Assembly: GCF_001570605.1 (NCBI RefSeq)
Contig: NZ_BBXG01000011.1
Coordinates: forward strand, 62,001 to 126,000
Reading direction: 5' to 3'
Length of the DNA stretch: 64,000 nucleotides
Source: Herbidospora cretacea
GTDB taxonomy: Bacteria; Actinomycetota; Actinomycetes; Streptosporangiales; Streptosporangiaceae
The translations under genes and the position numbers were made by a program. Positions 1-64,000 of the stretch are shown in pieces (the stretch's first letter is position 1; every line of letters begins with the position of its first letter). The notes beneath the pieces are model-generated. The model had not been told where the DNA came from and did not search any database. It saw only the letters and a list, made by a program, of their open reading frames with translations.

Positions 1-515
1 GTGGTGGTCGCCTGGAGCGCATCCTTGGCGATGTCGACGAGCACGGGGCCGGGACGGCCGCTCGCCGCGATGTGGAACGCCTCGACGATCGTGCGGGGGA
101 TGTCCGCAGGGTCGGTGACGAGGAAGTTGTGCTTGGTGATCGGCATGGTGATGCCGGAGATGTCCGCCTCCTGGAAGGCGTCGGTGCCGATGGCGGCCGA
201 GGCGACCTGCCCAGTGATCGCGACGATCGGCACCGAGTCCATGTAGGCGTCGGCGATGGGGGTGACGAGGTTGGTGGCGCCCGGCCCGCTCGTGGCCATG
301 CACACACCGACCCTGCCGGTGGCCTGCGCGTAGCCCTCGGCGGCGTGCCCGGCGCCCTGCTCGTGACGCACGAGCACGTGCCGGACCTTCTTGGAGTCGT
401 AGAGGGGATCGTAGGCGGGGAGGATCGCACCGCCGGGGATCCCGAACACGGTGTCGACCCCGACCTGCTCCAGTGCCCGCACCAGGGCCTGAGCACCTGT
501 CATCTGTTCGGTCAT
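1..515 (-). CDS. ilvB: Acetolactate synthase large subunit, N-terminal part (cut by window edge)
   Basis: First enzyme of branched-chain amino acid synthesis: it is ThDP-dependent and condenses two pyruvates, or pyruvate with 2-oxobutyrate, in the cytosol. The visible 171 residues start [19 protein letters not shown] and contain the [10 protein letters not shown] segment, the ThDP-activating glutamate in [13 protein letters not shown], and the [14 protein letters not shown] segment, all diagnostic of the family's PYR domain. The frame runs off the left edge, so the FAD and PP domains are outside the window. ATG at 515 is chosen; a second in-frame ATG lies at 503. An attenuation leader precedes the gene. 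Family identity is clear. Confidence 0.96.
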
Positions 516-552
516 CGGCTCGTTCCTTGTGACTGAGCTGGGCGTGTTCCGG

Positions 553-590
553 CATAAAAAATGCCCCATCCGCAGAGGCGGGACTGGGGC
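553..590 (-). terminator. ilvB attenuator terminator hairpin
   Basis: On the minus strand GCCCCA (590-585) pairs with TGGGGC (568-563) and is followed at once by ATTTTTT (562-556), a textbook intrinsic terminator. It lies between the leader peptide (616-663) and the ilvB start at 515, so it can only act as an attenuator. An alternative, stronger hairpin, ACTTCG...CGAAGT around AGGCGCGCCT, overlaps the end of the leader peptide and could form instead. Confidence 0.85.
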
Positions 591-615
591 GGCGCGCGCA
601 GGACTCTGGACTTCG

Positions 616-663
616 TCAGGCGCGCCTGCGAAGTACTACGAGAAGGATCCCACCGCGATGCAT
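616..663 (-). CDS. ilvB leader peptide (branched-chain amino acid attenuation peptide)
   Basis: A 15-residue frame, [15 protein letters not shown], begins at ATG 663 with AAGGTGGG as Shine-Dalgarno sequence a few bases upstream and ends TGA at 616. Six consecutive codons are Ile-Leu-Leu-Val-Val-Leu, exactly the three products of the pathway that IlvB starts. Stalling at these codons would alter folding of the downstream RNA and let transcription pass the terminator at 553-590. This matches the leader-peptide attenuation known for actinobacterial ilvB operons. The peptide reading is direct; the mechanism is inferred from family knowledge. Confidence 0.88.
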
Positions 664-786
664 GGACCCACCTTGTCCGATGAAACGGGCACTCGTCAAA
701 TCCGGTGGGACGGCCATCTCGCAGTGTGAGATCGCGGCTCGAATTGAGTAAAGGGCTACTCACGCGGAGCGAGCGGCGGCGGGGGA

Positions 787-816
787 CGCTGGTGGCCGTT
801 CGTCAGACCACCAGCG
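787..816. promoter_or_regulatory. Inverted repeat just upstream of the lectin gene
   Basis: CGCTGGTGG (787-795) and CCACCAGCG (808-816) form a perfect 9-bp stem with a 12-base loop, ending 16 bases before the lectin GTG start and abutting its Shine-Dalgarno region. No T-run follows, so an operator or a 5'UTR structure is more likely than a terminator. The rest of 664-786 should hold the back-to-back promoters for ilvB and this gene; no convincing -35/-10 pair was found there. Confidence 0.5.
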
Positions 817-832
817 AGAAGAAAGAGGAACC

Positions 833-1339
833 GTGAGATCAATCATGAGAGGTCGCCTCGCCGGCGCTCTCGCGGCGGGGACGTTGCTCCTCGGGCTCGG
901 CGCCACCGCGGCGAACGCCGCCTCCCCCACCCTCGTCGTCAACTACAACAGCGGCCAGTGTCTCGAGGTCAACAACGCCAGCCTCGCGGCCGGCGCCGGG
1001 GTGCTCCAGTGGACGTGCCACGGCGGCAACCACCAGCGCTGGCGGGTGATCGACCTGGGGAACGGATACGTCCGGCTCCAGGTGGAGCACAGCGCACAGT
1101 GCCTGGAGGTCAACAACGCCAGCCTCGCCGCCGGCGCGGGGGTCCTGCAGTGGCCCTGCCACGGCGGCACCCACCAGCAGTGGCAGCGGATCAACACGGG
1201 CGGCGGCTACTACCTCTACAAGGCCCGGCACAGCAGCCAGTGCCTCGAGGTCAGCAACGGCAGCTTCTGGCTCGGCGCCGGCGTCCTGCAGTGGCCCTGC
1301 CACGGCGGCAACCACCAGCGCTGGACCCTGGTGCCCTGA
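833..1339 (+). CDS. Secreted ricin-type beta-trefoil lectin, stand-alone
   Basis: A 168-residue exported carbohydrate-binding protein. Residues 1-30 form a Sec signal peptide (basic start, hydrophobic run, ending near ATAANAA). The mature part is essentially three repeats, each with QCLEV(N/S)N, GAGVLQW and CHGG(N/T)HQ(R/Q)W, i.e. the QxW beta-trefoil (RICIN, CBM13-like) fold with paired cysteines. No catalytic domain is attached, although this module usually decorates glycoside hydrolases. The GTG at 833 has AGAGGAA immediately upstream; ATG 845 is a possible alternative. Likely role: binding galactose- or xylose-containing polymers outside the cell. The sugar specificity cannot be read. Confidence 0.88.
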   Translation: MRSIMRGRLAGALAAGTLLLGLGATAANAASPTLVVNYNSGQCLEVNNASLAAGAGVLQWTCHGGNHQRWRVIDLGNGYVRLQVEHSAQCLEVNNASLAAGAGVLQWPCHGGTHQQWQRINTGGGYYLYKARHSSQCLEVSNGSFWLGAGVLQWPCHGGNHQRWTLVP

Positions 1340-1348
1340 CCGCGTCAA

Positions 1349-1372
1349 GCCGGGGGGTGCGTGACTCCCGGC
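1349..1372. terminator. Hairpin between convergent lectin and GGDEF-EAL genes
   Basis: GCCGGG (1349-1354) pairs with CCCGGC (1367-1372) across a 12-base loop, within the 36-base gap between the two convergent stops. There is no T-run, so it is at best a weak bidirectional terminator. Confidence 0.45.
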
Positions 1373-1375
1373 GTC

Positions 1376-4057
1376 TCAGGCGGAGGCGGTGAGGGTCGTC
1401 CGCATCAGGGTGTCGACGCCCTGGGCGGCCATCGGGCGGCCGACCAGGTAGCCCTGACCCCGGCTGCAGCCCATCTCCCTGAGCAGGTCGAGCTGCTCGG
1501 GACGCTCAATCCCCTCCGCCACCACGATCAGCCCCAGGTCGTGCCCGAGACGCACGATGGTGCGGGTGAGGAGGCTGAGCGTCTCGTCGCGGCCGAGGCC
1601 GCTGACGAAGGAGGGGTCGATCTTGATGATGTCGACCGGGAGCTGGCGGAGCAGGGCGAGGGACGCGTAACCCGTGCCGAAGTCGTCGATCGCCAGCCGG
1701 ACGCCGAGCGCGCGCAGGTCCGACAGCTTGCCGATGGTGTCCTCGGCGTCCTCGACGAGCATCTCCTCGATCACCTCAAGGGTGAGGGCGCTCGGCGGCA
1801 GGCCGCTGTCGGACAGGGCCTCCGAGACGGTCTCGACGAAACCGGCGGCCATGATCTGGCGCTTGGACAGGTTGACCGACAGGCCGATGTCCCAGCTCGC
1901 CGCGCGCCACTCGGCGACCTCGCGGCAGGCCTCGCGCAGTATCCACTCGCTCAGCGGCACGATCAGGCCGGTGTCCTCGGCGGTGCCGAGGAACTGCTCG
2001 GGCGGGGTGAACACGCCGCTCCCCCGGCACCAGCGCACCAGCGCCTCGACGGCGGTGACGCGGGAGGTGGCCAGATCGACCACGGGCTGGTATTCGATCG
2101 CGAACTGCTGGTCGAGCAGGGCCCGCTGGAGGTCGGCGGCGGTCTCCAGGCGGCGTACGGCCTCGGCGTGCATGTGGGCCGCGAAGACCTCGACCCGGCG
2201 CCCGCCCAGGCCCTTGGCCCGCGCCATCGCCACGTCGGCGTTGCGCAGCAGGTCGGCGGCGGAGGTGCCGGGCTCGGTGAAGGCCACCCCGACCGAGGCG
2301 GTCAGCGCGATGTCGCGGTCGGCCACCCGGAACGGCTCCTGCGAGACGGCCCGGACCAGGCGCTCGGCCAGGTCGACGACCATCTGCGCGTCGGCCCCTG
2401 CCTCCAGCAGCACGGCGAACTCGTCGCCGCCCCACCGGGCCAGCGTGTCGTCGGCGCGCAGCGCCTGGCGCAGCCGCCGGGCGGCCTGCCCGAGGAGGTA
2501 GTCGCCGGAGGCGTGGCCCACGGAGTCGTTGACGCCGGTGAAGCCGTCGAGGTCGAGGAAGATCACGGCGGTGCCGGCCGAGCGGGCGAGCACCTCGCGG
2601 GTGCGCTCCTCGAAGTAGGCCCGGTTGGGCAGCCCGGTCACGCCGTCGTGGAAGGTCAGGTGGGTGACCTGGTTGCGGAGCGCCACCTGGTCGGAGACGT
2701 CGCGGGTGGTCACCAGGATCAGTTCTTCGCGGCGCACGTCGCGGGTGGCCACCGACTCGGTCGGCCGCCAGGTGCCGTCGGCGGCGCGGACCCGGCAGGC
2801 CAGCCGGCAGGTGCCGTAGCGCTCGATGTTGCCGTCGTCCTCGGCGACCTGGCGGAGCAGCCCCTGGATGGCGGGCACGTCCTCGGGGTGGACGTAGTCG
2901 ACGATCGGCTTGCCGAGCAGGTGGGCGGGCGCGTAGCCGTAGGTGGTCTCGACGCCGTCGCTGATCTCCTGGACGACCCCTTCGAGGTCGACCATCAGCA
3001 CGACGTCGCCGGTGTTCTCGGCGAGCTGGCGCAGCTGCCGCTCGCTCACGACCGCCTGCCGCCGCATGCCGTCGGCCGACAGCATCACCACGAGCAGCCG
3101 GGCCAGCAGCACGGCCACGGCCGAGACCGCGACGATCGGCATGAGCACGTCACCGGTGGCGGCGGCCGCCTTCACGGCCACCACGATCACGGCCGTGAGC
3201 ACCAGAGCGTAGGGGGTGGCGGTGATCACCACGGGCGGGGTCGCGGCGCCCCGCTGGTCCGAGGGCACCCGGCGGCGTCCGGGCTCCTCGATCCACGGCG
3301 CCACGGCCAGCGCGACGAAACCCAGGGGCGCGACCACTCCGGCCGGGACCATGGGGTCGACGCCGTTGAGCCGGGCCACGGCCGTGGCCAGCTCGGCCAC
3401 GGTGACCGCGAACAGCACCCCGAGCCCGGCCAGCCCGACCGACCGGTTGGCCGCCCGGGAGACCGCCACGAACGGCGCGGCCGCGCAGGTCGCCAGCAGG
3501 CACAGCACCGGCAGCGCGAGGGTGGTGTAGAAGGCGCCCGGCTCCTCGGCCTTGGCGAACATCGGCGCGAGCAGCAGCGCCCAGGTGATCGCGAACAGCG
3601 CGGCGGCCGACAGGTAGCCGTCGCTGATCTGCCGGAACAGCCCGCGGCTCTGCGGCGGGGGCAGCGAGGTCAGCCAGCAGCCGATCATCATCAGCAGCGC
3701 CCCGACCAGCAGCATGAGGTCGGCGAAGGTGAGCACGAAGGCGGTGCCCTCGGCGACCGGCCGCACGCCGATGCCGGCCAGCCAGGTCAGCGCGCCACCG
3801 GCCAGCCACCGCCAGCCGACGGCCTCTCTGCGGTCGCTCGCCGTGTCGCTCACCGTGTCGCCCGCGCCCCGGTCGCCCGAGATGATCCGGCCCGAGGCCA
3901 CCACCAGGGAGGCAGCCGCGAGCAGACCCGTCACCAGGCCCGCCACCGCCGTCACCGCGGAGGCGGATCCCCCCGCTATCAGGGCAGCGGCGATGATCAC
4001 CGCGCCGAGCCCGGCCGCGGCGATGAGCGAGACCCTGGGGTCACGCGTGCCGTTCAC
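1376..4057 (-). CDS. Membrane PAS-GGDEF-EAL cyclic-di-GMP protein
   Basis: An 893-residue c-di-GMP turnover protein. About 320 N-terminal residues hold eight or more hydrophobic helices. A PAS domain follows (about 335-460, starting RQLAENTGDVVLMVD), then GGDEF with an intact RWGGDEF at about 543-547, and EAL (EALVRW at about 671) with LEVIEE, DDFGTGYA and VAEGIE. An inhibitory RxxD site (RADD) lies five residues before GGDEF. Both cyclase and phosphodiesterase motifs look intact, so either activity is possible. The GTG at 4057 has AAGGG upstream. The membrane part plus PAS suggests sensing of a membrane or redox/ligand signal. Domain identity is firm; the direction of net activity is unknown. 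Confidence 0.93.
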   Translation of the reverse strand: MNGTRDPRVSLIAAAGLGAVIIAAALIAGGSASAVTAVAGLVTGLLAAASLVVASGRIISGDRGAGDTVSDTASDRREAVGWRWLAGGALTWLAGIGVRPVAEGTAFVLTFADLMLLVGALLMMIGCWLTSLPPPQSRGLFRQISDGYLSAAALFAITWALLLAPMFAKAEEPGAFYTTLALPVLCLLATCAAAPFVAVSRAANRSVGLAGLGVLFAVTVAELATAVARLNGVDPMVPAGVVAPLGFVALAVAPWIEEPGRRRVPSDQRGAATPPVVITATPYALVLTAVIVVAVKAAAATGDVLMPIVAVSAVAVLLARLLVVMLSADGMRRQAVVSERQLRQLAENTGDVVLMVDLEGVVQEISDGVETTYGYAPAHLLGKPIVDYVHPEDVPAIQGLLRQVAEDDGNIERYGTCRLACRVRAADGTWRPTESVATRDVRREELILVTTRDVSDQVALRNQVTHLTFHDGVTGLPNRAYFEERTREVLARSAGTAVIFLDLDGFTGVNDSVGHASGDYLLGQAARRLRQALRADDTLARWGGDEFAVLLEAGADAQMVVDLAERLVRAVSQEPFRVADRDIALTASVGVAFTEPGTSAADLLRNADVAMARAKGLGGRRVEVFAAHMHAEAVRRLETAADLQRALLDQQFAIEYQPVVDLATSRVTAVEALVRWCRGSGVFTPPEQFLGTAEDTGLIVPLSEWILREACREVAEWRAASWDIGLSVNLSKRQIMAAGFVETVSEALSDSGLPPSALTLEVIEEMLVEDAEDTIGKLSDLRALGVRLAIDDFGTGYASLALLRQLPVDIIKIDPSFVSGLGRDETLSLLTRTIVRLGHDLGLIVVAEGIERPEQLDLLREMGCSRGQGYLVGRPMAAQGVDTLMRTTLTASA

Positions 4058-4166
4058 GCTCGTCGCCCTTTACTTCCGGTCACATCGTCAGTTTGCGCGC
4101 CGGTGCCGCCCCTGATGGGGACATCGGCCCAGTCGTCACCGATCTGATAAACAGGAATTCACGGTA

Positions 4167-4198
4167 CGGACCCGAGGTCACGGCCTCGCTACGGTCCG
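4167..4198 (-). terminator. Stem-loop downstream of the D-2-hydroxyacid dehydrogenase gene
   Basis: CGGACC-CGAGG (4167-4177) pairs with CCTCG (4184-4188) and GGTCCG (4193-4198), a two-part stem located 18 bases past the stop of the gene at 4217. It lacks a U-tract. The remaining bases between 4058 and 4216 should include the promoter of the GGDEF-EAL gene. Confidence 0.5.
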
Positions 4199-4216
4199 GA
4201 ACCAGATTGCGAAGGT

Positions 4217-5128
4217 TCAGTAGCCCGCGCTGATGATATTGGTCAGCGGCCGGCCGGCGTGCAGCCTCCGCAACTGCGCCTCGACATAGACAAGCGCGCG
4301 CCGGGTCGAGGCGGGGGTGCTGCCCGCGACGTGGGGGGTGATGAACAGGTGGGGCGCCTTCCAGAGGGGATGACCGTCGGGGAGCGGCTCGGGGTCGGTG
4401 ACGTCGAGCGCCGCCCGCAGACGCCCCGACTCCAGCTCGGCCAGCAGCGCCCCGGTGTCGACGACGGGCCCCCGGGCGGCGTTGACGAGCAGCGCGCCGT
4501 CCTTCATCCGGGCCAGGAACGCCTTGTCGACCATGCCCTTGGTGGCGGGAGTGGCCGGGACCAGCAGCACCACGACGTCGGCCCGGGGCAGCAGGTCCGG
4601 CAGTTCCGTCTCGGCGTGGACGCCGTCACGGGCGCTGCGGGCCACCCTGACGACGTCGACCTCGAAACCGGCGAGGCGGCGTTCGAGGGCGGCGCCGATG
4701 GAGCCGTACCCGATGATCAGGACCGTGGAGTCGGCCAGGACGCCGGTGTGCTGGTAGGCCCAGCGGCCCTGCTCCTGGGAGCGGACGAAGGCGGGGAACT
4801 CGCGCTGCATCGCGATCATCGCGCCGACCGCCCATTCGGCGGTTCCCGCGTCGTGGACGCCCCTGGCGTTGCACAGCATCACACCATCGGGGACGTGGGG
4901 CAGGTAGGGTTCGACCCCGGCGGTAACCGTCTGGATGAGGCGCAAACGTGTCATCCGCGACAGCAGCCCCGAGATGTCCGGCACCGGGATGAGCGGGGGG
5001 ACCCACACCTCGACGTCCTGCGCCCCGGGCGGTTCGGGGTGGTCTCGCCCGTCGAAAACGGTGTATTCGACGTCGGCCAGGTCAGTCGGGATCGCGGACT
5101 CGGCCTGCGGGGCCACCCAGATCTTCAC
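4217..5128 (-). CDS. D-isomer specific 2-hydroxyacid dehydrogenase
   Basis: A 303-residue NAD(P)H-dependent oxidoreductase that reduces 2-oxoacids to D-2-hydroxyacids. The Rossmann motif LIIGYGSIG lies mid-protein. The catalytic triad is present: Arg in VNAARGPVVD, Glu in LDVTDPEPLP and His in FITPHVAGS. The start is set at GTG 5128 (VKIWVAPQ), the natural N-terminus of the family; the open frame upstream is not protein-like. A TAGGGT element eight bases before it suggests a leaderless message. The gene diverges from the PQQ sugar dehydrogenase with only 37 bp between starts. The substrate (glyoxylate, hydroxypyruvate, phenylpyruvate or other) cannot be deduced. Confidence 0.9.
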   Translation of the reverse strand: MKIWVAPQAESAIPTDLADVEYTVFDGRDHPEPPGAQDVEVWVPPLIPVPDISGLLSRMTRLRLIQTVTAGVEPYLPHVPDGVMLCNARGVHDAGTAEWAVGAMIAMQREFPAFVRSQEQGRWAYQHTGVLADSTVLIIGYGSIGAALERRLAGFEVDVVRVARSARDGVHAETELPDLLPRADVVVLLVPATPATKGMVDKAFLARMKDGALLVNAARGPVVDTGALLAELESGRLRAALDVTDPEPLPDGHPLWKAPHLFITPHVAGSTPASTRRALVYVEAQLRRLHAGRPLTNIISAGY

Positions 5129-5136
5129 AGAGACCA

Positions 5137-5142
5137 ACCCTA
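5137..5142 (-). promoter_or_regulatory. -10 element TAGGGT of the hydroxyacid dehydrogenase
   Basis: TAGGGT on the minus strand ends 8 bases before GTG 5128 and there is no Shine-Dalgarno sequence, the arrangement expected for a leaderless transcript. Confidence 0.5.
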
Positions 5143-5165
5143 ATGACTGGCACAGAAGGGTGTTA

Positions 5166-6272
5166 ATGATGGGCGTAGGCCGGACCGGGCTGCTCACGCT
5201 GGCGGCCGCACTGACGGTGAGCTGCACGGCCGCCTGCACGTCGGAGGTCGGGGTGGGCACGGGCGTGACCCCGACCCCCCTCGCGGCGACGGCGGCGACC
5301 TCCGCTCCCCCGTCGGACGGCCCGCGCACCCTGGTCGAGGGCCTCGAAGTGCCCTGGGCCATCGCGTTCCTGCCCAGCGGCGACGCCCTCGTGACCGAGC
5401 GCAACTCTGGGCAGATCGTCCAGGTGGCCGCGTCGGGCCGCAAGACCGAGATCGGCGCCGTCGACGGGGTGTCCGCGGCGGGCGAGGGCGGCCTCATGGG
5501 CATCGCGGTCTCTCCCTCGTACGAGGAGGACAAGCAGATCTTCGTCTATCTCACGTCGTCGTCGGACAACCGGATCGTCCGCTACACCTTCGACGGCGCG
5601 CTGTCCGACCCGAAGCCGATCGTGACCGGCATCCCGAAGGGCGGCATCCACAACGGCGGCCGCCTGGCCTTCGGCCCCGACGGTTTCCTGTACGCCTCCA
5701 CCGGCGAGATCGGCGACCGGGGCCTGTCCCAGGACCGCGACTCCCTGGCCGGGAAGATCCTCCGCATGACGGCCGACGGCAAGCCCGCCCCCGAGAACCC
5801 CTTCGGCAGCCTGGTCTGGAGCATGGGCCACCGCAACGTCCAGGGCCTGGCCTGGGACGAGAGCGGCAACATGTACGCCACCGAGTTCGGCCAGAACACC
5901 TTCGACGAGGTCAACCTGATCCGTGCGGGCGGCAACTACGGCTGGCCCGAGGTCGAGGGCGTCGCCGCCGACGACCGCTACGTGAACCCGCTGGTGACCT
6001 GGTCGACCGACGAGGCGTCGCCCTCCGGCCTGGCCTACGCCGGTCACGCGGTGTGGGCGGCGGCCCTGCGCGGCGAGCGGCTGTGGAAGGTCCCGGTCAC
6101 CCAGGACGGCGTGGCGGGCCGCCCCGAGGCGCTCTACGAGGGCGAGTTCGGCCGGCTGCGCTCGATCGCGACGGCCCCCGACGGCTCGCTGTGGGTGGGC
6201 ACCAGCAACCGCGACGGGCGCGGCGACCCGAAGGACGGCGACGACCGCATCCTGGTGATCCCGGTGCGCTAG
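5166..6272 (+). CDS. PQQ-dependent sugar (glucose/sorbosone-type) dehydrogenase, exported
   Basis: A 368-residue six-bladed beta-propeller dehydrogenase of the soluble aldose (GSDH) family. Typical blocks are VPWAIAFLPSGDALVTER, GEGGLMGIAV, HNGGRLAFGPDGFLYASTGE and WSMGHRNVQGLAWD; the conserved histidine and arginines are in these. The N-terminus is a signal sequence with two cysteines (LTVSC, TAAC) followed by a Thr/Pro/Ala-rich spacer, so it is probably an anchored lipoprotein, though neither lipobox is canonical. AGAAGGG at 5153-5159 supports ATG 5166 as start. PQQ synthesis genes are not in the window, so its cofactor state is unknown. The stop overlaps that of the convergent neighbour. 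Confidence 0.87.
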   Translation: MMGVGRTGLLTLAAALTVSCTAACTSEVGVGTGVTPTPLAATAATSAPPSDGPRTLVEGLEVPWAIAFLPSGDALVTERNSGQIVQVAASGRKTEIGAVDGVSAAGEGGLMGIAVSPSYEEDKQIFVYLTSSSDNRIVRYTFDGALSDPKPIVTGIPKGGIHNGGRLAFGPDGFLYASTGEIGDRGLSQDRDSLAGKILRMTADGKPAPENPFGSLVWSMGHRNVQGLAWDESGNMYATEFGQNTFDEVNLIRAGGNYGWPEVEGVAADDRYVNPLVTWSTDEASPSGLAYAGHAVWAAALRGERLWKVPVTQDGVAGRPEALYEGEFGRLRSIATAPDGSLWVGTSNRDGRGDPKDGDDRILVIPVR

Positions 6273-8218
6273 TCGGCCGAGGGGCAGGTGACCTCGGGGC
6301 GGGGCTTGTAGACCGTCTTGATGGACTCGGGCCGCTCGGCCGTGCCGTCGGGGCGGATCCGCTCGCGGAGGGTCACGATGGTGAAGCCGGTGACGCCCGG
6401 CACGGGCACGCAGCCCGCCGGGCGGACGTCCGCCGGGGCGGTGGTGAACTGGGTGCGGTCGCTCTGGGTGAGCTTCACCGTGTACGTCTTGGTGCCCCAC
6501 AGCGACACCACCATGACGGTGTCGGAGGCCGAGGCCTGGATGAGCACGCCGTGGTCGGTGTTGTTGCGCCAGACCAGGTCGGGCCCCGGGTAGGAGACGA
6601 CGACCTCGCGCCCGGCCGGGTAGGGCGGCAGGAACGACTCGTGCGGCGTCGCCTCGACGATGTCCAGGCCGCTTTCGAGGGCGGCGTTGTAGAGGACCGT
6701 CCCGGCGACCGAGACCCCCGGCACGTCCTGGGTGCGCCGGCCGTCGGTCTCGATCGGCTCGCCGAGGCCGACGTAGCCGGGCTGGCCCACGCGGCGACCG
6801 GTGGCCTGGTTGAGGGAGAAGGTCTCGCCGGGCCGGACGATCAGGCCGTTGATCCGCCGCGCGGTCTCCTTGATGTTCTCCACGCGCGGCTGGCAGCAGG
6901 TGTAGCTCATGTCGACCCGGACCAGCTGGGTCTCGATGCCGAGCCCGGCGGCCTCCTTGTCGTCGAGGCCGGGTCTGAGCGGGGTCATCGGCACGGCCAC
7001 CGTCCGGGCGCTCGCCCGGCCCAGGACGGCGATGATCTGCGCGCCCAGCTTGGAGGTGTCGATGTCGATCCCGGCCCGTCCGGGCACGAGTTGGGGCCGT
7101 CCGCCGCTGATGACGAAGGTCGCGTCGCGGGGGGCGTCTCCGGCGGGCACGAATCGCATGCCCCGGGTCGCGGCGGCCGCGTCGAACCGGGGTTGCAGCC
7201 CGCCGCCCTGACCCGGCACGAAGGTCAGTGCTGCCGCGATGTCGGGCTGGGTGAGCTGCAGCGAGATGCCTCCGTGGGTCAGCGTGACCGGCGCCGCGAC
7301 CGCCTTGCGCGCCCACGCGACCGCCCGGTTGACGCCGTCGCGCGTGACGCGGGGAACGGCTCTGGCCGGTTTGACGTCGACGATGATGTCGGGGTTCAGG
7401 AAGGCGCCGCGCACCTCCGCCGCCACTCTCGGCACGTCGAGCGCGGTCCCCTCCTTCGGGTAGACCGGCACGGGCCGCAGCCCGTCGAAGGTGACCCCGC
7501 CCTCCACCACCGGCCGCTCCAGCGCCCGCACCACCTGGGTGGAGATGACCTCGCCCAGCCGGTTGCTGTCGACCTGGACGACCGGCGCGACCTCCCGCCC
7601 GCCGGTGACCGACCGCCAGACGTCGACCGGGCTGGGGAACCCCCTGGGCAGCGCCCGGACGGTGGCCGGGATGTCGATGGTCAGGCCGCTCTGCTCCGGC
7701 GCGATCCGCTCGCTCTTGGTCCCGTCGCGCACCACGATGGCGTTGGCGGCCGGCCCGACCAGCCCCGTGGTCAGCCGGGCGGCGGCCTCGGTCGCGGTCA
7801 TCCCGCCCACGTCGACGCCGAGCACGCTGGTCCCGGCGTAGACGGTCCCGGCCATCAGGAAGGCGGGGACGGCGTACAGGACCGCCAGCACGATCCCCAC
7901 CGAGAGAAGACAGGGCCGCACCCAGCGGGTCTTCGGCTCGTCGTCGGGCAGATCGTCGAGCGGGAGCGGCTGGGGCGGCGGGGACTTCCTGGCCTTGCGC
8001 GGCGTCGCGACCGGCCAGACCTCGACCTTGGCGGGCGGCGGTAACGACGTCTCGGGCGGAGCGGTCTTGACGAGGGGCGCGCTGCCGAAGATGTCCGATG
8101 TCACGCCCGGGGGCAGCGAGCCGTTGGCTCGAACGGGGTGCTTACGTGCGGAAACCGCCTCGGAAGCCGCTGCGAACGGATCCGTCGGCGGGTCGATGGA
8201 CGCTTCGGCGTTCCGCAC
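6269..8218 (-). CDS. VanW-family membrane protein with peptidoglycan-binding-type repeats
   Basis: A 649-residue protein with a charged cytoplasmic N-terminus of about 95 residues, one membrane helix (LLSVGIVLAVLYAVPAFLMA), then extracytoplasmic domains. These include two PG_binding_4-like repeats (GVDVGGMTATEAAARL in the first) and a VanW domain with SYTCCQPRVENIKE, PGETFSLN and SVAGTVLYNAALESGL. The family is linked to cell envelope and glycopeptide resistance loci, but its biochemical role is not established. The GTG at 8218 has GGAGGAG upstream. Its TAG stop lies in the palindrome CTAG at 6269-6272, shared with the convergent gene. It probably has a housekeeping wall role. Confidence 0.9.
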   Translation of the reverse strand: MRNAEASIDPPTDPFAAASEAVSARKHPVRANGSLPPGVTSDIFGSAPLVKTAPPETSLPPPAKVEVWPVATPRKARKSPPPQPLPLDDLPDDEPKTRWVRPCLLSVGIVLAVLYAVPAFLMAGTVYAGTSVLGVDVGGMTATEAAARLTTGLVGPAANAIVVRDGTKSERIAPEQSGLTIDIPATVRALPRGFPSPVDVWRSVTGGREVAPVVQVDSNRLGEVISTQVVRALERPVVEGGVTFDGLRPVPVYPKEGTALDVPRVAAEVRGAFLNPDIIVDVKPARAVPRVTRDGVNRAVAWARKAVAAPVTLTHGGISLQLTQPDIAAALTFVPGQGGGLQPRFDAAAATRGMRFVPAGDAPRDATFVISGGRPQLVPGRAGIDIDTSKLGAQIIAVLGRASARTVAVPMTPLRPGLDDKEAAGLGIETQLVRVDMSYTCCQPRVENIKETARRINGLIVRPGETFSLNQATGRRVGQPGYVGLGEPIETDGRRTQDVPGVSVAGTVLYNAALESGLDIVEATPHESFLPPYPAGREVVVSYPGPDLVWRNNTDHGVLIQASASDTVMVVSLWGTKTYTVKLTQSDRTQFTTAPADVRPAGCVPVPGVTGFTIVTLRERIRPDGTAERPESIKTVYKPRPEVTCPSAD

Positions 8219-8723
8219 GCCTCGCTCTCCTCCGGCTCAGGGGAAACTCCCTTCAGTTAACCCTAAAGCACCCTCTTCTGGATATGTCGCGAAAACATGA
8301 GGTTCAGCCAGTCAGGGGTCATGTCAAGGGACTGTAGCCGACTGATTCCCGGCCAGACATCGGACTTCTCATAGCGAAGCCAGCAACGGGAGGGCCACGT
8401 CTGTCAGGGAACTGTCATGTCTCATTCGCCTCAGTCATGACAGCGGATGAAACAGATCTTCGATTAGCGACAGCACCATTCCGGCGCCATATGACATGCC
8501 GGGGTTGGGATCCATGTCAAAGGCAAGCATTACGGTGCGAGACGGGCACGGACGGATGACACCGGACGCCCGGAAAGCCCCAGGATGTCAAAGGCGGCGG
8601 ATGCCTCGTGGACCAGCGACAGCCGCTCGACCGCTGGAGAACCTGACCGTCGCGGCGGACACGGCCAAGCGCGGCCCTCCGCCAAACCTCGTCCGTTGCG
8701 GCGTGGAGCCGGAGCGGGTGGTT
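8219..8723. other. 505-bp non-coding stretch with repeated ATGTCAA/TGACATG motifs
   Basis: No protein-like frame is seen. ATGTCAA(A/G)GG occurs at 8321, 8514 and 8585, inverted TGACATG at 8492-8498, GTCATGTC at 8414-8421, and TCATGACA at 8435-8442. A minus-strand TAGGGT (8265-8260) could be the -10 for the VanW gene. The motif density suggests a regulator-binding region, but no family could be assigned. Confidence 0.45.
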
Positions 8724-8793
8724 GGCGCCGGACACGGCGGAGAGCCGGGGCGGCGGGCGGGGCCGGCCCGGCGGAGCCGTAACGGAGAAGAAG
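8724..8793 (+). repeat. Dispersed ~70-bp repeat, copy 1
   Basis: Begins GGCGCCGG and ends GGAGCCGTAACGGAGAAG followed by AAG, with a G+C-rich middle containing GGGCGGGGCCGG. Two further copies (20581-20651, opposite strand; 22386-22453) share both ends and overall length. This copy lies just beyond the gatB terminator. It resembles REP-type intergenic elements, but no known family was recognised. Confidence 0.75.
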
Positions 8794-8800
8794 GCTTGTG

Positions 8801-8836
8801 AATGGGTGGCCGGGGTCAAAGGGCCGGCCACCCATT
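8801..8836 (-). terminator. gatB terminator
   Basis: A perfect 13-bp stem, AATGGGTGGCCGG against CCGGCCACCCATT, with a loop of about 10 bases, starting six bases past the gatB stop. No clear U-run follows, which is usual for actinomycete terminators. Confidence 0.75.
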
Positions 8837-8841
8837 TGGGG

Positions 8842-10350
8842 CTATTCGCTCGCGCCGAGCTTTTCGAGGATGAGGGCGCGGGCGCGGCCGGCGTCGGCCT
8901 TGCCGCGGCTGGCCTTCATGACACCGCCGACCAGGGCGCCGACGGCGGCGATCTTGCCGCCGCGGATCTTGTCGGCCGCGTCGGCGTTGTCGGCGATGAC
9001 CTGGTCGATGATGGCCGAGAGCTCGCCCTCGTCGTTGACGATCTTCAGGCCGCGGGCCTCGACGACCTCGTCGGGCGAGCCCTCACCGGCGAGCACGCCT
9101 TCGAGGACCTGGCGGGCCAGCTTGTCGTTGAGCGCGCCCGACTTCACCAGCTCGGTCACCCGCGCGATCTGCGCCGGGCTGATCGGCAGCTCGGCCAGGG
9201 AGACGCCGTTCTCGTTGGCGCGGCGGGCCAGCTCGCCCATCCACCACTTGCGCGCGTCGGCCGCCGGGGCCCCGGCCTCGACCGTGGCCTCGACCAGGCC
9301 GAACGCGTCGGCGTTGTGCATGGCGGCCATGTCGAGGTCGCTGACCCCCCACTCGGCCTGCAGCCGCGCGCGGCGGACCGACGGCAGCTCGGGCAGCTCG
9401 GCCTTGAGCTGCGCGACCCACGCCGGGTCGGGCGCGATCGGGACCAGGTCGGGCTCGGGGAAGTAGCGGTAGTCCTGCGCCTCCTCCTTCGAGCGGCCGG
9501 AGGTGGTCAGGCCGGTGTCCTCGTGGAAGTGGCGGGTCTCCTGGATGATCCGGCCGCCCCCGGCCAGGATCGCGGCCTGCCGCTCGATCTCCCCGCGCAC
9601 CGACCGCTCGACGCTGCGGAAGGAGTTGACGTTCTTGGTCTCGGTACGGGTGCCCCACTCGGTGGAGCCGCGCGGCATCAGCGAGACGTTGACGTCGCAG
9701 CGCATCGAACCCTGGTCCATCCGGACATCCGAGACACCGAGGGCGCGCATGACCTCGCGCAGCTCGGTCGCGTAGGCGCGGGCGACCTCGGGGGCCAGCC
9801 GGTCGGTGCCCTCGATGGGCTTGGTGACGATCTCGACGAGCGGGATGCCGGCCCGGTTGTAGTCGACGATCGAGTGGTCGGCGCCCTGGATGCGCCCGGT
9901 CGCGCCACCGACGTGGGTCGACTTGCCGGTGTCCTCCTCCAGGTGGACGCGCTCGATCTCGATCCGCACGGTCTTGCCCTCGACGGTGATGTCGAGGTAG
10001 CCGTCGAAGCAGAGAGGCTCGTCGTACTGGCTGATCTGGTAGTTCTTCGGCATGTCCGGATAGAAGTAGTTCTTCCGGGCGAACCTGCACCACTCGGCGA
10101 TCGAGCAGTTGAGCGCGAGACCGATGCGGATGGTCGACTCGATCGCCGCCGCGTTGGCGACGGGGAGCGCGCCGGGGAAGGCCAGGCAGGTCGGGCAGAC
10201 GTGGGTGTTCGGCGGAGCGCCGAAGGTCGTCGGGCAGCCGCAGAACATCTTCGAGTGGGTGCCGAGTTCGACGTGGGTCTCCAGGCCGAGCACCGGCTCG
10301 AACCTCTCCAACGCCTCGTCGTACGGCATGAGTGTCGGCGTGTCAGCCAT
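8842..10350 (-). CDS. gatB: Asp/Glu-tRNA(Asn/Gln) amidotransferase subunit B
   Basis: The 502-residue GatB subunit binds misacylated tRNA and carries out the ATP-dependent activation step that converts Glu-tRNA(Gln) or Asp-tRNA(Asn) to the amide form. The N-terminus has the family signature [20 protein letters not shown] with the zinc-ligand cysteines CGCP and CPTC. The YqeY-like tail domain is at the C-terminus. ATG 10350 lies inside the end of the upstream gene (8-bp overlap), so the gene is translationally coupled to the inserted ATPase/Toprim-like cassette rather than to gatA. Length is normal. Identity is certain. Confidence 0.98.
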
Positions 10351-10981
10351 GCTGGTAACCCAGTCCTTCCAGAGCTTTGATCATGTCGGCCCACCACTGC
10401 CGGAAGGACGGCACCTTCTTCAGCACGGCGATATCAGCCGCTTCGGCCATATTGATGTAGAAATCCCGCATAACGCCGGTCTTGCCAGGGTTCATCCCAG
10501 CGTCGTTCTTGAGCAGAGCCGCCAGGAGAGCCTTGGGGTCGGCACACCGCTCCACACCCTCCCCCACCGGGATGTCGGTCTTCGGTCTGCGCAGGCACAG
10601 GACCGTCGACAGCGCGGCGACATCGGCGAGAATCCACGCCTCCGTCTCCCGGATCGGGACCACCGTGACCATCGGCTCGGGTGTGCCGATCGCCTCCCAG
10701 GCCTCCCGCATTCGCCGGATCACCTCGTCGGACTTCGACGCCGGGGCGCCGTCGTGGTGATAGAGGACCACGTCGTAGGTGCCGCGCTCAGCCTCGAGTG
10801 CCTTGATCACACTGTCGGGGTGCTGGTTGCCCGCCCGGGTCAGGCTGCGGATGTCCTGGACCTCTCGGCACGCCGGGAAGTTCTCGATGACCAGGATCTC
10901 CAGAGCCCGGCGCAGCAGGATCGGGAGAAACCAATCATCGGTGGGACCCTCACGGACGGGGACACAACTGACGCTTCTCAC
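10343..10981 (-). CDS. Toprim/DUF4276-like protein paired with an AAA ATPase, inside gatCAB
   Basis: A 212-residue cytosolic protein. Its N-terminus, [11 protein letters not shown], matches the Glu-Gly-x-Thr-(Asp/Glu) first motif of Toprim-fold nucleases such as DUF4276 and RloB; HHDG (about 75-78) and [14 protein letters not shown] (about 107-120) fit the later acidic motifs. GTG 10981 overlaps the ATPase stop by four bases (GTGA), and its own stop overlaps gatB by eight, so all are co-translated. ATPase plus Toprim-like pairs are common in antiphage modules (OLD-like, PARIS-like, RloA/B-like); that role here is inference. Family assignment from motifs is moderate, and the function could be other nucleic-acid metabolism. 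Confidence 0.66.
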
Positions 10982-12105
10982 CCGACCGGCTCCTCGATTC
11001 CGGCCCGGAACCGATCGAGCTCGGAGTCGGTGACACGAGCCCATCGCTCGTTTTCGACAGCGGCCGGACCGCCCTCGTCACGTAGTCGCCGCACCCTGGT
11101 GACCCTGCTCGGAACACCGTTTTCGATGATCGTGGTCATGTCGAAATAGGCGATGTTCCGAGGCGGCACGACGTCGAGGACCACTGGCGAATGACTGGTG
11201 AAGATCACCTGCCGGTCCCCGTCGAGTTCCTGCGCGATGCCGAGCAGTTGGCGCAGCCGGTCGGGAAACACCCCGTTCTCCGGCTCCTCGATGGCCACCA
11301 GGCCGGTGTCGTGCAGAGCGGCGAGTACCGCGAGCATGCGGAGAGTGCCGTCTGAGGCCAGTTCAGCGCCAATCCGGGCGTGGTATTGGCTGGAGAACTC
11401 GATGCGCACGTCACGCCGGGCTTCATCGACGACGACGTCGAAACCGGTCACCTCACGGACCAGCCCCACGAGCCGCATGCTGATCTCTTGGAGCCCAGCC
11501 CCCCGGGGGAACTTGACGCCCGACTCGATCGCCAATCTTCGGAGGAAGTTGGGGAGGTTCCGGCCGCTCTGTTCGAGTAGCGACCCGCCCCCGACCTGGC
11601 TCGGCAGACGCAAGGCGCCAGCTTCGAGATGCAAGATGGTGATATTGCGAAGTTCGCGCCAGATCATCCGCGCGAAAGCGAAGCGCGTCTTGGGTTCCCT
11701 GGGACCGAACATCGTGAAATCCATCTCGATGTCCGCCCAACGTCCTCCGTGGTCGGAGCCTTCGACTCGTTCGCTCTCGACGACGATGCCTTCCAGCCCG
11801 TCGTCCTGCAGACCCCACGCGAACACGACTTCATAGCGGGCGCTCTGGTGGAACCTGACCGAGAACCTCATTCGGTCGACGACTCCGCCGTCACCGGTCT
11901 GCCGGAACAGACCACGCGCGTCACCACGTGTGAGTGCGACCGCGCTTTCCATGCCCCTGGTCACCGCAGCGGAGAGAAACGACAGAGCGTCCAGAAGATT
12001 GGATTTGCCGCTCGCGTTGGTGCCGATGAGGACGAGGAAGGGCGGCACGTCGAGCGCGAAGTTCTCGAACGACTTGAAGCCGTCGATCTCGATGCGAGTG
12101 ATCAT
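10978..12105 (-). CDS. AAA_21/RecF-like ABC-type ATPase, inside gatCAB
   Basis: A 375-residue SMC/OLD-type ATPase: ITRIEIDGFKSFENF start, Walker A GTNASGKS (28-35), an ABC-signature-like SDGTLR, Walker B LVAIEEPENG and an H-loop FTSHSP. There is no long coiled coil and no fused Toprim domain; the partner is the next gene. ATG 12105 has GGAAGGAGGG upstream and starts 32 bases after gatA. Codon use is looser than in gatA and gatB, with AGA, TTG and GAA codons visible around 11530-11660, a sign of separate origin. Likely a nucleotide-gated sensor/effector controller, probably defensive; this is inferred from pairing and family. Confidence 0.82.
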   Translation of the reverse strand: MITRIEIDGFKSFENFALDVPPFLVLIGTNASGKSNLLDALSFLSAAVTRGMESAVALTRGDARGLFRQTGDGGVVDRMRFSVRFHQSARYEVVFAWGLQDDGLEGIVVESERVEGSDHGGRWADIEMDFTMFGPREPKTRFAFARMIWRELRNITILHLEAGALRLPSQVGGGSLLEQSGRNLPNFLRRLAIESGVKFPRGAGLQEISMRLVGLVREVTGFDVVVDEARRDVRIEFSSQYHARIGAELASDGTLRMLAVLAALHDTGLVAIEEPENGVFPDRLRQLLGIAQELDGDRQVIFTSHSPVVLDVVPPRNIAYFDMTTIIENGVPSRVTRVRRLRDEGGPAAVENERWARVTDSELDRFRAGIEEPVG

Positions 12106-12137
12106 GCCGCCCTCCTTCCCTGTTTCTCCAGGGTCGC

Positions 12138-13631
12138 CTACAGGGCCGGGGCCTTGGACAGCAGCGGCCCGCCCCACCGGGACTCGAACGCGCGCTCCAC
12201 CGCGGCGCCGACGCGGTAACACCGGTCGTCACCAAGAACGGGCGCCATGATCTGCAGACCGACCGGCAGCCCGTCTTCGTCAGCCAGACCACACGGCACC
12301 GACAGCGCCGCGTTCCCCGCCAGGTTCGACGGAATGGTGCACAGGTCGGCCAGGTACATGGCCATCGGGTCGTCGGCCCGCTCTCCGATCGGGAACGCCG
12401 TCGTCGGCGTCGTCGGCGAGATCAGCACGTCCACGTGCTGGAACGCGGCGTCGAAGTCACGGGAGATCAGCGTGCGGACCTTCTGCGCCGACCCGTAGTA
12501 GGCGTCGTAGTAGCCGGAGGAGAGCGCGTAGGTCCCGAGCATGATGCGCCGCTTGACCTCGGGCCCGAACCCGGCCGCCCGGGTCAGCGCCATGACCTCT
12601 TCGGCCGAGCGCGTGCCGTCGTCGCCCACCCGCAGCCCGTAGCGCATCGCGTCGAACCGGGCGAGGTTCGACGAGCACTCCGACGGGGCGATCAGGTAGT
12701 AGGCGGGCAGCGCGTAGGTGAACGAGGGACACGACACCTCGACGACCTTGGCCCCCAGCGATTCGAGCAGCTCGACGGCCTCCTGGAACCGGGCGAGAAC
12801 GCCGGGCTGGTAGCCGTCGCCGCCGAACTCCTTGACCACGCCGACGGTCAGCCCGGCGACGTCGCCCTGCCGGGCCGCCTCGACCACAGACGGAACCGGC
12901 TGGTCGATCGAGGTCGAGTCCATCGGGTCGTGGCCGGAGAAGGCCTCGTGGAGAAGGGCCGCGTCCATGACGTTGCGGGCGAAGGGCCCGGGGGTGTCGA
13001 GCGAGGACGCGAACGCGATCAGCCCGTAGCGGGACGAACCGCCATAGGTCGGCTTCATGCCGACGATGCCGGTCACCGCGGCGGGCTGGCGGATGGATCC
13101 GCCGGTGTCCGTGCCGGTGGAGAGGGGTGCCTCGTAGGCGGCCACGGAAGCCGAGGCGCCGCCCGAGGAGCCGCCGGGGATCCGGGTCAGGTCCCAGGGG
13201 TTGTGGGTGGGGCCGTAGGCCGAGTTCTCGGTGGACGAGCCCATCGCGAACTCGTCGAGGTTGGTCTTGCCCAGGATGACCAGCCCGGCCTCGCGCAGCC
13301 GGCGCGTCACCGTCGCGTCGTAGGGCGGACGCCAGCCTTCGAGGATCTTCGACCCGGCCGTGGTCGGCATGTCCTTCGTGGTGAAGACGTCCTTGTGGGC
13401 GATCGGCACTCCGGCCAGCGGGCCCAGCTCCTCGCCGGCGGCCCGGCGGGCGTCGACAGCGGCGGCCTGGGCGAGCGCGGCTTCGGCCCCGACGTGCAGG
13501 AACGCGTGGACCCGGTCCTCCACGGCGGCGATCCGGTCGAGGTGGGCCTGCGCCACCTCGACGGCGGAGACCTCGCCGGAGGCGATCAGGGAACCCAGCT
13601 CGGCGGCGGTCTTCTTGATCAGCTCGCTCAC
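12138..13631 (-). CDS. gatA: Asp/Glu-tRNA(Asn/Gln) amidotransferase subunit A
   Basis: The 497-residue amidase subunit releases ammonia from glutamine for GatB. The Ser-cis-Ser-Lys catalytic set is complete: Lys80 in VPIAHKDVF, Ser155 in PGGSSGGAS and the nucleophile Ser179 in TDTGGSIRQ. The ATG overlaps the gatC stop by four bases (ATGA), normal coupling. What is odd is the downstream side: gatB does not follow directly but is displaced by a 1.8-kb ATPase/Toprim-like cassette. Length and motifs are typical of a housekeeping enzyme. Confidence 0.98.
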
Positions 13632-13927
13632 GCCTCCTCCCCGAGGATGCGGGGCACCCGGAAGCGGTCGTCCTCGACGGCGGGAGCGCCGGAAAGGGCC
13701 TGCTCCGGAGTGAGGCTGGGGGCGACGACGTCAGGCCGGAACACGTTGGTCAGCGGCAGCGCGTGGGAGGACGGCGGGATGTCGGCGGTGGCGACCTCCG
13801 CGACGCGGGCGACCGCGCCGACGATCTGGTCGAGCTGGGCGGCGAAGTGGTCGAGTTCCTCGTCGGCCAGCGCCAGCCGGGACAGCCGGGCCAGGTGAGC
13901 GACCTCTTCGCGGGTTATGGCAGACAT
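13628..13927 (-). CDS. gatC: Asp/Glu-tRNA(Asn/Gln) amidotransferase subunit C
   Basis: The 99-residue small subunit wraps around GatA and stabilises the GatA-GatB interface. The family start [23 protein letters not shown] is clear, and residues around [13 protein letters not shown] match the GatC C-terminal half. It is the first gene of the operon gatC-gatA-ATPase-Toprim-gatB. The Shine-Dalgarno sequence is weak (AGGAA too far upstream). The 96-bp gap before it, shared with the end of the second GGDEF-EAL gene, should hold the operon promoter; no clear element was identified. Confidence 0.97.
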
Positions 13928-14000
13928 AAGTCGTTTAACCCGATTCCTGGGTGGAGTGTGGACACCTCATCCTAGGGCGCTGCGCCCACCCTCCTCGACG

Positions 14001-14030
14001 CGATCAGATGCGATCAGACGTGATCAGTCG
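14001..14030. repeat. Triplicated 10-bp motif at the 3' end of the GGDEF-EAL gene
   Basis: CGATCAGATG, CGATCAGACG and TGATCAGTCG follow one another without gaps; the third includes the TGA stop of the gene on the minus strand (14026-14024). It may be a small slippage product. No function is implied. Confidence 0.5.
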
Positions 14031-16141
14031 ACGGTGGAGGTGGCCATCGGCAACCGCATCCGCGACCGCAGCCACACGACGGCCTCCTCGGCCGGCATGG
14101 GCTCGGCGAGCCACCAGCCTTGCCCGGCGTGGCAGCCCATGCCGCGCAATTGCGCGGCGATGTCGGCCGATTCGACCCCTTCGGCCACGGCCCGCAATCC
14201 GAGCGAGCGCACCAGGTCGATGATCGAGCGCACGATCCGCTCGTCGTCGGCAGACTCGCCCAGTTTCCGGACGAACGAGGCGTCGATCTTGACCTCGTCG
14301 ACCTGCAGGCGCTGCAGCCGTACGAGGGTCGAGTAACCGGTGCCGAAATCGTCCAGCGCAAGGGGGACGCCCAGTTCCGCCAGCGTGCGGATGGTGTCGG
14401 CCGAGTAGGCCTGGTCGGTCATCAGGATGCGCTCGGTGACCTCCAGGTGGATGGCCTTGGCGGGCAGCGAATACCGGGCCAGACCGGCCGAGAGCTGATC
14501 GGGGAGACCGGAGTCGAGCAGGTCGCGGGCCGAGACGTTGACCGAGATCGGGACCTCCAGGCCGGCGTGCCACCAGCGGGCGGCCTGGGCGAGCGCCTTG
14601 GCGATCACGTACTGGGTGAGCTCGCGCATCAGATACGACTGCTCGGCCAGCGGGATGAACTCGGCGGGCGAGACGGGGCCGCGTACCGGATGCCACCAGC
14701 GCAGGAGCGCCTCGACGCCCTCGACGCGGCCGTCCAGGAGGGCCACCTTGGGCTGGTAGTGCAGGTCGAGTTCGGCGCCGTCGATGGCCCGGCGCAGGTC
14801 GCCGAGGAGGCTGAGGCGTTCCGGGGAGTTGCGGTCGCGTTCGGCGACGTAGAACTCGACGCCGGAGCGGGCCTCCTTGGCCATGTACATCGCCACGTCG
14901 GAGCGCTGGAGCAGCAGCTCGAAGTCGGGCGCGTGGTCGGGGTAGAGGGCGATGCCGATGGAGGCGTCGAGGTCGAAGGTCATCCCTTCGAGCCGCACCG
15001 GTTCGGTCAGCGCCACCCGCAGCCGCGAGGCCACCTCCTTGGCCGCCTGGGCGTCCCTGATCTGCGGCAGCAGCACGGCGAACTCGTCGCCGCCCAGCCG
15101 CGCCACGACGTCACCGGGCCGCACGGAATGGGTCAGCCGGTGGGCCACGATCTGGAGCAGCAGGTCGCCGACCGGGTGTCCCAGGGTGTCGTTGACCTCT
15201 TTGAACCGGTCGAGGTCGAGCAGGAACAGGCCCACCCGTTCATCTTCACGGGCCTCGGCAAGCGCTTCCTCCGTACGGAGAATGAGCAGTTTCCTGTTCG
15301 GGAGCCCGGTCAGGCCGTCGTGCATGGCCTGGTGGTCGCGCCGCATCGACAGCGTGGCGGTGAAGTAGACGGCCGCGAGCGGCGCGACGAACAGCGGGAC
15401 CAGCCCGGCGGAGTGCTCCATGACCACCACGACCAGCGGCGCGAGCCCGAGCAGCGCGCCGTAGACGAGCCCCTGGGGCAGCAGCGAGGTCTTCAGCACC
15501 CGGATGACGCTCTTGCGCTCGTGCAGCGCCACCGCGCCACACACCAGCAGGCCTCTGACCAGGAAGTACGCCAGCCCGGCGAGCAGGATGGCCGGGATGT
15601 CGGCGCCGCTGGGCGTCCAGGTGCTCATGGGCCGGGGGTGCACGCCGAACATGCCGAACGTCACGGCGGCGGCCAGGCAGGCGAGCGTCACCTGGGCGAT
15701 GTTGAACGCGATCCGGTGCCAGGCCCGCTTGTGCACCAGCCCGCTGACCAGCATCGCGACGGCCTGCATGATCGCGGCGGCGGACAGCCCGTAATGCATC
15801 AGCACGGCGAACGTGAACATCGTCGAGGTGGGGGTGCCTCCGACGAGCGCGGACGAACTCACCATCACCGGCCGCAGCTCGCCCAGGAAGACGAGCGCGA
15901 CCAGCACCCAGAAGAGCGGTTCGCCGGCGAGGAGCGCCAGCTCCGGGCCGCCGAGCCGGACACTGGCGACCATGAGGGCGGTCAGCCCGATCGTGATGAT
16001 CGCCGCGAAGTAGGTCCACAGGGGCGAACCGAGCCTTGGTCCGGCGTCCCGTGTGTCGGGCGGCGCGGAGGCACGGCCGGTCGGCCCGGTCGAATCGCCA
16101 ATCTCAGGACATGGCATGAGATGGCGCGCAATTGCAGTCAT
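14024..16141 (-). CDS. Membrane GGDEF-EAL cyclic-di-GMP protein
   Basis: A 705-residue c-di-GMP enzyme with about seven hydrophobic helices (residues 45-270), no PAS domain, then GGDEF (RLGGDEF, about 350-354; RxxD inhibitory site RPGD five residues before) and EAL (EALLRW, about 477; LEVTE, DDFGTGYS, VAEGVE). All key motifs are kept in both domains. ATG 16141 is taken; a TTG six codons earlier is possible. It sits between gatC and the cellulase gene and is transcribed away from the cellulase. It resembles widespread actinomycete RmdB/CdgA-like dual-domain proteins, but no orthology is claimed. Confidence 0.92.
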   Translation of the reverse strand: MTAIARHLMPCPEIGDSTGPTGRASAPPDTRDAGPRLGSPLWTYFAAIITIGLTALMVASVRLGGPELALLAGEPLFWVLVALVFLGELRPVMVSSSALVGGTPTSTMFTFAVLMHYGLSAAAIMQAVAMLVSGLVHKRAWHRIAFNIAQVTLACLAAAVTFGMFGVHPRPMSTWTPSGADIPAILLAGLAYFLVRGLLVCGAVALHERKSVIRVLKTSLLPQGLVYGALLGLAPLVVVVMEHSAGLVPLFVAPLAAVYFTATLSMRRDHQAMHDGLTGLPNRKLLILRTEEALAEAREDERVGLFLLDLDRFKEVNDTLGHPVGDLLLQIVAHRLTHSVRPGDVVARLGGDEFAVLLPQIRDAQAAKEVASRLRVALTEPVRLEGMTFDLDASIGIALYPDHAPDFELLLQRSDVAMYMAKEARSGVEFYVAERDRNSPERLSLLGDLRRAIDGAELDLHYQPKVALLDGRVEGVEALLRWWHPVRGPVSPAEFIPLAEQSYLMRELTQYVIAKALAQAARWWHAGLEVPISVNVSARDLLDSGLPDQLSAGLARYSLPAKAIHLEVTERILMTDQAYSADTIRTLAELGVPLALDDFGTGYSTLVRLQRLQVDEVKIDASFVRKLGESADDERIVRSIIDLVRSLGLRAVAEGVESADIAAQLRGMGCHAGQGWWLAEPMPAEEAVVWLRSRMRLPMATSTVD

Positions 16142-16249
16142 CGTTGAGAAACCCCCCAAGAGGTCACTATGGGAGGGTACGGCCTACGGGCCACTTCGCG
16201 AAACCGCTTGGGCACGTTCCGTTACGGGATATTTCATGCGATGAGTTGA

Positions 16250-17809
<1,560 letters not shown>

Positions 17810-17859
17810 CCCAAGAACGCTGCGGGCCGCACCGAACCACACCGAGGCCCCCGCAGACC

Positions 17860-17904
17860 GAGGCCACCCTTCCCGGCCCAGAAGCCCGGGACGGGTGGCC
17901 TCTT
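17860..17904. terminator. Bidirectional terminator between cellulase and ligA
   Basis: GAGGCCACCC (17860-17869) pairs with GGGTGGCCTC (17893-17902), with an inner CCCGG/CCGGG stem. It lies in the 98-bp gap between the convergent genes and can serve both strands. Confidence 0.75.
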
Positions 17905-17907
17905 CCA

Positions 17908-20537
<2,630 letters not shown>

Positions 20538-20580
20538 AGAGGAAGAGATATCGGTTCGCACTTGCAATCGAATGGAAGAA

Positions 20581-20651
20581 CTTCTTCTCCGTTACGGCTC
20601 CGCCTGCCCCGGCCCCGACCGCCGCCGTGACCACGGCCCGCACCCGGCGCC
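20581..20651 (-). repeat. Dispersed ~70-bp repeat, copy 2
   Basis: Read on the minus strand it begins GGCGCCGG (20651 downward) and ends GGAGCCGTAACGGAGAAG plus AAG (20581), like copies 1 and 3. It sits between the 3' end of the MetE-like gene and the start of the small secreted protein, both on the minus strand. Confidence 0.75.
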
Positions 20652-20685
20652 GACCGGCCGCGCACTCGTCCCGCCGCGACGGCGA

Positions 20686-21687
20686 TCACTCCTCCTCCGG
20701 GTCCTCCCGCAGCACCCGGGCCGCCTCGCGGCACTTGGCCAGCGCCGCCCGCGCGTAGGAGGGCGAGCCCCCCGCCAGCCCGCAGGCGGGCGTCAGCACG
20801 ACCTGGTGCGCCAGCCCTTCGGGCCCGAAGCCCAGCCGCCGCCACAGCTCCAGCGCCGGTTTGGCCACCACCCCGACATCGGGCAGCCGGCTGTCGGTCC
20901 CGGGGACGACGCCGAGGAAGAACGCGATCCCGGCCTCGATGGCCGTCCCGATGAGGTCCTCGTCGCGCCGCCGCATGAGCCCGGCGTCGATCGAGATCCC
21001 CTTGGCCCCGGCCGTCTGGATCACCTTGAACGGCACCGAGGGCGCGCAGCAGTGCACGATGGGGAACTCGGCGACAGAGAGCACCTGCCCGAGCCCGGCG
21101 GCGGCGATCGACCCGTCGACCGCCGCGAGACGCCCGAACCCCGACGCGGTCGGCACCGTCCCGGTCAGCACGCCGGGCAGCCCCGGCTCGTCGACCTGCA
21201 CCACGAGAGTGGCCCCCGGAACCCGTTTCCGCACGTCGGCGATGTGCTCCGTCAGCCCCTCGGCCAGCGACTCGGTCACATCCCTGACCGCCCCGGAGTC
21301 GGCGAGGATCTTGTCGCCGTAGCGCAGCTCGACGGCCCCGGCGAGCGTCCACGGCCCGCAGACCTGGATCTTCAGCGGCCCGCTGTACCCCTGGGCGACC
21401 TCCTCCAGCGCGTCGAGATCCCGGAGCAGATGATCACGCGCCCGCTTGTGGTCGCGGCCCGGCCGGTCGGCCATCCGCCAGCCCGAGGGCTGGACCTCGG
21501 CGGGAAGGTCGACCAGCAGCGCGGCGGTACGCCCGATCATGTCCGCCCCCACCCCGCGCGCCGGCAACTCGGGCAGATAGGGCATCGGCAGCTCACCGAA
21601 CACGGTCCGGAGCGCCTCGAAATGATCTTCGCCGGGATGGGAGCCGACCCCGGTCGCGGCGGCCTGGTCCCATGGGTACGCATGCAC
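20686..21687 (-). CDS. MetE-like (cobalamin-independent) methyltransferase, catalytic domain only
   Basis: A 333-residue protein equal to the C-terminal zinc domain of methionine synthase MetE, with no N-terminal half. Zinc-ligand candidates are His212 and Cys214 in FPIVHCCAPS and Cys302 in LTPACGLAGG; QVDEPGL (about 164-170) is another family block. GTG 21687 is the only plausible start and has TAAGCT seven bases upstream (leaderless). Full MetE uses methyl-tetrahydrofolate; single-domain forms may use other donors, including corrinoid proteins, so the substrate is open. It is a conserved neighbour of ligA and mnmA in actinomycetes. Confidence 0.85.
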   Translation of the reverse strand: MHAYPWDQAAATGVGSHPGEDHFEALRTVFGELPMPYLPELPARGVGADMIGRTAALLVDLPAEVQPSGWRMADRPGRDHKRARDHLLRDLDALEEVAQGYSGPLKIQVCGPWTLAGAVELRYGDKILADSGAVRDVTESLAEGLTEHIADVRKRVPGATLVVQVDEPGLPGVLTGTVPTASGFGRLAAVDGSIAAAGLGQVLSVAEFPIVHCCAPSVPFKVIQTAGAKGISIDAGLMRRRDEDLIGTAIEAGIAFFLGVVPGTDSRLPDVGVVAKPALELWRRLGFGPEGLAHQVVLTPACGLAGGSPSYARAALAKCREAARVLREDPEEE

Positions 21688-21693
21688 GGGGTC

Positions 21694-21700
21694 TAGCTTA
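21694..21700. promoter_or_regulatory. Shared -10 of two divergent leaderless genes
   Basis: The sequence TAGCTTA reads TAGCTT on the plus strand, seven bases before ATG 21707, and TAAGCT on the minus strand, seven bases before GTG 21687. Only 19 bases separate the two start codons, so one near-palindromic element appears to serve both directions. Confidence 0.65.
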
Positions 21701-21706
21701 GGAACT

Positions 21707-22339
21707 ATGAAGCTCACCAAACTCGGCCATGCCTGCTGGCGCTTCGAGAAGGACGGCCGCACGTTCGTCCTCGACCCGGGCAGCTTCAGCGGGACCGGCC
21801 TCCTCGACGACGCCGAAGCCGTCCTCATCACCCACGAGCACGCCGACCACGTCGACCAGAACCTGATCAAGTCGGCAGGCGCCGACCTGGAGGTCTGGAC
21901 CTGCAACGGCGTCACGACCGCCCTGGGCGAGGTCCCCGTCAAGATCCAGACCGTCCGCGAGGGCGACGTCTTCGACGTGGCCGGCTTCTCGGTCCGCGTC
22001 ATCGGCGAATGGCACGCCCCGACGGTCCCCGACGCCCCGATCATCCAGAACATCGGCTTCCTGATCGACGACCGCGTCTTCTACCCGGGCGACGCCCTGA
22101 CCGTGCCGAACGTGGCCGTGGAGACTCTCCTGGTCCCGTCGAACGCGCCGTGGCTCCGGGTGTGGGACTTCGTCGAATACCTGCGGGCGGTCCATCCGGA
22201 CCACGCGTTCTCCACCCACGACGGCCTGGTCAACGAGATCGGCTCAGGCATGATCGACAACTTCCTGGCCATGGAGGGCAAGAGCCAGAAGTCCGACATG
22301 CGCCGCCTCAAGCCCGGCGAGTCGATCGAGTTCGCCTGA
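21707..22339 (+). CDS. Metallo-beta-lactamase-fold hydrolase
   Basis: A 210-residue cytosolic zinc hydrolase of the UlaG/YycJ-like type. The metal motif HxHxDH is intact (THEHADHVD, His43, His45, Asp47, His48), with later ligands in GEWHAP, YPGDAL and FSTHDG. ATG 21707 is supported by TAGCTT seven bases upstream and has no Shine-Dalgarno sequence. It diverges from the MetE-like gene and converges on mnmA, with a dispersed repeat between the stops. The fold is certain; the substrate is unknown. Confidence 0.88.
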   Translation: MKLTKLGHACWRFEKDGRTFVLDPGSFSGTGLLDDAEAVLITHEHADHVDQNLIKSAGADLEVWTCNGVTTALGEVPVKIQTVREGDVFDVAGFSVRVIGEWHAPTVPDAPIIQNIGFLIDDRVFYPGDALTVPNVAVETLLVPSNAPWLRVWDFVEYLRAVHPDHAFSTHDGLVNEIGSGMIDNFLAMEGKSQKSDMRRLKPGESIEFA

Positions 22340-22385
22340 CCTGCCCCTGATCAGACGTCGCGGCGCGCGGCGGAAGCGGCTGCCC

Positions 22386-22453
22386 GGCGCCGGACGCGGT
22401 GCGCTCCGGGGCCGGCGGGCGGGGCCGGGGTAGGCGGAGCCGTAACGGAGAAG
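22386..22453 (+). repeat. Dispersed ~70-bp repeat, copy 3
   Basis: Begins GGCGCCGG and ends GGAGCCGTAACGGAGAAG, with GGGCGGGGCCGG inside. It lies between the convergent stops of the metallo-hydrolase and mnmA. It shares the most with copy 1, including the GGCGCCGGAC(A/G)CGG start. Confidence 0.75.
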
Positions 22454-22528
22454 GCTTTGAAACCGGGCGCGACCCCGCCCCAGCCCGAAGAGAACACCCC
22501 AGCCCGGCGCGAGCAGAGAAACCGCAGA

Positions 22529-23611
22529 TCAGGCTGCCGAGGCGATCGTCGCCGAGCCGATCACCGTGTCGCCGTGGTAGAGCACCGCGCCCTGACCAGG
22601 CGCGACGCCGCTCGCGGGGGCGTCGAGGGTGATGCGGACGTCGCCGTCACCCACCCGGACCCGGGCAGGGTAGACCTCGCCGTGGGCCCGCAGCTGCACC
22701 AGGCACCCCAGCTCGCCGTCGGGCGCGTCGATCGGGCCGTTCCAGACGGGCTTGGTCCCGACGATCGAGGTCACCTCGAGCGCCGCGCGGGGCCCCACGG
22801 TCACCGTGTTGGACACCGGCTCGATCGACAGCACGTAACGCGGCCGCCCGTCGGCGGCCGGCCGGTCGATGCTCAGGCCCTTGCGCTGCCCGATCGTGTA
22901 ACCGAACGCGCCGCCGTGGGTCCCGACGACCTGGCCCGACAGCGCGTCGACGATCGGCCCCTCGGAGGCTCCGAGCCGGTCGGCGAGGAACGCGCGGGTG
23001 TCGCCGTCGGCGATGAAGCAGATGTCGTGGGAGTCGGGCTTGTCGGCCACGGTCAGCCCCCGGCGGGCGGCCTCGTCGCGCACCTGGGCCTTGGTCGAGT
23101 CGCCGAGCGGGAAGATCGCGTGGGAGAGCTGCTCGCGGGTCAGCACCCCGAGCACATAGGACTGGTCCTTGCCCTCGTCGGGCGAGCGCCGTAGCACCCC
23201 GCCCTCCAGCCGGGCGTGGTGCCCCGTCGCGACGGCGTCGAAGCCGAGCGCCAGCGCCCGGTCGAGCACCGCCTCGAACTTGATCTTCTCGTTGCAGCGC
23301 AGGCACGGGTTGGGCGTCCGCCCGGCGGCGTATTCGGCCACGAAGTCCTCCACCACGTCGCGGTGGAAGCGCTCGGCCATGTCCCAGATGTAGAAGGGGA
23401 TGCCGATCACGTCGGCGGCGCGGCGGGCGTCGCGGGAGTCCTCGACCGTGCAGCAGCCCCGCGCGCCGGTGCGGTAGGACTGCGGGTTGGACGACAGCGC
23501 GAGGTGCACACCCGTCACGTCGTGGCCCGCCTCGGCGATGCGGGCGGCGGCCACGGCCGAGTCGACGCCGCCGGACATCGCGGCGAGCACGCGCAGAGGC
23601 TTGAATTCCAT
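22529..23611 (-). CDS. mnmA: tRNA-specific 2-thiouridylase
   Basis: The 360-residue enzyme adds sulfur to U34 of Lys, Glu and Gln tRNAs. The PP-loop SGGVDS (13-18) binds ATP. Catalytic cysteines are Cys103 in NPCLRCNEK and Cys198 in SHDICFI, forming the transient disulfide and persulfide. Sulfur would come from the cysteine desulfurase 1.7 kb away (25284-26429). ATG 23611 starts 59 bp from the divergent DUF695-like gene. Length and motifs are normal. Confidence 0.97.
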
Positions 23612-23670
23612 AACCCTTCGAGCGTACCCGCGTTGGCGTCCTGCCCGTCCTGCTGGTTGGATTGCGGGCC

Positions 23671-24678
23671 ATGCGGTTGTTCGGGCGCAAGAGCGAGCCG
23701 GTTGACCCGGCGGTGGCGATCTCCGAGTTCTGGGCGTGGTGGGCCGAGGCCCGCCCGCGGGTGGAGGCAGCCGACGACAAGGCGGAACTCATGGCCCCCG
23801 CCGTGGCGGCCGTCGACCCCGGCCTCGTCTGGGAGATCGGCAACGGCCGCGGCAGCCTCTTCTCCCTCGTGGTGAGCTCGGCCGCCAACCCGGAACTGCG
23901 CTCCCTGGCCCACCGCTGGGCCAAGGCCGCCCCCGAACCCGACGCGATGTGGGAATACCACCCCTCCCGCCAGGCCGCGTCCATCCCGGCGGACGTACGC
24001 TTCCCCGCCGGCCCCCACGAGTTCGACATGGCCAGATTCGTCGTGGCGCTGCGCGTGCCCCCGGGCAGCCCCCGGGTCGACATCTCCGCCTACCACCCGA
24101 TCTTCGAGGACATCGACGACGACACCCGCATGGAGACCGCCATGCTGGCCCTCGACCGCCTCCTCGGCGAAGACGACGTCGCCCGCTGGGTCGGCGACAT
24201 CACCGCCGCCCAGATCGAGCCCATCGACGCCCTCCCCGCCATCCACCTCCCCGCCGTCGTGGCCGACGTGGCCGAAGGCTTCCAGGACGAACAGTGGGCC
24301 CTCCTCGAAGGCACCACGGCCCGCGGCAAGAAACTCACCGCCACCGCCAGATATCCGCTGCGCCCCGTCGACTATCCCCTCTACGACCACCACATCGCCA
24401 TCACCCTCCCCTACCGCAAGAGCGACCCCGACGGCCTCCCCGCGGGCGACTCCCTCGACGCCCTCAACGCCTTCCACCAGACCCTCACCGCGGCGCTCGG
24501 CCCGGGAGTGGTGGCCGCCCACGTCAGCTCGGAGGGCGTCCGAACCTTCCACGTGTACGCCGACCCGACGGGCACCACGGAACGCGCGGTCCGCGACCTG
24601 GTCTGGAAAGAGGGCCGTCCGGCGATCGTGGCCTCCATGGACCCGGAATGGTCGGCTGTGGCGCATTTCCTCACGTAG
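23671..24678 (+). CDS. DUF695-like conserved hypothetical protein
   Basis: A 335-residue soluble protein without signal peptide or membrane segments. The N-terminal half ([12 protein letters not shown], ending in SAYHPIFED) and the C-terminal half (EDEQ-like [17 protein letters not shown], then [14 protein letters not shown] and [12 protein letters not shown]) match the general look of DUF695-containing proteins, which have no known activity. ATG 23671 is preferred to TTG 23662. It is divergent from mnmA and is a common neighbour of tRNA-thiolation genes in related actinomycetes. The family assignment is from memory of its pattern and needs a profile search. Confidence 0.72.
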
Positions 24679-24698
24679 TTGGATGGCGCGTGGTGTGA

Positions 24699-24719
24699 CG
24701 CGCGTGCTCCGCACGCGCG
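24699..24719. terminator. GC-rich hairpin after the DUF695-like gene, first
   Basis: CGCGCGTGC and GCACGCGCG pair perfectly across a TCC loop, 20 bases past the stop, followed by GCTTT. A second near-identical hairpin follows at 24738. Confidence 0.65.
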
Positions 24720-24737
24720 GCTTTCGCGTGGTTGACA

Positions 24738-24756
24738 GCGCGTGCTTCGCACGCGC
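24738..24756. terminator. GC-rich hairpin, second copy
   Basis: GCGCGTGC and GCACGCGC pair across a TTC loop. It repeats the 24699 hairpin with one base changed in the loop. Tandem terminators or a small repeat family are both possible. Confidence 0.6.
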
Positions 24757-24758
24757 GG

Positions 24759-24847
24759 CCTGAGCGCTTGGATCCGGTGTCTTCCCTCGTCGCTCCGGTT
24801 CGCTTCGCTCTCCTGCGCTCCTCAGTCCAGACACCGGCGCGCTCAGG
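24759..24847. repeat. Long inverted repeat (~90 nt)
   Basis: CCTGAGCGC (24759-24767) and CCGGTGTCT (24774-24782) are matched in reverse by AGACACCGG (24829-24837) and GCGCTCAGG (24839-24847). The interior carries TCGCT/CGCTC triplet-like repeats. It could fold as one large structure in RNA or as a cruciform. Confidence 0.6.
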
Positions 24848-24899
24848 CAGAGCATGTCTAGACCTGGATATTTCGCGTCCAGCCCAAACGGGGCAGACT

Positions 24900-25315
24900 G
24901 CCCGGCTGGCTTCCCTGAAATCCGGCTCGTCAGAGTGGCCAGCTTGGATACTTGAAGGTGGCTCACCGGTGGGCCGGCCTGGCCTACGAAAGGCCTGGCT
25001 CGGGGGCGGGCTGACGTGGATTCACGACAGGCTCAGGTCGTCGGCGGCCAGGCCTGGCTTACGAGGACCTGGCTCGTCAGACGGGCTGGCTTGGCCAACG
25101 AAAGCCTGGCTCGGCGGGCAGGCTGGATTGAATTTACGAGAGGCTTAGTTCGTCGGCGGGCCGGCTTGGCCTTCGTAAGTCTGGCTCGGTGGGCGGGCTG
25201 GATTGAATTCACGAACGGCTTAGTTCGTCGGTAGGCCGGCTTTGCTGAGGAAGGCTTGGCTTGTCGGGCGGGTCGGCGTGGATTCACGAGAGGCCGGCTC
25301 GGCGGGCGCGTTCTA
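24900..25315. repeat. Degenerate tandem array derived from the desulfurase 3' end
   Basis: A unit containing TGGATT(GAA)TTCACGA, GGCTTAGTTCGTCGG and GGCTTGGC is repeated four to five times; TGGATT anchors lie at 25017, 25124, 25199 and 25279 (spacings 107, 75, 80). The last unit contains the end of the cysteine desulfurase gene, including its stop codon at 25284-25286. One plus-strand frame gives repeated GWIEFT(R/N)GLVRR, but nothing suggests it is expressed. Confidence 0.75.
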
Positions 25316-26429
25316 CCACTCCGCCGATCACTTCGCCGACTCGTTCGACGTCTTCGAGGGTTGAGGTGTGGCCGAGGGAGAAGCGCAGTGAGCCTCGGGC
25401 CCTTGCGCCGTCCTGGCCCATGGCCAGGAGCACGTGGGAGGGCTGGGCGACGCCCGCTGAGCAGGCCGAGCCGGTTGAGCACTCCACGCCCTTGGCGTCG
25501 AGGAGCATCAGGAGCGCGTCGCCCTCGCAGCCGGGGAAGGTGAAGTGGGCGTTGCCGGGGAGGCGGTCGTTCAGGTCGCCGTTGACGACCACGTCGGGGA
25601 CCGCCGCGCGGACCTTGGAGATCAGCAGGTCCCGTAGTTCGGTGAGGCGGGTGGCCAGGGCGGCGCGCCGTTCGACGGCGAGCCGCACCGCCGTGGCGAA
25701 TCCGGCGATGGCGGGGGCGTCGAGGGTGCCGGACCGCACGTCTCGCTCCTGTCCTCCGCCGTGGAGGACGGGCACCGGGTCGACGCCGCGCGCCAGCAGC
25801 AGCGCGCCGACGCCCATCGGGCCGCCGACCTTGTGGCCGGAGATGGTCATCGCGTCGACCCCGGAGGCGGTGAAGTCGACGTCGAGCTGCGCGACCGCCT
25901 GGACGGCGTCGGTGTGGAAGGGGACTCCGGCCTCGTGGGCGATCGCCGCCAGTTCGTGGATCGGCTGGACGGTCCCGACCTCGTTGTTGGCCCACATGAC
26001 GCTCACCAGCGCCACGTCGTCGCCGATCGCGGCCCGCAGCGTCTCGGGGCGCACCCGGCCGTCGCCGTCGACGGGCAGCAGTTCGACCTGCGCCGACTGG
26101 TGGTCGGCCAGCCAGTGGGCCGGGTCGAGCGCGGCGTGGTGTTCGACCGCGCTCAGCAGCACGCGGGGACGCTGCCTCGCCCAGAACAGCCCCTTGATCG
26201 CCAGATTGTCGGCCTCGGTGCCCCCGGCCGTGAAGACGACCTCGCTCGGCCGGGCGCCGAGAGCGCAGGCGATGGTCTCGCGCGACTCCTCGACTATGCG
26301 GCGGGTGCGGCGACCGGCGGCATGCAGTGACGAGGCGTTTCCGACCCGGGAGAGTTCCGCCACCATCGCCTCAACCGCCTCGGGCACCATCGGCGTGGTC
26401 GCGGCGTGATCCAGGTAGGCAGTTCGCAC
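25284..26429 (-). CDS. Cysteine desulfurase (NifS/IscS type)
   Basis: A 381-residue PLP enzyme converting cysteine to alanine and enzyme-bound persulfide for tRNA thiolation and Fe-S assembly. YLDHAATTP start, PLP lysine Lys200 in ISGHKVGGP and catalytic Cys323 in STGSACSAG are all present. GTG 26429 has TACGCT six bases upstream and no Shine-Dalgarno sequence (leaderless). With mnmA nearby, its main job is probably to feed MnmA. Its 3' end is the source or last unit of the tandem array that follows. Confidence 0.95.
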
Positions 26430-26478
26430 CGAACAAGCGTATCCGCAGTGAAAGCCGACTCCATCGCGGGGAATTGGT

Positions 26479-26513
26479 GGTCGCCCACTACGGCCCGGGC
26501 CGTAAGGGCGACC
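26479..26513. repeat. Near-perfect 35-bp inverted repeat
   Basis: GGTCGCCC-AC-TACGGCCC is mirrored by GGGCCGTA-A-GGGCGACC with one bulged position and no loop. The inner TACGGCCCGGGCCGTA is a 16-bp perfect palindrome. It lies 50 bp upstream of the desulfurase start; it may be an operator or a structural element. Confidence 0.6.
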
Positions 26514-26814
26514 TGAATCGGTCTGCCCGCCCGACAGCGGGCGGAAACCCTCCGTTCACGTAGCGGACAGTGACCAAAGGGCCAGGATCGACTCCCACCA
26601 CCCCGCGACCTGCACCACCACCGATGCCGCCGACATGAACGACACAATCCCCATCCCGCCCGACGACCACCGCCAGTGACACTCCCACCGCCCCCGACCA
26701 TCACCGCGCAGGCCGCGCGGCCTCCACCGCCGATGAGGCCAACTCACCCCTCAGGCCACCGGTTTGCACCGCTCCCGCCACTACGAGCCCGCCCTCGGGA
26801 CATCCACTCACGTC

Positions 26815-26851
26815 AGAAAGGGCGTCGGGCCCTTGGCCCGACGCCCTTTCT
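26815..26851 (-). terminator. etfA terminator
   Basis: AGAAAGGGCGTCGGGC pairs perfectly with GCCCGACGCCCTTTCT over a 5-base loop, 13 bases past the etfA stop. T-rich on both sides of the stem, so it would work in either direction. Confidence 0.85.
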
Positions 26852-26864
26852 CCAAACACCTGTT

Positions 26865-27812
26865 CTACTTGCGCTTGGTGATCTCGTCGATCAGTTGCGG
26901 CAGGACCTTGTGAAGGTCGCCCACCACGCCGAAGTCGGCGATCTCCCAGATCGGGGCCTGGCCGTCCTTGTTGATGACCACGATGGTCTTGGCCGTCTGC
27001 ATGCCCGCCCGGTGCTGGATCGCTCCGGAGATGCCCGCCGCGATGTACAGCTGCGGGGCCACGGTCTTGCCGGTCTGCCCGACCTGGAACTCGTGCGGAT
27101 ACCAGCCCGAGTCGGTCACCGCACGGGACGCGCCGACGGCCGCGCCCAGCGAGTCGGCCAGCTGCTCGATGATCGAGAAGTCGGCGCCGACGCCGCGTCC
27201 GCCGGAGACCACGATGGCGGCCTCGGTGAGTTCGGGGCGGGAGCTCGACTTCTCCTTGACACGTTCGACCACGCGCGCCGCGCGGGCGGCGTCGGTGAGG
27301 GCGACGTCGACCTTCTCCTCGGTCCCGGCCCCGGCGGTGGCCACCGGCTGGGTCGAGTTGGGGCGCAGGGCGATGATCGGGGTGCCCTTGGCGACCTTGC
27401 TGTGGACGACCACGCCGCCGCCGAAGACGGGCTGCTCGGCCACGAAGCCCTCGGCCACGCCGACCGCGTCGGTGATGACGCCGCTGTCGGTCTTGATGGC
27501 CAGGCGGCCCGCGACCTCCTTGCCCTCGGTCGTCGAGGCGACCAGGACGGCCGCCGGCGACCGGCTGCCGACCAGCGAAGCGAGCAGTTCGGCCTTGGGG
27601 GCCACCAGGTAGTCGGCGATGTCGGCCGAGTCGGCGACGTAGATCTTCTCCGCGCCGTATTCCGACAGGCGGGCCTTGGCGACGTCGGTGTAGCCGGGAC
27701 CGGCCCACACGGCCGACGGCTCGCCGAGCGTGCGGGCCAGGGTGAGGAGTTCGAGGGTGACCTTCTTGATCTCGCCGTCGATCTGTTCGACGAGCACCAG
27801 GATCTCTGCCAT
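26865..27812 (-). CDS. etfA: Electron transfer flavoprotein subunit alpha
   Basis: A 315-residue FAD-binding subunit that carries electrons from acyl-CoA and other dehydrogenases toward the quinone pool. The C-terminal FAD domain shows VSGGRGVG, GASRAVTDSGW, QVGQTGKTV and YIAAGISGAIQHRAGM. It starts 12 bases after etfB with normal coupling. Candidate electron donors in the same window are the FadE28/FadE29-type dehydrogenases at 57509-59658. Identity is certain. Confidence 0.97.
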   Translation of the reverse strand: MAEILVLVEQIDGEIKKVTLELLTLARTLGEPSAVWAGPGYTDVAKARLSEYGAEKIYVADSADIADYLVAPKAELLASLVGSRSPAAVLVASTTEGKEVAGRLAIKTDSGVITDAVGVAEGFVAEQPVFGGGVVVHSKVAKGTPIIALRPNSTQPVATAGAGTEEKVDVALTDAARAARVVERVKEKSSSRPELTEAAIVVSGGRGVGADFSIIEQLADSLGAAVGASRAVTDSGWYPHEFQVGQTGKTVAPQLYIAAGISGAIQHRAGMQTAKTIVVINKDGQAPIWEIADFGVVGDLHKVLPQLIDEITKRK

Positions 27813-27824
27813 GTCAGCCCTCCC

Positions 27825-28607
27825 TTAGATGAATTTCTTCGACACGAGGAACTCGGCCGCCTGGGTGCCGCCGTCGCCCTCGTCGTTGACCACGACGCCC
27901 TTGCCGCGCGGGGGCGCGGCGGTGAAGTCGGACACCACGCTCCAGGCGGCGGCGAGGCCGATCTGGGCGGGGTCGATCTCCGCGTCGGCGATGCCGATCT
28001 TCTCGATCGGCTTCTTCTTCGCCGCCATGATGCCCTTGAACGACGGGTAGCGCGGCTTGAAGGGGTCGGGCTTCTCGACCACGGACACGACGGCGGGCAG
28101 CGTGGCCTCGACCTTGTCGTAGCCGTAGTCGGTCTGCCGGTGGATGGAGATCGCGGAGCCGTCGACCTCGATCTTGCTGGCGAGCGTCAGCTGGGGCACG
28201 CCCAGGCGCTCGGCGAGCATCGCGGCCAGCATGCCGGTCCGGGCGTCGGTCGACTCGGAGCCCAGGATGACGACGTCGAACCCGATCTTCTTCAGCGCCT
28301 GGGACAGCGCGTAGGAGGTCGAGAGGGCGTCGGAGCCGTGGAGCGCCTCGTCGGAGAGGTGGACGGCCTTGTCGGCGCCCATGGCGAGGGCCTTGCGGAT
28401 GGCGTCGGTGGCCTGGTCGGGCCCCATGGTGAGGACCGTCACCTCGCCGCCGTAGGCCTCTTTCAGCTTCAGCGCATCCTCGACCGCGTATTCGCAGAGC
28501 TCGTTGATGACCCCGTTGGCGCTGCGGTCGAGCGTGCTGTCATCGGACCTGAGCTTGCGCTCGGTCGCGGTGTCGGGAACCTGCTTCACGCAGACGACGA
28601 TGTTCAT
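27825..28607 (-). CDS. etfB: Electron transfer flavoprotein subunit beta
   Basis: A 260-residue AMP-binding partner of EtfA. MNIVVCVKQVPDTATERKL start and the signature region VEATLPAVVSVVEKPDPFKPRYPSFKGIMAAKKK are typical. It is first in the etfBA operon. GGGAGG lies about 14 bases before ATG 28607, a rather long spacing. The 156-bp upstream gap holds a likely kinase-operon terminator (28697-28710) and the etfB promoter. Confidence 0.97.
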   Translation of the reverse strand: MNIVVCVKQVPDTATERKLRSDDSTLDRSANGVINELCEYAVEDALKLKEAYGGEVTVLTMGPDQATDAIRKALAMGADKAVHLSDEALHGSDALSTSYALSQALKKIGFDVVILGSESTDARTGMLAAMLAERLGVPQLTLASKIEVDGSAISIHRQTDYGYDKVEATLPAVVSVVEKPDPFKPRYPSFKGIMAAKKKPIEKIGIADAEIDPAQIGLAAAWSVVSDFTAAPPRGKGVVVNDEGDGGTQAAEFLVSKKFI

Positions 28608-28696
28608 GGCCGGTGGCCGACCTCCCGTACTCAGACGGCTCGCGCCGCAAGCGGACGACTACTCAATTTGTTACCCGCGAGTAGCTTACCTGCAAA

Positions 28697-28710
28697 CCCC
28701 GCGTACGGGG
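28697..28710 (-). terminator. Hairpin after the kinase genes
   Basis: Minus-strand CCCCGTACGCGGGG followed by TTT, about 54 bases past the stop of the last kinase gene and before etfB on the same strand. Confidence 0.5.
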
Positions 28711-28763
28711 CACTTGCCATCACCATACCGAATTATGTTCTGGAGGTGTCGGGCGGGGGTGGG

Positions 28764-29969
28764 TCAGCCGGCCAGGGCGAGCAGGCCCAGCGCGAAGAAC
28801 AGCGCGCCCACGGCCAGCAGCAGGATGAACGTGCTGAAGAAGGTGCTCAGCACCCACCAGAGCACGATCGAGCCCGCGATCGCCGACAGGTCGAGGACGA
28901 CCCTGCCCCTGGCCTTCGCGGCCAGGCCGAACATGGCGTCGATGAGGAGCGCCAGACCGTACACGACGAGAAGGAGGAGGGAGGCCTCGGGAAGGTGTTC
29001 GCGGCCGGTGGCGGCGAGCAGGCCGACGACGGCGCAGGTGCCGATCACCCAGCGGCGGCGGACCACGTCGGCGCGGCGGGCGCGGGCGATCTCCGACGGG
29101 GAGCGGGTCTCGGGCGGTGGCGGGGCCGCCTTCAGTTCGACCGTCTCCTCCTCCCGGTGGACGCTCCGGGCCGGGACCGGACGCTGGGCGCCCAGGCGGG
29201 TGAGGAGCTGGGCGGCCGTCGGGCGGGCCGCCGGGTCGGTCGCGAGGGCGTCGCGCAGGATCGGGACCAGCCACGACGGCACCCCCGACAGGTCGGGCTC
29301 ATGGTGGACCACCCGGTAGGCGACCGCGGGGGCCGGGCCGAGACCGTAGATCGGACGGCCGGTCGCGGCGTAGGCGACCGTCGCGGCGAAGGCGAACACG
29401 TCGGCGGGCGGGCCCGCGTCCTTGCCTTCGAGGACCTCGGGGGCCAGGTAGCCGGGGGTGCCGACGACCGCGCCGGTGTCGGTCACCGAGACCAGGTCGA
29501 GCGCGGAGGCGATGCCGAAGTCGATGAGGAACGGCTCGCCATCGGCCAGCATCACGTTGGCCGGTTTCAGGTCGCGGTGGACGATGCCCGCGTCGTGGAT
29601 CGCGACCAGCGCCTCGGCCAGGCCGCGGGCCAGCCGCAGCAGGTCGGCGTCGTCGTCGACAGGGCCCTCGGCGACGATCGTCGACAGGGCCCGGCCGGGG
29701 ACGTAGCGGGTGACGATGTAGGGCCGCTCGCCCTCCAGCGACGCGTCGAGGACCTCGGCGATGTGCGGCCCGCGGACCCGCAGCATCGTCTCGACCTCGC
29801 GCGCCAGCCGCGTGATGGCCGAGCCGTCGGCGGCTATGTGGGGGTGGAGCACCTTCACCGCGACGGTACGGCCCTCGGCGTCGAGCGCCAGGTGGACCTC
29901 GCCGAAGCCGCCCTTGCCCAGAGGGGACAGCAGCCGATAGGGACCGGCGTTTGAGACGCTCGACTCCAC
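28764..29969 (-). CDS. Membrane-anchored Ser/Thr protein kinase 1
   Basis: A 401-residue PknB-like kinase. Kinase domain about 10-265: glycine loop LGKGGFGEV, ATP-binding Lys in VAVKVLHPH, HRDLKPANV and DFG. A linker with Pro/Arg runs of about 45 residues follows, then a tail of four hydrophobic helices (WVIGTCAVVGLL onward). No PASTA or other external sensor domain is present. It is third of three consecutive kinase genes on the same strand, 53 bases after kinase 2. The membrane tail resembles those of the two neighbours, suggesting duplication. Its partner and signal are unknown. Confidence 0.92.
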   Translation of the reverse strand: MESSVSNAGPYRLLSPLGKGGFGEVHLALDAEGRTVAVKVLHPHIAADGSAITRLAREVETMLRVRGPHIAEVLDASLEGERPYIVTRYVPGRALSTIVAEGPVDDDADLLRLARGLAEALVAIHDAGIVHRDLKPANVMLADGEPFLIDFGIASALDLVSVTDTGAVVGTPGYLAPEVLEGKDAGPPADVFAFAATVAYAATGRPIYGLGPAPAVAYRVVHHEPDLSGVPSWLVPILRDALATDPAARPTAAQLLTRLGAQRPVPARSVHREEETVELKAAPPPPETRSPSEIARARRADVVRRRWVIGTCAVVGLLAATGREHLPEASLLLLVVYGLALLIDAMFGLAAKARGRVVLDLSAIAGSIVLWWVLSTFFSTFILLLAVGALFFALGLLALAG

Positions 29970-30022
29970 CAGCTGCTCCCTTCAGGATTCACGAGTGATC
30001 GTGCCCCGTGGCGGGCTGTGGC

Positions 30023-31996
30023 TCACTTCCCGACGAGGAATCCCAGTCCGATCTGGCTCATCAGGTCTTCGAACAGGCCGGTGATCAGGTTGACCGCCGT
30101 GTCCTGTCCCTTGCCGAGACCGGCGACGAGGTCGTCGATCACGGCCGACGGGGGCCGCCAGGGCGTCCAGACCGCTTCGGCCGACAGCGCGGTCATCACG
30201 ATGAAGAACGCCAGCGTGCCGAAGACCAGGGTGACCACCATGCCCGCGCCGGGGCTGCGGATGACGCCCGCGAGGGCCCGCTGCACCGCCTGGCGCGGCT
30301 TGCGCCCGCCCGGCAGCAGGAACAGCCCGCCGACGAACGCCGCCGCCGCGTAGGCCGCCGCGCCGTCGGTCGTCAGGCCACCCCCGTAGCGGAGCACGCC
30401 CCACACGCAGATGCCGAACAGGATGCCCAGCGGCACGTGGATCACGGTCGCGAGCACCGCCTTGACCAGCGCCCACGGGGTGCCCAGGACGGCGCGCATC
30501 GGGTCGGAGCCACTGGCGCCCCGGATCGAGCGGCGCTCACTCATGTCGCCGACCAGCGAGTTGCCCACCCGCAGGCAGAGCACCAGCACGATCGCGAACA
30601 GGCTCACCATCACCGGCAGCAGGCACGCCGCGCCGACCAGCACCGCCAGCATCAGCGCCGCCATCACGGGGTGGCTGGTCTTGTAGCGCGGCCGGTCGGG
30701 CTGGGCCTGCGGTTCCGGGTAGGGCGGCCTGGCCTGCGGCGGAGGCGCGGACCGCTGCTGGGGCGCCGGGAATCCGGCCACCCGCTGGTCGGGGTAGGGC
30801 GGCGGCGCGAACTGCGGCGGCGGCTGGTAGGGCGGCACGGACGCCGGGACGTAGGGCGGCGGCTGCGAGGAGGAACCCGACCGGCGCTGCTTCGGCGGCC
30901 GGGGGTCCCGCTCGGGCGCGACGTAGTTGACCGGCGGCAGCAGGTCGGAGAACGTCTCGCCGCCGCGGGGCCGGGGCGCGTCGTCGAGCACGCGCGTGCC
31001 GTCGCTCAGCACGTGAGTGCCGTCACCCAGGACGCGGGTACCGTCGGTGAGCACCCTGGTTCCGTCGTTGAGGACCCGGGTGCCGTCGGCCAGCACCCGC
31101 GTCCCGTCGGAGAGCACGCGGGTGCCGTCGGGCTGCTGGTTGCGCTGGACGGCGGTGCCGCCCTCCTTGAAGATCGTCACCGACGGGTCGAGGGCGCGCG
31201 AGAGCTTCAGCAGCGACCCGGCCGTGGGCCGGGCGGCCGAGTCGGTCGCCAGCGCCAGGCGCAGCCAGCCGCGCAGGAACGCGGGCGCGGCCTCGACCTG
31301 GGCCTTGCCCTCCAGGATGTTGTAACAGACCGCTTCGAACGTTCCCTGGCCGAACGGCGGCTTGCCCGTCGCGGCGAAGAACACGGTCGCGGCCAGCGCG
31401 TGGACGTCGGCCGCCTGGGTGATCTCGCTGTCGCGGATGATCTCCGGGGCGAGGTAGCCGGGCGTGCCGACGAACATGCCCGTCTGGGTCAGCCGGGTGG
31501 CGTTGACCAGGTGGGCGATGCCGAAGTCGATGACCAGCGGCTCGAACGTGCCCGAGCCGTCGTCGACGAGCATCACGTTGGCCGGCTTGAGGTCGCGGTG
31601 GATGACGTCGGCGTGGTGGATCGCCACCAGCGCCTCGCAGAGCCCCCGCGCCAGCCGGCACAGGTCGTCGCCCTTCAGCGGGCCGTCTTCGAGCACCCGC
31701 TGCTCCAGCGTGCGCCCCGGGGCGAAGCGGGTGACGATGTAGGGCGTCGCGCCCGTCAGGTCGGCGTCGAGCACCGCGGCGACGCGGTTGCTGCGCACCC
31801 GGCGCATCGTCTCGACCTCGCGGGTGAGACGGTCGCGCGCCTTCAGGTCGGAGGCGACGTGTGGGTGGAGGACTTTGACGGCTACCTGGCGGTCATCGGA
31901 GTCGAGTCCCAGATGGACGACGCCCATCCCGCCCTCGCCCAGTCGCCGGAGCAATCGGTATGGACCGATCCGCTCCGGGGCTTCCGTTGCGGCCAC
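30023..31996 (-). CDS. Membrane-anchored Ser/Thr protein kinase 2 with heptapeptide array
   Basis: A 657-residue kinase. Kinase domain about 10-270 (LGEGGMGVV, VAVKVLHPH, HRDLKPANV, DFG). The linker starts with seven back-to-back 7-residue repeats DGTRVLx (about 290-338; one reads DGTHVL), then a Pro/Tyr/Gln-rich stretch (about 370-425), and a C-terminal region of about 200 residues with four to six hydrophobic helices. GTG 31996 follows the kinase 3 stop with no gap, so translation is coupled. Each repeat places Thr three residues before Leu, compatible with pThr-FHA docking; that function is inference. Confidence 0.93.
   Translation of the reverse strand: MAATEAPERIGPYRLLRRLGEGGMGVVHLGLDSDDRQVAVKVLHPHVASDLKARDRLTREVETMRRVRSNRVAAVLDADLTGATPYIVTRFAPGRTLEQRVLEDGPLKGDDLCRLARGLCEALVAIHHADVIHRDLKPANVMLVDDGSGTFEPLVIDFGIAHLVNATRLTQTGMFVGTPGYLAPEIIRDSEITQAADVHALAATVFFAATGKPPFGQGTFEAVCYNILEGKAQVEAAPAFLRGWLRLALATDSAARPTAGSLLKLSRALDPSVTIFKEGGTAVQRNQQPDGTRVLSDGTRVLADGTRVLNDGTRVLTDGTRVLGDGTHVLSDGTRVLDDAPRPRGGETFSDLLPPVNYVAPERDPRPPKQRRSGSSSQPPPYVPASVPPYQPPPQFAPPPYPDQRVAGFPAPQQRSAPPPQARPPYPEPQAQPDRPRYKTSHPVMAALMLAVLVGAACLLPVMVSLFAIVLVLCLRVGNSLVGDMSERRSIRGASGSDPMRAVLGTPWALVKAVLATVIHVPLGILFGICVWGVLRYGGGLTTDGAAAYAAAAFVGGLFLLPGGRKPRQAVQRALAGVIRSPGAGMVVTLVFGTLAFFIVMTALSAEAVWTPWRPPSAVIDDLVAGLGKGQDTAVNLITGLFEDLMSQIGLGFLVGK
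30983..31129 (-). repeat. Seven 21-bp tandem repeats inside kinase 2
   Basis: Seven in-frame copies of GACGG(C)ACnCGnGTnCT plus one variable codon encode DGT(R/H)VL followed by S, A, N, T, G, S and D. Third codon positions vary between copies while the peptide is kept, which points to selection on the protein rather than fresh slippage. Confidence 0.9.
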
Positions 31997-34354
31997 CTAT
32001 GACCCCCCTGGTCCTGATTTCCTTAACTCCGTCAGCCGGTCCACCAGCGTGGGCAGATCGAAACCCCAGATCAGGCCTGCCGTGTGGTTGTCGGGACTGA
32101 GTGACAACAGCGCCACTCCCCCGAGGACGACCGCCACCACCCCCACTATGGCGGCGATCCCGATCGCCATCCCCCTGGTCGGGAACAGCGATGCCAGCGT
32201 ACGTCGTACCTGGCGGGTGGGCGCCTCGACGGCGGGACCGGCGCAGATCGTCCAGAGGGCGACCGCGACGCCCCAGCCGAGCGTGGCGTTGATGTCCATC
32301 TTGGTGAGCACCGTCAGCAGGAGCGTGACGGGAATGCCGAGGATGAGCCCGTAGAAGATGAGCCCGATCGTCGCGCCGGCCGACTTGACGAGCGCGGCGG
32401 GCTCGCTGAGCACCCGGAACACGTCGCCCGCCGCCGCGCTCACCTGCCGCTTGCCGTTGAGCTGCGGCTGCGCGATGTCGGCGGCCCGGAAGAGGATGAC
32501 GCTCGGGATGATCAGCAGCGCCGCCAGCGTCGGCGCGATGGCCGCGCCCCCCAGGAGCGCGATCTGCATGAGCACGCCGGCCACGCCGTAGGCCCTGGAC
32601 CGCTGGAGCATCGCGCCCGGACGCGCGCCCGGGTTGTGCAGCGGCGGGGGCGGCGGGACGCGCAGCGTCTCCAGGAACGGGGCCGGCTTGGGCTGGTGGA
32701 CCTGGGGCGTGCGCTCGTAGTGCTCCGCGGCCTGGTTGAAGAACGCCTGCTGCGCGTTCGGGTGGGACTGGCGCAGTTCCTCGGGCGAGACCCGCCGGGT
32801 CGGCAGGTCGCCGTCGCGTGGCTGGTTCCAGCCGCCCTCGCCCGCGCGGCGGGTCGGCAGGTCGCCGTCGTTCCAGCCGCTCTGCCCGCCCGGCAGCCGG
32901 GTCGGGATGTCGCTCTCCCCGGACAGACCGGCCCGGCGCAGGTCCTCACCGGTGACCCGGACCGTCGGGAACGGATCGCCGCCGCCCCGGCCGGGCACGT
33001 GCCCGGGGCCGGAGGGGTTGACGGCCTGCCGCGGCGCGGTCGGCTCGGCGACGCCGGGGTTCTGGCCCAGGTTCTGACCGGTGTTCGGAGGCGGGTTCTG
33101 GCCTGGACGAGGCTGTCCGGCATATCCGGAGGGCCCGGTGCCGGGACCCGGCTGGTTCGACGGGCCGGTGCGAGGGCCCTGCTGGTGAGCGGGGCCCGTG
33201 CCGGGGCCGGGCTGGTGCATGCCCGTGCTCGGGTAGGACGGGTTGTTCGGCCGGTTCGGGGGGCCGGGCATGGTCGGCCGGACGTCGCTCGTCGGGAGCG
33301 GCTCGGCCGGGCCCGGGTGGCCCGCGAACGGGGTGTCGTTGAGGAGGGAGACGTACTCCTCCTGGGACGGCTGGCGCCGTACGACCGGGGTGATCAGCGG
33401 GTTGGCCTTCTGACCGGCCACCGGCTGGTTGACCTGGTCGGTCGACGGGGGCCGCGGCGCGGGCGGCGGGCCGTCGAGGCCGAGCACCGCGATCGGCTGC
33501 CCGGTCTGGTCGTCGATGTTGGGCACCGTCGTGATCTCGTCGGGCACCCGGGGCCGGCGGGCCTGCGGCATCAGCCGGGCCACCTGCTCCCGCAGCTCGA
33601 CGGCGCGGGGCCGCCGGGAGGGGTCGCGGTGGAAGGCCGCGCGCAGCACCGGCTGGACCACGGCGGGGGCGGCGTCGATGTTCGCCTTGCCCGACGTGAT
33701 GTTGAAGAAGATCATCTCCAGGGTGCCCTTGCCGAACGGCGGCAGGCCGGTGGCGGCGTAGAGCAGGGTCCCGGCCCAGGCGTGCACGTCGACCTCGGGA
33801 CCCGCCTCGTGGCCCTCGATGATCTCGGGGGCCAGGTAGCCGGGCGTGCCGATGAACATGCCGGTCTGGGTGAGCCGCGTGGAGTCGACGGCCTGGGCGA
33901 TGCCGAAGTCGATCAGCACCGGCTCGCCGTCGAGCATCAGCACGTTGCCCGGCTTGAGGTCGCGGTGGATGACCCCGGCCGCGTGGACGGCGGCCAGCGC
34001 GTCGGCCACGCCGTAGGCGACCTTGAGGATCCCTTCGACGGTCAGCGGACCGTCGTGCTTGATGAGGTCGTCGAGGGGCTTGCCGGGGACGTAACGCGTC
34101 ACGATGTAGGGCCGGTGGCCCGTCACGTCGGCGTCGAGGACCTCCGCGATGTACGGGTTGCGCACCCGCCGCATCGTCTCGACCTCACGGGAGAGCCGGC
34201 GCCGCGCGGTGTCGTCACCGGCGACCTCCGGGCGCAGCACCTTGACGGCCACCTGCCTGCCGTGAGGATCGAGGGCCAGGTGGACCACGCCCATGCCGCC
34301 TTCACCGAGCCGCCGGAGCAGCCGGTAGGGGCCAAGTCGGTCGTCCTGATTCAT
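31997..34354 (-). CDS. Membrane-anchored Ser/Thr protein kinase 3
   Basis: A 785-residue kinase, first of the three-gene set. Kinase domain about 8-270 (LGEGGMGVV, VAVKVLRPE, HRDLKPGNV, DFG). The long linker (about 270-560) is rich in Pro/Gly/Asn with GPGTGP-type repeats and three (D/E)x(D)(L/I)PTR motifs (SDIPTR, GDLPTRR twice). Five or so hydrophobic helices follow (about 575-755). ATG 34354 is preceded by TAAGGC, with TATGGT nine bases from the ATG, so a short or absent leader is possible. Linker threonines are candidate phosphosites. The substrate is not known. Confidence 0.92.
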   Translation of the reverse strand: MNQDDRLGPYRLLRRLGEGGMGVVHLALDPHGRQVAVKVLRPEVAGDDTARRRLSREVETMRRVRNPYIAEVLDADVTGHRPYIVTRYVPGKPLDDLIKHDGPLTVEGILKVAYGVADALAAVHAAGVIHRDLKPGNVLMLDGEPVLIDFGIAQAVDSTRLTQTGMFIGTPGYLAPEIIEGHEAGPEVDVHAWAGTLLYAATGLPPFGKGTLEMIFFNITSGKANIDAAPAVVQPVLRAAFHRDPSRRPRAVELREQVARLMPQARRPRVPDEITTVPNIDDQTGQPIAVLGLDGPPPAPRPPSTDQVNQPVAGQKANPLITPVVRRQPSQEEYVSLLNDTPFAGHPGPAEPLPTSDVRPTMPGPPNRPNNPSYPSTGMHQPGPGTGPAHQQGPRTGPSNQPGPGTGPSGYAGQPRPGQNPPPNTGQNLGQNPGVAEPTAPRQAVNPSGPGHVPGRGGGDPFPTVRVTGEDLRRAGLSGESDIPTRLPGGQSGWNDGDLPTRRAGEGGWNQPRDGDLPTRRVSPEELRQSHPNAQQAFFNQAAEHYERTPQVHQPKPAPFLETLRVPPPPPLHNPGARPGAMLQRSRAYGVAGVLMQIALLGGAAIAPTLAALLIIPSVILFRAADIAQPQLNGKRQVSAAAGDVFRVLSEPAALVKSAGATIGLIFYGLILGIPVTLLLTVLTKMDINATLGWGVAVALWTICAGPAVEAPTRQVRRTLASLFPTRGMAIGIAAIVGVVAVVLGGVALLSLSPDNHTAGLIWGFDLPTLVDRLTELRKSGPGGS

Positions 34355-34420
34355 GCCTTAAGCACCATACCGACTAAAACACCGCCCATGAGTGAACCAT
34401 CAGGCCACATTCCTGCCCTG

Positions 34421-34443
34421 TACAACGGCAGGATTGGTCCAAC
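34421..34443 (-). terminator. Hairpin after the ybaK-like gene
   Basis: TCCTGCC and GGCAGGA form a 7-bp stem with a 9-base loop 18 bases past the stop. There is no U-run. The rest of 34355-34460 serves as the kinase 3 promoter. Confidence 0.45.
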
Positions 34444-34460
34444 GGTTTCCCACCCTACGG

Positions 34461-34973
34461 TCACAAAGTGAGCAACAGCACCTCGCCACGAGTGGCGGTG
34501 ACGAGATCACTACCGGAAAGCGCCAGCTTGGACCGGCGAAGCCCGCTGCCGATGACGACGAAGTCGCGGCGGGTCACGTTTTCGTCAACGAGCACCGGCC
34601 AGCCCTCCGGAAGGCCGATCGGGGTGATCCCGCCGTATTCCATCCCGGTCCGTGAGACGGCGTCGTCCATCGGGGCGAAGGAGATCTTCCGGGCGTCGAG
34701 GTGGCGGCGGACGATCCCGTTGATGTCGGCCCGGTGGGTGGCCAGGACCATGACGGCGGCGTAGCGGGTCTCGCCGCCGCGCTTGGCCGCCACGACGACG
34801 CAGTTGGCCGAGTCGTCGAGGGAGACGCCGTACTTCTCGCAGAAGGCGGCGGTGTCGGCCAGGTCCGGGTCGATGGGCGCGACCTTCAGGTCGACCTTCA
34901 GGCCGGGCACGGCCTCGGCGACCGGCCCGGCCAGCAGATCGAGGTGGTCGGCGGCGGGGACCCAGCTCAGCAT
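34461..34973 (-). CDS. YbaK/ProX-type aminoacyl-tRNA deacylase
   Basis: A 170-residue YbaK-fold protein; members hydrolyse mischarged aminoacyl-tRNAs in trans. Blocks include DTAAFCEKYGVSLDDSANCVVV, ATHRADINGIVRRHL and the substrate-loop region GMEYGGITPIGLPEGW. The catalytic-type Lys appears in AAKRGGE. AAGGAG precedes ATG 34973, whose A is also the last base of the amine oxidase stop (TGATG). It is last in a four-gene overlapping operon. The amino acid specificity cannot be read. Confidence 0.88.
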   Translation of the reverse strand: MLSWVPAADHLDLLAGPVAEAVPGLKVDLKVAPIDPDLADTAAFCEKYGVSLDDSANCVVVAAKRGGETRYAAVMVLATHRADINGIVRRHLDARKISFAPMDDAVSRTGMEYGGITPIGLPEGWPVLVDENVTRRDFVVIGSGLRRSKLALSGSDLVTATRGEVLLLTL

Positions 34974-36475
34974 CAGTTCTCCTTCAGCGCCCTTTCGTGG
35001 ATCAAGAGCACTGCCTTGCGTGCGGACTCGAAGGCCCCAGCCTGCCAGGCCGCCAGGTCGGTGAGCCAGTCGCCGGCCAGGTAGACGCGCCCGTGGGCCG
35101 GTTCGACGAGGCCGCCCTGGAGCCCGGCCGTGAACATGCCCTCGATGTGCGGCCTCTTCCGCCACGACATCGAGACGCTCGACAGCAGGTCCTTGCGGTA
35201 GGCCGGGCCGTGCACCTTCTCGCCCTCGCGCAGCGCGCGCTCCAGGCGGGCGGCGGGCGGCAGGGCGTCGTAGGAGTCGGCGTTCTCGAGCAGGTGGTAG
35301 TAGCCGACGACCAGGCCGCGGCGTTCGTGGAAGCCGTGGGAGGGATACCAGATGGTGCGGATGTCGAGGTCGGTCTCGGTGGTGCCGCCGTAGATGTTCT
35401 CGTCCAGCTCCCACCAGCGGCGGCCGTACTCCAGGCCGAGTTTGGAGCCGGAGAAGTTGAAGCCCGAGGTCAGCTTCCGGACGAGGTCGGGCGGGAGGGT
35501 GCCGGGGATGCGGGCCAGCAGGTGCGGGGGCAGGGTGGCGACGCAGAAGTCGGCCTTGATCGAGCCGTTCCGGTGTTCGACGACGACCTCCCGGCCCTCG
35601 TCGGTGATCCGCGTGGCGGGGGTGCCGGTCCTGATCCGGTGGCGGCCGACGTTGGCGGCCAGGGCCTCGACGATGCGGTCCATGCCGCCGACCGGCTGGA
35701 ACATGGGCATGGCCTGGTCGTGGGCGAGGTCCCAGAACAGGGCCTGCGGGATGCGGTAGCCGAGCACCTCGGCGACCGGCGGGATCGGGCCGGTGTCGGC
35801 GCGGCGTTCGCCGCCCTCGTAGGTGAGCTGCTCGCCGAGCTGGCCGAACTCGCGCAGCAGGTCGAGCAGGTCGGTCTTGTCGGCCGCCGTCAGGTCGGCG
35901 TCCAGCGCGCCCTGGTTGGTCGCCTTGGCCAGCAGTTCGCCCAGGTAGCCGTAGGTGTCGGCGCGGGCGGTGCGGTAGCGGACGGTCTTGCCACCGGTGT
36001 ACACGTAGGCGTCGGCGTTGGAGTTGACGAAGACCTCCAGCGGAACGCCCAGCTCGCGGCAGTAGTCCATGGTGATCATCCACTGGGCGATGCGGGCCGG
36101 GCCGGCGTTGAAGTAGGTGCCGTCGCGGAAGCCCGCCCTCTGGGTGACGCCGTCTATCTCGGTGATCTCGTCGCCGCCGCGCAGCGTCAGGTTCCGGCCG
36201 CCGATCCTCTTCGCGGCCTCCAGGATGGTGACGTCGTACCCGGCCTTGCGCAGTTCGTAGGCGACCGCGAGGCCCGCGACGCCGGCGCCGAGGACCACGA
36301 CGCGCTTGGGAGAGCGGCCGGTCAGCGAGAAGTCGCCGGCTTGCGGGGCCCGGAACGCGTGGGCCTGGCTGTTGGGGACCAGGCCCAGGGCCCCCATCGC
36401 GGCCAGCATGGTGCCGGCGCCGCCGACGGCGCCCAGTCCGGCGAGCAGGGCCCGGCGGCTTAACTCACCCGTCAT
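34973..36475 (-). CDS. Tat-exported flavin amine oxidase
   Basis: A 500-residue FAD-dependent oxidase of the monoamine/L-amino-acid oxidase family. The N-terminus has a twin-arginine signal (LSRRALLAGLGAVGG), so the folded flavoprotein is exported. The dinucleotide motif VVVLGAGVAGLAVAYEL is followed by GGRNLTLRGGD, and the C-terminal FAD contact region is VYLAGDWLTDLAAWQAGA. ATG 36475 overlaps the upstream peptidase stop by four bases. Its place between a D-aminopeptidase and a tRNA deacylase suggests action on released amino acids or amines; the substrate is inference. Confidence 0.9.
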   Translation of the reverse strand: MTGELSRRALLAGLGAVGGAGTMLAAMGALGLVPNSQAHAFRAPQAGDFSLTGRSPKRVVVLGAGVAGLAVAYELRKAGYDVTILEAAKRIGGRNLTLRGGDEITEIDGVTQRAGFRDGTYFNAGPARIAQWMITMDYCRELGVPLEVFVNSNADAYVYTGGKTVRYRTARADTYGYLGELLAKATNQGALDADLTAADKTDLLDLLREFGQLGEQLTYEGGERRADTGPIPPVAEVLGYRIPQALFWDLAHDQAMPMFQPVGGMDRIVEALAANVGRHRIRTGTPATRITDEGREVVVEHRNGSIKADFCVATLPPHLLARIPGTLPPDLVRKLTSGFNFSGSKLGLEYGRRWWELDENIYGGTTETDLDIRTIWYPSHGFHERRGLVVGYYHLLENADSYDALPPAARLERALREGEKVHGPAYRKDLLSSVSMSWRKRPHIEGMFTAGLQGGLVEPAHGRVYLAGDWLTDLAAWQAGAFESARKAVLLIHERALKEN

Positions 36476-37314
36476 CCATACACACCGCTTCCACAGGCGA
36501 CCTGACCGGCGATCATGGCGTATATCCCGAACAGGGCCATGATCTCCCGATAGTCGGTCGTTGTGAACTCGGTGTGCCTTGCCCCGTTGCGCCGGGTTCC
36601 CGGGATGATCCCGCAGGCGGAGGCGATGGCGGTGCTGTTCCACTCCACTTCGAGCGTGTACGGCGGCTCGACGACGTAGGGCCGGAAGTCCGGCAGGCGG
36701 TTCAGGGCCCTGGCCGCCCCCTCCTCGATCTTCCGCTGCGCCACCTCGATCGGCAGCAGTTCGGCGGCGAACATGTCGATGCCCGTCTTCACCGCGACGG
36801 TCTCGACGTCGCCGAGCAACTCGCGGGCCTCGTCGCAGACCGCCTCGTCACCGGTGACCAGCGCGACCGGCACCCCGACGAACCCGGCGTAGGCGGCCAC
36901 CAGCCGGGTCTCGCCGCAGATCTCGCCGTTCAGCGAGACGTTCTGGATCTCCTTGCCCATCCACGTGTGGTTGAGCACGCCGTGGGAGACCCCGGCGCGC
37001 GCGTGGTAGCCCGCGAAGACCGCCGCGTCGAAGCCCTCGACGAGGCCCTGGGCCATGCGGTGGGGCTTGCCGGAGCCGCGGATCAGGGTGGCGCGGGTGT
37101 CGAGCCGGTCGACGCGGAGGTTCCTGGTCGAGCCGTGGGCGTCGTTGACCAGCACCTGCGTCGCCCCGGCCGCGAACGCGCCCCGGACGACGGCGTTGGC
37201 GTCGCCGGTCATGAACTCACAGCCGCGTTCGTAGCCCCGGCCGCCGTGGTGCATCTCCTCGGGATCGGTGAGCCCGGTGACGCCCTCCATGTCGACGGAC
37301 AGGTAAACCCGCAT
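36472..37314 (-). CDS. M55-family D-aminopeptidase (DppA-like)
   Basis: A 280-residue zinc peptidase of the DppA family; the Bacillus enzyme cleaves D-Ala-D-Ala and forms a decamer with internal active sites. Metal ligands match: Asp8 and Glu10 in SVDMEGVTG, His60 in NDAHGS, His104 in GYHARAG, and Glu131 in NGEICGE. ATG 37314 shares one base with the stop of the small upstream gene. No oligopeptide transporter is adjacent, unlike Bacillus dpp. It probably turns over D-amino-acid peptides from wall recycling. Confidence 0.92.
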   Translation of the reverse strand: MRVYLSVDMEGVTGLTDPEEMHHGGRGYERGCEFMTGDANAVVRGAFAAGATQVLVNDAHGSTRNLRVDRLDTRATLIRGSGKPHRMAQGLVEGFDAAVFAGYHARAGVSHGVLNHTWMGKEIQNVSLNGEICGETRLVAAYAGFVGVPVALVTGDEAVCDEARELLGDVETVAVKTGIDMFAAELLPIEVAQRKIEEGAARALNRLPDFRPYVVEPPYTLEVEWNSTAIASACGIIPGTRRNGARHTEFTTTDYREIMALFGIYAMIAGQVACGSGVYG

Positions 37315-37514
37315 CAGTAGCTCCGCAATCGATCGACCTCACGGCGCAGCGCCAGCACTTCCCGGCGCAGCATCTGGATCTCCCACAGGGCCTCCTTGAT
37401 GTCCTGGCGGTGGTCGGCCCGGGTGACGTACCGGGCGTCCACTCGGACGCGGACGGCCCGGCGGAGCCGGGGCGGGGCGAGCACACGCAGGACGAGGCGG
37501 AGGACGGGCCGCAT
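37314..37514 (-). CDS. Small basic coiled-coil protein
   Basis: A 66-residue protein, first in the operon with the M55 peptidase. The N-terminal half is Arg-rich (RLVLRVLAPPRLRRAV); the C-terminal half is a predicted amphipathic coiled coil (IKEALWEIQMLRREVLALRR). There is no signal peptide. Its TGA overlaps the peptidase ATG (TGATG), which together with strong codon bias supports it being real. It could be an oligomerising or scaffold factor. I recognise no family. Confidence 0.65.
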   Translation of the reverse strand: MRPVLRLVLRVLAPPRLRRAVRVRVDARYVTRADHRQDIKEALWEIQMLRREVLALRREVDRLRSY

Positions 37515-37578
37515 GACGGGAAACCCTATCCGGAGTGGACGGGAACGTTCCGCCCTAATGGTCACGATAACCGCACGA

Positions 37579-37606
37579 ACCGGCCCTCCCACCAGGGAAG
37601 ACCGGT
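37579..37606 (-). terminator. glgP downstream hairpin
   Basis: ACCGG-CCCT and AGGG-AAG-ACCGGT form a two-part stem 16 bases past the glgP stop. Upstream GGAACGTTCC (about 37540-37549) is a 10-bp palindrome that may belong to the promoter of the small coiled-coil gene. Confidence 0.45.
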
Positions 37607-37621
37607 CCGTGAGGTAGATCC

Positions 37622-40225
37622 TTAGCGAAGGGTGCCGTTGGTCATCCCGGCGGGCTCCTCCGGAACCGCGATCAGGCCGAGCTCGGCGGGCGAGGCCATC
37701 AGCGGGTGGAAGGGCACCACCCGGACCGAGTAGCCGAACGCGCCGGTCCGGTCGAGCGGGATCACGCCGGTGAAGATGGCGTGGCCGTCGTCGTCGAGCG
37801 AGCCGACGGTCAGCTTCACGTGGTTGGGCTCGATCAGCTCGTCGTGCTGGCCGACCCGGCCGTAGGCGGCCTGGACCTCGACGTCGTCGGGTGACAGCTC
37901 GCCCAGCGCGATCGTGGCGTTGACCTCCATGGCGGCCCCCAGCTCCGGGGTGTCGCCGATGCCGGCCGTCTCGACGTGCTCGACCCGGACGGCGGGCCAG
38001 GCCTGCGAGACCCGCAGCTTCCAGGCCGCGAACGCCTTGGCCTGGGCGTAGCCGTCGCCCGACAGGGCGCGCGCGGCCCCGGCCGCCGGGCTGTAGAGGT
38101 CGACGACGTAGTCGCGCAGCATCCGGCCGGCCAGGACCTTGGGCCCGAGCGAGCTGAGGGTGTGCTTGACCATCTCCAGCCACCGGCGCGGCAGGCCGTC
38201 GGCGGCCCGGTCGTAGAACCGGTCGGCGACCTCGCGCTCGATCAGGTCGTAGAGGGCCGAGGCCTCCAGTTCGTCACGCCGGTCGGGGTCGTCGACGCCG
38301 TCGGCGGTCGGGATGGCCCAGCCGTTGTTGCCGTCGTACCACTCGTCCCACCAGCCGTCGCGGATGGAGAGGTTCAGGCCGCCGTTGAGCGCGGCCTTCA
38401 TGCCGGAGGTGCCGCACGCCTCCAGCGGGCGCAGCGGGTTGTTCATCCAGACGTCGACGCCCTGGACGAGGAGCTGGCCGACGGTCATGTCGTAGTCGGG
38501 CAGGAAGACGATGCGGTGCCGCACGTCCTCCATGTCGGCGAACTTGATGATCTGCTGGATGAGCTTCTTGCCGCCCTCGTCGGCGGGGTGGGCCTTGCCG
38601 GCGATCACGATCTGGACCGGCTTGTCCGGGTCGAGCAGCAGCGAGCGCAGCCGCTCGGGGTCGCGCAGCATCAGGGTGAGCCGCTTGTAGGACGGCACCC
38701 GGCGGGCGAAGCCGATGGTCAGCACGTCGGTCGACAGGGCCTCGTCGGTCCAGGTCAGCTCGGCGTCGGAGGCGCCGCGCTGCCGCCACGACCTCCGCAG
38801 GCGCTTGCGGGCGTCGTTGACCAGGTTGGCGCGCAGCTGCCCCCGGATGGTCCACAGGTCGGCGTCGGAGAGCTTCTGCACGCCCTCCCAGCCCTGGGCG
38901 CGCTCGACGATGGTCGGCAGCTCCTTGCCGGCCAGCTCCATGACCTCGCGGCCGACCCACGTCGGGGCGTGGACGCCGTTGGTGATCGAGCCGATCGGGA
39001 TCTCCGACAGGTCGAAGCCCGGCCACAGGCCCTGGAACATCCCCCGGCTGACCTCGCCGTGCAGGACCGAGACGCCGTTGACCCGCTGGGCCAGGCGCAT
39101 GCCCATGACGGCCATGTTGAAGACGGCCTTCTCGCCGTCGCCGCCGTGGGACTCGGGCTCGGCGCCGAGGGCGAGGACGCGGTCGACCGGCACGGTCGGC
39201 CAGGCGTTGTCGCCGCCGAACTGGCGGGCGATCATGTCGGCCGGGAAGCGGTCGATGCCGGCCGGGACCGGGGTGTGGGTGGTGAAGACCGTGCCGGCGC
39301 GGACCGCTTCGAGCGCCTCGTCGAAGGACAGGCGGGCCTCGGTGAGCTCGCGGATGCGCTCCAGGCCGAGGAAGCCGGCGTGGCCCTCGTTGGTGTGGAA
39401 GACCTCCGGCTCGGCGTGTCCGGTGATGCGGCAGTAGGCGCGGATGGCGCGCACGCCGCCGATGCCCAGCAGGAGCTCCTGGAGCAGGCGGTGGTCGCCG
39501 CCGCCGCCGTAGAGGCGGTCGGTGACGTCGCGGGCGGCGGCGTCGTTGTCGGCCACGTCGGAGTCGAGCAGCAGCAGCGGGATGCGGCCGACCTGGGCGA
39601 CCCAGATCTGGGCGTGCAGGCCGGTGCCGCCGGGGAGGCTGATGCGGATGCGCGCGGGGGTGCCGTCGTCCTCCTTGAGGAGGGTCAGCGGGAGGCCGCC
39701 CGGGTCGAGCGACGGGTAGTGCTCCAGCTGCCAGCCCTCGGGCGACAGCGACTGGGTGAAGTAGCCGTGGCGGTAGAGGAGCCCGACGCCCAGGATCGGC
39801 ACGCCGAGGTCGGAGGCGGCCTTCAGGTGGTCGCCGGCCAGGATGCCGAGACCGCCCGAATACTGGGGAAGGGCGGCGGCGATGCCGTATTCGGGAGAGA
39901 AGTAGCCGACGGCGGCGGGCGCGTTCTCCAGCGTCTGGTACCACCGCGGCGCCGTCATGTACTCACGGAGGTCGTCGGCGGCGTCGGCCACCCGGCGCAG
40001 GAACCGCCGGTCCTGGGCCAGAGCGCGGAGCCTCTCGGCCGAGACGGCGCCGAGCAGGGCCACGGGGTCGTGTTCGACCCGTTCCCACACCTCGGGGTCG
40101 ACCTCGGCGAACAGGTCCATCGTCTCCGGGTGCCACGACCAGCGGAGATTCTGGACCAGCTCGCCAAGCGGGGCGAGCTCGGCCGGAAGGACGGTACGGA
40201 CGGTGAACCTGCGTATAGCTCTCAC
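37622..40225 (-). CDS. glgP: Alpha-glucan (maltodextrin) phosphorylase
   Basis: An 867-residue GT35 phosphorylase of the actinobacterial long type, releasing glucose-1-phosphate from alpha-1,4-glucan. The PLP-lysine block is EACGTSGMKAALNGG (Lys about 610). AVGYFSPEYGIAAALPQYSG and HTNEGHAGF are typical. GTG 40225 is chosen: it has TAGGGT eight bases upstream, and the frame further upstream is not protein-like. It diverges from the glgE operon, so phosphorolysis and GlgE-type synthesis are controlled from one 358-bp region. Identity is firm. Confidence 0.95.
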   Translation of the reverse strand: MRAIRRFTVRTVLPAELAPLGELVQNLRWSWHPETMDLFAEVDPEVWERVEHDPVALLGAVSAERLRALAQDRRFLRRVADAADDLREYMTAPRWYQTLENAPAAVGYFSPEYGIAAALPQYSGGLGILAGDHLKAASDLGVPILGVGLLYRHGYFTQSLSPEGWQLEHYPSLDPGGLPLTLLKEDDGTPARIRISLPGGTGLHAQIWVAQVGRIPLLLLDSDVADNDAAARDVTDRLYGGGGDHRLLQELLLGIGGVRAIRAYCRITGHAEPEVFHTNEGHAGFLGLERIRELTEARLSFDEALEAVRAGTVFTTHTPVPAGIDRFPADMIARQFGGDNAWPTVPVDRVLALGAEPESHGGDGEKAVFNMAVMGMRLAQRVNGVSVLHGEVSRGMFQGLWPGFDLSEIPIGSITNGVHAPTWVGREVMELAGKELPTIVERAQGWEGVQKLSDADLWTIRGQLRANLVNDARKRLRRSWRQRGASDAELTWTDEALSTDVLTIGFARRVPSYKRLTLMLRDPERLRSLLLDPDKPVQIVIAGKAHPADEGGKKLIQQIIKFADMEDVRHRIVFLPDYDMTVGQLLVQGVDVWMNNPLRPLEACGTSGMKAALNGGLNLSIRDGWWDEWYDGNNGWAIPTADGVDDPDRRDELEASALYDLIEREVADRFYDRAADGLPRRWLEMVKHTLSSLGPKVLAGRMLRDYVVDLYSPAAGAARALSGDGYAQAKAFAAWKLRVSQAWPAVRVEHVETAGIGDTPELGAAMEVNATIALGELSPDDVEVQAAYGRVGQHDELIEPNHVKLTVGSLDDDGHAIFTGVIPLDRTGAFGYSVRVVPFHPLMASPAELGLIAVPEEPAGMTNGTLR

Positions 40226-40583
40226 GTGGCCAGACCCTAGGGGATCGGAGGGAGTGGATGTGGACGGAACGCCGCCTGACCGGCGACGGCACCGGGACAT
40301 CTCACCATTGGCATACCTGCTCAAACATCACCGTCAGCCGCGGCGGGCAGTGATACGTGTACGCCACACGAACCTCCGGGGACCCGTGGATGACACACGT
40401 GTTTGACCGGCCGGACTGACTTTCCTTCTGGCGGGTAAAGGGGGAGCATTAGGGCAACTCCAGTATGAGCGAGTGGCCCGGTCAGCGGGCCGTGGTTCGT
40501 GCTGCCCCAAGACAGAGCAAAGATCGACAATTGCCCCGTGGACTCCGGCGGTACCGGGCGTGCCGTCGCTACGTTGAGAAACG
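40226..40583. promoter_or_regulatory. Divergent glgP/glgE control region
   Basis: A 358-bp non-coding region. Minus-strand TAGGGT (40239-40234) is the likely glgP -10; plus-strand TACGTT (40570-40575) is the likely glgE -10, eight bases before ATG 40584. Between them are an ACACGTGT palindrome (40395-40402) and a GGCCCG/CGGGCC hairpin with 5-base loop (about 40475-40491). No known regulator box was recognised. Confidence 0.5.
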
Positions 40584-42689
40584 ATGATCGGAAGAATCCC
40601 AATCCAGGACATCCATCCCGTCGTCGACTGCGGGAAGCGACCCGCCAAGGCCGCCGCCGGGGAATCCTTCGAGATCACCGCCGTCGTGTTCCGTGAGGGG
40701 CACGACGCGGTGGCCGCAGGGGTCGTGCTCTTCGACCCCGACGGCGTGCCCGGTCGCCTGAGACCGATGCGGGAACTGGCGCCCGGCACCGACCGGTGGG
40801 GCGTCGACGTCACGCTGCCCTCGGAGGGATTGTGGTCCTACCGCGTCGAGGCCTGGAGCGACCCGATCGCCACCTGGCTCCACGACGCCGGGATCAAGAT
40901 CCCGAGGGGCCTCGACTCCGATCTGATGTGCGAGGAGGGCGCGCGGCTGTTCGACCGCGCCGCCAAGGCGGTCCGCGCCGCCGACTGCCCGGACGCCCCG
41001 GCCAAGCCTCGCAGGACCGTGGCCAAGACGCCGGCGAAGGCGCCCGCCAGGGCGCGTAAGGCCGATCCGGTCTGCGGCCACCGGGCCGCGCTCCAGGCGA
41101 TGGCCGCCCGGCTCCGCGACGACGACGTCGACCCGCGGGCCCGCTTCGCCGCCGCCCAGCTCCCGGAGACCCAGGCGCTGATCGCCGCCCACCCGCTGCG
41201 TGAACTGGTGACCCGGACCGTCCGCCACAAGGTCATGGTCGACCGCAGGCGGGCGCTGTTCGGCTCCTGGTACGAGTTCTTCCCGCGCTCCGAGGGCGCG
41301 ATCATCGAAGAGGGCGTCGCCCCCAAGTCGGGCACGTTCAAGACGGCCGAGAAGCGTCTCCCGGCGGTCGCCCAGATGGGCTTCGACGTGGTCTACCTGC
41401 CGCCGATCCACCCGATCGGGGTGGCCTACCGCAAGGGCCCGAACAACACCCTGACGCCGGAGGTCTACGACCCGGGCAGCCCGTGGGCGATCGGCGCGGA
41501 GGAGGGCGGTCACGACGCGATCCACCCGGATCTGGGCACGATCGAGGACTTCGACTCCTTCGTGGCGCGGGCCCGCGAGCTGGGCATGGAGGTCGCGCTC
41601 GACTTCGCGCTCCAGTGTTCGCCCGACCACCCCTGGGTGAAGGAACACCCCGAGTGGTTCAACATCCGGGCCGACGGGACGATCGCCTACGCCGAGAACC
41701 CGCCGAAGAAGTACCAGGACATCTATCCCCTGAACTTCGACAAGGACCCCGAGGGCATCTACCTCAAGATCCGCGAGGTGCTGCGCTACTGGATGGACCA
41801 CGGGGTGCGCATCTTCCGCGTGGACAACCCGCACACCAAGCCGGTGTCGTTCTGGGAGCGGCTGCTGCGCGACATCCGCACCACCGACCCCGACGTGCTG
41901 TTCCTGGCGGAGGCCTTCACCCGGCCGGCGATGATGAAGACGCTCGGGCGGATCGGCTTCCACCAGTCGTACACCTACTACACGTGGCGCAACACCAAGC
42001 CGGAGCTGGAGGAGTACCTCTCCGAGCTGTCCCACGAGACGGCCCACTTCATGCGGCCGAACCTGTTCGTCAACACGCCCGACATCCTGCACGAGTACCT
42101 TCAGCACGGTGGCCTGCCCGCGTTCCGGATCCGGGCCGTGCTCGCCGCCATGCTGTCGCCGACCTGGGGCGTCTACTCGGGGTACGAGCTGGGCGAGAAC
42201 GTCCCGGTGCGCCCGGGCAGTGAGGAATATCTCGACAGCGAGAAATACCAGTACCGTCCACGGGACTGGCAGGCGGCGGAGCGTGAGGGCCGGAGCCTGG
42301 CACCGTTGATCACGCAGCTGAATTTGTTCAGAAGAGCCCACCCGGCGCTGCAGGAATTGCGTAATCTACGGTTTCACAGCGTCGACCAGCCGGCCGTGAT
42401 CTGCTTCTCAAAGCGGCTGCCGGGCGCCTACGACACGGCCACACGAAGGCACGCCATAGGCGACGTCGTGCTGACTGTCGTGAATCTTGACCCACACAAC
42501 ACCCATGAGGGCACCGTCTTTCTGGACATGCCGGCCCTGGGTCTCGACTGGCATGCCGAGTTCGTCGTCGACGACGAGCTGTCCGGCGAGTCGTACCGCT
42601 GGCGGCAGTCCAACTACGTGCGCCTCGATCCGCATGTCAATCCCGCACACATCTTCACGCTGCGTCACGGGTCAGCGCACCGCCCTTAA
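40584..42689 (+). CDS. glgE: Alpha-1,4-glucan:maltose-1-phosphate maltosyltransferase
   Basis: A 701-residue GH13_3 enzyme that extends alpha-glucan with maltose-1-phosphate made by Mak. The N-terminal domain opens IGRIPIQDIHPVVDCGKRP; catalytic Asp414 is in FRVDNPHTKP and Glu443 in FLAEAFTRP, both intact. An Ala/Lys/Arg-rich insert (about 135-163, KPRRTVAKTPAKAPARARK) interrupts the N-terminal region and is not typical. First gene of glgE-treS-mak-glgB. No Shine-Dalgarno sequence; TACGTT eight bases before ATG suggests leaderless transcription. Identity is certain. Confidence 0.97.
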   Translation: MIGRIPIQDIHPVVDCGKRPAKAAAGESFEITAVVFREGHDAVAAGVVLFDPDGVPGRLRPMRELAPGTDRWGVDVTLPSEGLWSYRVEAWSDPIATWLHDAGIKIPRGLDSDLMCEEGARLFDRAAKAVRAADCPDAPAKPRRTVAKTPAKAPARARKADPVCGHRAALQAMAARLRDDDVDPRARFAAAQLPETQALIAAHPLRELVTRTVRHKVMVDRRRALFGSWYEFFPRSEGAIIEEGVAPKSGTFKTAEKRLPAVAQMGFDVVYLPPIHPIGVAYRKGPNNTLTPEVYDPGSPWAIGAEEGGHDAIHPDLGTIEDFDSFVARARELGMEVALDFALQCSPDHPWVKEHPEWFNIRADGTIAYAENPPKKYQDIYPLNFDKDPEGIYLKIREVLRYWMDHGVRIFRVDNPHTKPVSFWERLLRDIRTTDPDVLFLAEAFTRPAMMKTLGRIGFHQSYTYYTWRNTKPELEEYLSELSHETAHFMRPNLFVNTPDILHEYLQHGGLPAFRIRAVLAAMLSPTWGVYSGYELGENVPVRPGSEEYLDSEKYQYRPRDWQAAEREGRSLAPLITQLNLFRRAHPALQELRNLRFHSVDQPAVICFSKRLPGAYDTATRRHAIGDVVLTVVNLDPHNTHEGTVFLDMPALGLDWHAEFVVDDELSGESYRWRQSNYVRLDPHVNPAHIFTLRHGSAHRP

Positions 42690-42722
42690 TCCGCAGCCCT
42701 GCACCAACCGGGGAGTCCACAG

Positions 42723-44456
<1,734 letters not shown>

Positions 44457-44459
44457 AAA

Positions 44460-45809
44460 GTGCTTGCCGAGCTCCTTACCGGATGGATCGCCGATCAACG
44501 ATGGTTCGCCGGTAAGGGGCGTCCGATCGACGATCTGTCGATCGAGCAGACCGTCCCGCTCGTGGACGGCGACCCCGCCCTGGCCCACCTGATCGTCTCG
44601 GTGCGCCAGGGTGATCGCACCACCCGGTACCAGCTTTTGCTGGGCCTGCGCGACTCGCTGCAGAGCAGGTTGCGCCACGTCTACATCGGCCGCTGCGAGT
44701 GGGGCGGCCGCGAACGCGACATATACGACGCCGCCCACGACGCCGAGCTCATGGGCCGGCTGCTCCACGGCATCGCCGACGACGCGACCGTCGGCCCGCT
44801 GACCTTCCACCGCGCGCCCGGCGTGGAGATCGACACCGCCCAGCGCAGCCTGGTGATGACCGCCGAGCAGTCGAACACCTCGATCGTCTTCGGGGACCAG
44901 TACATTCTCAAGCAGTTCCGCGTGGTCATCCCCGGGATGAACCCGGAGCTGGAGATCGTCCGCGCGCTGGCCGACGAGGAGTCGCACCATGTGGCCCGGC
45001 CCTACGGCTGGATCGAGGGAAAGGTCGACGGGGAGCCCACCACCCTGGCGATCATGCAGGCGTTCCTCGGGGGCGCCAGCGAGGGCTGGGCGATGGCGCT
45101 GACCAGCGTCCGCGACCTCTACGCCTCCCCGCGCGAGGTGACCGCGGCCGACGCCGGGGGCGACTTCGCCGGCGAGGCCGAGCGGCTCGGCGTCGCCACC
45201 GCCGAGGTCCACCGCGAGCTGCGCGAGGCCTTCGGCCACGACGTCCTGCGCCCCGACGAGATCCACCGGATGGCCGAGGGGTTCCGGGCCGCGCTGGAGC
45301 GGGCGGTCGAGGAGGTCCCGTCGCTGGCCGACCACGCCGACGTCGCGCGCGAGGCCTACGACCTGCTGGCCGCCGTCGACGAGGCGGTGCCCGTGCAGCG
45401 GGTGCACGGCGACTACCACCTGGGTCAGGTCATGCGGAGCATGACCGACTGGATCGTGCTGGACTTCGAGGGTGAACCGGGGCAGCCGCTGGCCGAGCGC
45501 CGCGCGCTCCACTCGCCGCTGCGGGACGTCGCGGGCATGCTGCGCTCGTTCGAGTACGCCGCCCGCCACCTGCTGGCCGACCATCCCGACGCCGAGACGC
45601 TGGAAGACCGGGCCGAGGAGTGGGCGGTCCGCAACCGGGCCGCGTTCCTGTCCGGTTACACGAAGTCGGGCGGCGACCTGCGCCCCGCCGACGTCGTGAT
45701 GATGCGCGCCCTGGAGCTCGCCAAGGCCGTCTACGAAGTGGTCTACGAGGCGCGCAACCGGCCGTCCTGGCTGCCGATCCCCCTGGCGGCGTTCACCACG
45801 AAACATTGA
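44460..45809 (+). CDS. mak: Maltokinase
   Basis: A 449-residue ATP-dependent maltose 1-kinase (Mak/Pep2), with an N-terminal cap domain ([20 protein letters not shown]) and an aminoglycoside-phosphotransferase-type kinase core. The catalytic loop is [12 protein letters not shown] and the metal motif [15 protein letters not shown] lies in the treS end and GTG starts three bases after its stop, so expression is coupled. It makes the maltose-1-phosphate donor of GlgE. Confidence 0.95.
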
Positions 45810-45819
45810 GAGTTGGAAT

Positions 45820-47964
<2,145 letters not shown>

Positions 47965-47967
47965 CAG

Positions 47968-47991
47968 GGGCCCCTTCGGGGGCCCTTTCTT
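47968..47991 (+). terminator. glgB terminator
   Basis: GGGCCCC-TTCG-GGGGCCC followed by TTTCTT, four bases after the stop. A compact stem with a stable tetraloop and U-tract. Confidence 0.9.
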
Positions 47992-48031
47992 ATGTGAACC
48001 TTAAGTGCAGATTAATCCCCTTACCGGGACG

Positions 48032-48061
48032 TTGACCGGCGTCAGAACATGGCCTTAGCCT
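48032..48061 (+). promoter_or_regulatory. Chitinase promoter
   Basis: TTGACC (48032-48037), 18-base spacer, TAGCCT (48056-48061). The predicted start point, about 48068, lies just before the palindrome at 48074. Confidence 0.5.
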
Positions 48062-48073
48062 CAGGAGTACTAA

Positions 48074-48088
48074 TAGGAAACTTTCCTA
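48074..48088. promoter_or_regulatory. Palindromic operator upstream of the chitinase
   Basis: TAGGAAACTTTCCTA is a perfect 15-bp palindrome in a locally A+T-rich patch, just after the predicted transcription start. It shares the GAAA(C/G)TTTC core with 16266-16276 upstream of the cellulase. It looks like a repressor site for secreted polysaccharidases. Confidence 0.65.
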
Positions 48089-48112
48089 AGAATTACCCCC
48101 CGGGAGCGTTCC

Positions 48113-49717
<1,605 letters not shown>

Positions 49718-49734
49718 ACCTCCTCTCACGGCTG

Positions 49735-49766
49735 AACGGCTCCGCGCCCTGTGCGCGGGGCCGTTT
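49735..49766 (+). terminator. Chitinase terminator
   Basis: AACGGC-T-CCGCGC pairs with GCGCGG-GG-CCGTTT around a short loop, with T-rich sequence after it, 18 bases past the stop. Confidence 0.75.
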
Positions 49767-49770
49767 CGCT

Positions 49771-49776
49771 TAGTGT
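49771..49776 (+). promoter_or_regulatory. sppA -10 element TAGTGT
   Basis: TAGTGT is followed by exactly seven bases and ATG 49784, with no Shine-Dalgarno sequence: a leaderless promoter that fixes the sppA start. Confidence 0.6.
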
Positions 49777-49783
49777 GGGCCTC

Positions 49784-51472
49784 ATGGACGCGACCAAGAC
49801 GATCATCGAGGCCGTCGGCAAGATGCGGCAGCGCCGGACCTCCCCGCTGATGCTGGAGCTCGACCTGACCGAGGGTCTGACCGACGCTCCTCCCGCCGAC
49901 CCCGTGTCGGCTCTGCTGTCGATGCGCCGGGCCCGGCTGAGCGACGTCATCGGCGGCCTGCGGCGGGCCCGCCGCGACCCCCGGGTGAAGGGCCTGATCG
50001 TCAAGATCGGCGGCCAGCCGCTCGGCCTGGCCATGGTCCAGGAGATCCGCAACGCGGTCGTCCACTTCCGGGCCGCCGGGAAGCTCACCGTGGCCTGGGC
50101 CGACAGCTACGGCGAGGTCGCCAACGGCACGGTCCCCTACTACCTGGCCAGCGCCTTCGAGAAGGTCTACCTCCAGCCGTCGGGCGACGTCGGGCTGACC
50201 GGCGTGGCGATCGAGCAGCGCTTCCTCAAGGGCGCGCTCGGCAAGCTCGACATCGACTACCAGGTGGGCCAGCGGCACCAGTACAAGACCGCCGCCAACA
50301 CCTTCACCCAAGACCACATGACCGACGCCCACAAGGAGATGACCGGGCGGCTGGCCGAGTCGCTGACCGAGCAGCTCGTGGCCGGCATCGCCGAGGGCCG
50401 CGGCCTCGAACCCAAGCGGGTGCGCGAACTCATCGACCAGGGCCCGTTCTACGGCCAGGAGGCCGTCGCGGCCGGCCTGGTCGACGGCCTGAAATACCGC
50501 GACGAGGTCTACGCCGACCACGTCCCGCAGGACGCCCTGCTCCTGTACGTCGCCCGCTACGTCAAGGCGCAGCTCCCCAAGATGCCCCACCCGGGCGAGC
50601 AGGTGGTCGCGCTCGTCCACGGCCACGGCGCGATCCGGCTGGGCCGCAGCGGCCGCTCGCCGCTGGGCGGCGGCAGCGCGATGGGCTCCGACACGATCAG
50701 CGCGGCGATCCGGGCGGCCCGCCGCGACGACAAGGTCCGGGCGATCGTGTTCCGGGTCGACAGCCCCGGCGGCTCCTACACCGCCTCCGACTCCATCTGG
50801 CGCGAGGTGATCCTGGCCAGGCGGGCGGGCAAGCCGGTCGTCGTGTCGATGGGCGACGTCGCCGCCTCGGGCGGCTACTTCGTCTCGATGGCCGCCGACG
50901 TCATCTTCGCCCAGCCCGGCACCCTCACCGGCTCGATCGGCGTCTTCGGCGGCAAGGCCGTGCTCGGCGGGCTGCTCGACCGGCTCGGGATCTCCACCGA
51001 GATCGTCGCCGAGGGCGCCAACGCCGGCATGTTCTCCTCCACCCGGCCGTTCTCCGACTCCCAGTGGGCGCGCATCAACACCTGGCTCGACCGGGTCTAC
51101 GACGACTTCTTGACCAAGGTCGCCGAGGGCCGCGGGCTGGAGCGAGACAGAGCAGAGTCGCTGGCCAGGGGCCGCGTCTGGACCGGCGCCGACGCGCGGG
51201 ACAACGGGCTGGTCGACCAGCTCGGCGGGGTCGAAGACGCGCTGGCCGAGGCGCGCAAGCGGGCGGGCCTGGCGGCCGACGCGCCGGTCCGGTCCTACCC
51301 GAAGATCAACCCGCTGGAGCGGCTGATCCCGGCCGAGTCGAGCGAGGACAAGACGGCCGCGACAGCCAGGATCCGGCTGGAGGCCTGGGGGCCGCTGTCG
51401 GCGTTCGCCGCCGAGCTGGGCCTGCCGGCGGCCGGGCCGCTGATGCTGCCCGGCACGTGGGTCATCCGCTAA
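49784..51472 (+). CDS. sppA: Signal peptide peptidase SppA, long (two-domain) type
   Basis: A 562-residue protease IV-type peptidase with two tandem crotonase-like domains, degrading leftover signal peptides. The Ser nucleophile is Ser362 in DVAASGGYFVSM and the Lys base Lys168 in HQYKTAAN, placed in separate domains as in the long enzymes. The usual N-terminal membrane helix is not evident (residues 1-60 are charged), so association with the membrane is uncertain. Its stop overlaps that of the convergent flavin reductase (CTAA, 51469-51472). Confidence 0.9.
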   Translation: MDATKTIIEAVGKMRQRRTSPLMLELDLTEGLTDAPPADPVSALLSMRRARLSDVIGGLRRARRDPRVKGLIVKIGGQPLGLAMVQEIRNAVVHFRAAGKLTVAWADSYGEVANGTVPYYLASAFEKVYLQPSGDVGLTGVAIEQRFLKGALGKLDIDYQVGQRHQYKTAANTFTQDHMTDAHKEMTGRLAESLTEQLVAGIAEGRGLEPKRVRELIDQGPFYGQEAVAAGLVDGLKYRDEVYADHVPQDALLLYVARYVKAQLPKMPHPGEQVVALVHGHGAIRLGRSGRSPLGGGSAMGSDTISAAIRAARRDDKVRAIVFRVDSPGGSYTASDSIWREVILARRAGKPVVVSMGDVAASGGYFVSMAADVIFAQPGTLTGSIGVFGGKAVLGGLLDRLGISTEIVAEGANAGMFSSTRPFSDSQWARINTWLDRVYDDFLTKVAEGRGLERDRAESLARGRVWTGADARDNGLVDQLGGVEDALAEARKRAGLAADAPVRSYPKINPLERLIPAESSEDKTAATARIRLEAWGPLSAFAAELGLPAAGPLMLPGTWVIR

Positions 51473-51969
51473 CTCCTGACCGGGCGGTACCGGCCGCGCA
51501 GGCGGGTGAGCGGCGGGCGGGTGGCGTCGACGTAGTCGACCGCCGTCACCTGGGCGAGGAACAGCATGTGGTCGCCGGCCGGGACCACCGTCATGGTCTC
51601 GGCCTCGACGGCGGCCACCCCGCCCTCGACGATCAGGGCCTGCGAGTGGGCGCCGCGGTGGTGGGCGACCGAGGCCAGCAGCAGCCGGGCGCCGGGGCGG
51701 CCCGGGGTGGCGAAGCGTGAGGCGATGGTCTGCTGGCCGTCGCTGAGCAGCGTGGCCGCCCAGCGGTCGTGCTTGAGCAGCAGTTCGGTCAGGTAGGCGC
51801 TGGTCGCGAGGCTGATCAAAACGGTCGGCGGCTCGACCGAGATCGAGAGCAGGCTGGTCACGGTGTTGCCGACGTCGTCCCGTTCGTCCTTCACGGTGAC
51901 GACGGCGACCCCGGCGGCGAGCTGCGCCATGGCGTCCACGAACGGGAGGCCCGCCGCCGGAGTCGTCAT
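51469..51969 (-). CDS. Flavin reductase-like FMN-binding protein
   Basis: A 166-residue split-barrel protein of the HpaC/flavin reductase-like family, reducing FMN or FAD with NAD(P)H. Blocks AAGVAVVTVKDE, VTSLLSISVEPPTVLISLAT and ASRFATPGRPG are typical. ATG 51969 shares its A with the stop of the substrate-binding protein gene (TGATG), so it is translated as the last gene of the transporter operon. No partner monooxygenase is nearby. Its link to osmoprotectant uptake is unexplained. Confidence 0.85.
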   Translation of the reverse strand: MTTPAAGLPFVDAMAQLAAGVAVVTVKDERDDVGNTVTSLLSISVEPPTVLISLATSAYLTELLLKHDRWAATLLSDGQQTIASRFATPGRPGARLLLASVAHHRGAHSQALIVEGGVAAVEAETMTVVPAGDHMLFLAQVTAVDYVDATRPPLTRLRGRYRPVRS

Positions 51970-52886
51970 CAGACGAGGCCGTTCTGGGTCAGCCAGTCCT
52001 TGGCGACCACGGGCGGGTCGTCCTTGTCGACGGCGATCCGCTTCATCAGTTCGAGCAGGCCCTCGGTGGTGAGCTTGGCCGAGACGGCGTCGAGGGTGGA
52101 CTTGACGTTGTCGTCCACACCCGACTTGAAGACCAGCGGCGCGATGTTGTCGGCGGCGAAGGCGTTCTTGTTGTCCTGGAGCGAGACCAGGTCGTTGAGC
52201 AGGATCTTCGGGTCGGTGGTGAAGACGTTGCCGGCCTGGATGGTGCCGCTCTTGATGGCGTCGGCGGTGGTGTCGGCCGTGGGCTCCCAGGCCTTGAACT
52301 CCAGGCCGTAGGTGTCCTTGAAGTTCTTCTCCTGACGCTCCTTGAACTCCGGCGGGCCGCCGACCTTGAGGTCCTTGGAGATCTTCGCCAGGTCCTCGAT
52401 CGTGGTCAGGCCCTTCTCGGTCGCGAAGGCCTTGGTGACCGTGAGGGAGTTGCCGTCCTGGGCGGCGGCCGGGGTGAGGACCTCGACCTCCGGGGGGAGC
52501 TTGGTCTTCAGGGCGGCGACGACGTCGTCGGTCGACTTGGCCGTGGTGGCCGGGTCGACGAAGGCCAGCAGGGAGCCGACGTACTCGGGGAGCACGGTCA
52601 GGCCACCGCTCTTGACCTGGTCGAAGACGACCTCACGGGAGCCGATGTTGGGCTTCTCCTCGACCGTGACGCCCTTGGCCTGGAGGGCCTGCGCGTAGAT
52701 CGAGCCGAGCAGCACGCTCTCGGGGAAGTTGAAGGAGCCGACGACGACCGTGGTGGAAGCGGCGGCGGAGCCCCCCGTGGCGGCGGGCGCGGTCGGGGTG
52801 GCCTGCGTCAACGGGTCGCCGCCACCTCCTCCGCAGGCGGATAGGGCGAACACCGCGGCGACCGCGGTGATGAATGCTCGTTTCAC
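51969..52886 (-). CDS. Glycine betaine/choline-type ABC transporter substrate-binding lipoprotein
   Basis: A 305-residue OpuCC/ProX-like binding protein. Lipobox LSAC follows a hydrophobic run, then a Gly-rich spacer and the mature domain (VVVGSFNFPESVLLGSIYAQAL, NIGSREVVFDQVKSGGLTVLPEY). GTG 52886 is chosen because GAAGGGA lies six bases upstream; the ATG two codons earlier would be too close. It is fourth in the operon ATPase-permease-permease-binding protein. Aromatic cage residues were not verified, so betaine, carnitine or choline are all possible. Confidence 0.9.
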   Translation of the reverse strand: MKRAFITAVAAVFALSACGGGGGDPLTQATPTAPAATGGSAAASTTVVVGSFNFPESVLLGSIYAQALQAKGVTVEEKPNIGSREVVFDQVKSGGLTVLPEYVGSLLAFVDPATTAKSTDDVVAALKTKLPPEVEVLTPAAAQDGNSLTVTKAFATEKGLTTIEDLAKISKDLKVGGPPEFKERQEKNFKDTYGLEFKAWEPTADTTADAIKSGTIQAGNVFTTDPKILLNDLVSLQDNKNAFAADNIAPLVFKSGVDDNVKSTLDAVSAKLTTEGLLELMKRIAVDKDDPPVVAKDWLTQNGLV

Positions 52887-52922
52887 GTACATTCCCTTCA
52901 AAATCGGGGGATTAGGTAGAGA

Positions 52923-53585
52923 TTAGCGGACCTGTCGCACCCCCGGCGAGACGATTACCCGGTTGAGCAGCGTGAACCCGGCCTGCACGGCCAGCGCCAG
53001 CAGCACCACCAGCACGGCGCCGCCGAACACCTCGGCGTAGTTCTTGGTCGCCAGCCCGTCGATGATGTATCTCCCCAGTCCCCCGAGCCCGACGTACGCC
53101 GCGACGGTCGCCGTGGCGACCACCGTGATGGCCGACAGCCGCAGCCCCAGCAGGATGAGCGGCAGTGCAACAGGCAGCAACGCCCGGAACAGCACCTGAC
53201 TTCCCCGCAGGCCCATTCCGTATGCGGCGTCGCGCAGATCGGGGTCGGCGCCCCGGATGCCCTCGTAGGTGTTGACCAGGATCGGCGGGACGGCGAGCGC
53301 GATCAAAGGGATCAGCACCGGCCAGAGAGTGCCCACCCCGATGAGCAGCACGACCAGCACGAGCAGGCCCAGCGTGGGCAGCGCGCGGGCGGCGTTGGCC
53401 GACACGACGACGATGACCGCGCCCCGGCCGGTGTGCCCGATGAGCAGGCCGAGCGGGACCGCGATGAGCGCGGCGATGGCGAAGGCAAGGAAGGAGTATT
53501 CGAGGTGCTGGAGCAGCCGGATCGGGATCGCGTCGTCGCCCGACCAGTATTCGGCGCTGCCGAAGAACTCGATGAGCCAGTTCAC
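52923..53585 (-). CDS. Osmoprotectant ABC transporter permease 2
   Basis: A 220-residue BPD-type permease with five to six membrane helices. The EAA loop region is DAAYGMGLRGSQVLFRALLPVALP; VAAYVGLGGLGRYIIDGL is typical of OpuCB/OpuCD. GTG 53585 overlaps the upstream permease stop by four bases (GTGA) with AGGAG six bases before, so it is preferred to ATG 53603. It pairs with the permease at 53582-54247 to form the channel. Confidence 0.9.
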   Translation of the reverse strand: MNWLIEFFGSAEYWSGDDAIPIRLLQHLEYSFLAFAIAALIAVPLGLLIGHTGRGAVIVVVSANAARALPTLGLLVLVVLLIGVGTLWPVLIPLIALAVPPILVNTYEGIRGADPDLRDAAYGMGLRGSQVLFRALLPVALPLILLGLRLSAITVVATATVAAYVGLGGLGRYIIDGLATKNYAEVFGGAVLVVLLALAVQAGFTLLNRVIVSPGVRQVR

Positions 53586-54247
53586 GAGGTTCTCCTCGCC
53601 CATGGCGTCAGCAGGCGCTGGGCCACGATGATGACCAGGTCGGCGACCAGGGCCAGCGCGACCACGAGCACGATGCCCACGACGATCGGGGTGTAGAACT
53701 GCCGCTGCCAGCCGTCGATGAACAGGTAGCCGAGGCCGCCCTGCCCGATCAGCGCGCCCACGCTGACCAGCGAGATGCTCGACACCGCCGCGACCCGCAG
53801 CCCGGCCAGCACGACCGGGACCGCGATCGGCAACTCGACCCTGAGCAGCCTGGAGACGGGCTGGAAGCCCATGGCGACCGCCGACTGGCGCACGTGGTCG
53901 GGAACCGACCGCATGCCGTCGACCACGGCGGGGATGAGCACCGCGAGCGAGAACAGGGTCAGCGGGATGATGACGGTCGTCTGGGTCAGGCCGGTGACCG
54001 ACAGCAGGATCGAGAACAGCGCCAGCGACGGCAGCGAGTAGACGACGTTCATGATGCCGACGGTCGGCTGGTAGAGCCACCGGTAACGGGCGCACGCGAG
54101 GCCGAGCGGGATCGCGATGAGCAGCCCGGCGACGACGGGCACGAACGCCATCACGATGTGGTTCTCCAGCAGCACCTTCACCGAGGTGGGGCCGCCGTTG
54201 TCCCAGTTGCGGGCGATCCAGTCCCAGCGGACGAGGGGCTCATCCAC
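53582..54247 (-). CDS. Osmoprotectant ABC transporter permease 1
   Basis: A 221-residue permease of the same family: SAVAMGFQPVSRLLRVELPIAVP is the EAA loop and SISLVSVGALIGQGGLGYLF the following conserved stretch. Five or six hydrophobic helices. GTG 54247 overlaps the ATPase stop by eight bases. It is a paralogue of the next gene; heteromeric channels are the rule in OpuC-type systems. Confidence 0.9.
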   Translation of the reverse strand: MDEPLVRWDWIARNWDNGGPTSVKVLLENHIVMAFVPVVAGLLIAIPLGLACARYRWLYQPTVGIMNVVYSLPSLALFSILLSVTGLTQTTVIIPLTLFSLAVLIPAVVDGMRSVPDHVRQSAVAMGFQPVSRLLRVELPIAVPVVLAGLRVAAVSSISLVSVGALIGQGGLGYLFIDGWQRQFYTPIVVGIVLVVALALVADLVIIVAQRLLTPWARRTS

Positions 54248-55193
54248 GGGCCGCCCCCACCAGCACGGCCTGGTCGACCACCCCGAGCACCCGCCCGTCG
54301 TCGTCGACGGCCACCGCCAGCCCGTCGGGCGACAGCAGCGCCGCGTCGAGCGCGGCCCGCAGCGAGTCCTTCGCCGGGTTGAAGGTGCCGTGGCCCTCGG
54401 GGGTCACGCCGTCGGGCGCGGGTTCGAGCGCCAGGTCCTTGGCCGGGACGAACCCGAGCCGCCGGATCCCCCGGTCGCGCCCGAGGAACTCGCGCACGAA
54501 GTCGTCGGCCGGGTCGCTCAGCAGGTCGGCGGGCTCGGCGATCTGGGCCAGCTTCCCGCCCACCCGCAGCACCGCGACCGTGTCGCCGAGCTTGACCGCC
54601 TCGTCGATGTCGTGGGTGACGAAGACGATCGTCTTGTGCAGCTCGGCCTGGAGCCGGAGCAGCTCCTCCTGGAGCGAGGTGCGCACGATCGGGTCGACGG
54701 CGCTGAAGGGCTCGTCCATCAGCAGGACCGGCGGGTCGGCGGCCAGCGCGCGGGCCACCCCGACGCGCTGCTGCTGGCCGCCGGAGAGCTGGAAGGGGTA
54801 GCGGCGGGCCAGCTTGGGGTCGAGCCCGACGCGTTCGAGGAGCTCCATCGCGCGGTCGCGGGCCTTCCTCTTGTCCCAGCCGAGCAGCAGCGGCACCGTC
54901 GCGACGTTGTCGACGATGCGGCGGTGGGGGAACAGGCCGGCCTGCTGGATGACGTAGCCGATTCCTCTGCGCAGGGTCGCCGGGTCGACGCCGGTGACGT
55001 CCTTCCCGTCGAGGAGGATGCGGCCCTCGGTGGGGTCGATCATGCGGTTGATCATCCGGAGCGATGTGGTCTTGCCGCAGCCCGAAGGGCCGACGAAGAC
55101 CGTGATGGCACCGGTCGGCACCTCGAGCGAGAGGTCGTCGACCGCGACCGTCCCGTCGGCGTACCGTTTCGTGACGCCGTCAAATGTGATCAC
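54240..55193 (-). CDS. Osmoprotectant ABC transporter ATPase with partial CBS tail
   Basis: A 317-residue ATPase of the OpuCA/ProV group. Walker A GPSGCGKT, Q-loop YVIQQAGLFPH, signature LSGGQQQRVG, Walker B LLMDEPFSAVD, switch His FVTHD. The tail (about 240-317) is shorter than a tandem CBS pair and shows one CBS-like half (SLRAALDAALLSPDGLAVAV, DDDGRVLGVV), which in relatives senses ionic strength. GTG 55193 has GAGGT upstream. First gene of the five-gene operon. Import of compatible solutes is the likely role. Confidence 0.92.
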   Translation of the reverse strand: MITFDGVTKRYADGTVAVDDLSLEVPTGAITVFVGPSGCGKTTSLRMINRMIDPTEGRILLDGKDVTGVDPATLRRGIGYVIQQAGLFPHRRIVDNVATVPLLLGWDKRKARDRAMELLERVGLDPKLARRYPFQLSGGQQQRVGVARALAADPPVLLMDEPFSAVDPIVRTSLQEELLRLQAELHKTIVFVTHDIDEAVKLGDTVAVLRVGGKLAQIAEPADLLSDPADDFVREFLGRDRGIRRLGFVPAKDLALEPAPDGVTPEGHGTFNPAKDSLRAALDAALLSPDGLAVAVDDDGRVLGVVDQAVLVGAARG

Positions 55194-55249
55194 TGGCGAC
55201 CTCTGTCCAGGGGTGTTGATCTCCGCGGCCAGCCTACGAGGGCTTTGTT

Positions 55250-55315
55250 ACATTCCGAAAATGATCAATGCATACTGCCCAGAAGAATATGAATCAAAAG
55301 CCCACTAATTAGTGC
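55250..55315. promoter_or_regulatory. A+T-rich divergent control region with CACTAATTAGTG palindrome
   Basis: This 66-bp stretch is strikingly A+T-rich for the genome and holds CACTAATTAGTG (55303-55314), a 12-bp perfect palindrome, and TGATCA. It lies between the transporter operon (minus strand) and the sigma-like gene (plus strand). TACGAT at 55346-55351 may be the -10 of the latter. Confidence 0.55.
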
Positions 55316-55382
55316 GCTCCAGCCCTTGGTGGCGGCATGATTGACGTACGATCCCTCCACTTCAACACCAGGGGTACCGGCC

Positions 55383-56804
55383 GTGACAACACCGCTCACG
55401 GGTCAGCGTTCCAGGAGCGACCTGATCGCCGAGCTCTACGAGCGTCACGCCGCCGGGCTGTTCGCCTACTGCCACGACCAACTGGGTGAGACGGCCTCGG
55501 CCGCCGACGCCCTGGTGGCCGTGCTCGCGGGCGTCCCGCCGACGGATCCGCCTCGCGCGGCGCTCTACTCCCTCGCCCGGCGCGAGATCTACCGCCGCGA
55601 CGTCAGCTACGCGATGCCCGCCGTCGACTCGATCGCCGACCCGGCGACCGCCCTCATCGAACGCGTCTTCCGCGACATCCGCCCCCACCAGCGCGAGGTC
55701 CTGCTGCTGTCGGCCCACTGCGGGCTCGACGGCGCCGAACTCGCCCTGGTGCTCGACGTGGCCGCCGACACCGCCGCCGAACTGGCGACCAGCGCCCGCC
55801 ACCGGTTCGCCCAGACCCTGTCCACCGCGGTCGCCGCCGCCCGCACCGCGCCGTTCGTGGCCCGCGACGTCGAAGAGGTGTACGACGCCATCGGGGTCGC
55901 CCCCCTCGAAGACGTGCTGGCCCGGCTCCCCTGGCGCGAGCCGCCGGGCGACGTGCTGCGGCGCGTCCAGGCAGCGCTCCCTTTCGACACGGCGCCGCCG
56001 GTCCCCCGGAAGGCGACCGCGCTGCCGGTCCGCAGGCTCTGGCCGACCGCGCCGTCGTGGCCGCTGCCGCTGGCGACCGAGACCGACCCGGCGACCAACA
56101 CGACGGTCGTCCCGCTCGACGACCTGACCAACCCCACGAAGATCGCGGAGCGCCGCCGTAGGCACGAGGCGCTCACCCAGCCGATGCCCCGGCTGCGCGG
56201 CTCGATCCTGAAGAACATCGGCAACGGCCCGCCCAAGCGCCGCCGCATGGCGATGCCCACCCCGGTCGCGCCGGAAGACGCGCCCGCCCCGCCCGAGACG
56301 GTGGAGGCGGTCGAGGCCGTCGTCGAGGATCAGCTCGCGGCGTTCTCGAAGATGGAGTCGTTCGACGCCTTCACGACCGAGACGGAGACCTCGCAGCCCG
56401 AGCAGACCGAAACGGTCGCCCCGGTCGTCCCGGCTCCGGACCTGCTCGCCGAGGAGCCCGAGTCGCCGGGCGAGACGACCATGCCCGACCTGCTGCCCTC
56501 CGACCGGCTGGTGTTCGCCAGGCCGGTGGCCGACGACATCGAGGACATGCCGCAGGGCTCGACGACGGTCGGCGAGCCAGAGGAGAGCGCCCTGCTCCGG
56601 GCGGTGCAGACGGGCTCGCTGCCCGAGGCGCCGATCGCCCTGCCCGAACCGGCGGCGGCCCGGACTCATTCGGGGCGGCGCGCGCCGCGCGCGAAGGCGA
56701 AGCCTCAGGAGAAGCACCACGACTGGGCGTGGGAGCTGATCGGGTTCCTGATCTGTCTCGCCATCGCCGTGCTGGTCTTCTTCTCGATGCCCCTGCTGGT
56801 CTGA
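55383..56804 (+). CDS. Sigma-factor-like protein with C-terminal membrane anchor
   Basis: A 473-residue protein. Residues 10-50 (LIAELYERHAAGLFAYCHDQL) resemble ECF sigma region 2, and about 90-155 (FRDIRPHQREVLLLSAHCGLDGAELA) resemble region 4. A long acidic, Pro/Glu-rich linker of about 250 residues follows, then one transmembrane helix at the extreme C-terminus (WELIGFLICLAIAVLVFFSM). AGGGG lies nine bases before GTG 55383. No anti-sigma gene is adjacent. Either a membrane-tethered sigma factor freed by proteolysis or a degenerate sigma-like adaptor; region 2 is poorly conserved. Topology is read directly, function is inferred. Confidence 0.7.
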   Translation: MTTPLTGQRSRSDLIAELYERHAAGLFAYCHDQLGETASAADALVAVLAGVPPTDPPRAALYSLARREIYRRDVSYAMPAVDSIADPATALIERVFRDIRPHQREVLLLSAHCGLDGAELALVLDVAADTAAELATSARHRFAQTLSTAVAAARTAPFVARDVEEVYDAIGVAPLEDVLARLPWREPPGDVLRRVQAALPFDTAPPVPRKATALPVRRLWPTAPSWPLPLATETDPATNTTVVPLDDLTNPTKIAERRRRHEALTQPMPRLRGSILKNIGNGPPKRRRMAMPTPVAPEDAPAPPETVEAVEAVVEDQLAAFSKMESFDAFTTETETSQPEQTETVAPVVPAPDLLAEEPESPGETTMPDLLPSDRLVFARPVADDIEDMPQGSTTVGEPEESALLRAVQTGSLPEAPIALPEPAAARTHSGRRAPRAKAKPQEKHHDWAWELIGFLICLAIAVLVFFSMPLLV

Positions 56805-56814
56805 GACCCGCGGG

Positions 56815-57117
56815 TCACCAGGACAGGCGGACCGTCCCGGTCGCGTGGACGCCCCGCGCCGACCGGGCGCGCACTTCGACGGCGACGACGCCGGAGGCGC
56901 CGCTCGTCACGGTGCCGGTGACGGTGACGACGTCGCCCGCTTCGGCGGGGACGCCGAGTCTGACGTTCAGGCCGCGGAGGAAGGCGTCCGTCCCGGCCCA
57001 GCCGGTCACGTAGCCCTCGACCACGGTCATCGTGGCGAGCAGGGTGAGCGGGGCGTCGCCGGGCGGGAGTTCCCGGCGCGGGAGTTCGGTGCCGACTCGG
57101 ATGTCCGGTGTCCACAT
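56815..57117 (-). CDS. Truncated MaoC-like hydratase (ChsH1-type), probably non-catalytic
   Basis: A 100-residue hot-dog-fold protein. Its C-terminal two thirds (YVTGWAGTDAFLRGLNVRLG, then VTVTGTVTSG and HATGTVRLSW) match mycobacterial ChsH1 (Rv3541c). The start (VGTELPRRELPPGDAPLTLL) matches the first strand, but about 25 residues between them are missing, including the helix with the hydratase Asp/His motif. GGAG seven bases before ATG 57117 supports the start. It follows the FadE28/FadE29 pair, as ChsH1 does in mycobacteria. An in-frame deletion product that still reads cleanly; activity is doubtful. Confidence 0.62.
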   Translation of the reverse strand: MWTPDIRVGTELPRRELPPGDAPLTLLATMTVVEGYVTGWAGTDAFLRGLNVRLGVPAEAGDVVTVTGTVTSGASGVVAVEVRARSARGVHATGTVRLSW

Positions 57118-57508
57118 CTCGCCGCTCCACGGGGCGGGCCGGCAGGAGGCCGGGAACACCGCGCCGCGCCTGGGGTTGGTCAGGGTTCGCATGGTCACGG
57201 CTCCCGGTGTCGGTGGGTGACGCCCTACGCCGGTCGCCGCGGCGTGGGACCGTTGGGAGACGGCACGCCGGGCGGACCGGGTCTGGGCGGACTGTCGCAG
57301 CGCTCCGGGTCCGCCGCACCGCAGGACCCGGAAGCTCTCCGCAGGTGAACCCTCCCAGATGCCCCGGCTGTCCCGGTTGGCCAGGTGATCGGGCGGTTGG
57401 GCTCGGGGTTCACCGGGATGAGGTTTTCCCCCTCACAAGTGGAACTCCCGCATCCCCGCAGGCCACGGGAGATGCGGTATGTCGTTTTTGCTCCTGGAGA
57501 CGGTCCGG
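57118..57508. other. 391-bp gap, possibly the remains of a ChsH2-like gene
   Basis: No full-length protein-like frame on either strand. In mycobacterial igr operons a DUF35/MaoC gene sits exactly here, between fadE29 and chsH1. A short minus-strand stretch, IWEGSPAESFRVLRCGG (near 57340-57390), vaguely recalls a DUF35 rubredoxin-like start. A CCGCATC/GATGCGG stem (57448-57477) may end the fadE transcript. Assignment as a relic is speculative. Confidence 0.25.
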
Positions 57509-58663
57509 TCACCGAGGCGGGCGGGGAAGCTGGAGGCCGAGCAGGGCGATGAGTTCGCGCTGGACCTCGTTGACGCCGCCGCCGAAGGTCAGCACCAGGC
57601 CGCCCTTCACCCCCCGATCGACCCGTTCCATCAGGTCGCGGGTGGCCTCGTCGGCCGGGTCTCCGAAGCGGGCCAGGGTCTCGCCGACGACGCGGCCGAC
57701 GTCCTGCATGCGCTCGGAGCCGTAGATCTTGGTGGCGGAGGCGTCGGGGGCGGCCAGCCAGCCGAGGTCCATCGTGGCGGCGACCTGCCAGTTGAGCAGT
57801 TCGTTGGTGCGGAAGGCGGCGTACACGGAGCCGAGGGCCCGGCGCACCGCCGGTTCGGCGATCATCCCGGACGTGTGCGCCCAGGCCTTGAAGCGGTCGT
57901 AGGTGTGGGCGATGTTGCCGGCCGGGCCGAGGGTCACGCGTTCGTGGTTGAGCTGGTTGACGATGAGGTCCCAGCCCCTGCCGACCTCGCCGACGACCAT
58001 GTCGGCCGGGACGCGGACGTCGGTGAAGTAGGTGCTGTTGGTGTGGTGGCGGCCGTCCATGGTGATGATGGGCGTCCACGAGAAGCCCGGGTCGTCGGTG
58101 GAGACGATCATCATGGTGATGCCGCGGTGCTTCTTGGCGGTCTGCTCGGTGCGGGCGGCGAGCCAGATGTGGTCGGCGTGGTGGGCACCCGAGGTGAAGA
58201 TCTTCTGGCCGTTGACGACGTAGTGGTCGCCGTCGCGGACCGCCGTGGTCGTCAGGGAGGCCAGGTCGGTGCCGGCGCCCGGTTCGCTGTAGCCGATGGC
58301 GAAGTGGCACTCGCCCGCGAGGATGCGCGGCAGGAAGCGGGCCTTCTGCTCGGGGGTGCCGTACTGCATCAGGGTGGGGCCGACCGTCTGCAGGGTGATG
58401 ATCGGGTAGGGGACCTCGGCGCGGGCGATCTCGTTGGCGAAGATCTGCTGTTCGAGGGGGCCGTAGCCGCGGCCGCCGTACTCCTCCGGCCAGCCCAGGC
58501 CGAGCATGCCCGCCTGGCCGAGGCGGCGGCAGTGGTCCATGTAGGCGACGCCGAAGGGGTCGGCGGCGATGGCGGCGCGCTGGTCGCCGGTGAGGCAGGT
58601 GGCGAAGTAGGCGCGGAGCTCCTCGCGCAGCGCGCGCTGCGCGTCGGTCAGTTCGACGAACAT
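57509..58663 (-). CDS. fadE29: Acyl-CoA dehydrogenase, FadE29 (ChsE2)-like
   Basis: A 384-residue flavin acyl-CoA dehydrogenase subunit. MFVELTDAQRALREELRAYF, GLGWPEEYGGRGYGPLEQQI, LQTVGPTLMQYGTPEQK and AIGYSEPGAGTDLASL closely follow mycobacterial FadE29 (387 residues), which with FadE28 forms an alpha2beta2 enzyme oxidising the last three-carbon part of the cholesterol side chain. ATG 58663 overlaps the fadE28-like gene by 16 bases. Orthology rests on sequence pattern, sizes and the KstR/FadA5 neighbours. Electrons would go to EtfAB. Confidence 0.85.
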   Translation of the reverse strand: MFVELTDAQRALREELRAYFATCLTGDQRAAIAADPFGVAYMDHCRRLGQAGMLGLGWPEEYGGRGYGPLEQQIFANEIARAEVPYPIITLQTVGPTLMQYGTPEQKARFLPRILAGECHFAIGYSEPGAGTDLASLTTTAVRDGDHYVVNGQKIFTSGAHHADHIWLAARTEQTAKKHRGITMMIVSTDDPGFSWTPIITMDGRHHTNSTYFTDVRVPADMVVGEVGRGWDLIVNQLNHERVTLGPAGNIAHTYDRFKAWAHTSGMIAEPAVRRALGSVYAAFRTNELLNWQVAATMDLGWLAAPDASATKIYGSERMQDVGRVVGETLARFGDPADEATRDLMERVDRGVKGGLVLTFGGGVNEVQRELIALLGLQLPRPPR

Positions 58664-59658
58664 TCCAGCTCCCCCAGCAGGTCGAGCTGCGCCTCCGCGC
58701 CGCCGAGGGCGTGCGCGGCGTGCTTGCCCCAGGCGAAGTAGCGGTGCAGCGGGTAGGAGACGTCGACGCCCAGGCCGCCGTGCAGGTGCTGGCAGGTGTA
58801 GAGGGCCCGCAGCGCCGAGTCGGCGGTGTGCAGGGCGGCGACGGCCAGGTCGCGGTCGGCGTCCAAACCGTTCGCGAGCCGGAACACGCCCGACCAGACG
58901 GCTGCGTCGAGCGCCCGGGTCGCGATGTAGACGTCGGCGATCTGCATGGTGACGGCCTGGAACTCGGCCAGCGCGCGGTCGAACTGGCGGCGCGTCCTGA
59001 CGTGGTCGGTGGTGATCTTCAACGCCTGGGCCAGCACCCCCGAGGCGGTGGCGGCCAGCGCGGCGTGCACCAGGAGACCGAGGTCGTGGGCGGCCCCGGC
59101 GATCAGCTCTCCCGGGGCGTCGTCGAGGGTGATCACTCCGGCCGGCTCCCCGGTCGCGGTCGGAGTCTCCTGTACGACCACCGCCTCGCGGCCGACCACG
59201 TACACGTCGCTCTGGACCGTCACCAGCACCGCCGCCGCCTGCGCGGCGTAGGGGACGCCGGTCTTGCGCCCGGTGAGACGGCCGCCGGCCACGGTGACGT
59301 CGCCTCTGAGCGCATAGGTGAACGGCGCGCCGCCCTCCGCCACGGGGGCCAGCCGCTCCCCCGGCCCGTGGCGGCCGATGGTCAGCCCGGTGACCAGCGC
59401 GGGCAGCAGCGGCACGGGCGCGACGTGCGCCCCCAGCTCCCGCAGGAGCACCGCCATCTCGATCGGCCCGAGCCCCGCGCCGCCGGCCTCCTCGGGCAGG
59501 CAGGCCCCGACCAGACCGGCGCGGGCCATCGTGGCCCACAGGCGCGCGTCGTAGGGCTCGCCGCTCCTCTCGTGGTTCTCCGGGTCGCTCTCCTTGTCGA
59601 AAAGCCCGGCCGCGAGGGTGCGCAACTCGCGTTGCGGCTCGTCGAGATCGAAATCCAC
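58648..59658 (-). CDS. fadE28: Acyl-CoA dehydrogenase, FadE28 (ChsE1)-like
   Basis: A 336-residue partner subunit, shorter than ordinary acyl-CoA dehydrogenases and close to mycobacterial FadE28 (339 residues). ARLWATMARAGLVGACLPEE, RTRRQFDRALAEFQAV and QHLHGGLGVDVSYPLHRYF are typical C-terminal dehydrogenase blocks. GTG 59658 has TAACTT six bases upstream and no Shine-Dalgarno sequence; TTG 59661 is an alternative. A KstR-like box lies at 59669-59682, over the promoter. Acts as an obligate complex with the next gene's product. Confidence 0.83.
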   Translation of the reverse strand: MDFDLDEPQRELRTLAAGLFDKESDPENHERSGEPYDARLWATMARAGLVGACLPEEAGGAGLGPIEMAVLLRELGAHVAPVPLLPALVTGLTIGRHGPGERLAPVAEGGAPFTYALRGDVTVAGGRLTGRKTGVPYAAQAAAVLVTVQSDVYVVGREAVVVQETPTATGEPAGVITLDDAPGELIAGAAHDLGLLVHAALAATASGVLAQALKITTDHVRTRRQFDRALAEFQAVTMQIADVYIATRALDAAVWSGVFRLANGLDADRDLAVAALHTADSALRALYTCQHLHGGLGVDVSYPLHRYFAWGKHAAHALGGAEAQLDLLGELECSSN

Positions 59659-59668
59659 CAACCGAAGT

Positions 59669-59682
59669 TAGAACGGATTCTA
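59669..59682. promoter_or_regulatory. KstR-type operator upstream of fadE28
   Basis: TAGAACGGATTCTA differs by one base from the palindrome TAGAACnnGTTCTA (KstR consensus TnnAACnnGTTnnA) and overlaps the -10 TAACTT (59670-59665) of the fadE28-like gene. Confidence 0.7.
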
Positions 59683-59740
59683 GTAAGTGTCCACAGCCCC
59701 GTGACTGGTGAGTAACCAGCCGGTGGGGGACCTGGTCAGA

Positions 59741-59746
59741 TAACCT
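59741..59746 (+). promoter_or_regulatory. kstR -10 element TAACCT with half-conserved box
   Basis: TAACCT lies eight bases before ATG 59755. It is part of AACCTGTT, which has the AACnnGTT core of a KstR box but lacks the flanking T and A, so autoregulation is possible but weakly supported. Confidence 0.45.
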
Positions 59747-59754
59747 GTTCCTTT

Positions 59755-60360
59755 ATGGAAGCGGTCCAGGACCTCCCGCCCGGCACGGCTCCGGGCCTGC
59801 GCACCAAGAGCCAGCTCCAGCGGCGCAGGCGCATCCTCCAGGCCGCGGCGGCGCTGGCCTCCCGGGGCGGCGTCGAGGCGATGCAGATGCGGACGGTCGC
59901 CGAGCGGGCCGGCGTCGCACTGGGCACTCTCTACCGCTATTTCCCCTCGAAGATGGACCTCGTGGTCGCCGTGGTGGGCGAGGAGCTCGACATGCTGGAG
60001 TCGAGCATCGCCCGCCGTCCCCCGGCGGCGCTGACCCCCGACGGGCGCGCGGTCGACGTGCTGATGCGGGCCACGCGGGGCCTGATGCGCGAGCCCGAGC
60101 TGGCCGACGCGCTGATCAGGGCGCTGATCCTGGCCGACGTCGAGCTGCCGTTCGGCGACCGGATGGCCGGGCTGCTGCTGCGGGTGGCGGGCCTGTCCGA
60201 GGCCGCGGCCGACGAGGAGCAGGCGGTGCTGGCGGCCTCGCTCGGCGCGGTGTGGGTGCAGGAGCTGCTGGAGATGCTGCGCGGGCGGCGGACCTACGAG
60301 GACATCCAGCGGCGGATCGAGATCGCGGCCTCGCGGCTGCTGGCCGACTTCCCGGCCTGA
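59755..60360 (+). CDS. kstR: TetR-family regulator, KstR-like
   Basis: A 201-residue repressor. The DNA-binding region (RRRRILQAAAALASRGGVEA, MQMRTVAERAGVALGTLYRY, FPSKMDLV) is very close to mycobacterial KstR, which represses sterol catabolism and is released by cholesterol-derived acyl-CoAs. The C-terminal ligand domain (LADALIRALILADVELPFGD, AVWVQELLEMLRG) also fits. It lies between the fadE28 and fadA5 promoters, each with a KstR-type box. A local regulator of this small regulon is the simplest reading. Confidence 0.82.
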   Translation: MEAVQDLPPGTAPGLRTKSQLQRRRRILQAAAALASRGGVEAMQMRTVAERAGVALGTLYRYFPSKMDLVVAVVGEELDMLESSIARRPPAALTPDGRAVDVLMRATRGLMREPELADALIRALILADVELPFGDRMAGLLLRVAGLSEAAADEEQAVLAASLGAVWVQELLEMLRGRRTYEDIQRRIEIAASRLLADFPA

Positions 60361-61500
<1,140 letters not shown>

Positions 61501-61582
61501 GCCGTTCGGGGGAGGGGCGACACGCGACGTTCATGGGGGTTTGGCACCATGGTCGCGGTGACAGGCGCTTGATGGGGGCCGG

Positions 61583-62614
61583 ATGACTGAGCGTGATGTG
61601 CGGACGCGGCGTGCCTACAGCGCCCAGAAGGTCACCGACCTCGGCGACGGGGTGTGGAGCGTGCCGGTGCCGATCCCGGGCAACCCGCTTGGCTACACGC
61701 TCGTCTACGCCGTCGAGTCGCCCGCCGGGCCGGTGCTGATCGACGCCGGGTGGAACCACCCCGAGGCGTTCGAGGCGCTGGAGAGCGGGCTCGCGCAGGC
61801 GGGCATCGCGCTCGCCGACCTGCGCGGGGTCGTCGTGACCCACTACCACCCCGACCACGCCGGGCTGGCCGGGCAGGTCAGGGAGGCCTCCGGCGGCTGG
61901 ATCGCCATGCACGAGGCCGACGCCGAGATGGTCCGCATGTTCCACGACATGGCCGCGGCCGACGACCGGCCCCGGATCCAGACCGACATGCTGCGCCGGG
62001 CGGGCGCCTCGCCCGAGGAGGTGCCGGCCGCCATCATGCCCGCGCCCGCTCCCCCGGCCATGCCCGACGTCCACCTGGCCGACGGGGCGCTCGTGGACCT
62101 CCCCGGGCGCAGGCTGCGCACCGTGTGGACCCCCGGGCACTCCCCCGGGCACATCTGCCTCCACCTCGAAGACGGTGATCGGGTCTTCACCGGCGACCAC
62201 GTGTTGCCCGGCATCACCCCCCATATCGGGATGTATCCCTACGACCGAACCGACGTCGACCCCCTCGGCGAGTTCCTGGCCTCGCTCGGCAAGATCGCCA
62301 CGTTCGGCCCGCTGGAGGCCCTGCCCGCCCACGAGTGGACGTTCACCGACGTCGCCGCCCGCGCCGGGGAGATCGTGGAGCACCACGAGGAGAAGCTGAC
62401 GAAGCTGGTCGCCTCGATGACCGAGGCCGACCGGCCGCTGACCATCTGGACCATCGCGTCGCTGATGACGTGGAACCGGCGGTGGGAGGACCTGCCGCCG
62501 ATGCTGCGCGGGATGGCCGCCGGGGAGGCCGCCGCCCACCTGCGGACACTCGAGGTGCGCGGATTGGTGAGGCGCACGGGAGGTGATCCGGTCACGTTCG
62601 TCGTACACTCCTAG
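61583..62614 (+). CDS. Metallo-beta-lactamase-fold hydrolase with winged-helix tail
   Basis: A 343-residue LACTB2/glyoxalase II-like zinc hydrolase. Metal motif THYHPDHAG; further ligands in TPGHSPGH, FTGDHVLP and LPAHEW. The C-terminal part (about 260-343) looks like the winged-helix extension of LACTB2-type proteins, ending RTLEVRGLVRRTGGDPVTF. It starts 82 bases after fadA5; no KstR-type box precedes it, so co-regulation is unproven. A CoA-thioester or RNA substrate are both possible. Its TAG stop falls inside the operator of the next gene. Confidence 0.85.
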   Translation: MTERDVRTRRAYSAQKVTDLGDGVWSVPVPIPGNPLGYTLVYAVESPAGPVLIDAGWNHPEAFEALESGLAQAGIALADLRGVVVTHYHPDHAGLAGQVREASGGWIAMHEADAEMVRMFHDMAAADDRPRIQTDMLRRAGASPEEVPAAIMPAPAPPAMPDVHLADGALVDLPGRRLRTVWTPGHSPGHICLHLEDGDRVFTGDHVLPGITPHIGMYPYDRTDVDPLGEFLASLGKIATFGPLEALPAHEWTFTDVAARAGEIVEHHEEKLTKLVASMTEADRPLTIWTIASLMTWNRRWEDLPPMLRGMAAGEAAAHLRTLEVRGLVRRTGGDPVTFVVHS

Positions 62615-62627
62615 ACATCGGATGTCT
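62613..62627. promoter_or_regulatory. GntR/FadR-type operator
   Basis: AGACATC-G-GATGTCT is a perfect 15-bp palindrome between a TACACT -10 (62604-62609) and the regulator start, over the expected transcription start. It overlaps the stop codon of the preceding gene. It is most likely the autoregulatory site of the adjacent FadR-family protein. Confidence 0.7.
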
Positions 62628-62635
62628 GAGGGTGG

Positions 62636-63316
62636 GTGCGAGGCGTGGCGGTAACCGATACGGCGATAGACCGGATCAAGGACATGATCCTCAAGGGAGA
62701 GCTGGCGCCGGGGGCGCGGCTGCCCAAGGAGGCCGACCTCGCCGAACGGCTCGGGCTGTCCCGCAACTCGCTGCGTGAGGCGGTGCGGGCGCTGGCGTTG
62801 ATCAACGTCCTCGACGTCCGCCAGGGCGACGGCACCTATGTCACCAGTCTCGAACCGCGCCTGCTGCTCGACGCCCTCTCGTTCGTGGTCGACTTCCACC
62901 GCGACGACACGGTGCTCCAGTTCTTCGAGGTCCGCCGCATCCTCGAACCGGCCGCCACCGCCAAGGCCGCCGTCCACATGACCGACTCGGGCATCGAGGA
63001 GCTCCGCAAGATCCTCGACTCGCTCCCCGAGAACCCCACGGTCGAGCAGCTCGTCGCCAACGACCTCGAGTTCCACCAGCGCATCGCCGAGGGCTCCGGC
63101 AACGCCGTCCTCTGCTCCCTCATCGAGAGCCTGTCGGGCCCGACGACCAGGGCCCGCATCTGGCGCGGCCTGACCCAGTCGAACGCCCCCAGCAAGACCC
63201 TCGACCAGCACTACGCCATCTACGGCGCGATCGCGGCCCGCCAGCCCGAGGTGGCCCAGGCGTGGGCGACCGTCCACATCGCCGACGTGGAGTCGTGGCT
63301 GCGGCAGGCGCTGTAG
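62636..63316 (+). CDS. GntR-family (FadR/FCD subfamily) regulator
   Basis: A 226-residue repressor: winged helix (AIDRIKDMILKGELAPGARLPKE, LSRNSLREAVRAL, GDGTYVT) followed by an all-helical FCD effector domain with metal-type residues (FEVRRILEPAAT, NDLEFHQRIAEGSGN). FCD proteins bind organic acids or sugar acids. GTG 62636 or GTG 62645 are both possible starts. A matching palindrome lies just upstream. No clear catabolic operon is adjacent, so the controlled pathway may be distant. Confidence 0.9.
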   Translation: MRGVAVTDTAIDRIKDMILKGELAPGARLPKEADLAERLGLSRNSLREAVRALALINVLDVRQGDGTYVTSLEPRLLLDALSFVVDFHRDDTVLQFFEVRRILEPAATAKAAVHMTDSGIEELRKILDSLPENPTVEQLVANDLEFHQRIAEGSGNAVLCSLIESLSGPTTRARIWRGLTQSNAPSKTLDQHYAIYGAIAARQPEVAQAWATVHIADVESWLRQAL

Positions 63317-63317
63317 C

Positions 63318-64000
63318 TCACGCCTTCGACGCGGGCGGCTGGGGCCGGACCGCGCCCTGGAAGCGCTTGGTCCAGAACGGCGCCGTGAGCACCTCCACGC
63401 GTTTGACGACGTCGCCGGTGCGCGGGGCGTGGATCATGTCGCCGTCGCCGGCGTAGATGCCGACGTGGGACGGGTCGGTTCTGGTCGCGCCGAAGAACAG
63501 CAGGTCACCCGGCATCAGGTCCCTGGTCTGCACGGGTTTGCCCTGCTTGATCTGGGTGCCGGTGTAGTGGCCGAGGGTGACCCCGGCCTTGGCCCAGGCG
63601 GCGAGGGTCAGGCCCGAGCAGTCGAAGCCGACCCGGTTGGCGCCCTTGCCGATCCCCCGGCTGGGGCCGCTCGCATTGCCGCCGCCCCACACGTAGGGGA
63701 TGCCGAGCCACTTGGTCGCCGCCCGCAGCGCGATCGCGCCGGGGCTGGAATCACGGTCGCCCTCCTCGCGCGGTCCGGGCTTGGTCCGGGGTTTGACCTC
63801 GACGCCGGGCGGCCCCTCGGACTTGGCCGGGGGTCGGCGGTCGTCGGTCTTCTTGGGTCTGGGCCTCGGCTCGGCGTCGACCTCCGGCCGGACAGAGGCC
63901 TCTTCCGGAGGCGCGGCGTCGACCTGAGCGATGCCGTTCTGGGCGGTCCCGTTGTGGCCGGTCCCGTTGTGGCCGGTCCCGTTCTGGGCGGTCCCGTTCT
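63318..64000 (-). CDS. NlpC/P60 peptidoglycan hydrolase, C-terminal part (cut by window edge)
   Basis: At least 227 residues of a cell-wall DL-endopeptidase; the N-terminus lies outside the window. The catalytic Cys is in VGFDCSGLTLAAWAKAG, and His in DPSHVGIYAGDG; HAPRTGD follows. Ahead of the domain is a basic Pro/Lys/Glu-rich spacer and, at the edge, a pentapeptide run NGTAQ/NGTGH. Probably secreted, but no signal peptide is visible here. The stop lies one base from the convergent FadR-type gene's stop. Confidence 0.92.
   Translation of the reverse strand, partial: NGTAQNGTGHNGTGHNGTAQNGIAQVDAAPPEEASVRPEVDAEPRPRPKKTDDRRPPAKSEGPPGVEVKPRTKPGPREEGDRDSSPGAIALRAATKWLGIPYVWGGGNASGPSRGIGKGANRVGFDCSGLTLAAWAKAGVTLGHYTGTQIKQGKPVQTRDLMPGDLLFFGATRTDPSHVGIYAGDGDMIHAPRTGDVVKRVEVLTAPFWTKRFQGAVRPQPPASKA
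63930..64000 (-). repeat. 15-bp tandem repeats in the NlpC/P60 gene
   Basis: Nearly five copies of a 15-bp unit (plus strand GTTCTGGGCGGTCCC or GTTGTGGCCGGTCCC) encode NGTAQ, NGTGH, NGTGH, NGTAQ and NGIAQ. They continue out of the window. A low-complexity surface linker, prone to length variation. Confidence 0.85.

What the first reader, a model, noticed from the sequence alone, without database searches (positions are those of the whole stretch)
10343..12105. ATPase/Toprim-like cassette embedded in the gatCAB operon
Seen: gatC-gatA are coupled, then an AAA_21-type ATPase and a Toprim/DUF4276-like gene, then gatB, all one strand, with GTGA and 8-bp overlaps joining the cassette to itself and to gatB. 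The ATPase shows looser codon use than its neighbours. Known: SMC/OLD-type ATPase plus Toprim-like pairs act in antiphage defence. Inference: an unusual two-gene defence module placed so that it is co-translated with an essential tRNA-charging subunit, perhaps to guard against loss or to couple to translation state.
Basis: partly seen in the sequence, partly recalled or inferred. Interest (0 to 1): 0.78.

Follow-up and report, generated by a model that had tools for sequence, protein, structure and literature searches.

The report
Swappable defence cassette inside gatCAB operon
Two genes that look like an antiviral defence pair sit inside an essential protein-synthesis operon of soil actinobacteria, and related species carry different versions, remnants or no copy of the pair at exactly that spot, as if versions were being swapped and lost.

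Summary
Between gatA and gatB lie an ABC-type ATPase (A, 10978-12105 -) and a DUF4276 protein (D, 10343-10981 -), joined by GTGA and 8-bp overlaps. Both match PADLOC's candidate defence system HEC-01 (2e-80, 2e-42).

In a draw of 297 genomes of the GTDB family, 72 carry D of this lineage, every one in the gatA-gatB slot. The slot lineage is one clade, apart from HEC-01 pairs elsewhere. Of 141 slots examined, 64 hold the pair, 57 are empty and 20 are intermediate; 16 of those 20 look like deletion scars. Two deep allele types (about 30-40% identical) alternate between species with 96-99% identical GatA/GatB; a single switch is rejected (AU p 4.9e-7, 8.8e-4). In one genus, A has a hypervariable centre between constant ends.

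Best reading: a polymorphic defence locus exchanged by homologous recombination through gatA/gatB arms, A as sensor, D as effector. Antiphage activity, a Toprim fold and functional coupling to GatCAB are untested or unresolved; slot D lacks the second Asp of its relatives' DxD-like motif.

The parts
13628..13927 (-). gatC
   Evidence: Pfam GatC 2.4e-20; overlaps gatA by 4 bp
12138..13631 (-). gatA (left arm of the slot)
   Evidence: Pfam Amidase 1.3e-158
10978..12105 (-). A: ABC-type ATPase, HEC-01A-like, type I allele, 375 aa
   Evidence: AAA_21 4e-25; PADLOC HEC-01A PDLC04184 2.2e-80; Walker A, SDGT, EEPENG and TSHSP motifs in alignment A1
11992..12105 (-). A constant 5' segment (aa 1-38, with Walker A); candidate left crossover zone
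   Evidence: 97% nt identity to L065 over the first 30 codons; first ~45 bp nearly the same DNA in types I and II in g99 and g102, differing at several bases in the window's genus
11476..11991 (-). A hypervariable central module (about aa 39-210), candidate sensor; boundaries approximate
   Evidence: 45-69% nt identity to L065 in 30-codon blocks over aa 31-210, against 71-87% further on and 97% at the N end; dS per segment
10978..10981 (-). GTGA overlap of A stop and D start
   Evidence: sequence; 4-bp or 1-bp overlap in 60 of the 66 D pieces listed
10343..10981 (-). D: DUF4276, HEC-01B-like, 212 aa, candidate effector
   Evidence: DUF4276 5e-11 (longer reading); PADLOC HEC-01B PDLC04210 1.9e-42
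10364..10370 (-). Shine-Dalgarno-like GGAAGGA for gatB, inside the last codons of D
   Evidence: sequence; SD-like 5-mer upstream of gatB in 50 of 64 full slots, shuffled 0.11
10343..10350 (-). 8-bp overlap of D and gatB
   Evidence: sequence
8842..10350 (-). gatB (right arm of the slot)
   Evidence: GatB_N 1.3e-111, GatB_Yqey 4.6e-43

Best explanation
A-D is a HEC-01-like defence pair that has one home, the gatA-gatB junction, in this actinobacterial family. Shown by sequence: the slot lineage is one clade found only there in the genomes searched; two deep allele types, one tandem of both, deletion scars and empty slots alternate between close relatives. Inferred: types are exchanged by homologous recombination, with crossovers near the gatA end or the conserved start of A and in the conserved start of gatB, so the cassette needs no mobility gene. 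gatB is probably transcribed through the cassette and its ribosome-binding site lies in D's tail, which would explain why scars keep that tail. Inferred mechanism: A (constant ABC lobes, variable central module) senses a phage product through that module and holds or licenses D; on triggering, D stops the cell, probably as a nuclease or nuclease-derived toxin, in the manner of AriA/AriB of PARIS. Phage-driven selection keeps several alleles; the cost of carriage explains frequent loss.
For: Location: with the D profile, 72 of 297 family genomes have a strong match, all in the slot: 65 matches in 64 genomes checked by coordinates, the window itself, and 7 more genomes. Ten further genomes have only weaker matches (9e-16 to 1e-20); 9 of these 10 were fetched, with second copies from 4 slot-bearing genomes, and none of the 13 stretches holds a gat gene. 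Content: 64 of 64 full slots hold A+D. Clade: 47 slot ATPases against 16 non-slot, 100/100. Swapping: types need at least 5 changes on the gatA+gatB DNA tree of 13 g99 genomes (AU p 4.9e-7 against one clade) and 2 among the 6 pair-bearing genomes of the window's genus (p 8.8e-4); L093 and L098 are 98.9% identical in GatAB but 31% in A and 27.8% in D. Sharp edge: in g99 same-type pairs agree at 0.98 and different-type pairs at 0.39 over the first 15 bp of gatB (0 of 1000 permutations) with no difference further in nor in 250-bp windows of gatA. Whole-cassette transfer: L088/L113 dS 0.17 in A and D, 0.33 in gatB. Old alleles: window/L065 dS 1.03 (A), 0.87 (D), 0.23 (gatB). Scars: 16 of 20 intermediate slots match the cassette's 3' end, 13 of these also its 5' part (5 of 200 shuffles have any hit). 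Purifying selection on both genes: dN/dS 0.05-0.33 in 16 chosen pairs. Central module: 20 of 21 g99 type II pairs have 0.57-0.67 nt identity in the centre against at least 0.94 at the N end and 0.90 at the C end. A and D are one open frame in L179. In L098 and L109 D is split or shortened while A's frame is open.
Against: No function was tested, and I found no paper that tests HEC-01. D's nuclease identity is doubtful: no Asp two residues after the H-x-D position in 71 of 71 slot rows with letters there, and 11 of the 71 have lost that first Asp too; no fold was obtained. No relative in 50,697 phage records, none in IMG/VR for the slot profile and one weak one for the non-slot profile. Swapping is not universal: all 23 slots of the clade g6/g44/g92/g16 are type II. 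The variable centre is clear in g99 type II and g1, weaker in g99 type I and nearly absent in g6. In g1 small same-type excesses also appear in several upstream windows, at the lowest p that 6 rows allow (58 of 500), so the sharp edge rests on g99. Only 1 of 178 same-genus same-type pairs (1 of 1032 same-type pairs in all) has A dS clearly below gatB dS, so recent whole-cassette transfer is shown once. dS in the centre is near saturation and its alignment uncertain. L084 keeps most of D with A nearly gone, so loss does not always hit D first. Differential loss from ancient tandems is not excluded; one tandem exists (L092).
Confidence: 0.62

Rival explanations
1. Ancient tandem (type II then type I) at the family's base, with differential loss of one or both copies in each lineage; no swapping between species.
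For: One genome (L092) carries II and I in tandem in the slot; deletions are common; both types occur across the family.
Against: Only 1 of 64 full slots is a tandem; tandem ancestors would have to persist through many recent splits among species about 97-99% identical in GatAB. L088/L113 cassettes are younger than their gatB by dS, which needs transfer. Type I in g99 comes in two sublineages with 45-48% identical A (L086 against the others).
Confidence: 0.15
2. Housekeeping partner of GatCAB: A-D regulates or repairs the amidotransferase or its tRNAs and belongs to the operon's function; not defence.
For: Strict location in the slot, translational overlaps, purifying selection, a D motif that differs from the non-slot relatives, near-host codon use of many type II alleles.
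Against: Absent in 57 and apparently deleted in 16 of 141 slots that keep gatA and gatB; old allele types and a variable centre; low GC3 of type I alleles; closest families are defence candidates.
Confidence: 0.12
3. A toxin-antitoxin-like selfish pair (D toxin, A antitoxin) kept mainly by addiction and by its place in an essential operon.
For: Split or shortened D with open A in L098 and L109; overlap with essential gatB.
Against: Frequent loss and allele diversity in A's centre are not expected of a simple addiction module; L084 keeps most of D with A nearly gone. AriAB shows that the same architecture can be toxin-antitoxin and defence at once.
Confidence: 0.1

Closest known systems
HEC-01 (HEC-01A/HEC-01B) candidate defence system, PADLOC-DB 2.0.0
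   Same: Both proteins hit its models in 31 of 31 rows each; ATPase gene followed by an overlapping DUF4276 gene.
   Different: Fixed location between gatA and gatB, a monophyletic slot lineage with two allele types, second Asp of the DxD-like motif lost. The name (recalled: Hma-embedded candidate) refers to another context.
PARIS (AriA ABC ATPase + AriB Toprim tRNase)
   Same: A matches AriA models (4e-26); ATPase plus small putative effector. In PARIS AriA holds AriB and releases it on a phage trigger (PMC11455837, whole text; PMC12409363, passages).
   Different: The effector is DUF4276; AriB is a DUF4435 protein (recalled). No DUF4435 in 118 class genomes including the window's. Toprim identity of D not shown.
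Enterobacterial immigration control region (cassette-like variation of restriction genes)
   Same: Variable defence genes between conserved anchor genes, with an empty form (PMC12707154, passages; Sibley and Raleigh 2004 seen only as a reference there).
   Different: Here the anchors are two genes of one operon for an essential step, the content is one gene pair, and it overlaps the anchor gatB.
Type I restriction HsdS specificity-domain shuffling (recalled)
   Same: Variable module between constant segments that can serve as recombination arms.
   Different: The variable module is inside an ABC ATPase; its ligand is unknown.

Membership tests
HEC-01 | ATPase that matches HEC-01A models | tested here: met
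   2.2e-80 for the window, 31 of 31 rows
HEC-01 | adjacent DUF4276 protein that matches HEC-01B models | tested here: met
   1.9e-42 for the window, 31 of 31 rows
HEC-01 | position inside an Hma system (source of the name, recalled) | tested here: not met
   neighbours are gatA and gatB; not a requirement for the gene pair as far as I know (recalled)
HEC-01 | antiphage activity | not testable with these tools
   needs phage challenge
PARIS | AriA-type ABC ATPase | tested here: inconclusive
   AriA 4e-26, but HEC-01A scores far better
PARIS | AriB (DUF4435, Toprim) effector | tested here: not met
   D is DUF4276; no AriB among its 13 PADLOC hits; no DUF4435 in the own genome
Toprim fold / OLD-like nuclease | catalytic E and DxD motif | tested here: not met
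   E11 in 65, H75 in 66 and D77 in 60 of 72 slot rows, but no second Asp in 71 of 71 rows with letters there; present in 19 of 19 such non-slot rows
Toprim fold / OLD-like nuclease | profile or structural similarity to Toprim | tested here: inconclusive
   hhalign probabilities 3.5, 6.2 and 8.1% against 26 TOPRIM sequences (GatA/GatB controls 0.1-1.2%); AlphaFold failed with 3 rows
MADS (mad3) | MAD3 equivalog score | tested here: not met
   116 bits against cut-off 420
Gabija | GajA with its own Toprim domain plus GajB helicase | tested here: not met
   A is 375 aa; Pfam shows ATPase-type families and DUF2813; its neighbours are D and gat genes

The most novel reading that the evidence does not exclude
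A whole bacterial family keeps a single, polymorphic innate-immune locus inside an essential translation operon, comparable to an MHC- or HsdS-like locus: constant ABC lobes and effector, a swappable sensing module, several standing allele types, and exchange between species through the essential genes used as universal homology arms. D, altered in its active site in the slot lineage, may act on translation itself (for example on tRNA charged through GatCAB), with GatCAB as guarded partner or antidote.
Probability: 0.18. Interest if true: 0.9.

Novelty: new variant of a known kind. Interest (0 to 1): 0.72.

Why it matters
Defence genes are usually thought to move on mobile elements or in islands. 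This looks like another mode: a defence pair without any mobility gene of its own that is tied to one essential operon and spread by ordinary homologous recombination. It gives dozens of natural alleles in nearly identical flanking backgrounds, which makes two questions directly testable: what an HEC-01 ATPase senses, and whether diversity at an immune locus is kept by phage selection. It also tells annotators that gatCAB in this family is often interrupted.

Tried and rejected
AlphaFold2 of D (alignment A3, 3 rows; pLDDT 39.8) and of A (A5, 3 rows; 40.7) failed; no fold search was run on these models. HHalign against 26 OLD-type TOPRIM sequences: non-slot D 3.5% and combined 6.2%, both at the EGxSD motif; slot D 8.1% at another stretch; GatA/GatB controls 0.1-1.2%. 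A further control, non-slot D against the ATPase alignment, gave 97%; I put this down to the fused A-D frames (L086, L179) in that alignment, since the match lies in its C-terminal columns, but did not repeat it without them. D's profile against PDB sequences gave nothing credible. Two viral-contig scans, phage and plasmid searches gave no convincing mobile carrier: one weak viral match, one Nonomuraea record of 11.85 Mb labelled plasmid (L272, no annotation; not examined further) and one Shinella record. DUF4435: 0 of 118. Considered and rejected: mis-assembly (64 slots agree); a general defence hotspot (all full slots hold the same pair; one added locus, L230, has an unrelated opposite-strand gene between D and gatB); raised dN alone as the cause of A's variable centre (dS is raised too).

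Literature (open-licence PMC papers only): DUF4276 in 0 papers; HEC-01 terms gave unrelated titles among the 20 listed of 34 and 0 with all of HEC-01, Hma, PADLOC; gatA/gatB with defence terms 0; recombination and hotspot terms gave 5 papers, seen as a listing apart from passages of PMC12707154.

Sampling limits. The 141 slots are the window, 138 of the other 149 gatB rows that one search listed (290 genomes matched, 150 rows shown; 11 listed rows not fetched), and 2 loci (L196, L197) picked because the ATPase search had hit them, a small bias towards occupied slots. The 7 loci L226-L232 were added because the D profile had hit them and are not in the 141. The searches score only part of the first-look candidates, so absences are of limited sensitivity. 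G274 and the second copy of G216 among the weaker D matches were not fetched. In the tree I left out L222, L018, L019, L219, L220 and short pieces, and used 40 of the 65 slot ATPases plus 7 new. In the dS counts, L086, L179 and the tandem L092 were left out for A, and D genes of unusual length for D. Scars shorter than about 130 bp (L068, L073, L076, L078, L095, L105) rest on matches of 16-51 bp.
Full report
What is there. On the minus strand gatC and gatA overlap by 4 bp. An ATPase (A, 375 aa) and a DUF4276 protein (D, 212 aa from GTG 10981) follow, then gatB. A and D overlap by GTGA; D and gatB by 8 bp. A has the ABC motifs GTNASGKSN, ASDGT, EEPENG and TSHSP. Both proteins match HEC-01, a candidate defence system of PADLOC: A 2.2e-80, D 1.9e-42. 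Codon use is unlike the neighbours: GC3 0.789 and 0.825 against 0.909-0.966. Across slots, type I ATPases have mean GC3 0.815 (20 genes) and type II 0.899 (42 genes), so the oddity is mostly a type I trait. No sigma-70-like promoter on the gene strand and no terminator-like site were found in 8700-14300, a weak hint that gatB is transcribed through the cassette.

The slot. I fetched the region upstream of gatB from 140 genomes of the same GTDB family and added the window. Of 141 gatA-gatB intervals, 57 are empty (under 60 bp), 20 are intermediate and 64 are full (1.7-3.8 kb; one is a tandem). All 64 full ones hold A and D, same order and strand. With a D profile, 72 of 297 family genomes match strongly. 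These are the 64, one truncated slot (L084) and seven fetched separately. A coordinate check put 65 of 65 strong matches, in 64 genomes, inside the slot (the window and the seven were checked apart). Ten other genomes have only weaker matches (9e-16 to 1e-20). I fetched nine of these ten, plus second copies in four slot-bearing genomes: none of the 13 stretches (4-9 kb) holds a gat gene, and 12 of the 13 have a HEC-01A-like ATPase near the D gene; the thirteenth is cut by a contig end. In 394 genomes of the class, 7 genomes outside the family matched weakly, none with gat genes in the fetched 2-4 kb. A tree of 47 slot and 16 non-slot ATPases separates them with 100/100 support. So the slot lineage is one clade with one address, as far as searched.

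Two types that alternate. Slot ATPases fall into two deep clades, type I (22, including the window) and type II (43), in a tree of 65. D proteins show the same two types without mixed pairs among the 45 slot rows compared (the tandem was not among them); support for type I in D is only 75. Both types occur in genera g1 (3 and 3), g99 (6 and 7), g4 (2 and 5) and g102 (1 and 1); L092 of g34 has type II and type I in tandem in one slot. On the GatA+GatB protein tree of 141 rows the five states need 41 changes. On gatA+gatB DNA with the first 15 codons of gatB left out, the 13 g99 genomes need at least 5 changes of type, and one clade of type I is rejected (p 4.9e-7); in g1 (6 genomes with a pair) 2 changes, p 8.8e-4. 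Examples: L093 (II) and L098 (I) are 98.9% identical in GatAB and 31% in A; the window (I) and L061 (II) 98.4% and 34.1%. Against a general rule: the 23 slots of the clade g6/g44/g92/g16 are all type II.

Edges and mode of exchange. In g99, gatB's first 15 bp are 0.98 identical within types and 0.39 between types (0 of 1000 permutations); from bp 15 on there is no difference, and none in 250-bp windows of gatA and upstream. In g1 the gatB edge looks alike and reaches into bp 15-30, but several upstream windows also show a small same-type excess (up to 0.019) at the lowest p that 6 rows allow, so g1 cannot decide. The start of A (MITRIEIDGFKSF) has nearly the same DNA in both types in g99 and g102; in g1 it differs at several bases. 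This fits crossovers at the A start or gatA end and at the gatB start. It is an inference: many old events with later erosion would look alike. Synonymous divergence tells the age: window against L065 A 1.03, D 0.87, gatB 0.23. Of 178 same-genus same-type pairs, 49 have A dS more than twice gatB dS (or saturated), and 1 (L088/L113) has clearly less (0.17 against 0.33), a whole-cassette transfer.

Scars. Of the 20 intermediate intervals, 16 match the 3' end of full cassettes and 13 of these also the 5' part; L165 matches the 5' part only; L174, L184 and L185 have none; 5 of 200 shuffled controls have any hit. The shortest scars rest on short matches. A Shine-Dalgarno-like 5-mer lies upstream of gatB in 50 of 64 full, 15 of 20 intermediate and 39 of 57 empty slots (shuffled 0.07-0.11). 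In the window it is inside D's last codons. So loss is frequent, and selection for gatB translation may set the scar's end (inference).

A variable module inside A. In 20 of 21 g99 type II pairs the centre of A (about aa 39-216) is 0.57-0.67 identical in DNA while the first 38 codons are at least 0.94, the C-terminal part at least 0.90 and gatB 0.88-0.97; the exception is L088/L113. Median dS there is 0.08 at the N end, 1.1-1.2 in the centre and 0.20 at the C end. Raised dS argues for recombination or old polymorphism and not only for selection on amino acids. The effect is weaker in g99 type I and nearly absent in g6, so it is not universal.

D. Non-slot relatives have invariant E, D and HRDxD in the 14 rows of A4. 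Slot D keeps E11 in 65, D15 in 67, H75 in 66 and D77 in 60 of 72 rows. Two residues after D77, 71 of 71 slot rows with letters there have no Asp, whereas 19 of 19 such non-slot rows have it; 11 of the 71 have lost D77 too (some of these may be alignment shifts). Profile alignment of slot and non-slot D is strong (99.6%, 8e-24). Against OLD-type TOPRIM sequences nothing beyond a motif or a short stretch aligned. I therefore do not claim a Toprim nuclease.

How it most likely works. By analogy with PARIS, where AriA holds the tRNase AriB and frees it on sensing a phage protein (whole text, passages), A would sense through its variable centre and D would be the effector. The one-frame A-D ORF of L179 and split or shortened D beside open A in L098 and L109 fit partnership and a toxic D, but they are few, and L084 shows the opposite loss. 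The position is explained without any function in tRNA amidation: essential flanks give every relative the same recombination arms. A functional tie to GatCAB remains open.

Novelty. The pair is a member of HEC-01 by sequence. The fixed address in gatCAB, the alternating types, the scars and the variable module were not found described in the searches made, which cover open-licence PMC papers only. The nearest precedent in concept is the immigration control region of enterobacteria (PMC12707154, passages).

Noticed in passing
L092 (G039:C24:16427-26926): Both allele types in tandem in one slot: gatA, type II A-D, type I A-D, gatB.
   Followed up: partly
L179:5969-8005 + (G010:C48): A and D read as one 678-aa open frame; L086 also has A and a shortened D in one frame.
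   Followed up: no
L098, L109: D is split by a frameshift (L098) or lacks an internal piece (L109) while A's frame is open.
   Followed up: no
L084 (G127:C43): A truncated slot that keeps most of D (profile positions 40-225) with A nearly gone.
   Followed up: no
L230:4400-6150 (G104): About 1.7 kb with an unrelated opposite-strand gene for a secreted-looking protein lies between D and gatB.
   Followed up: partly
L234-L245, L028: HEC-01 pairs at other loci in the same family, with the HRDxD motif kept in D.
   Followed up: partly
L158, L106, L119, L111, L131 (genera g16, g92, g44): D lacks the His, and mostly also the Asp, of the H-x-D motif that most other slot D proteins keep; possible decay, change of function or alignment shift.
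   Followed up: no
L272 (NZ_LT559118.1): An 11.85 Mb Nonomuraea record is labelled plasmid in PLSDB and is probably a chromosome.
   Followed up: no
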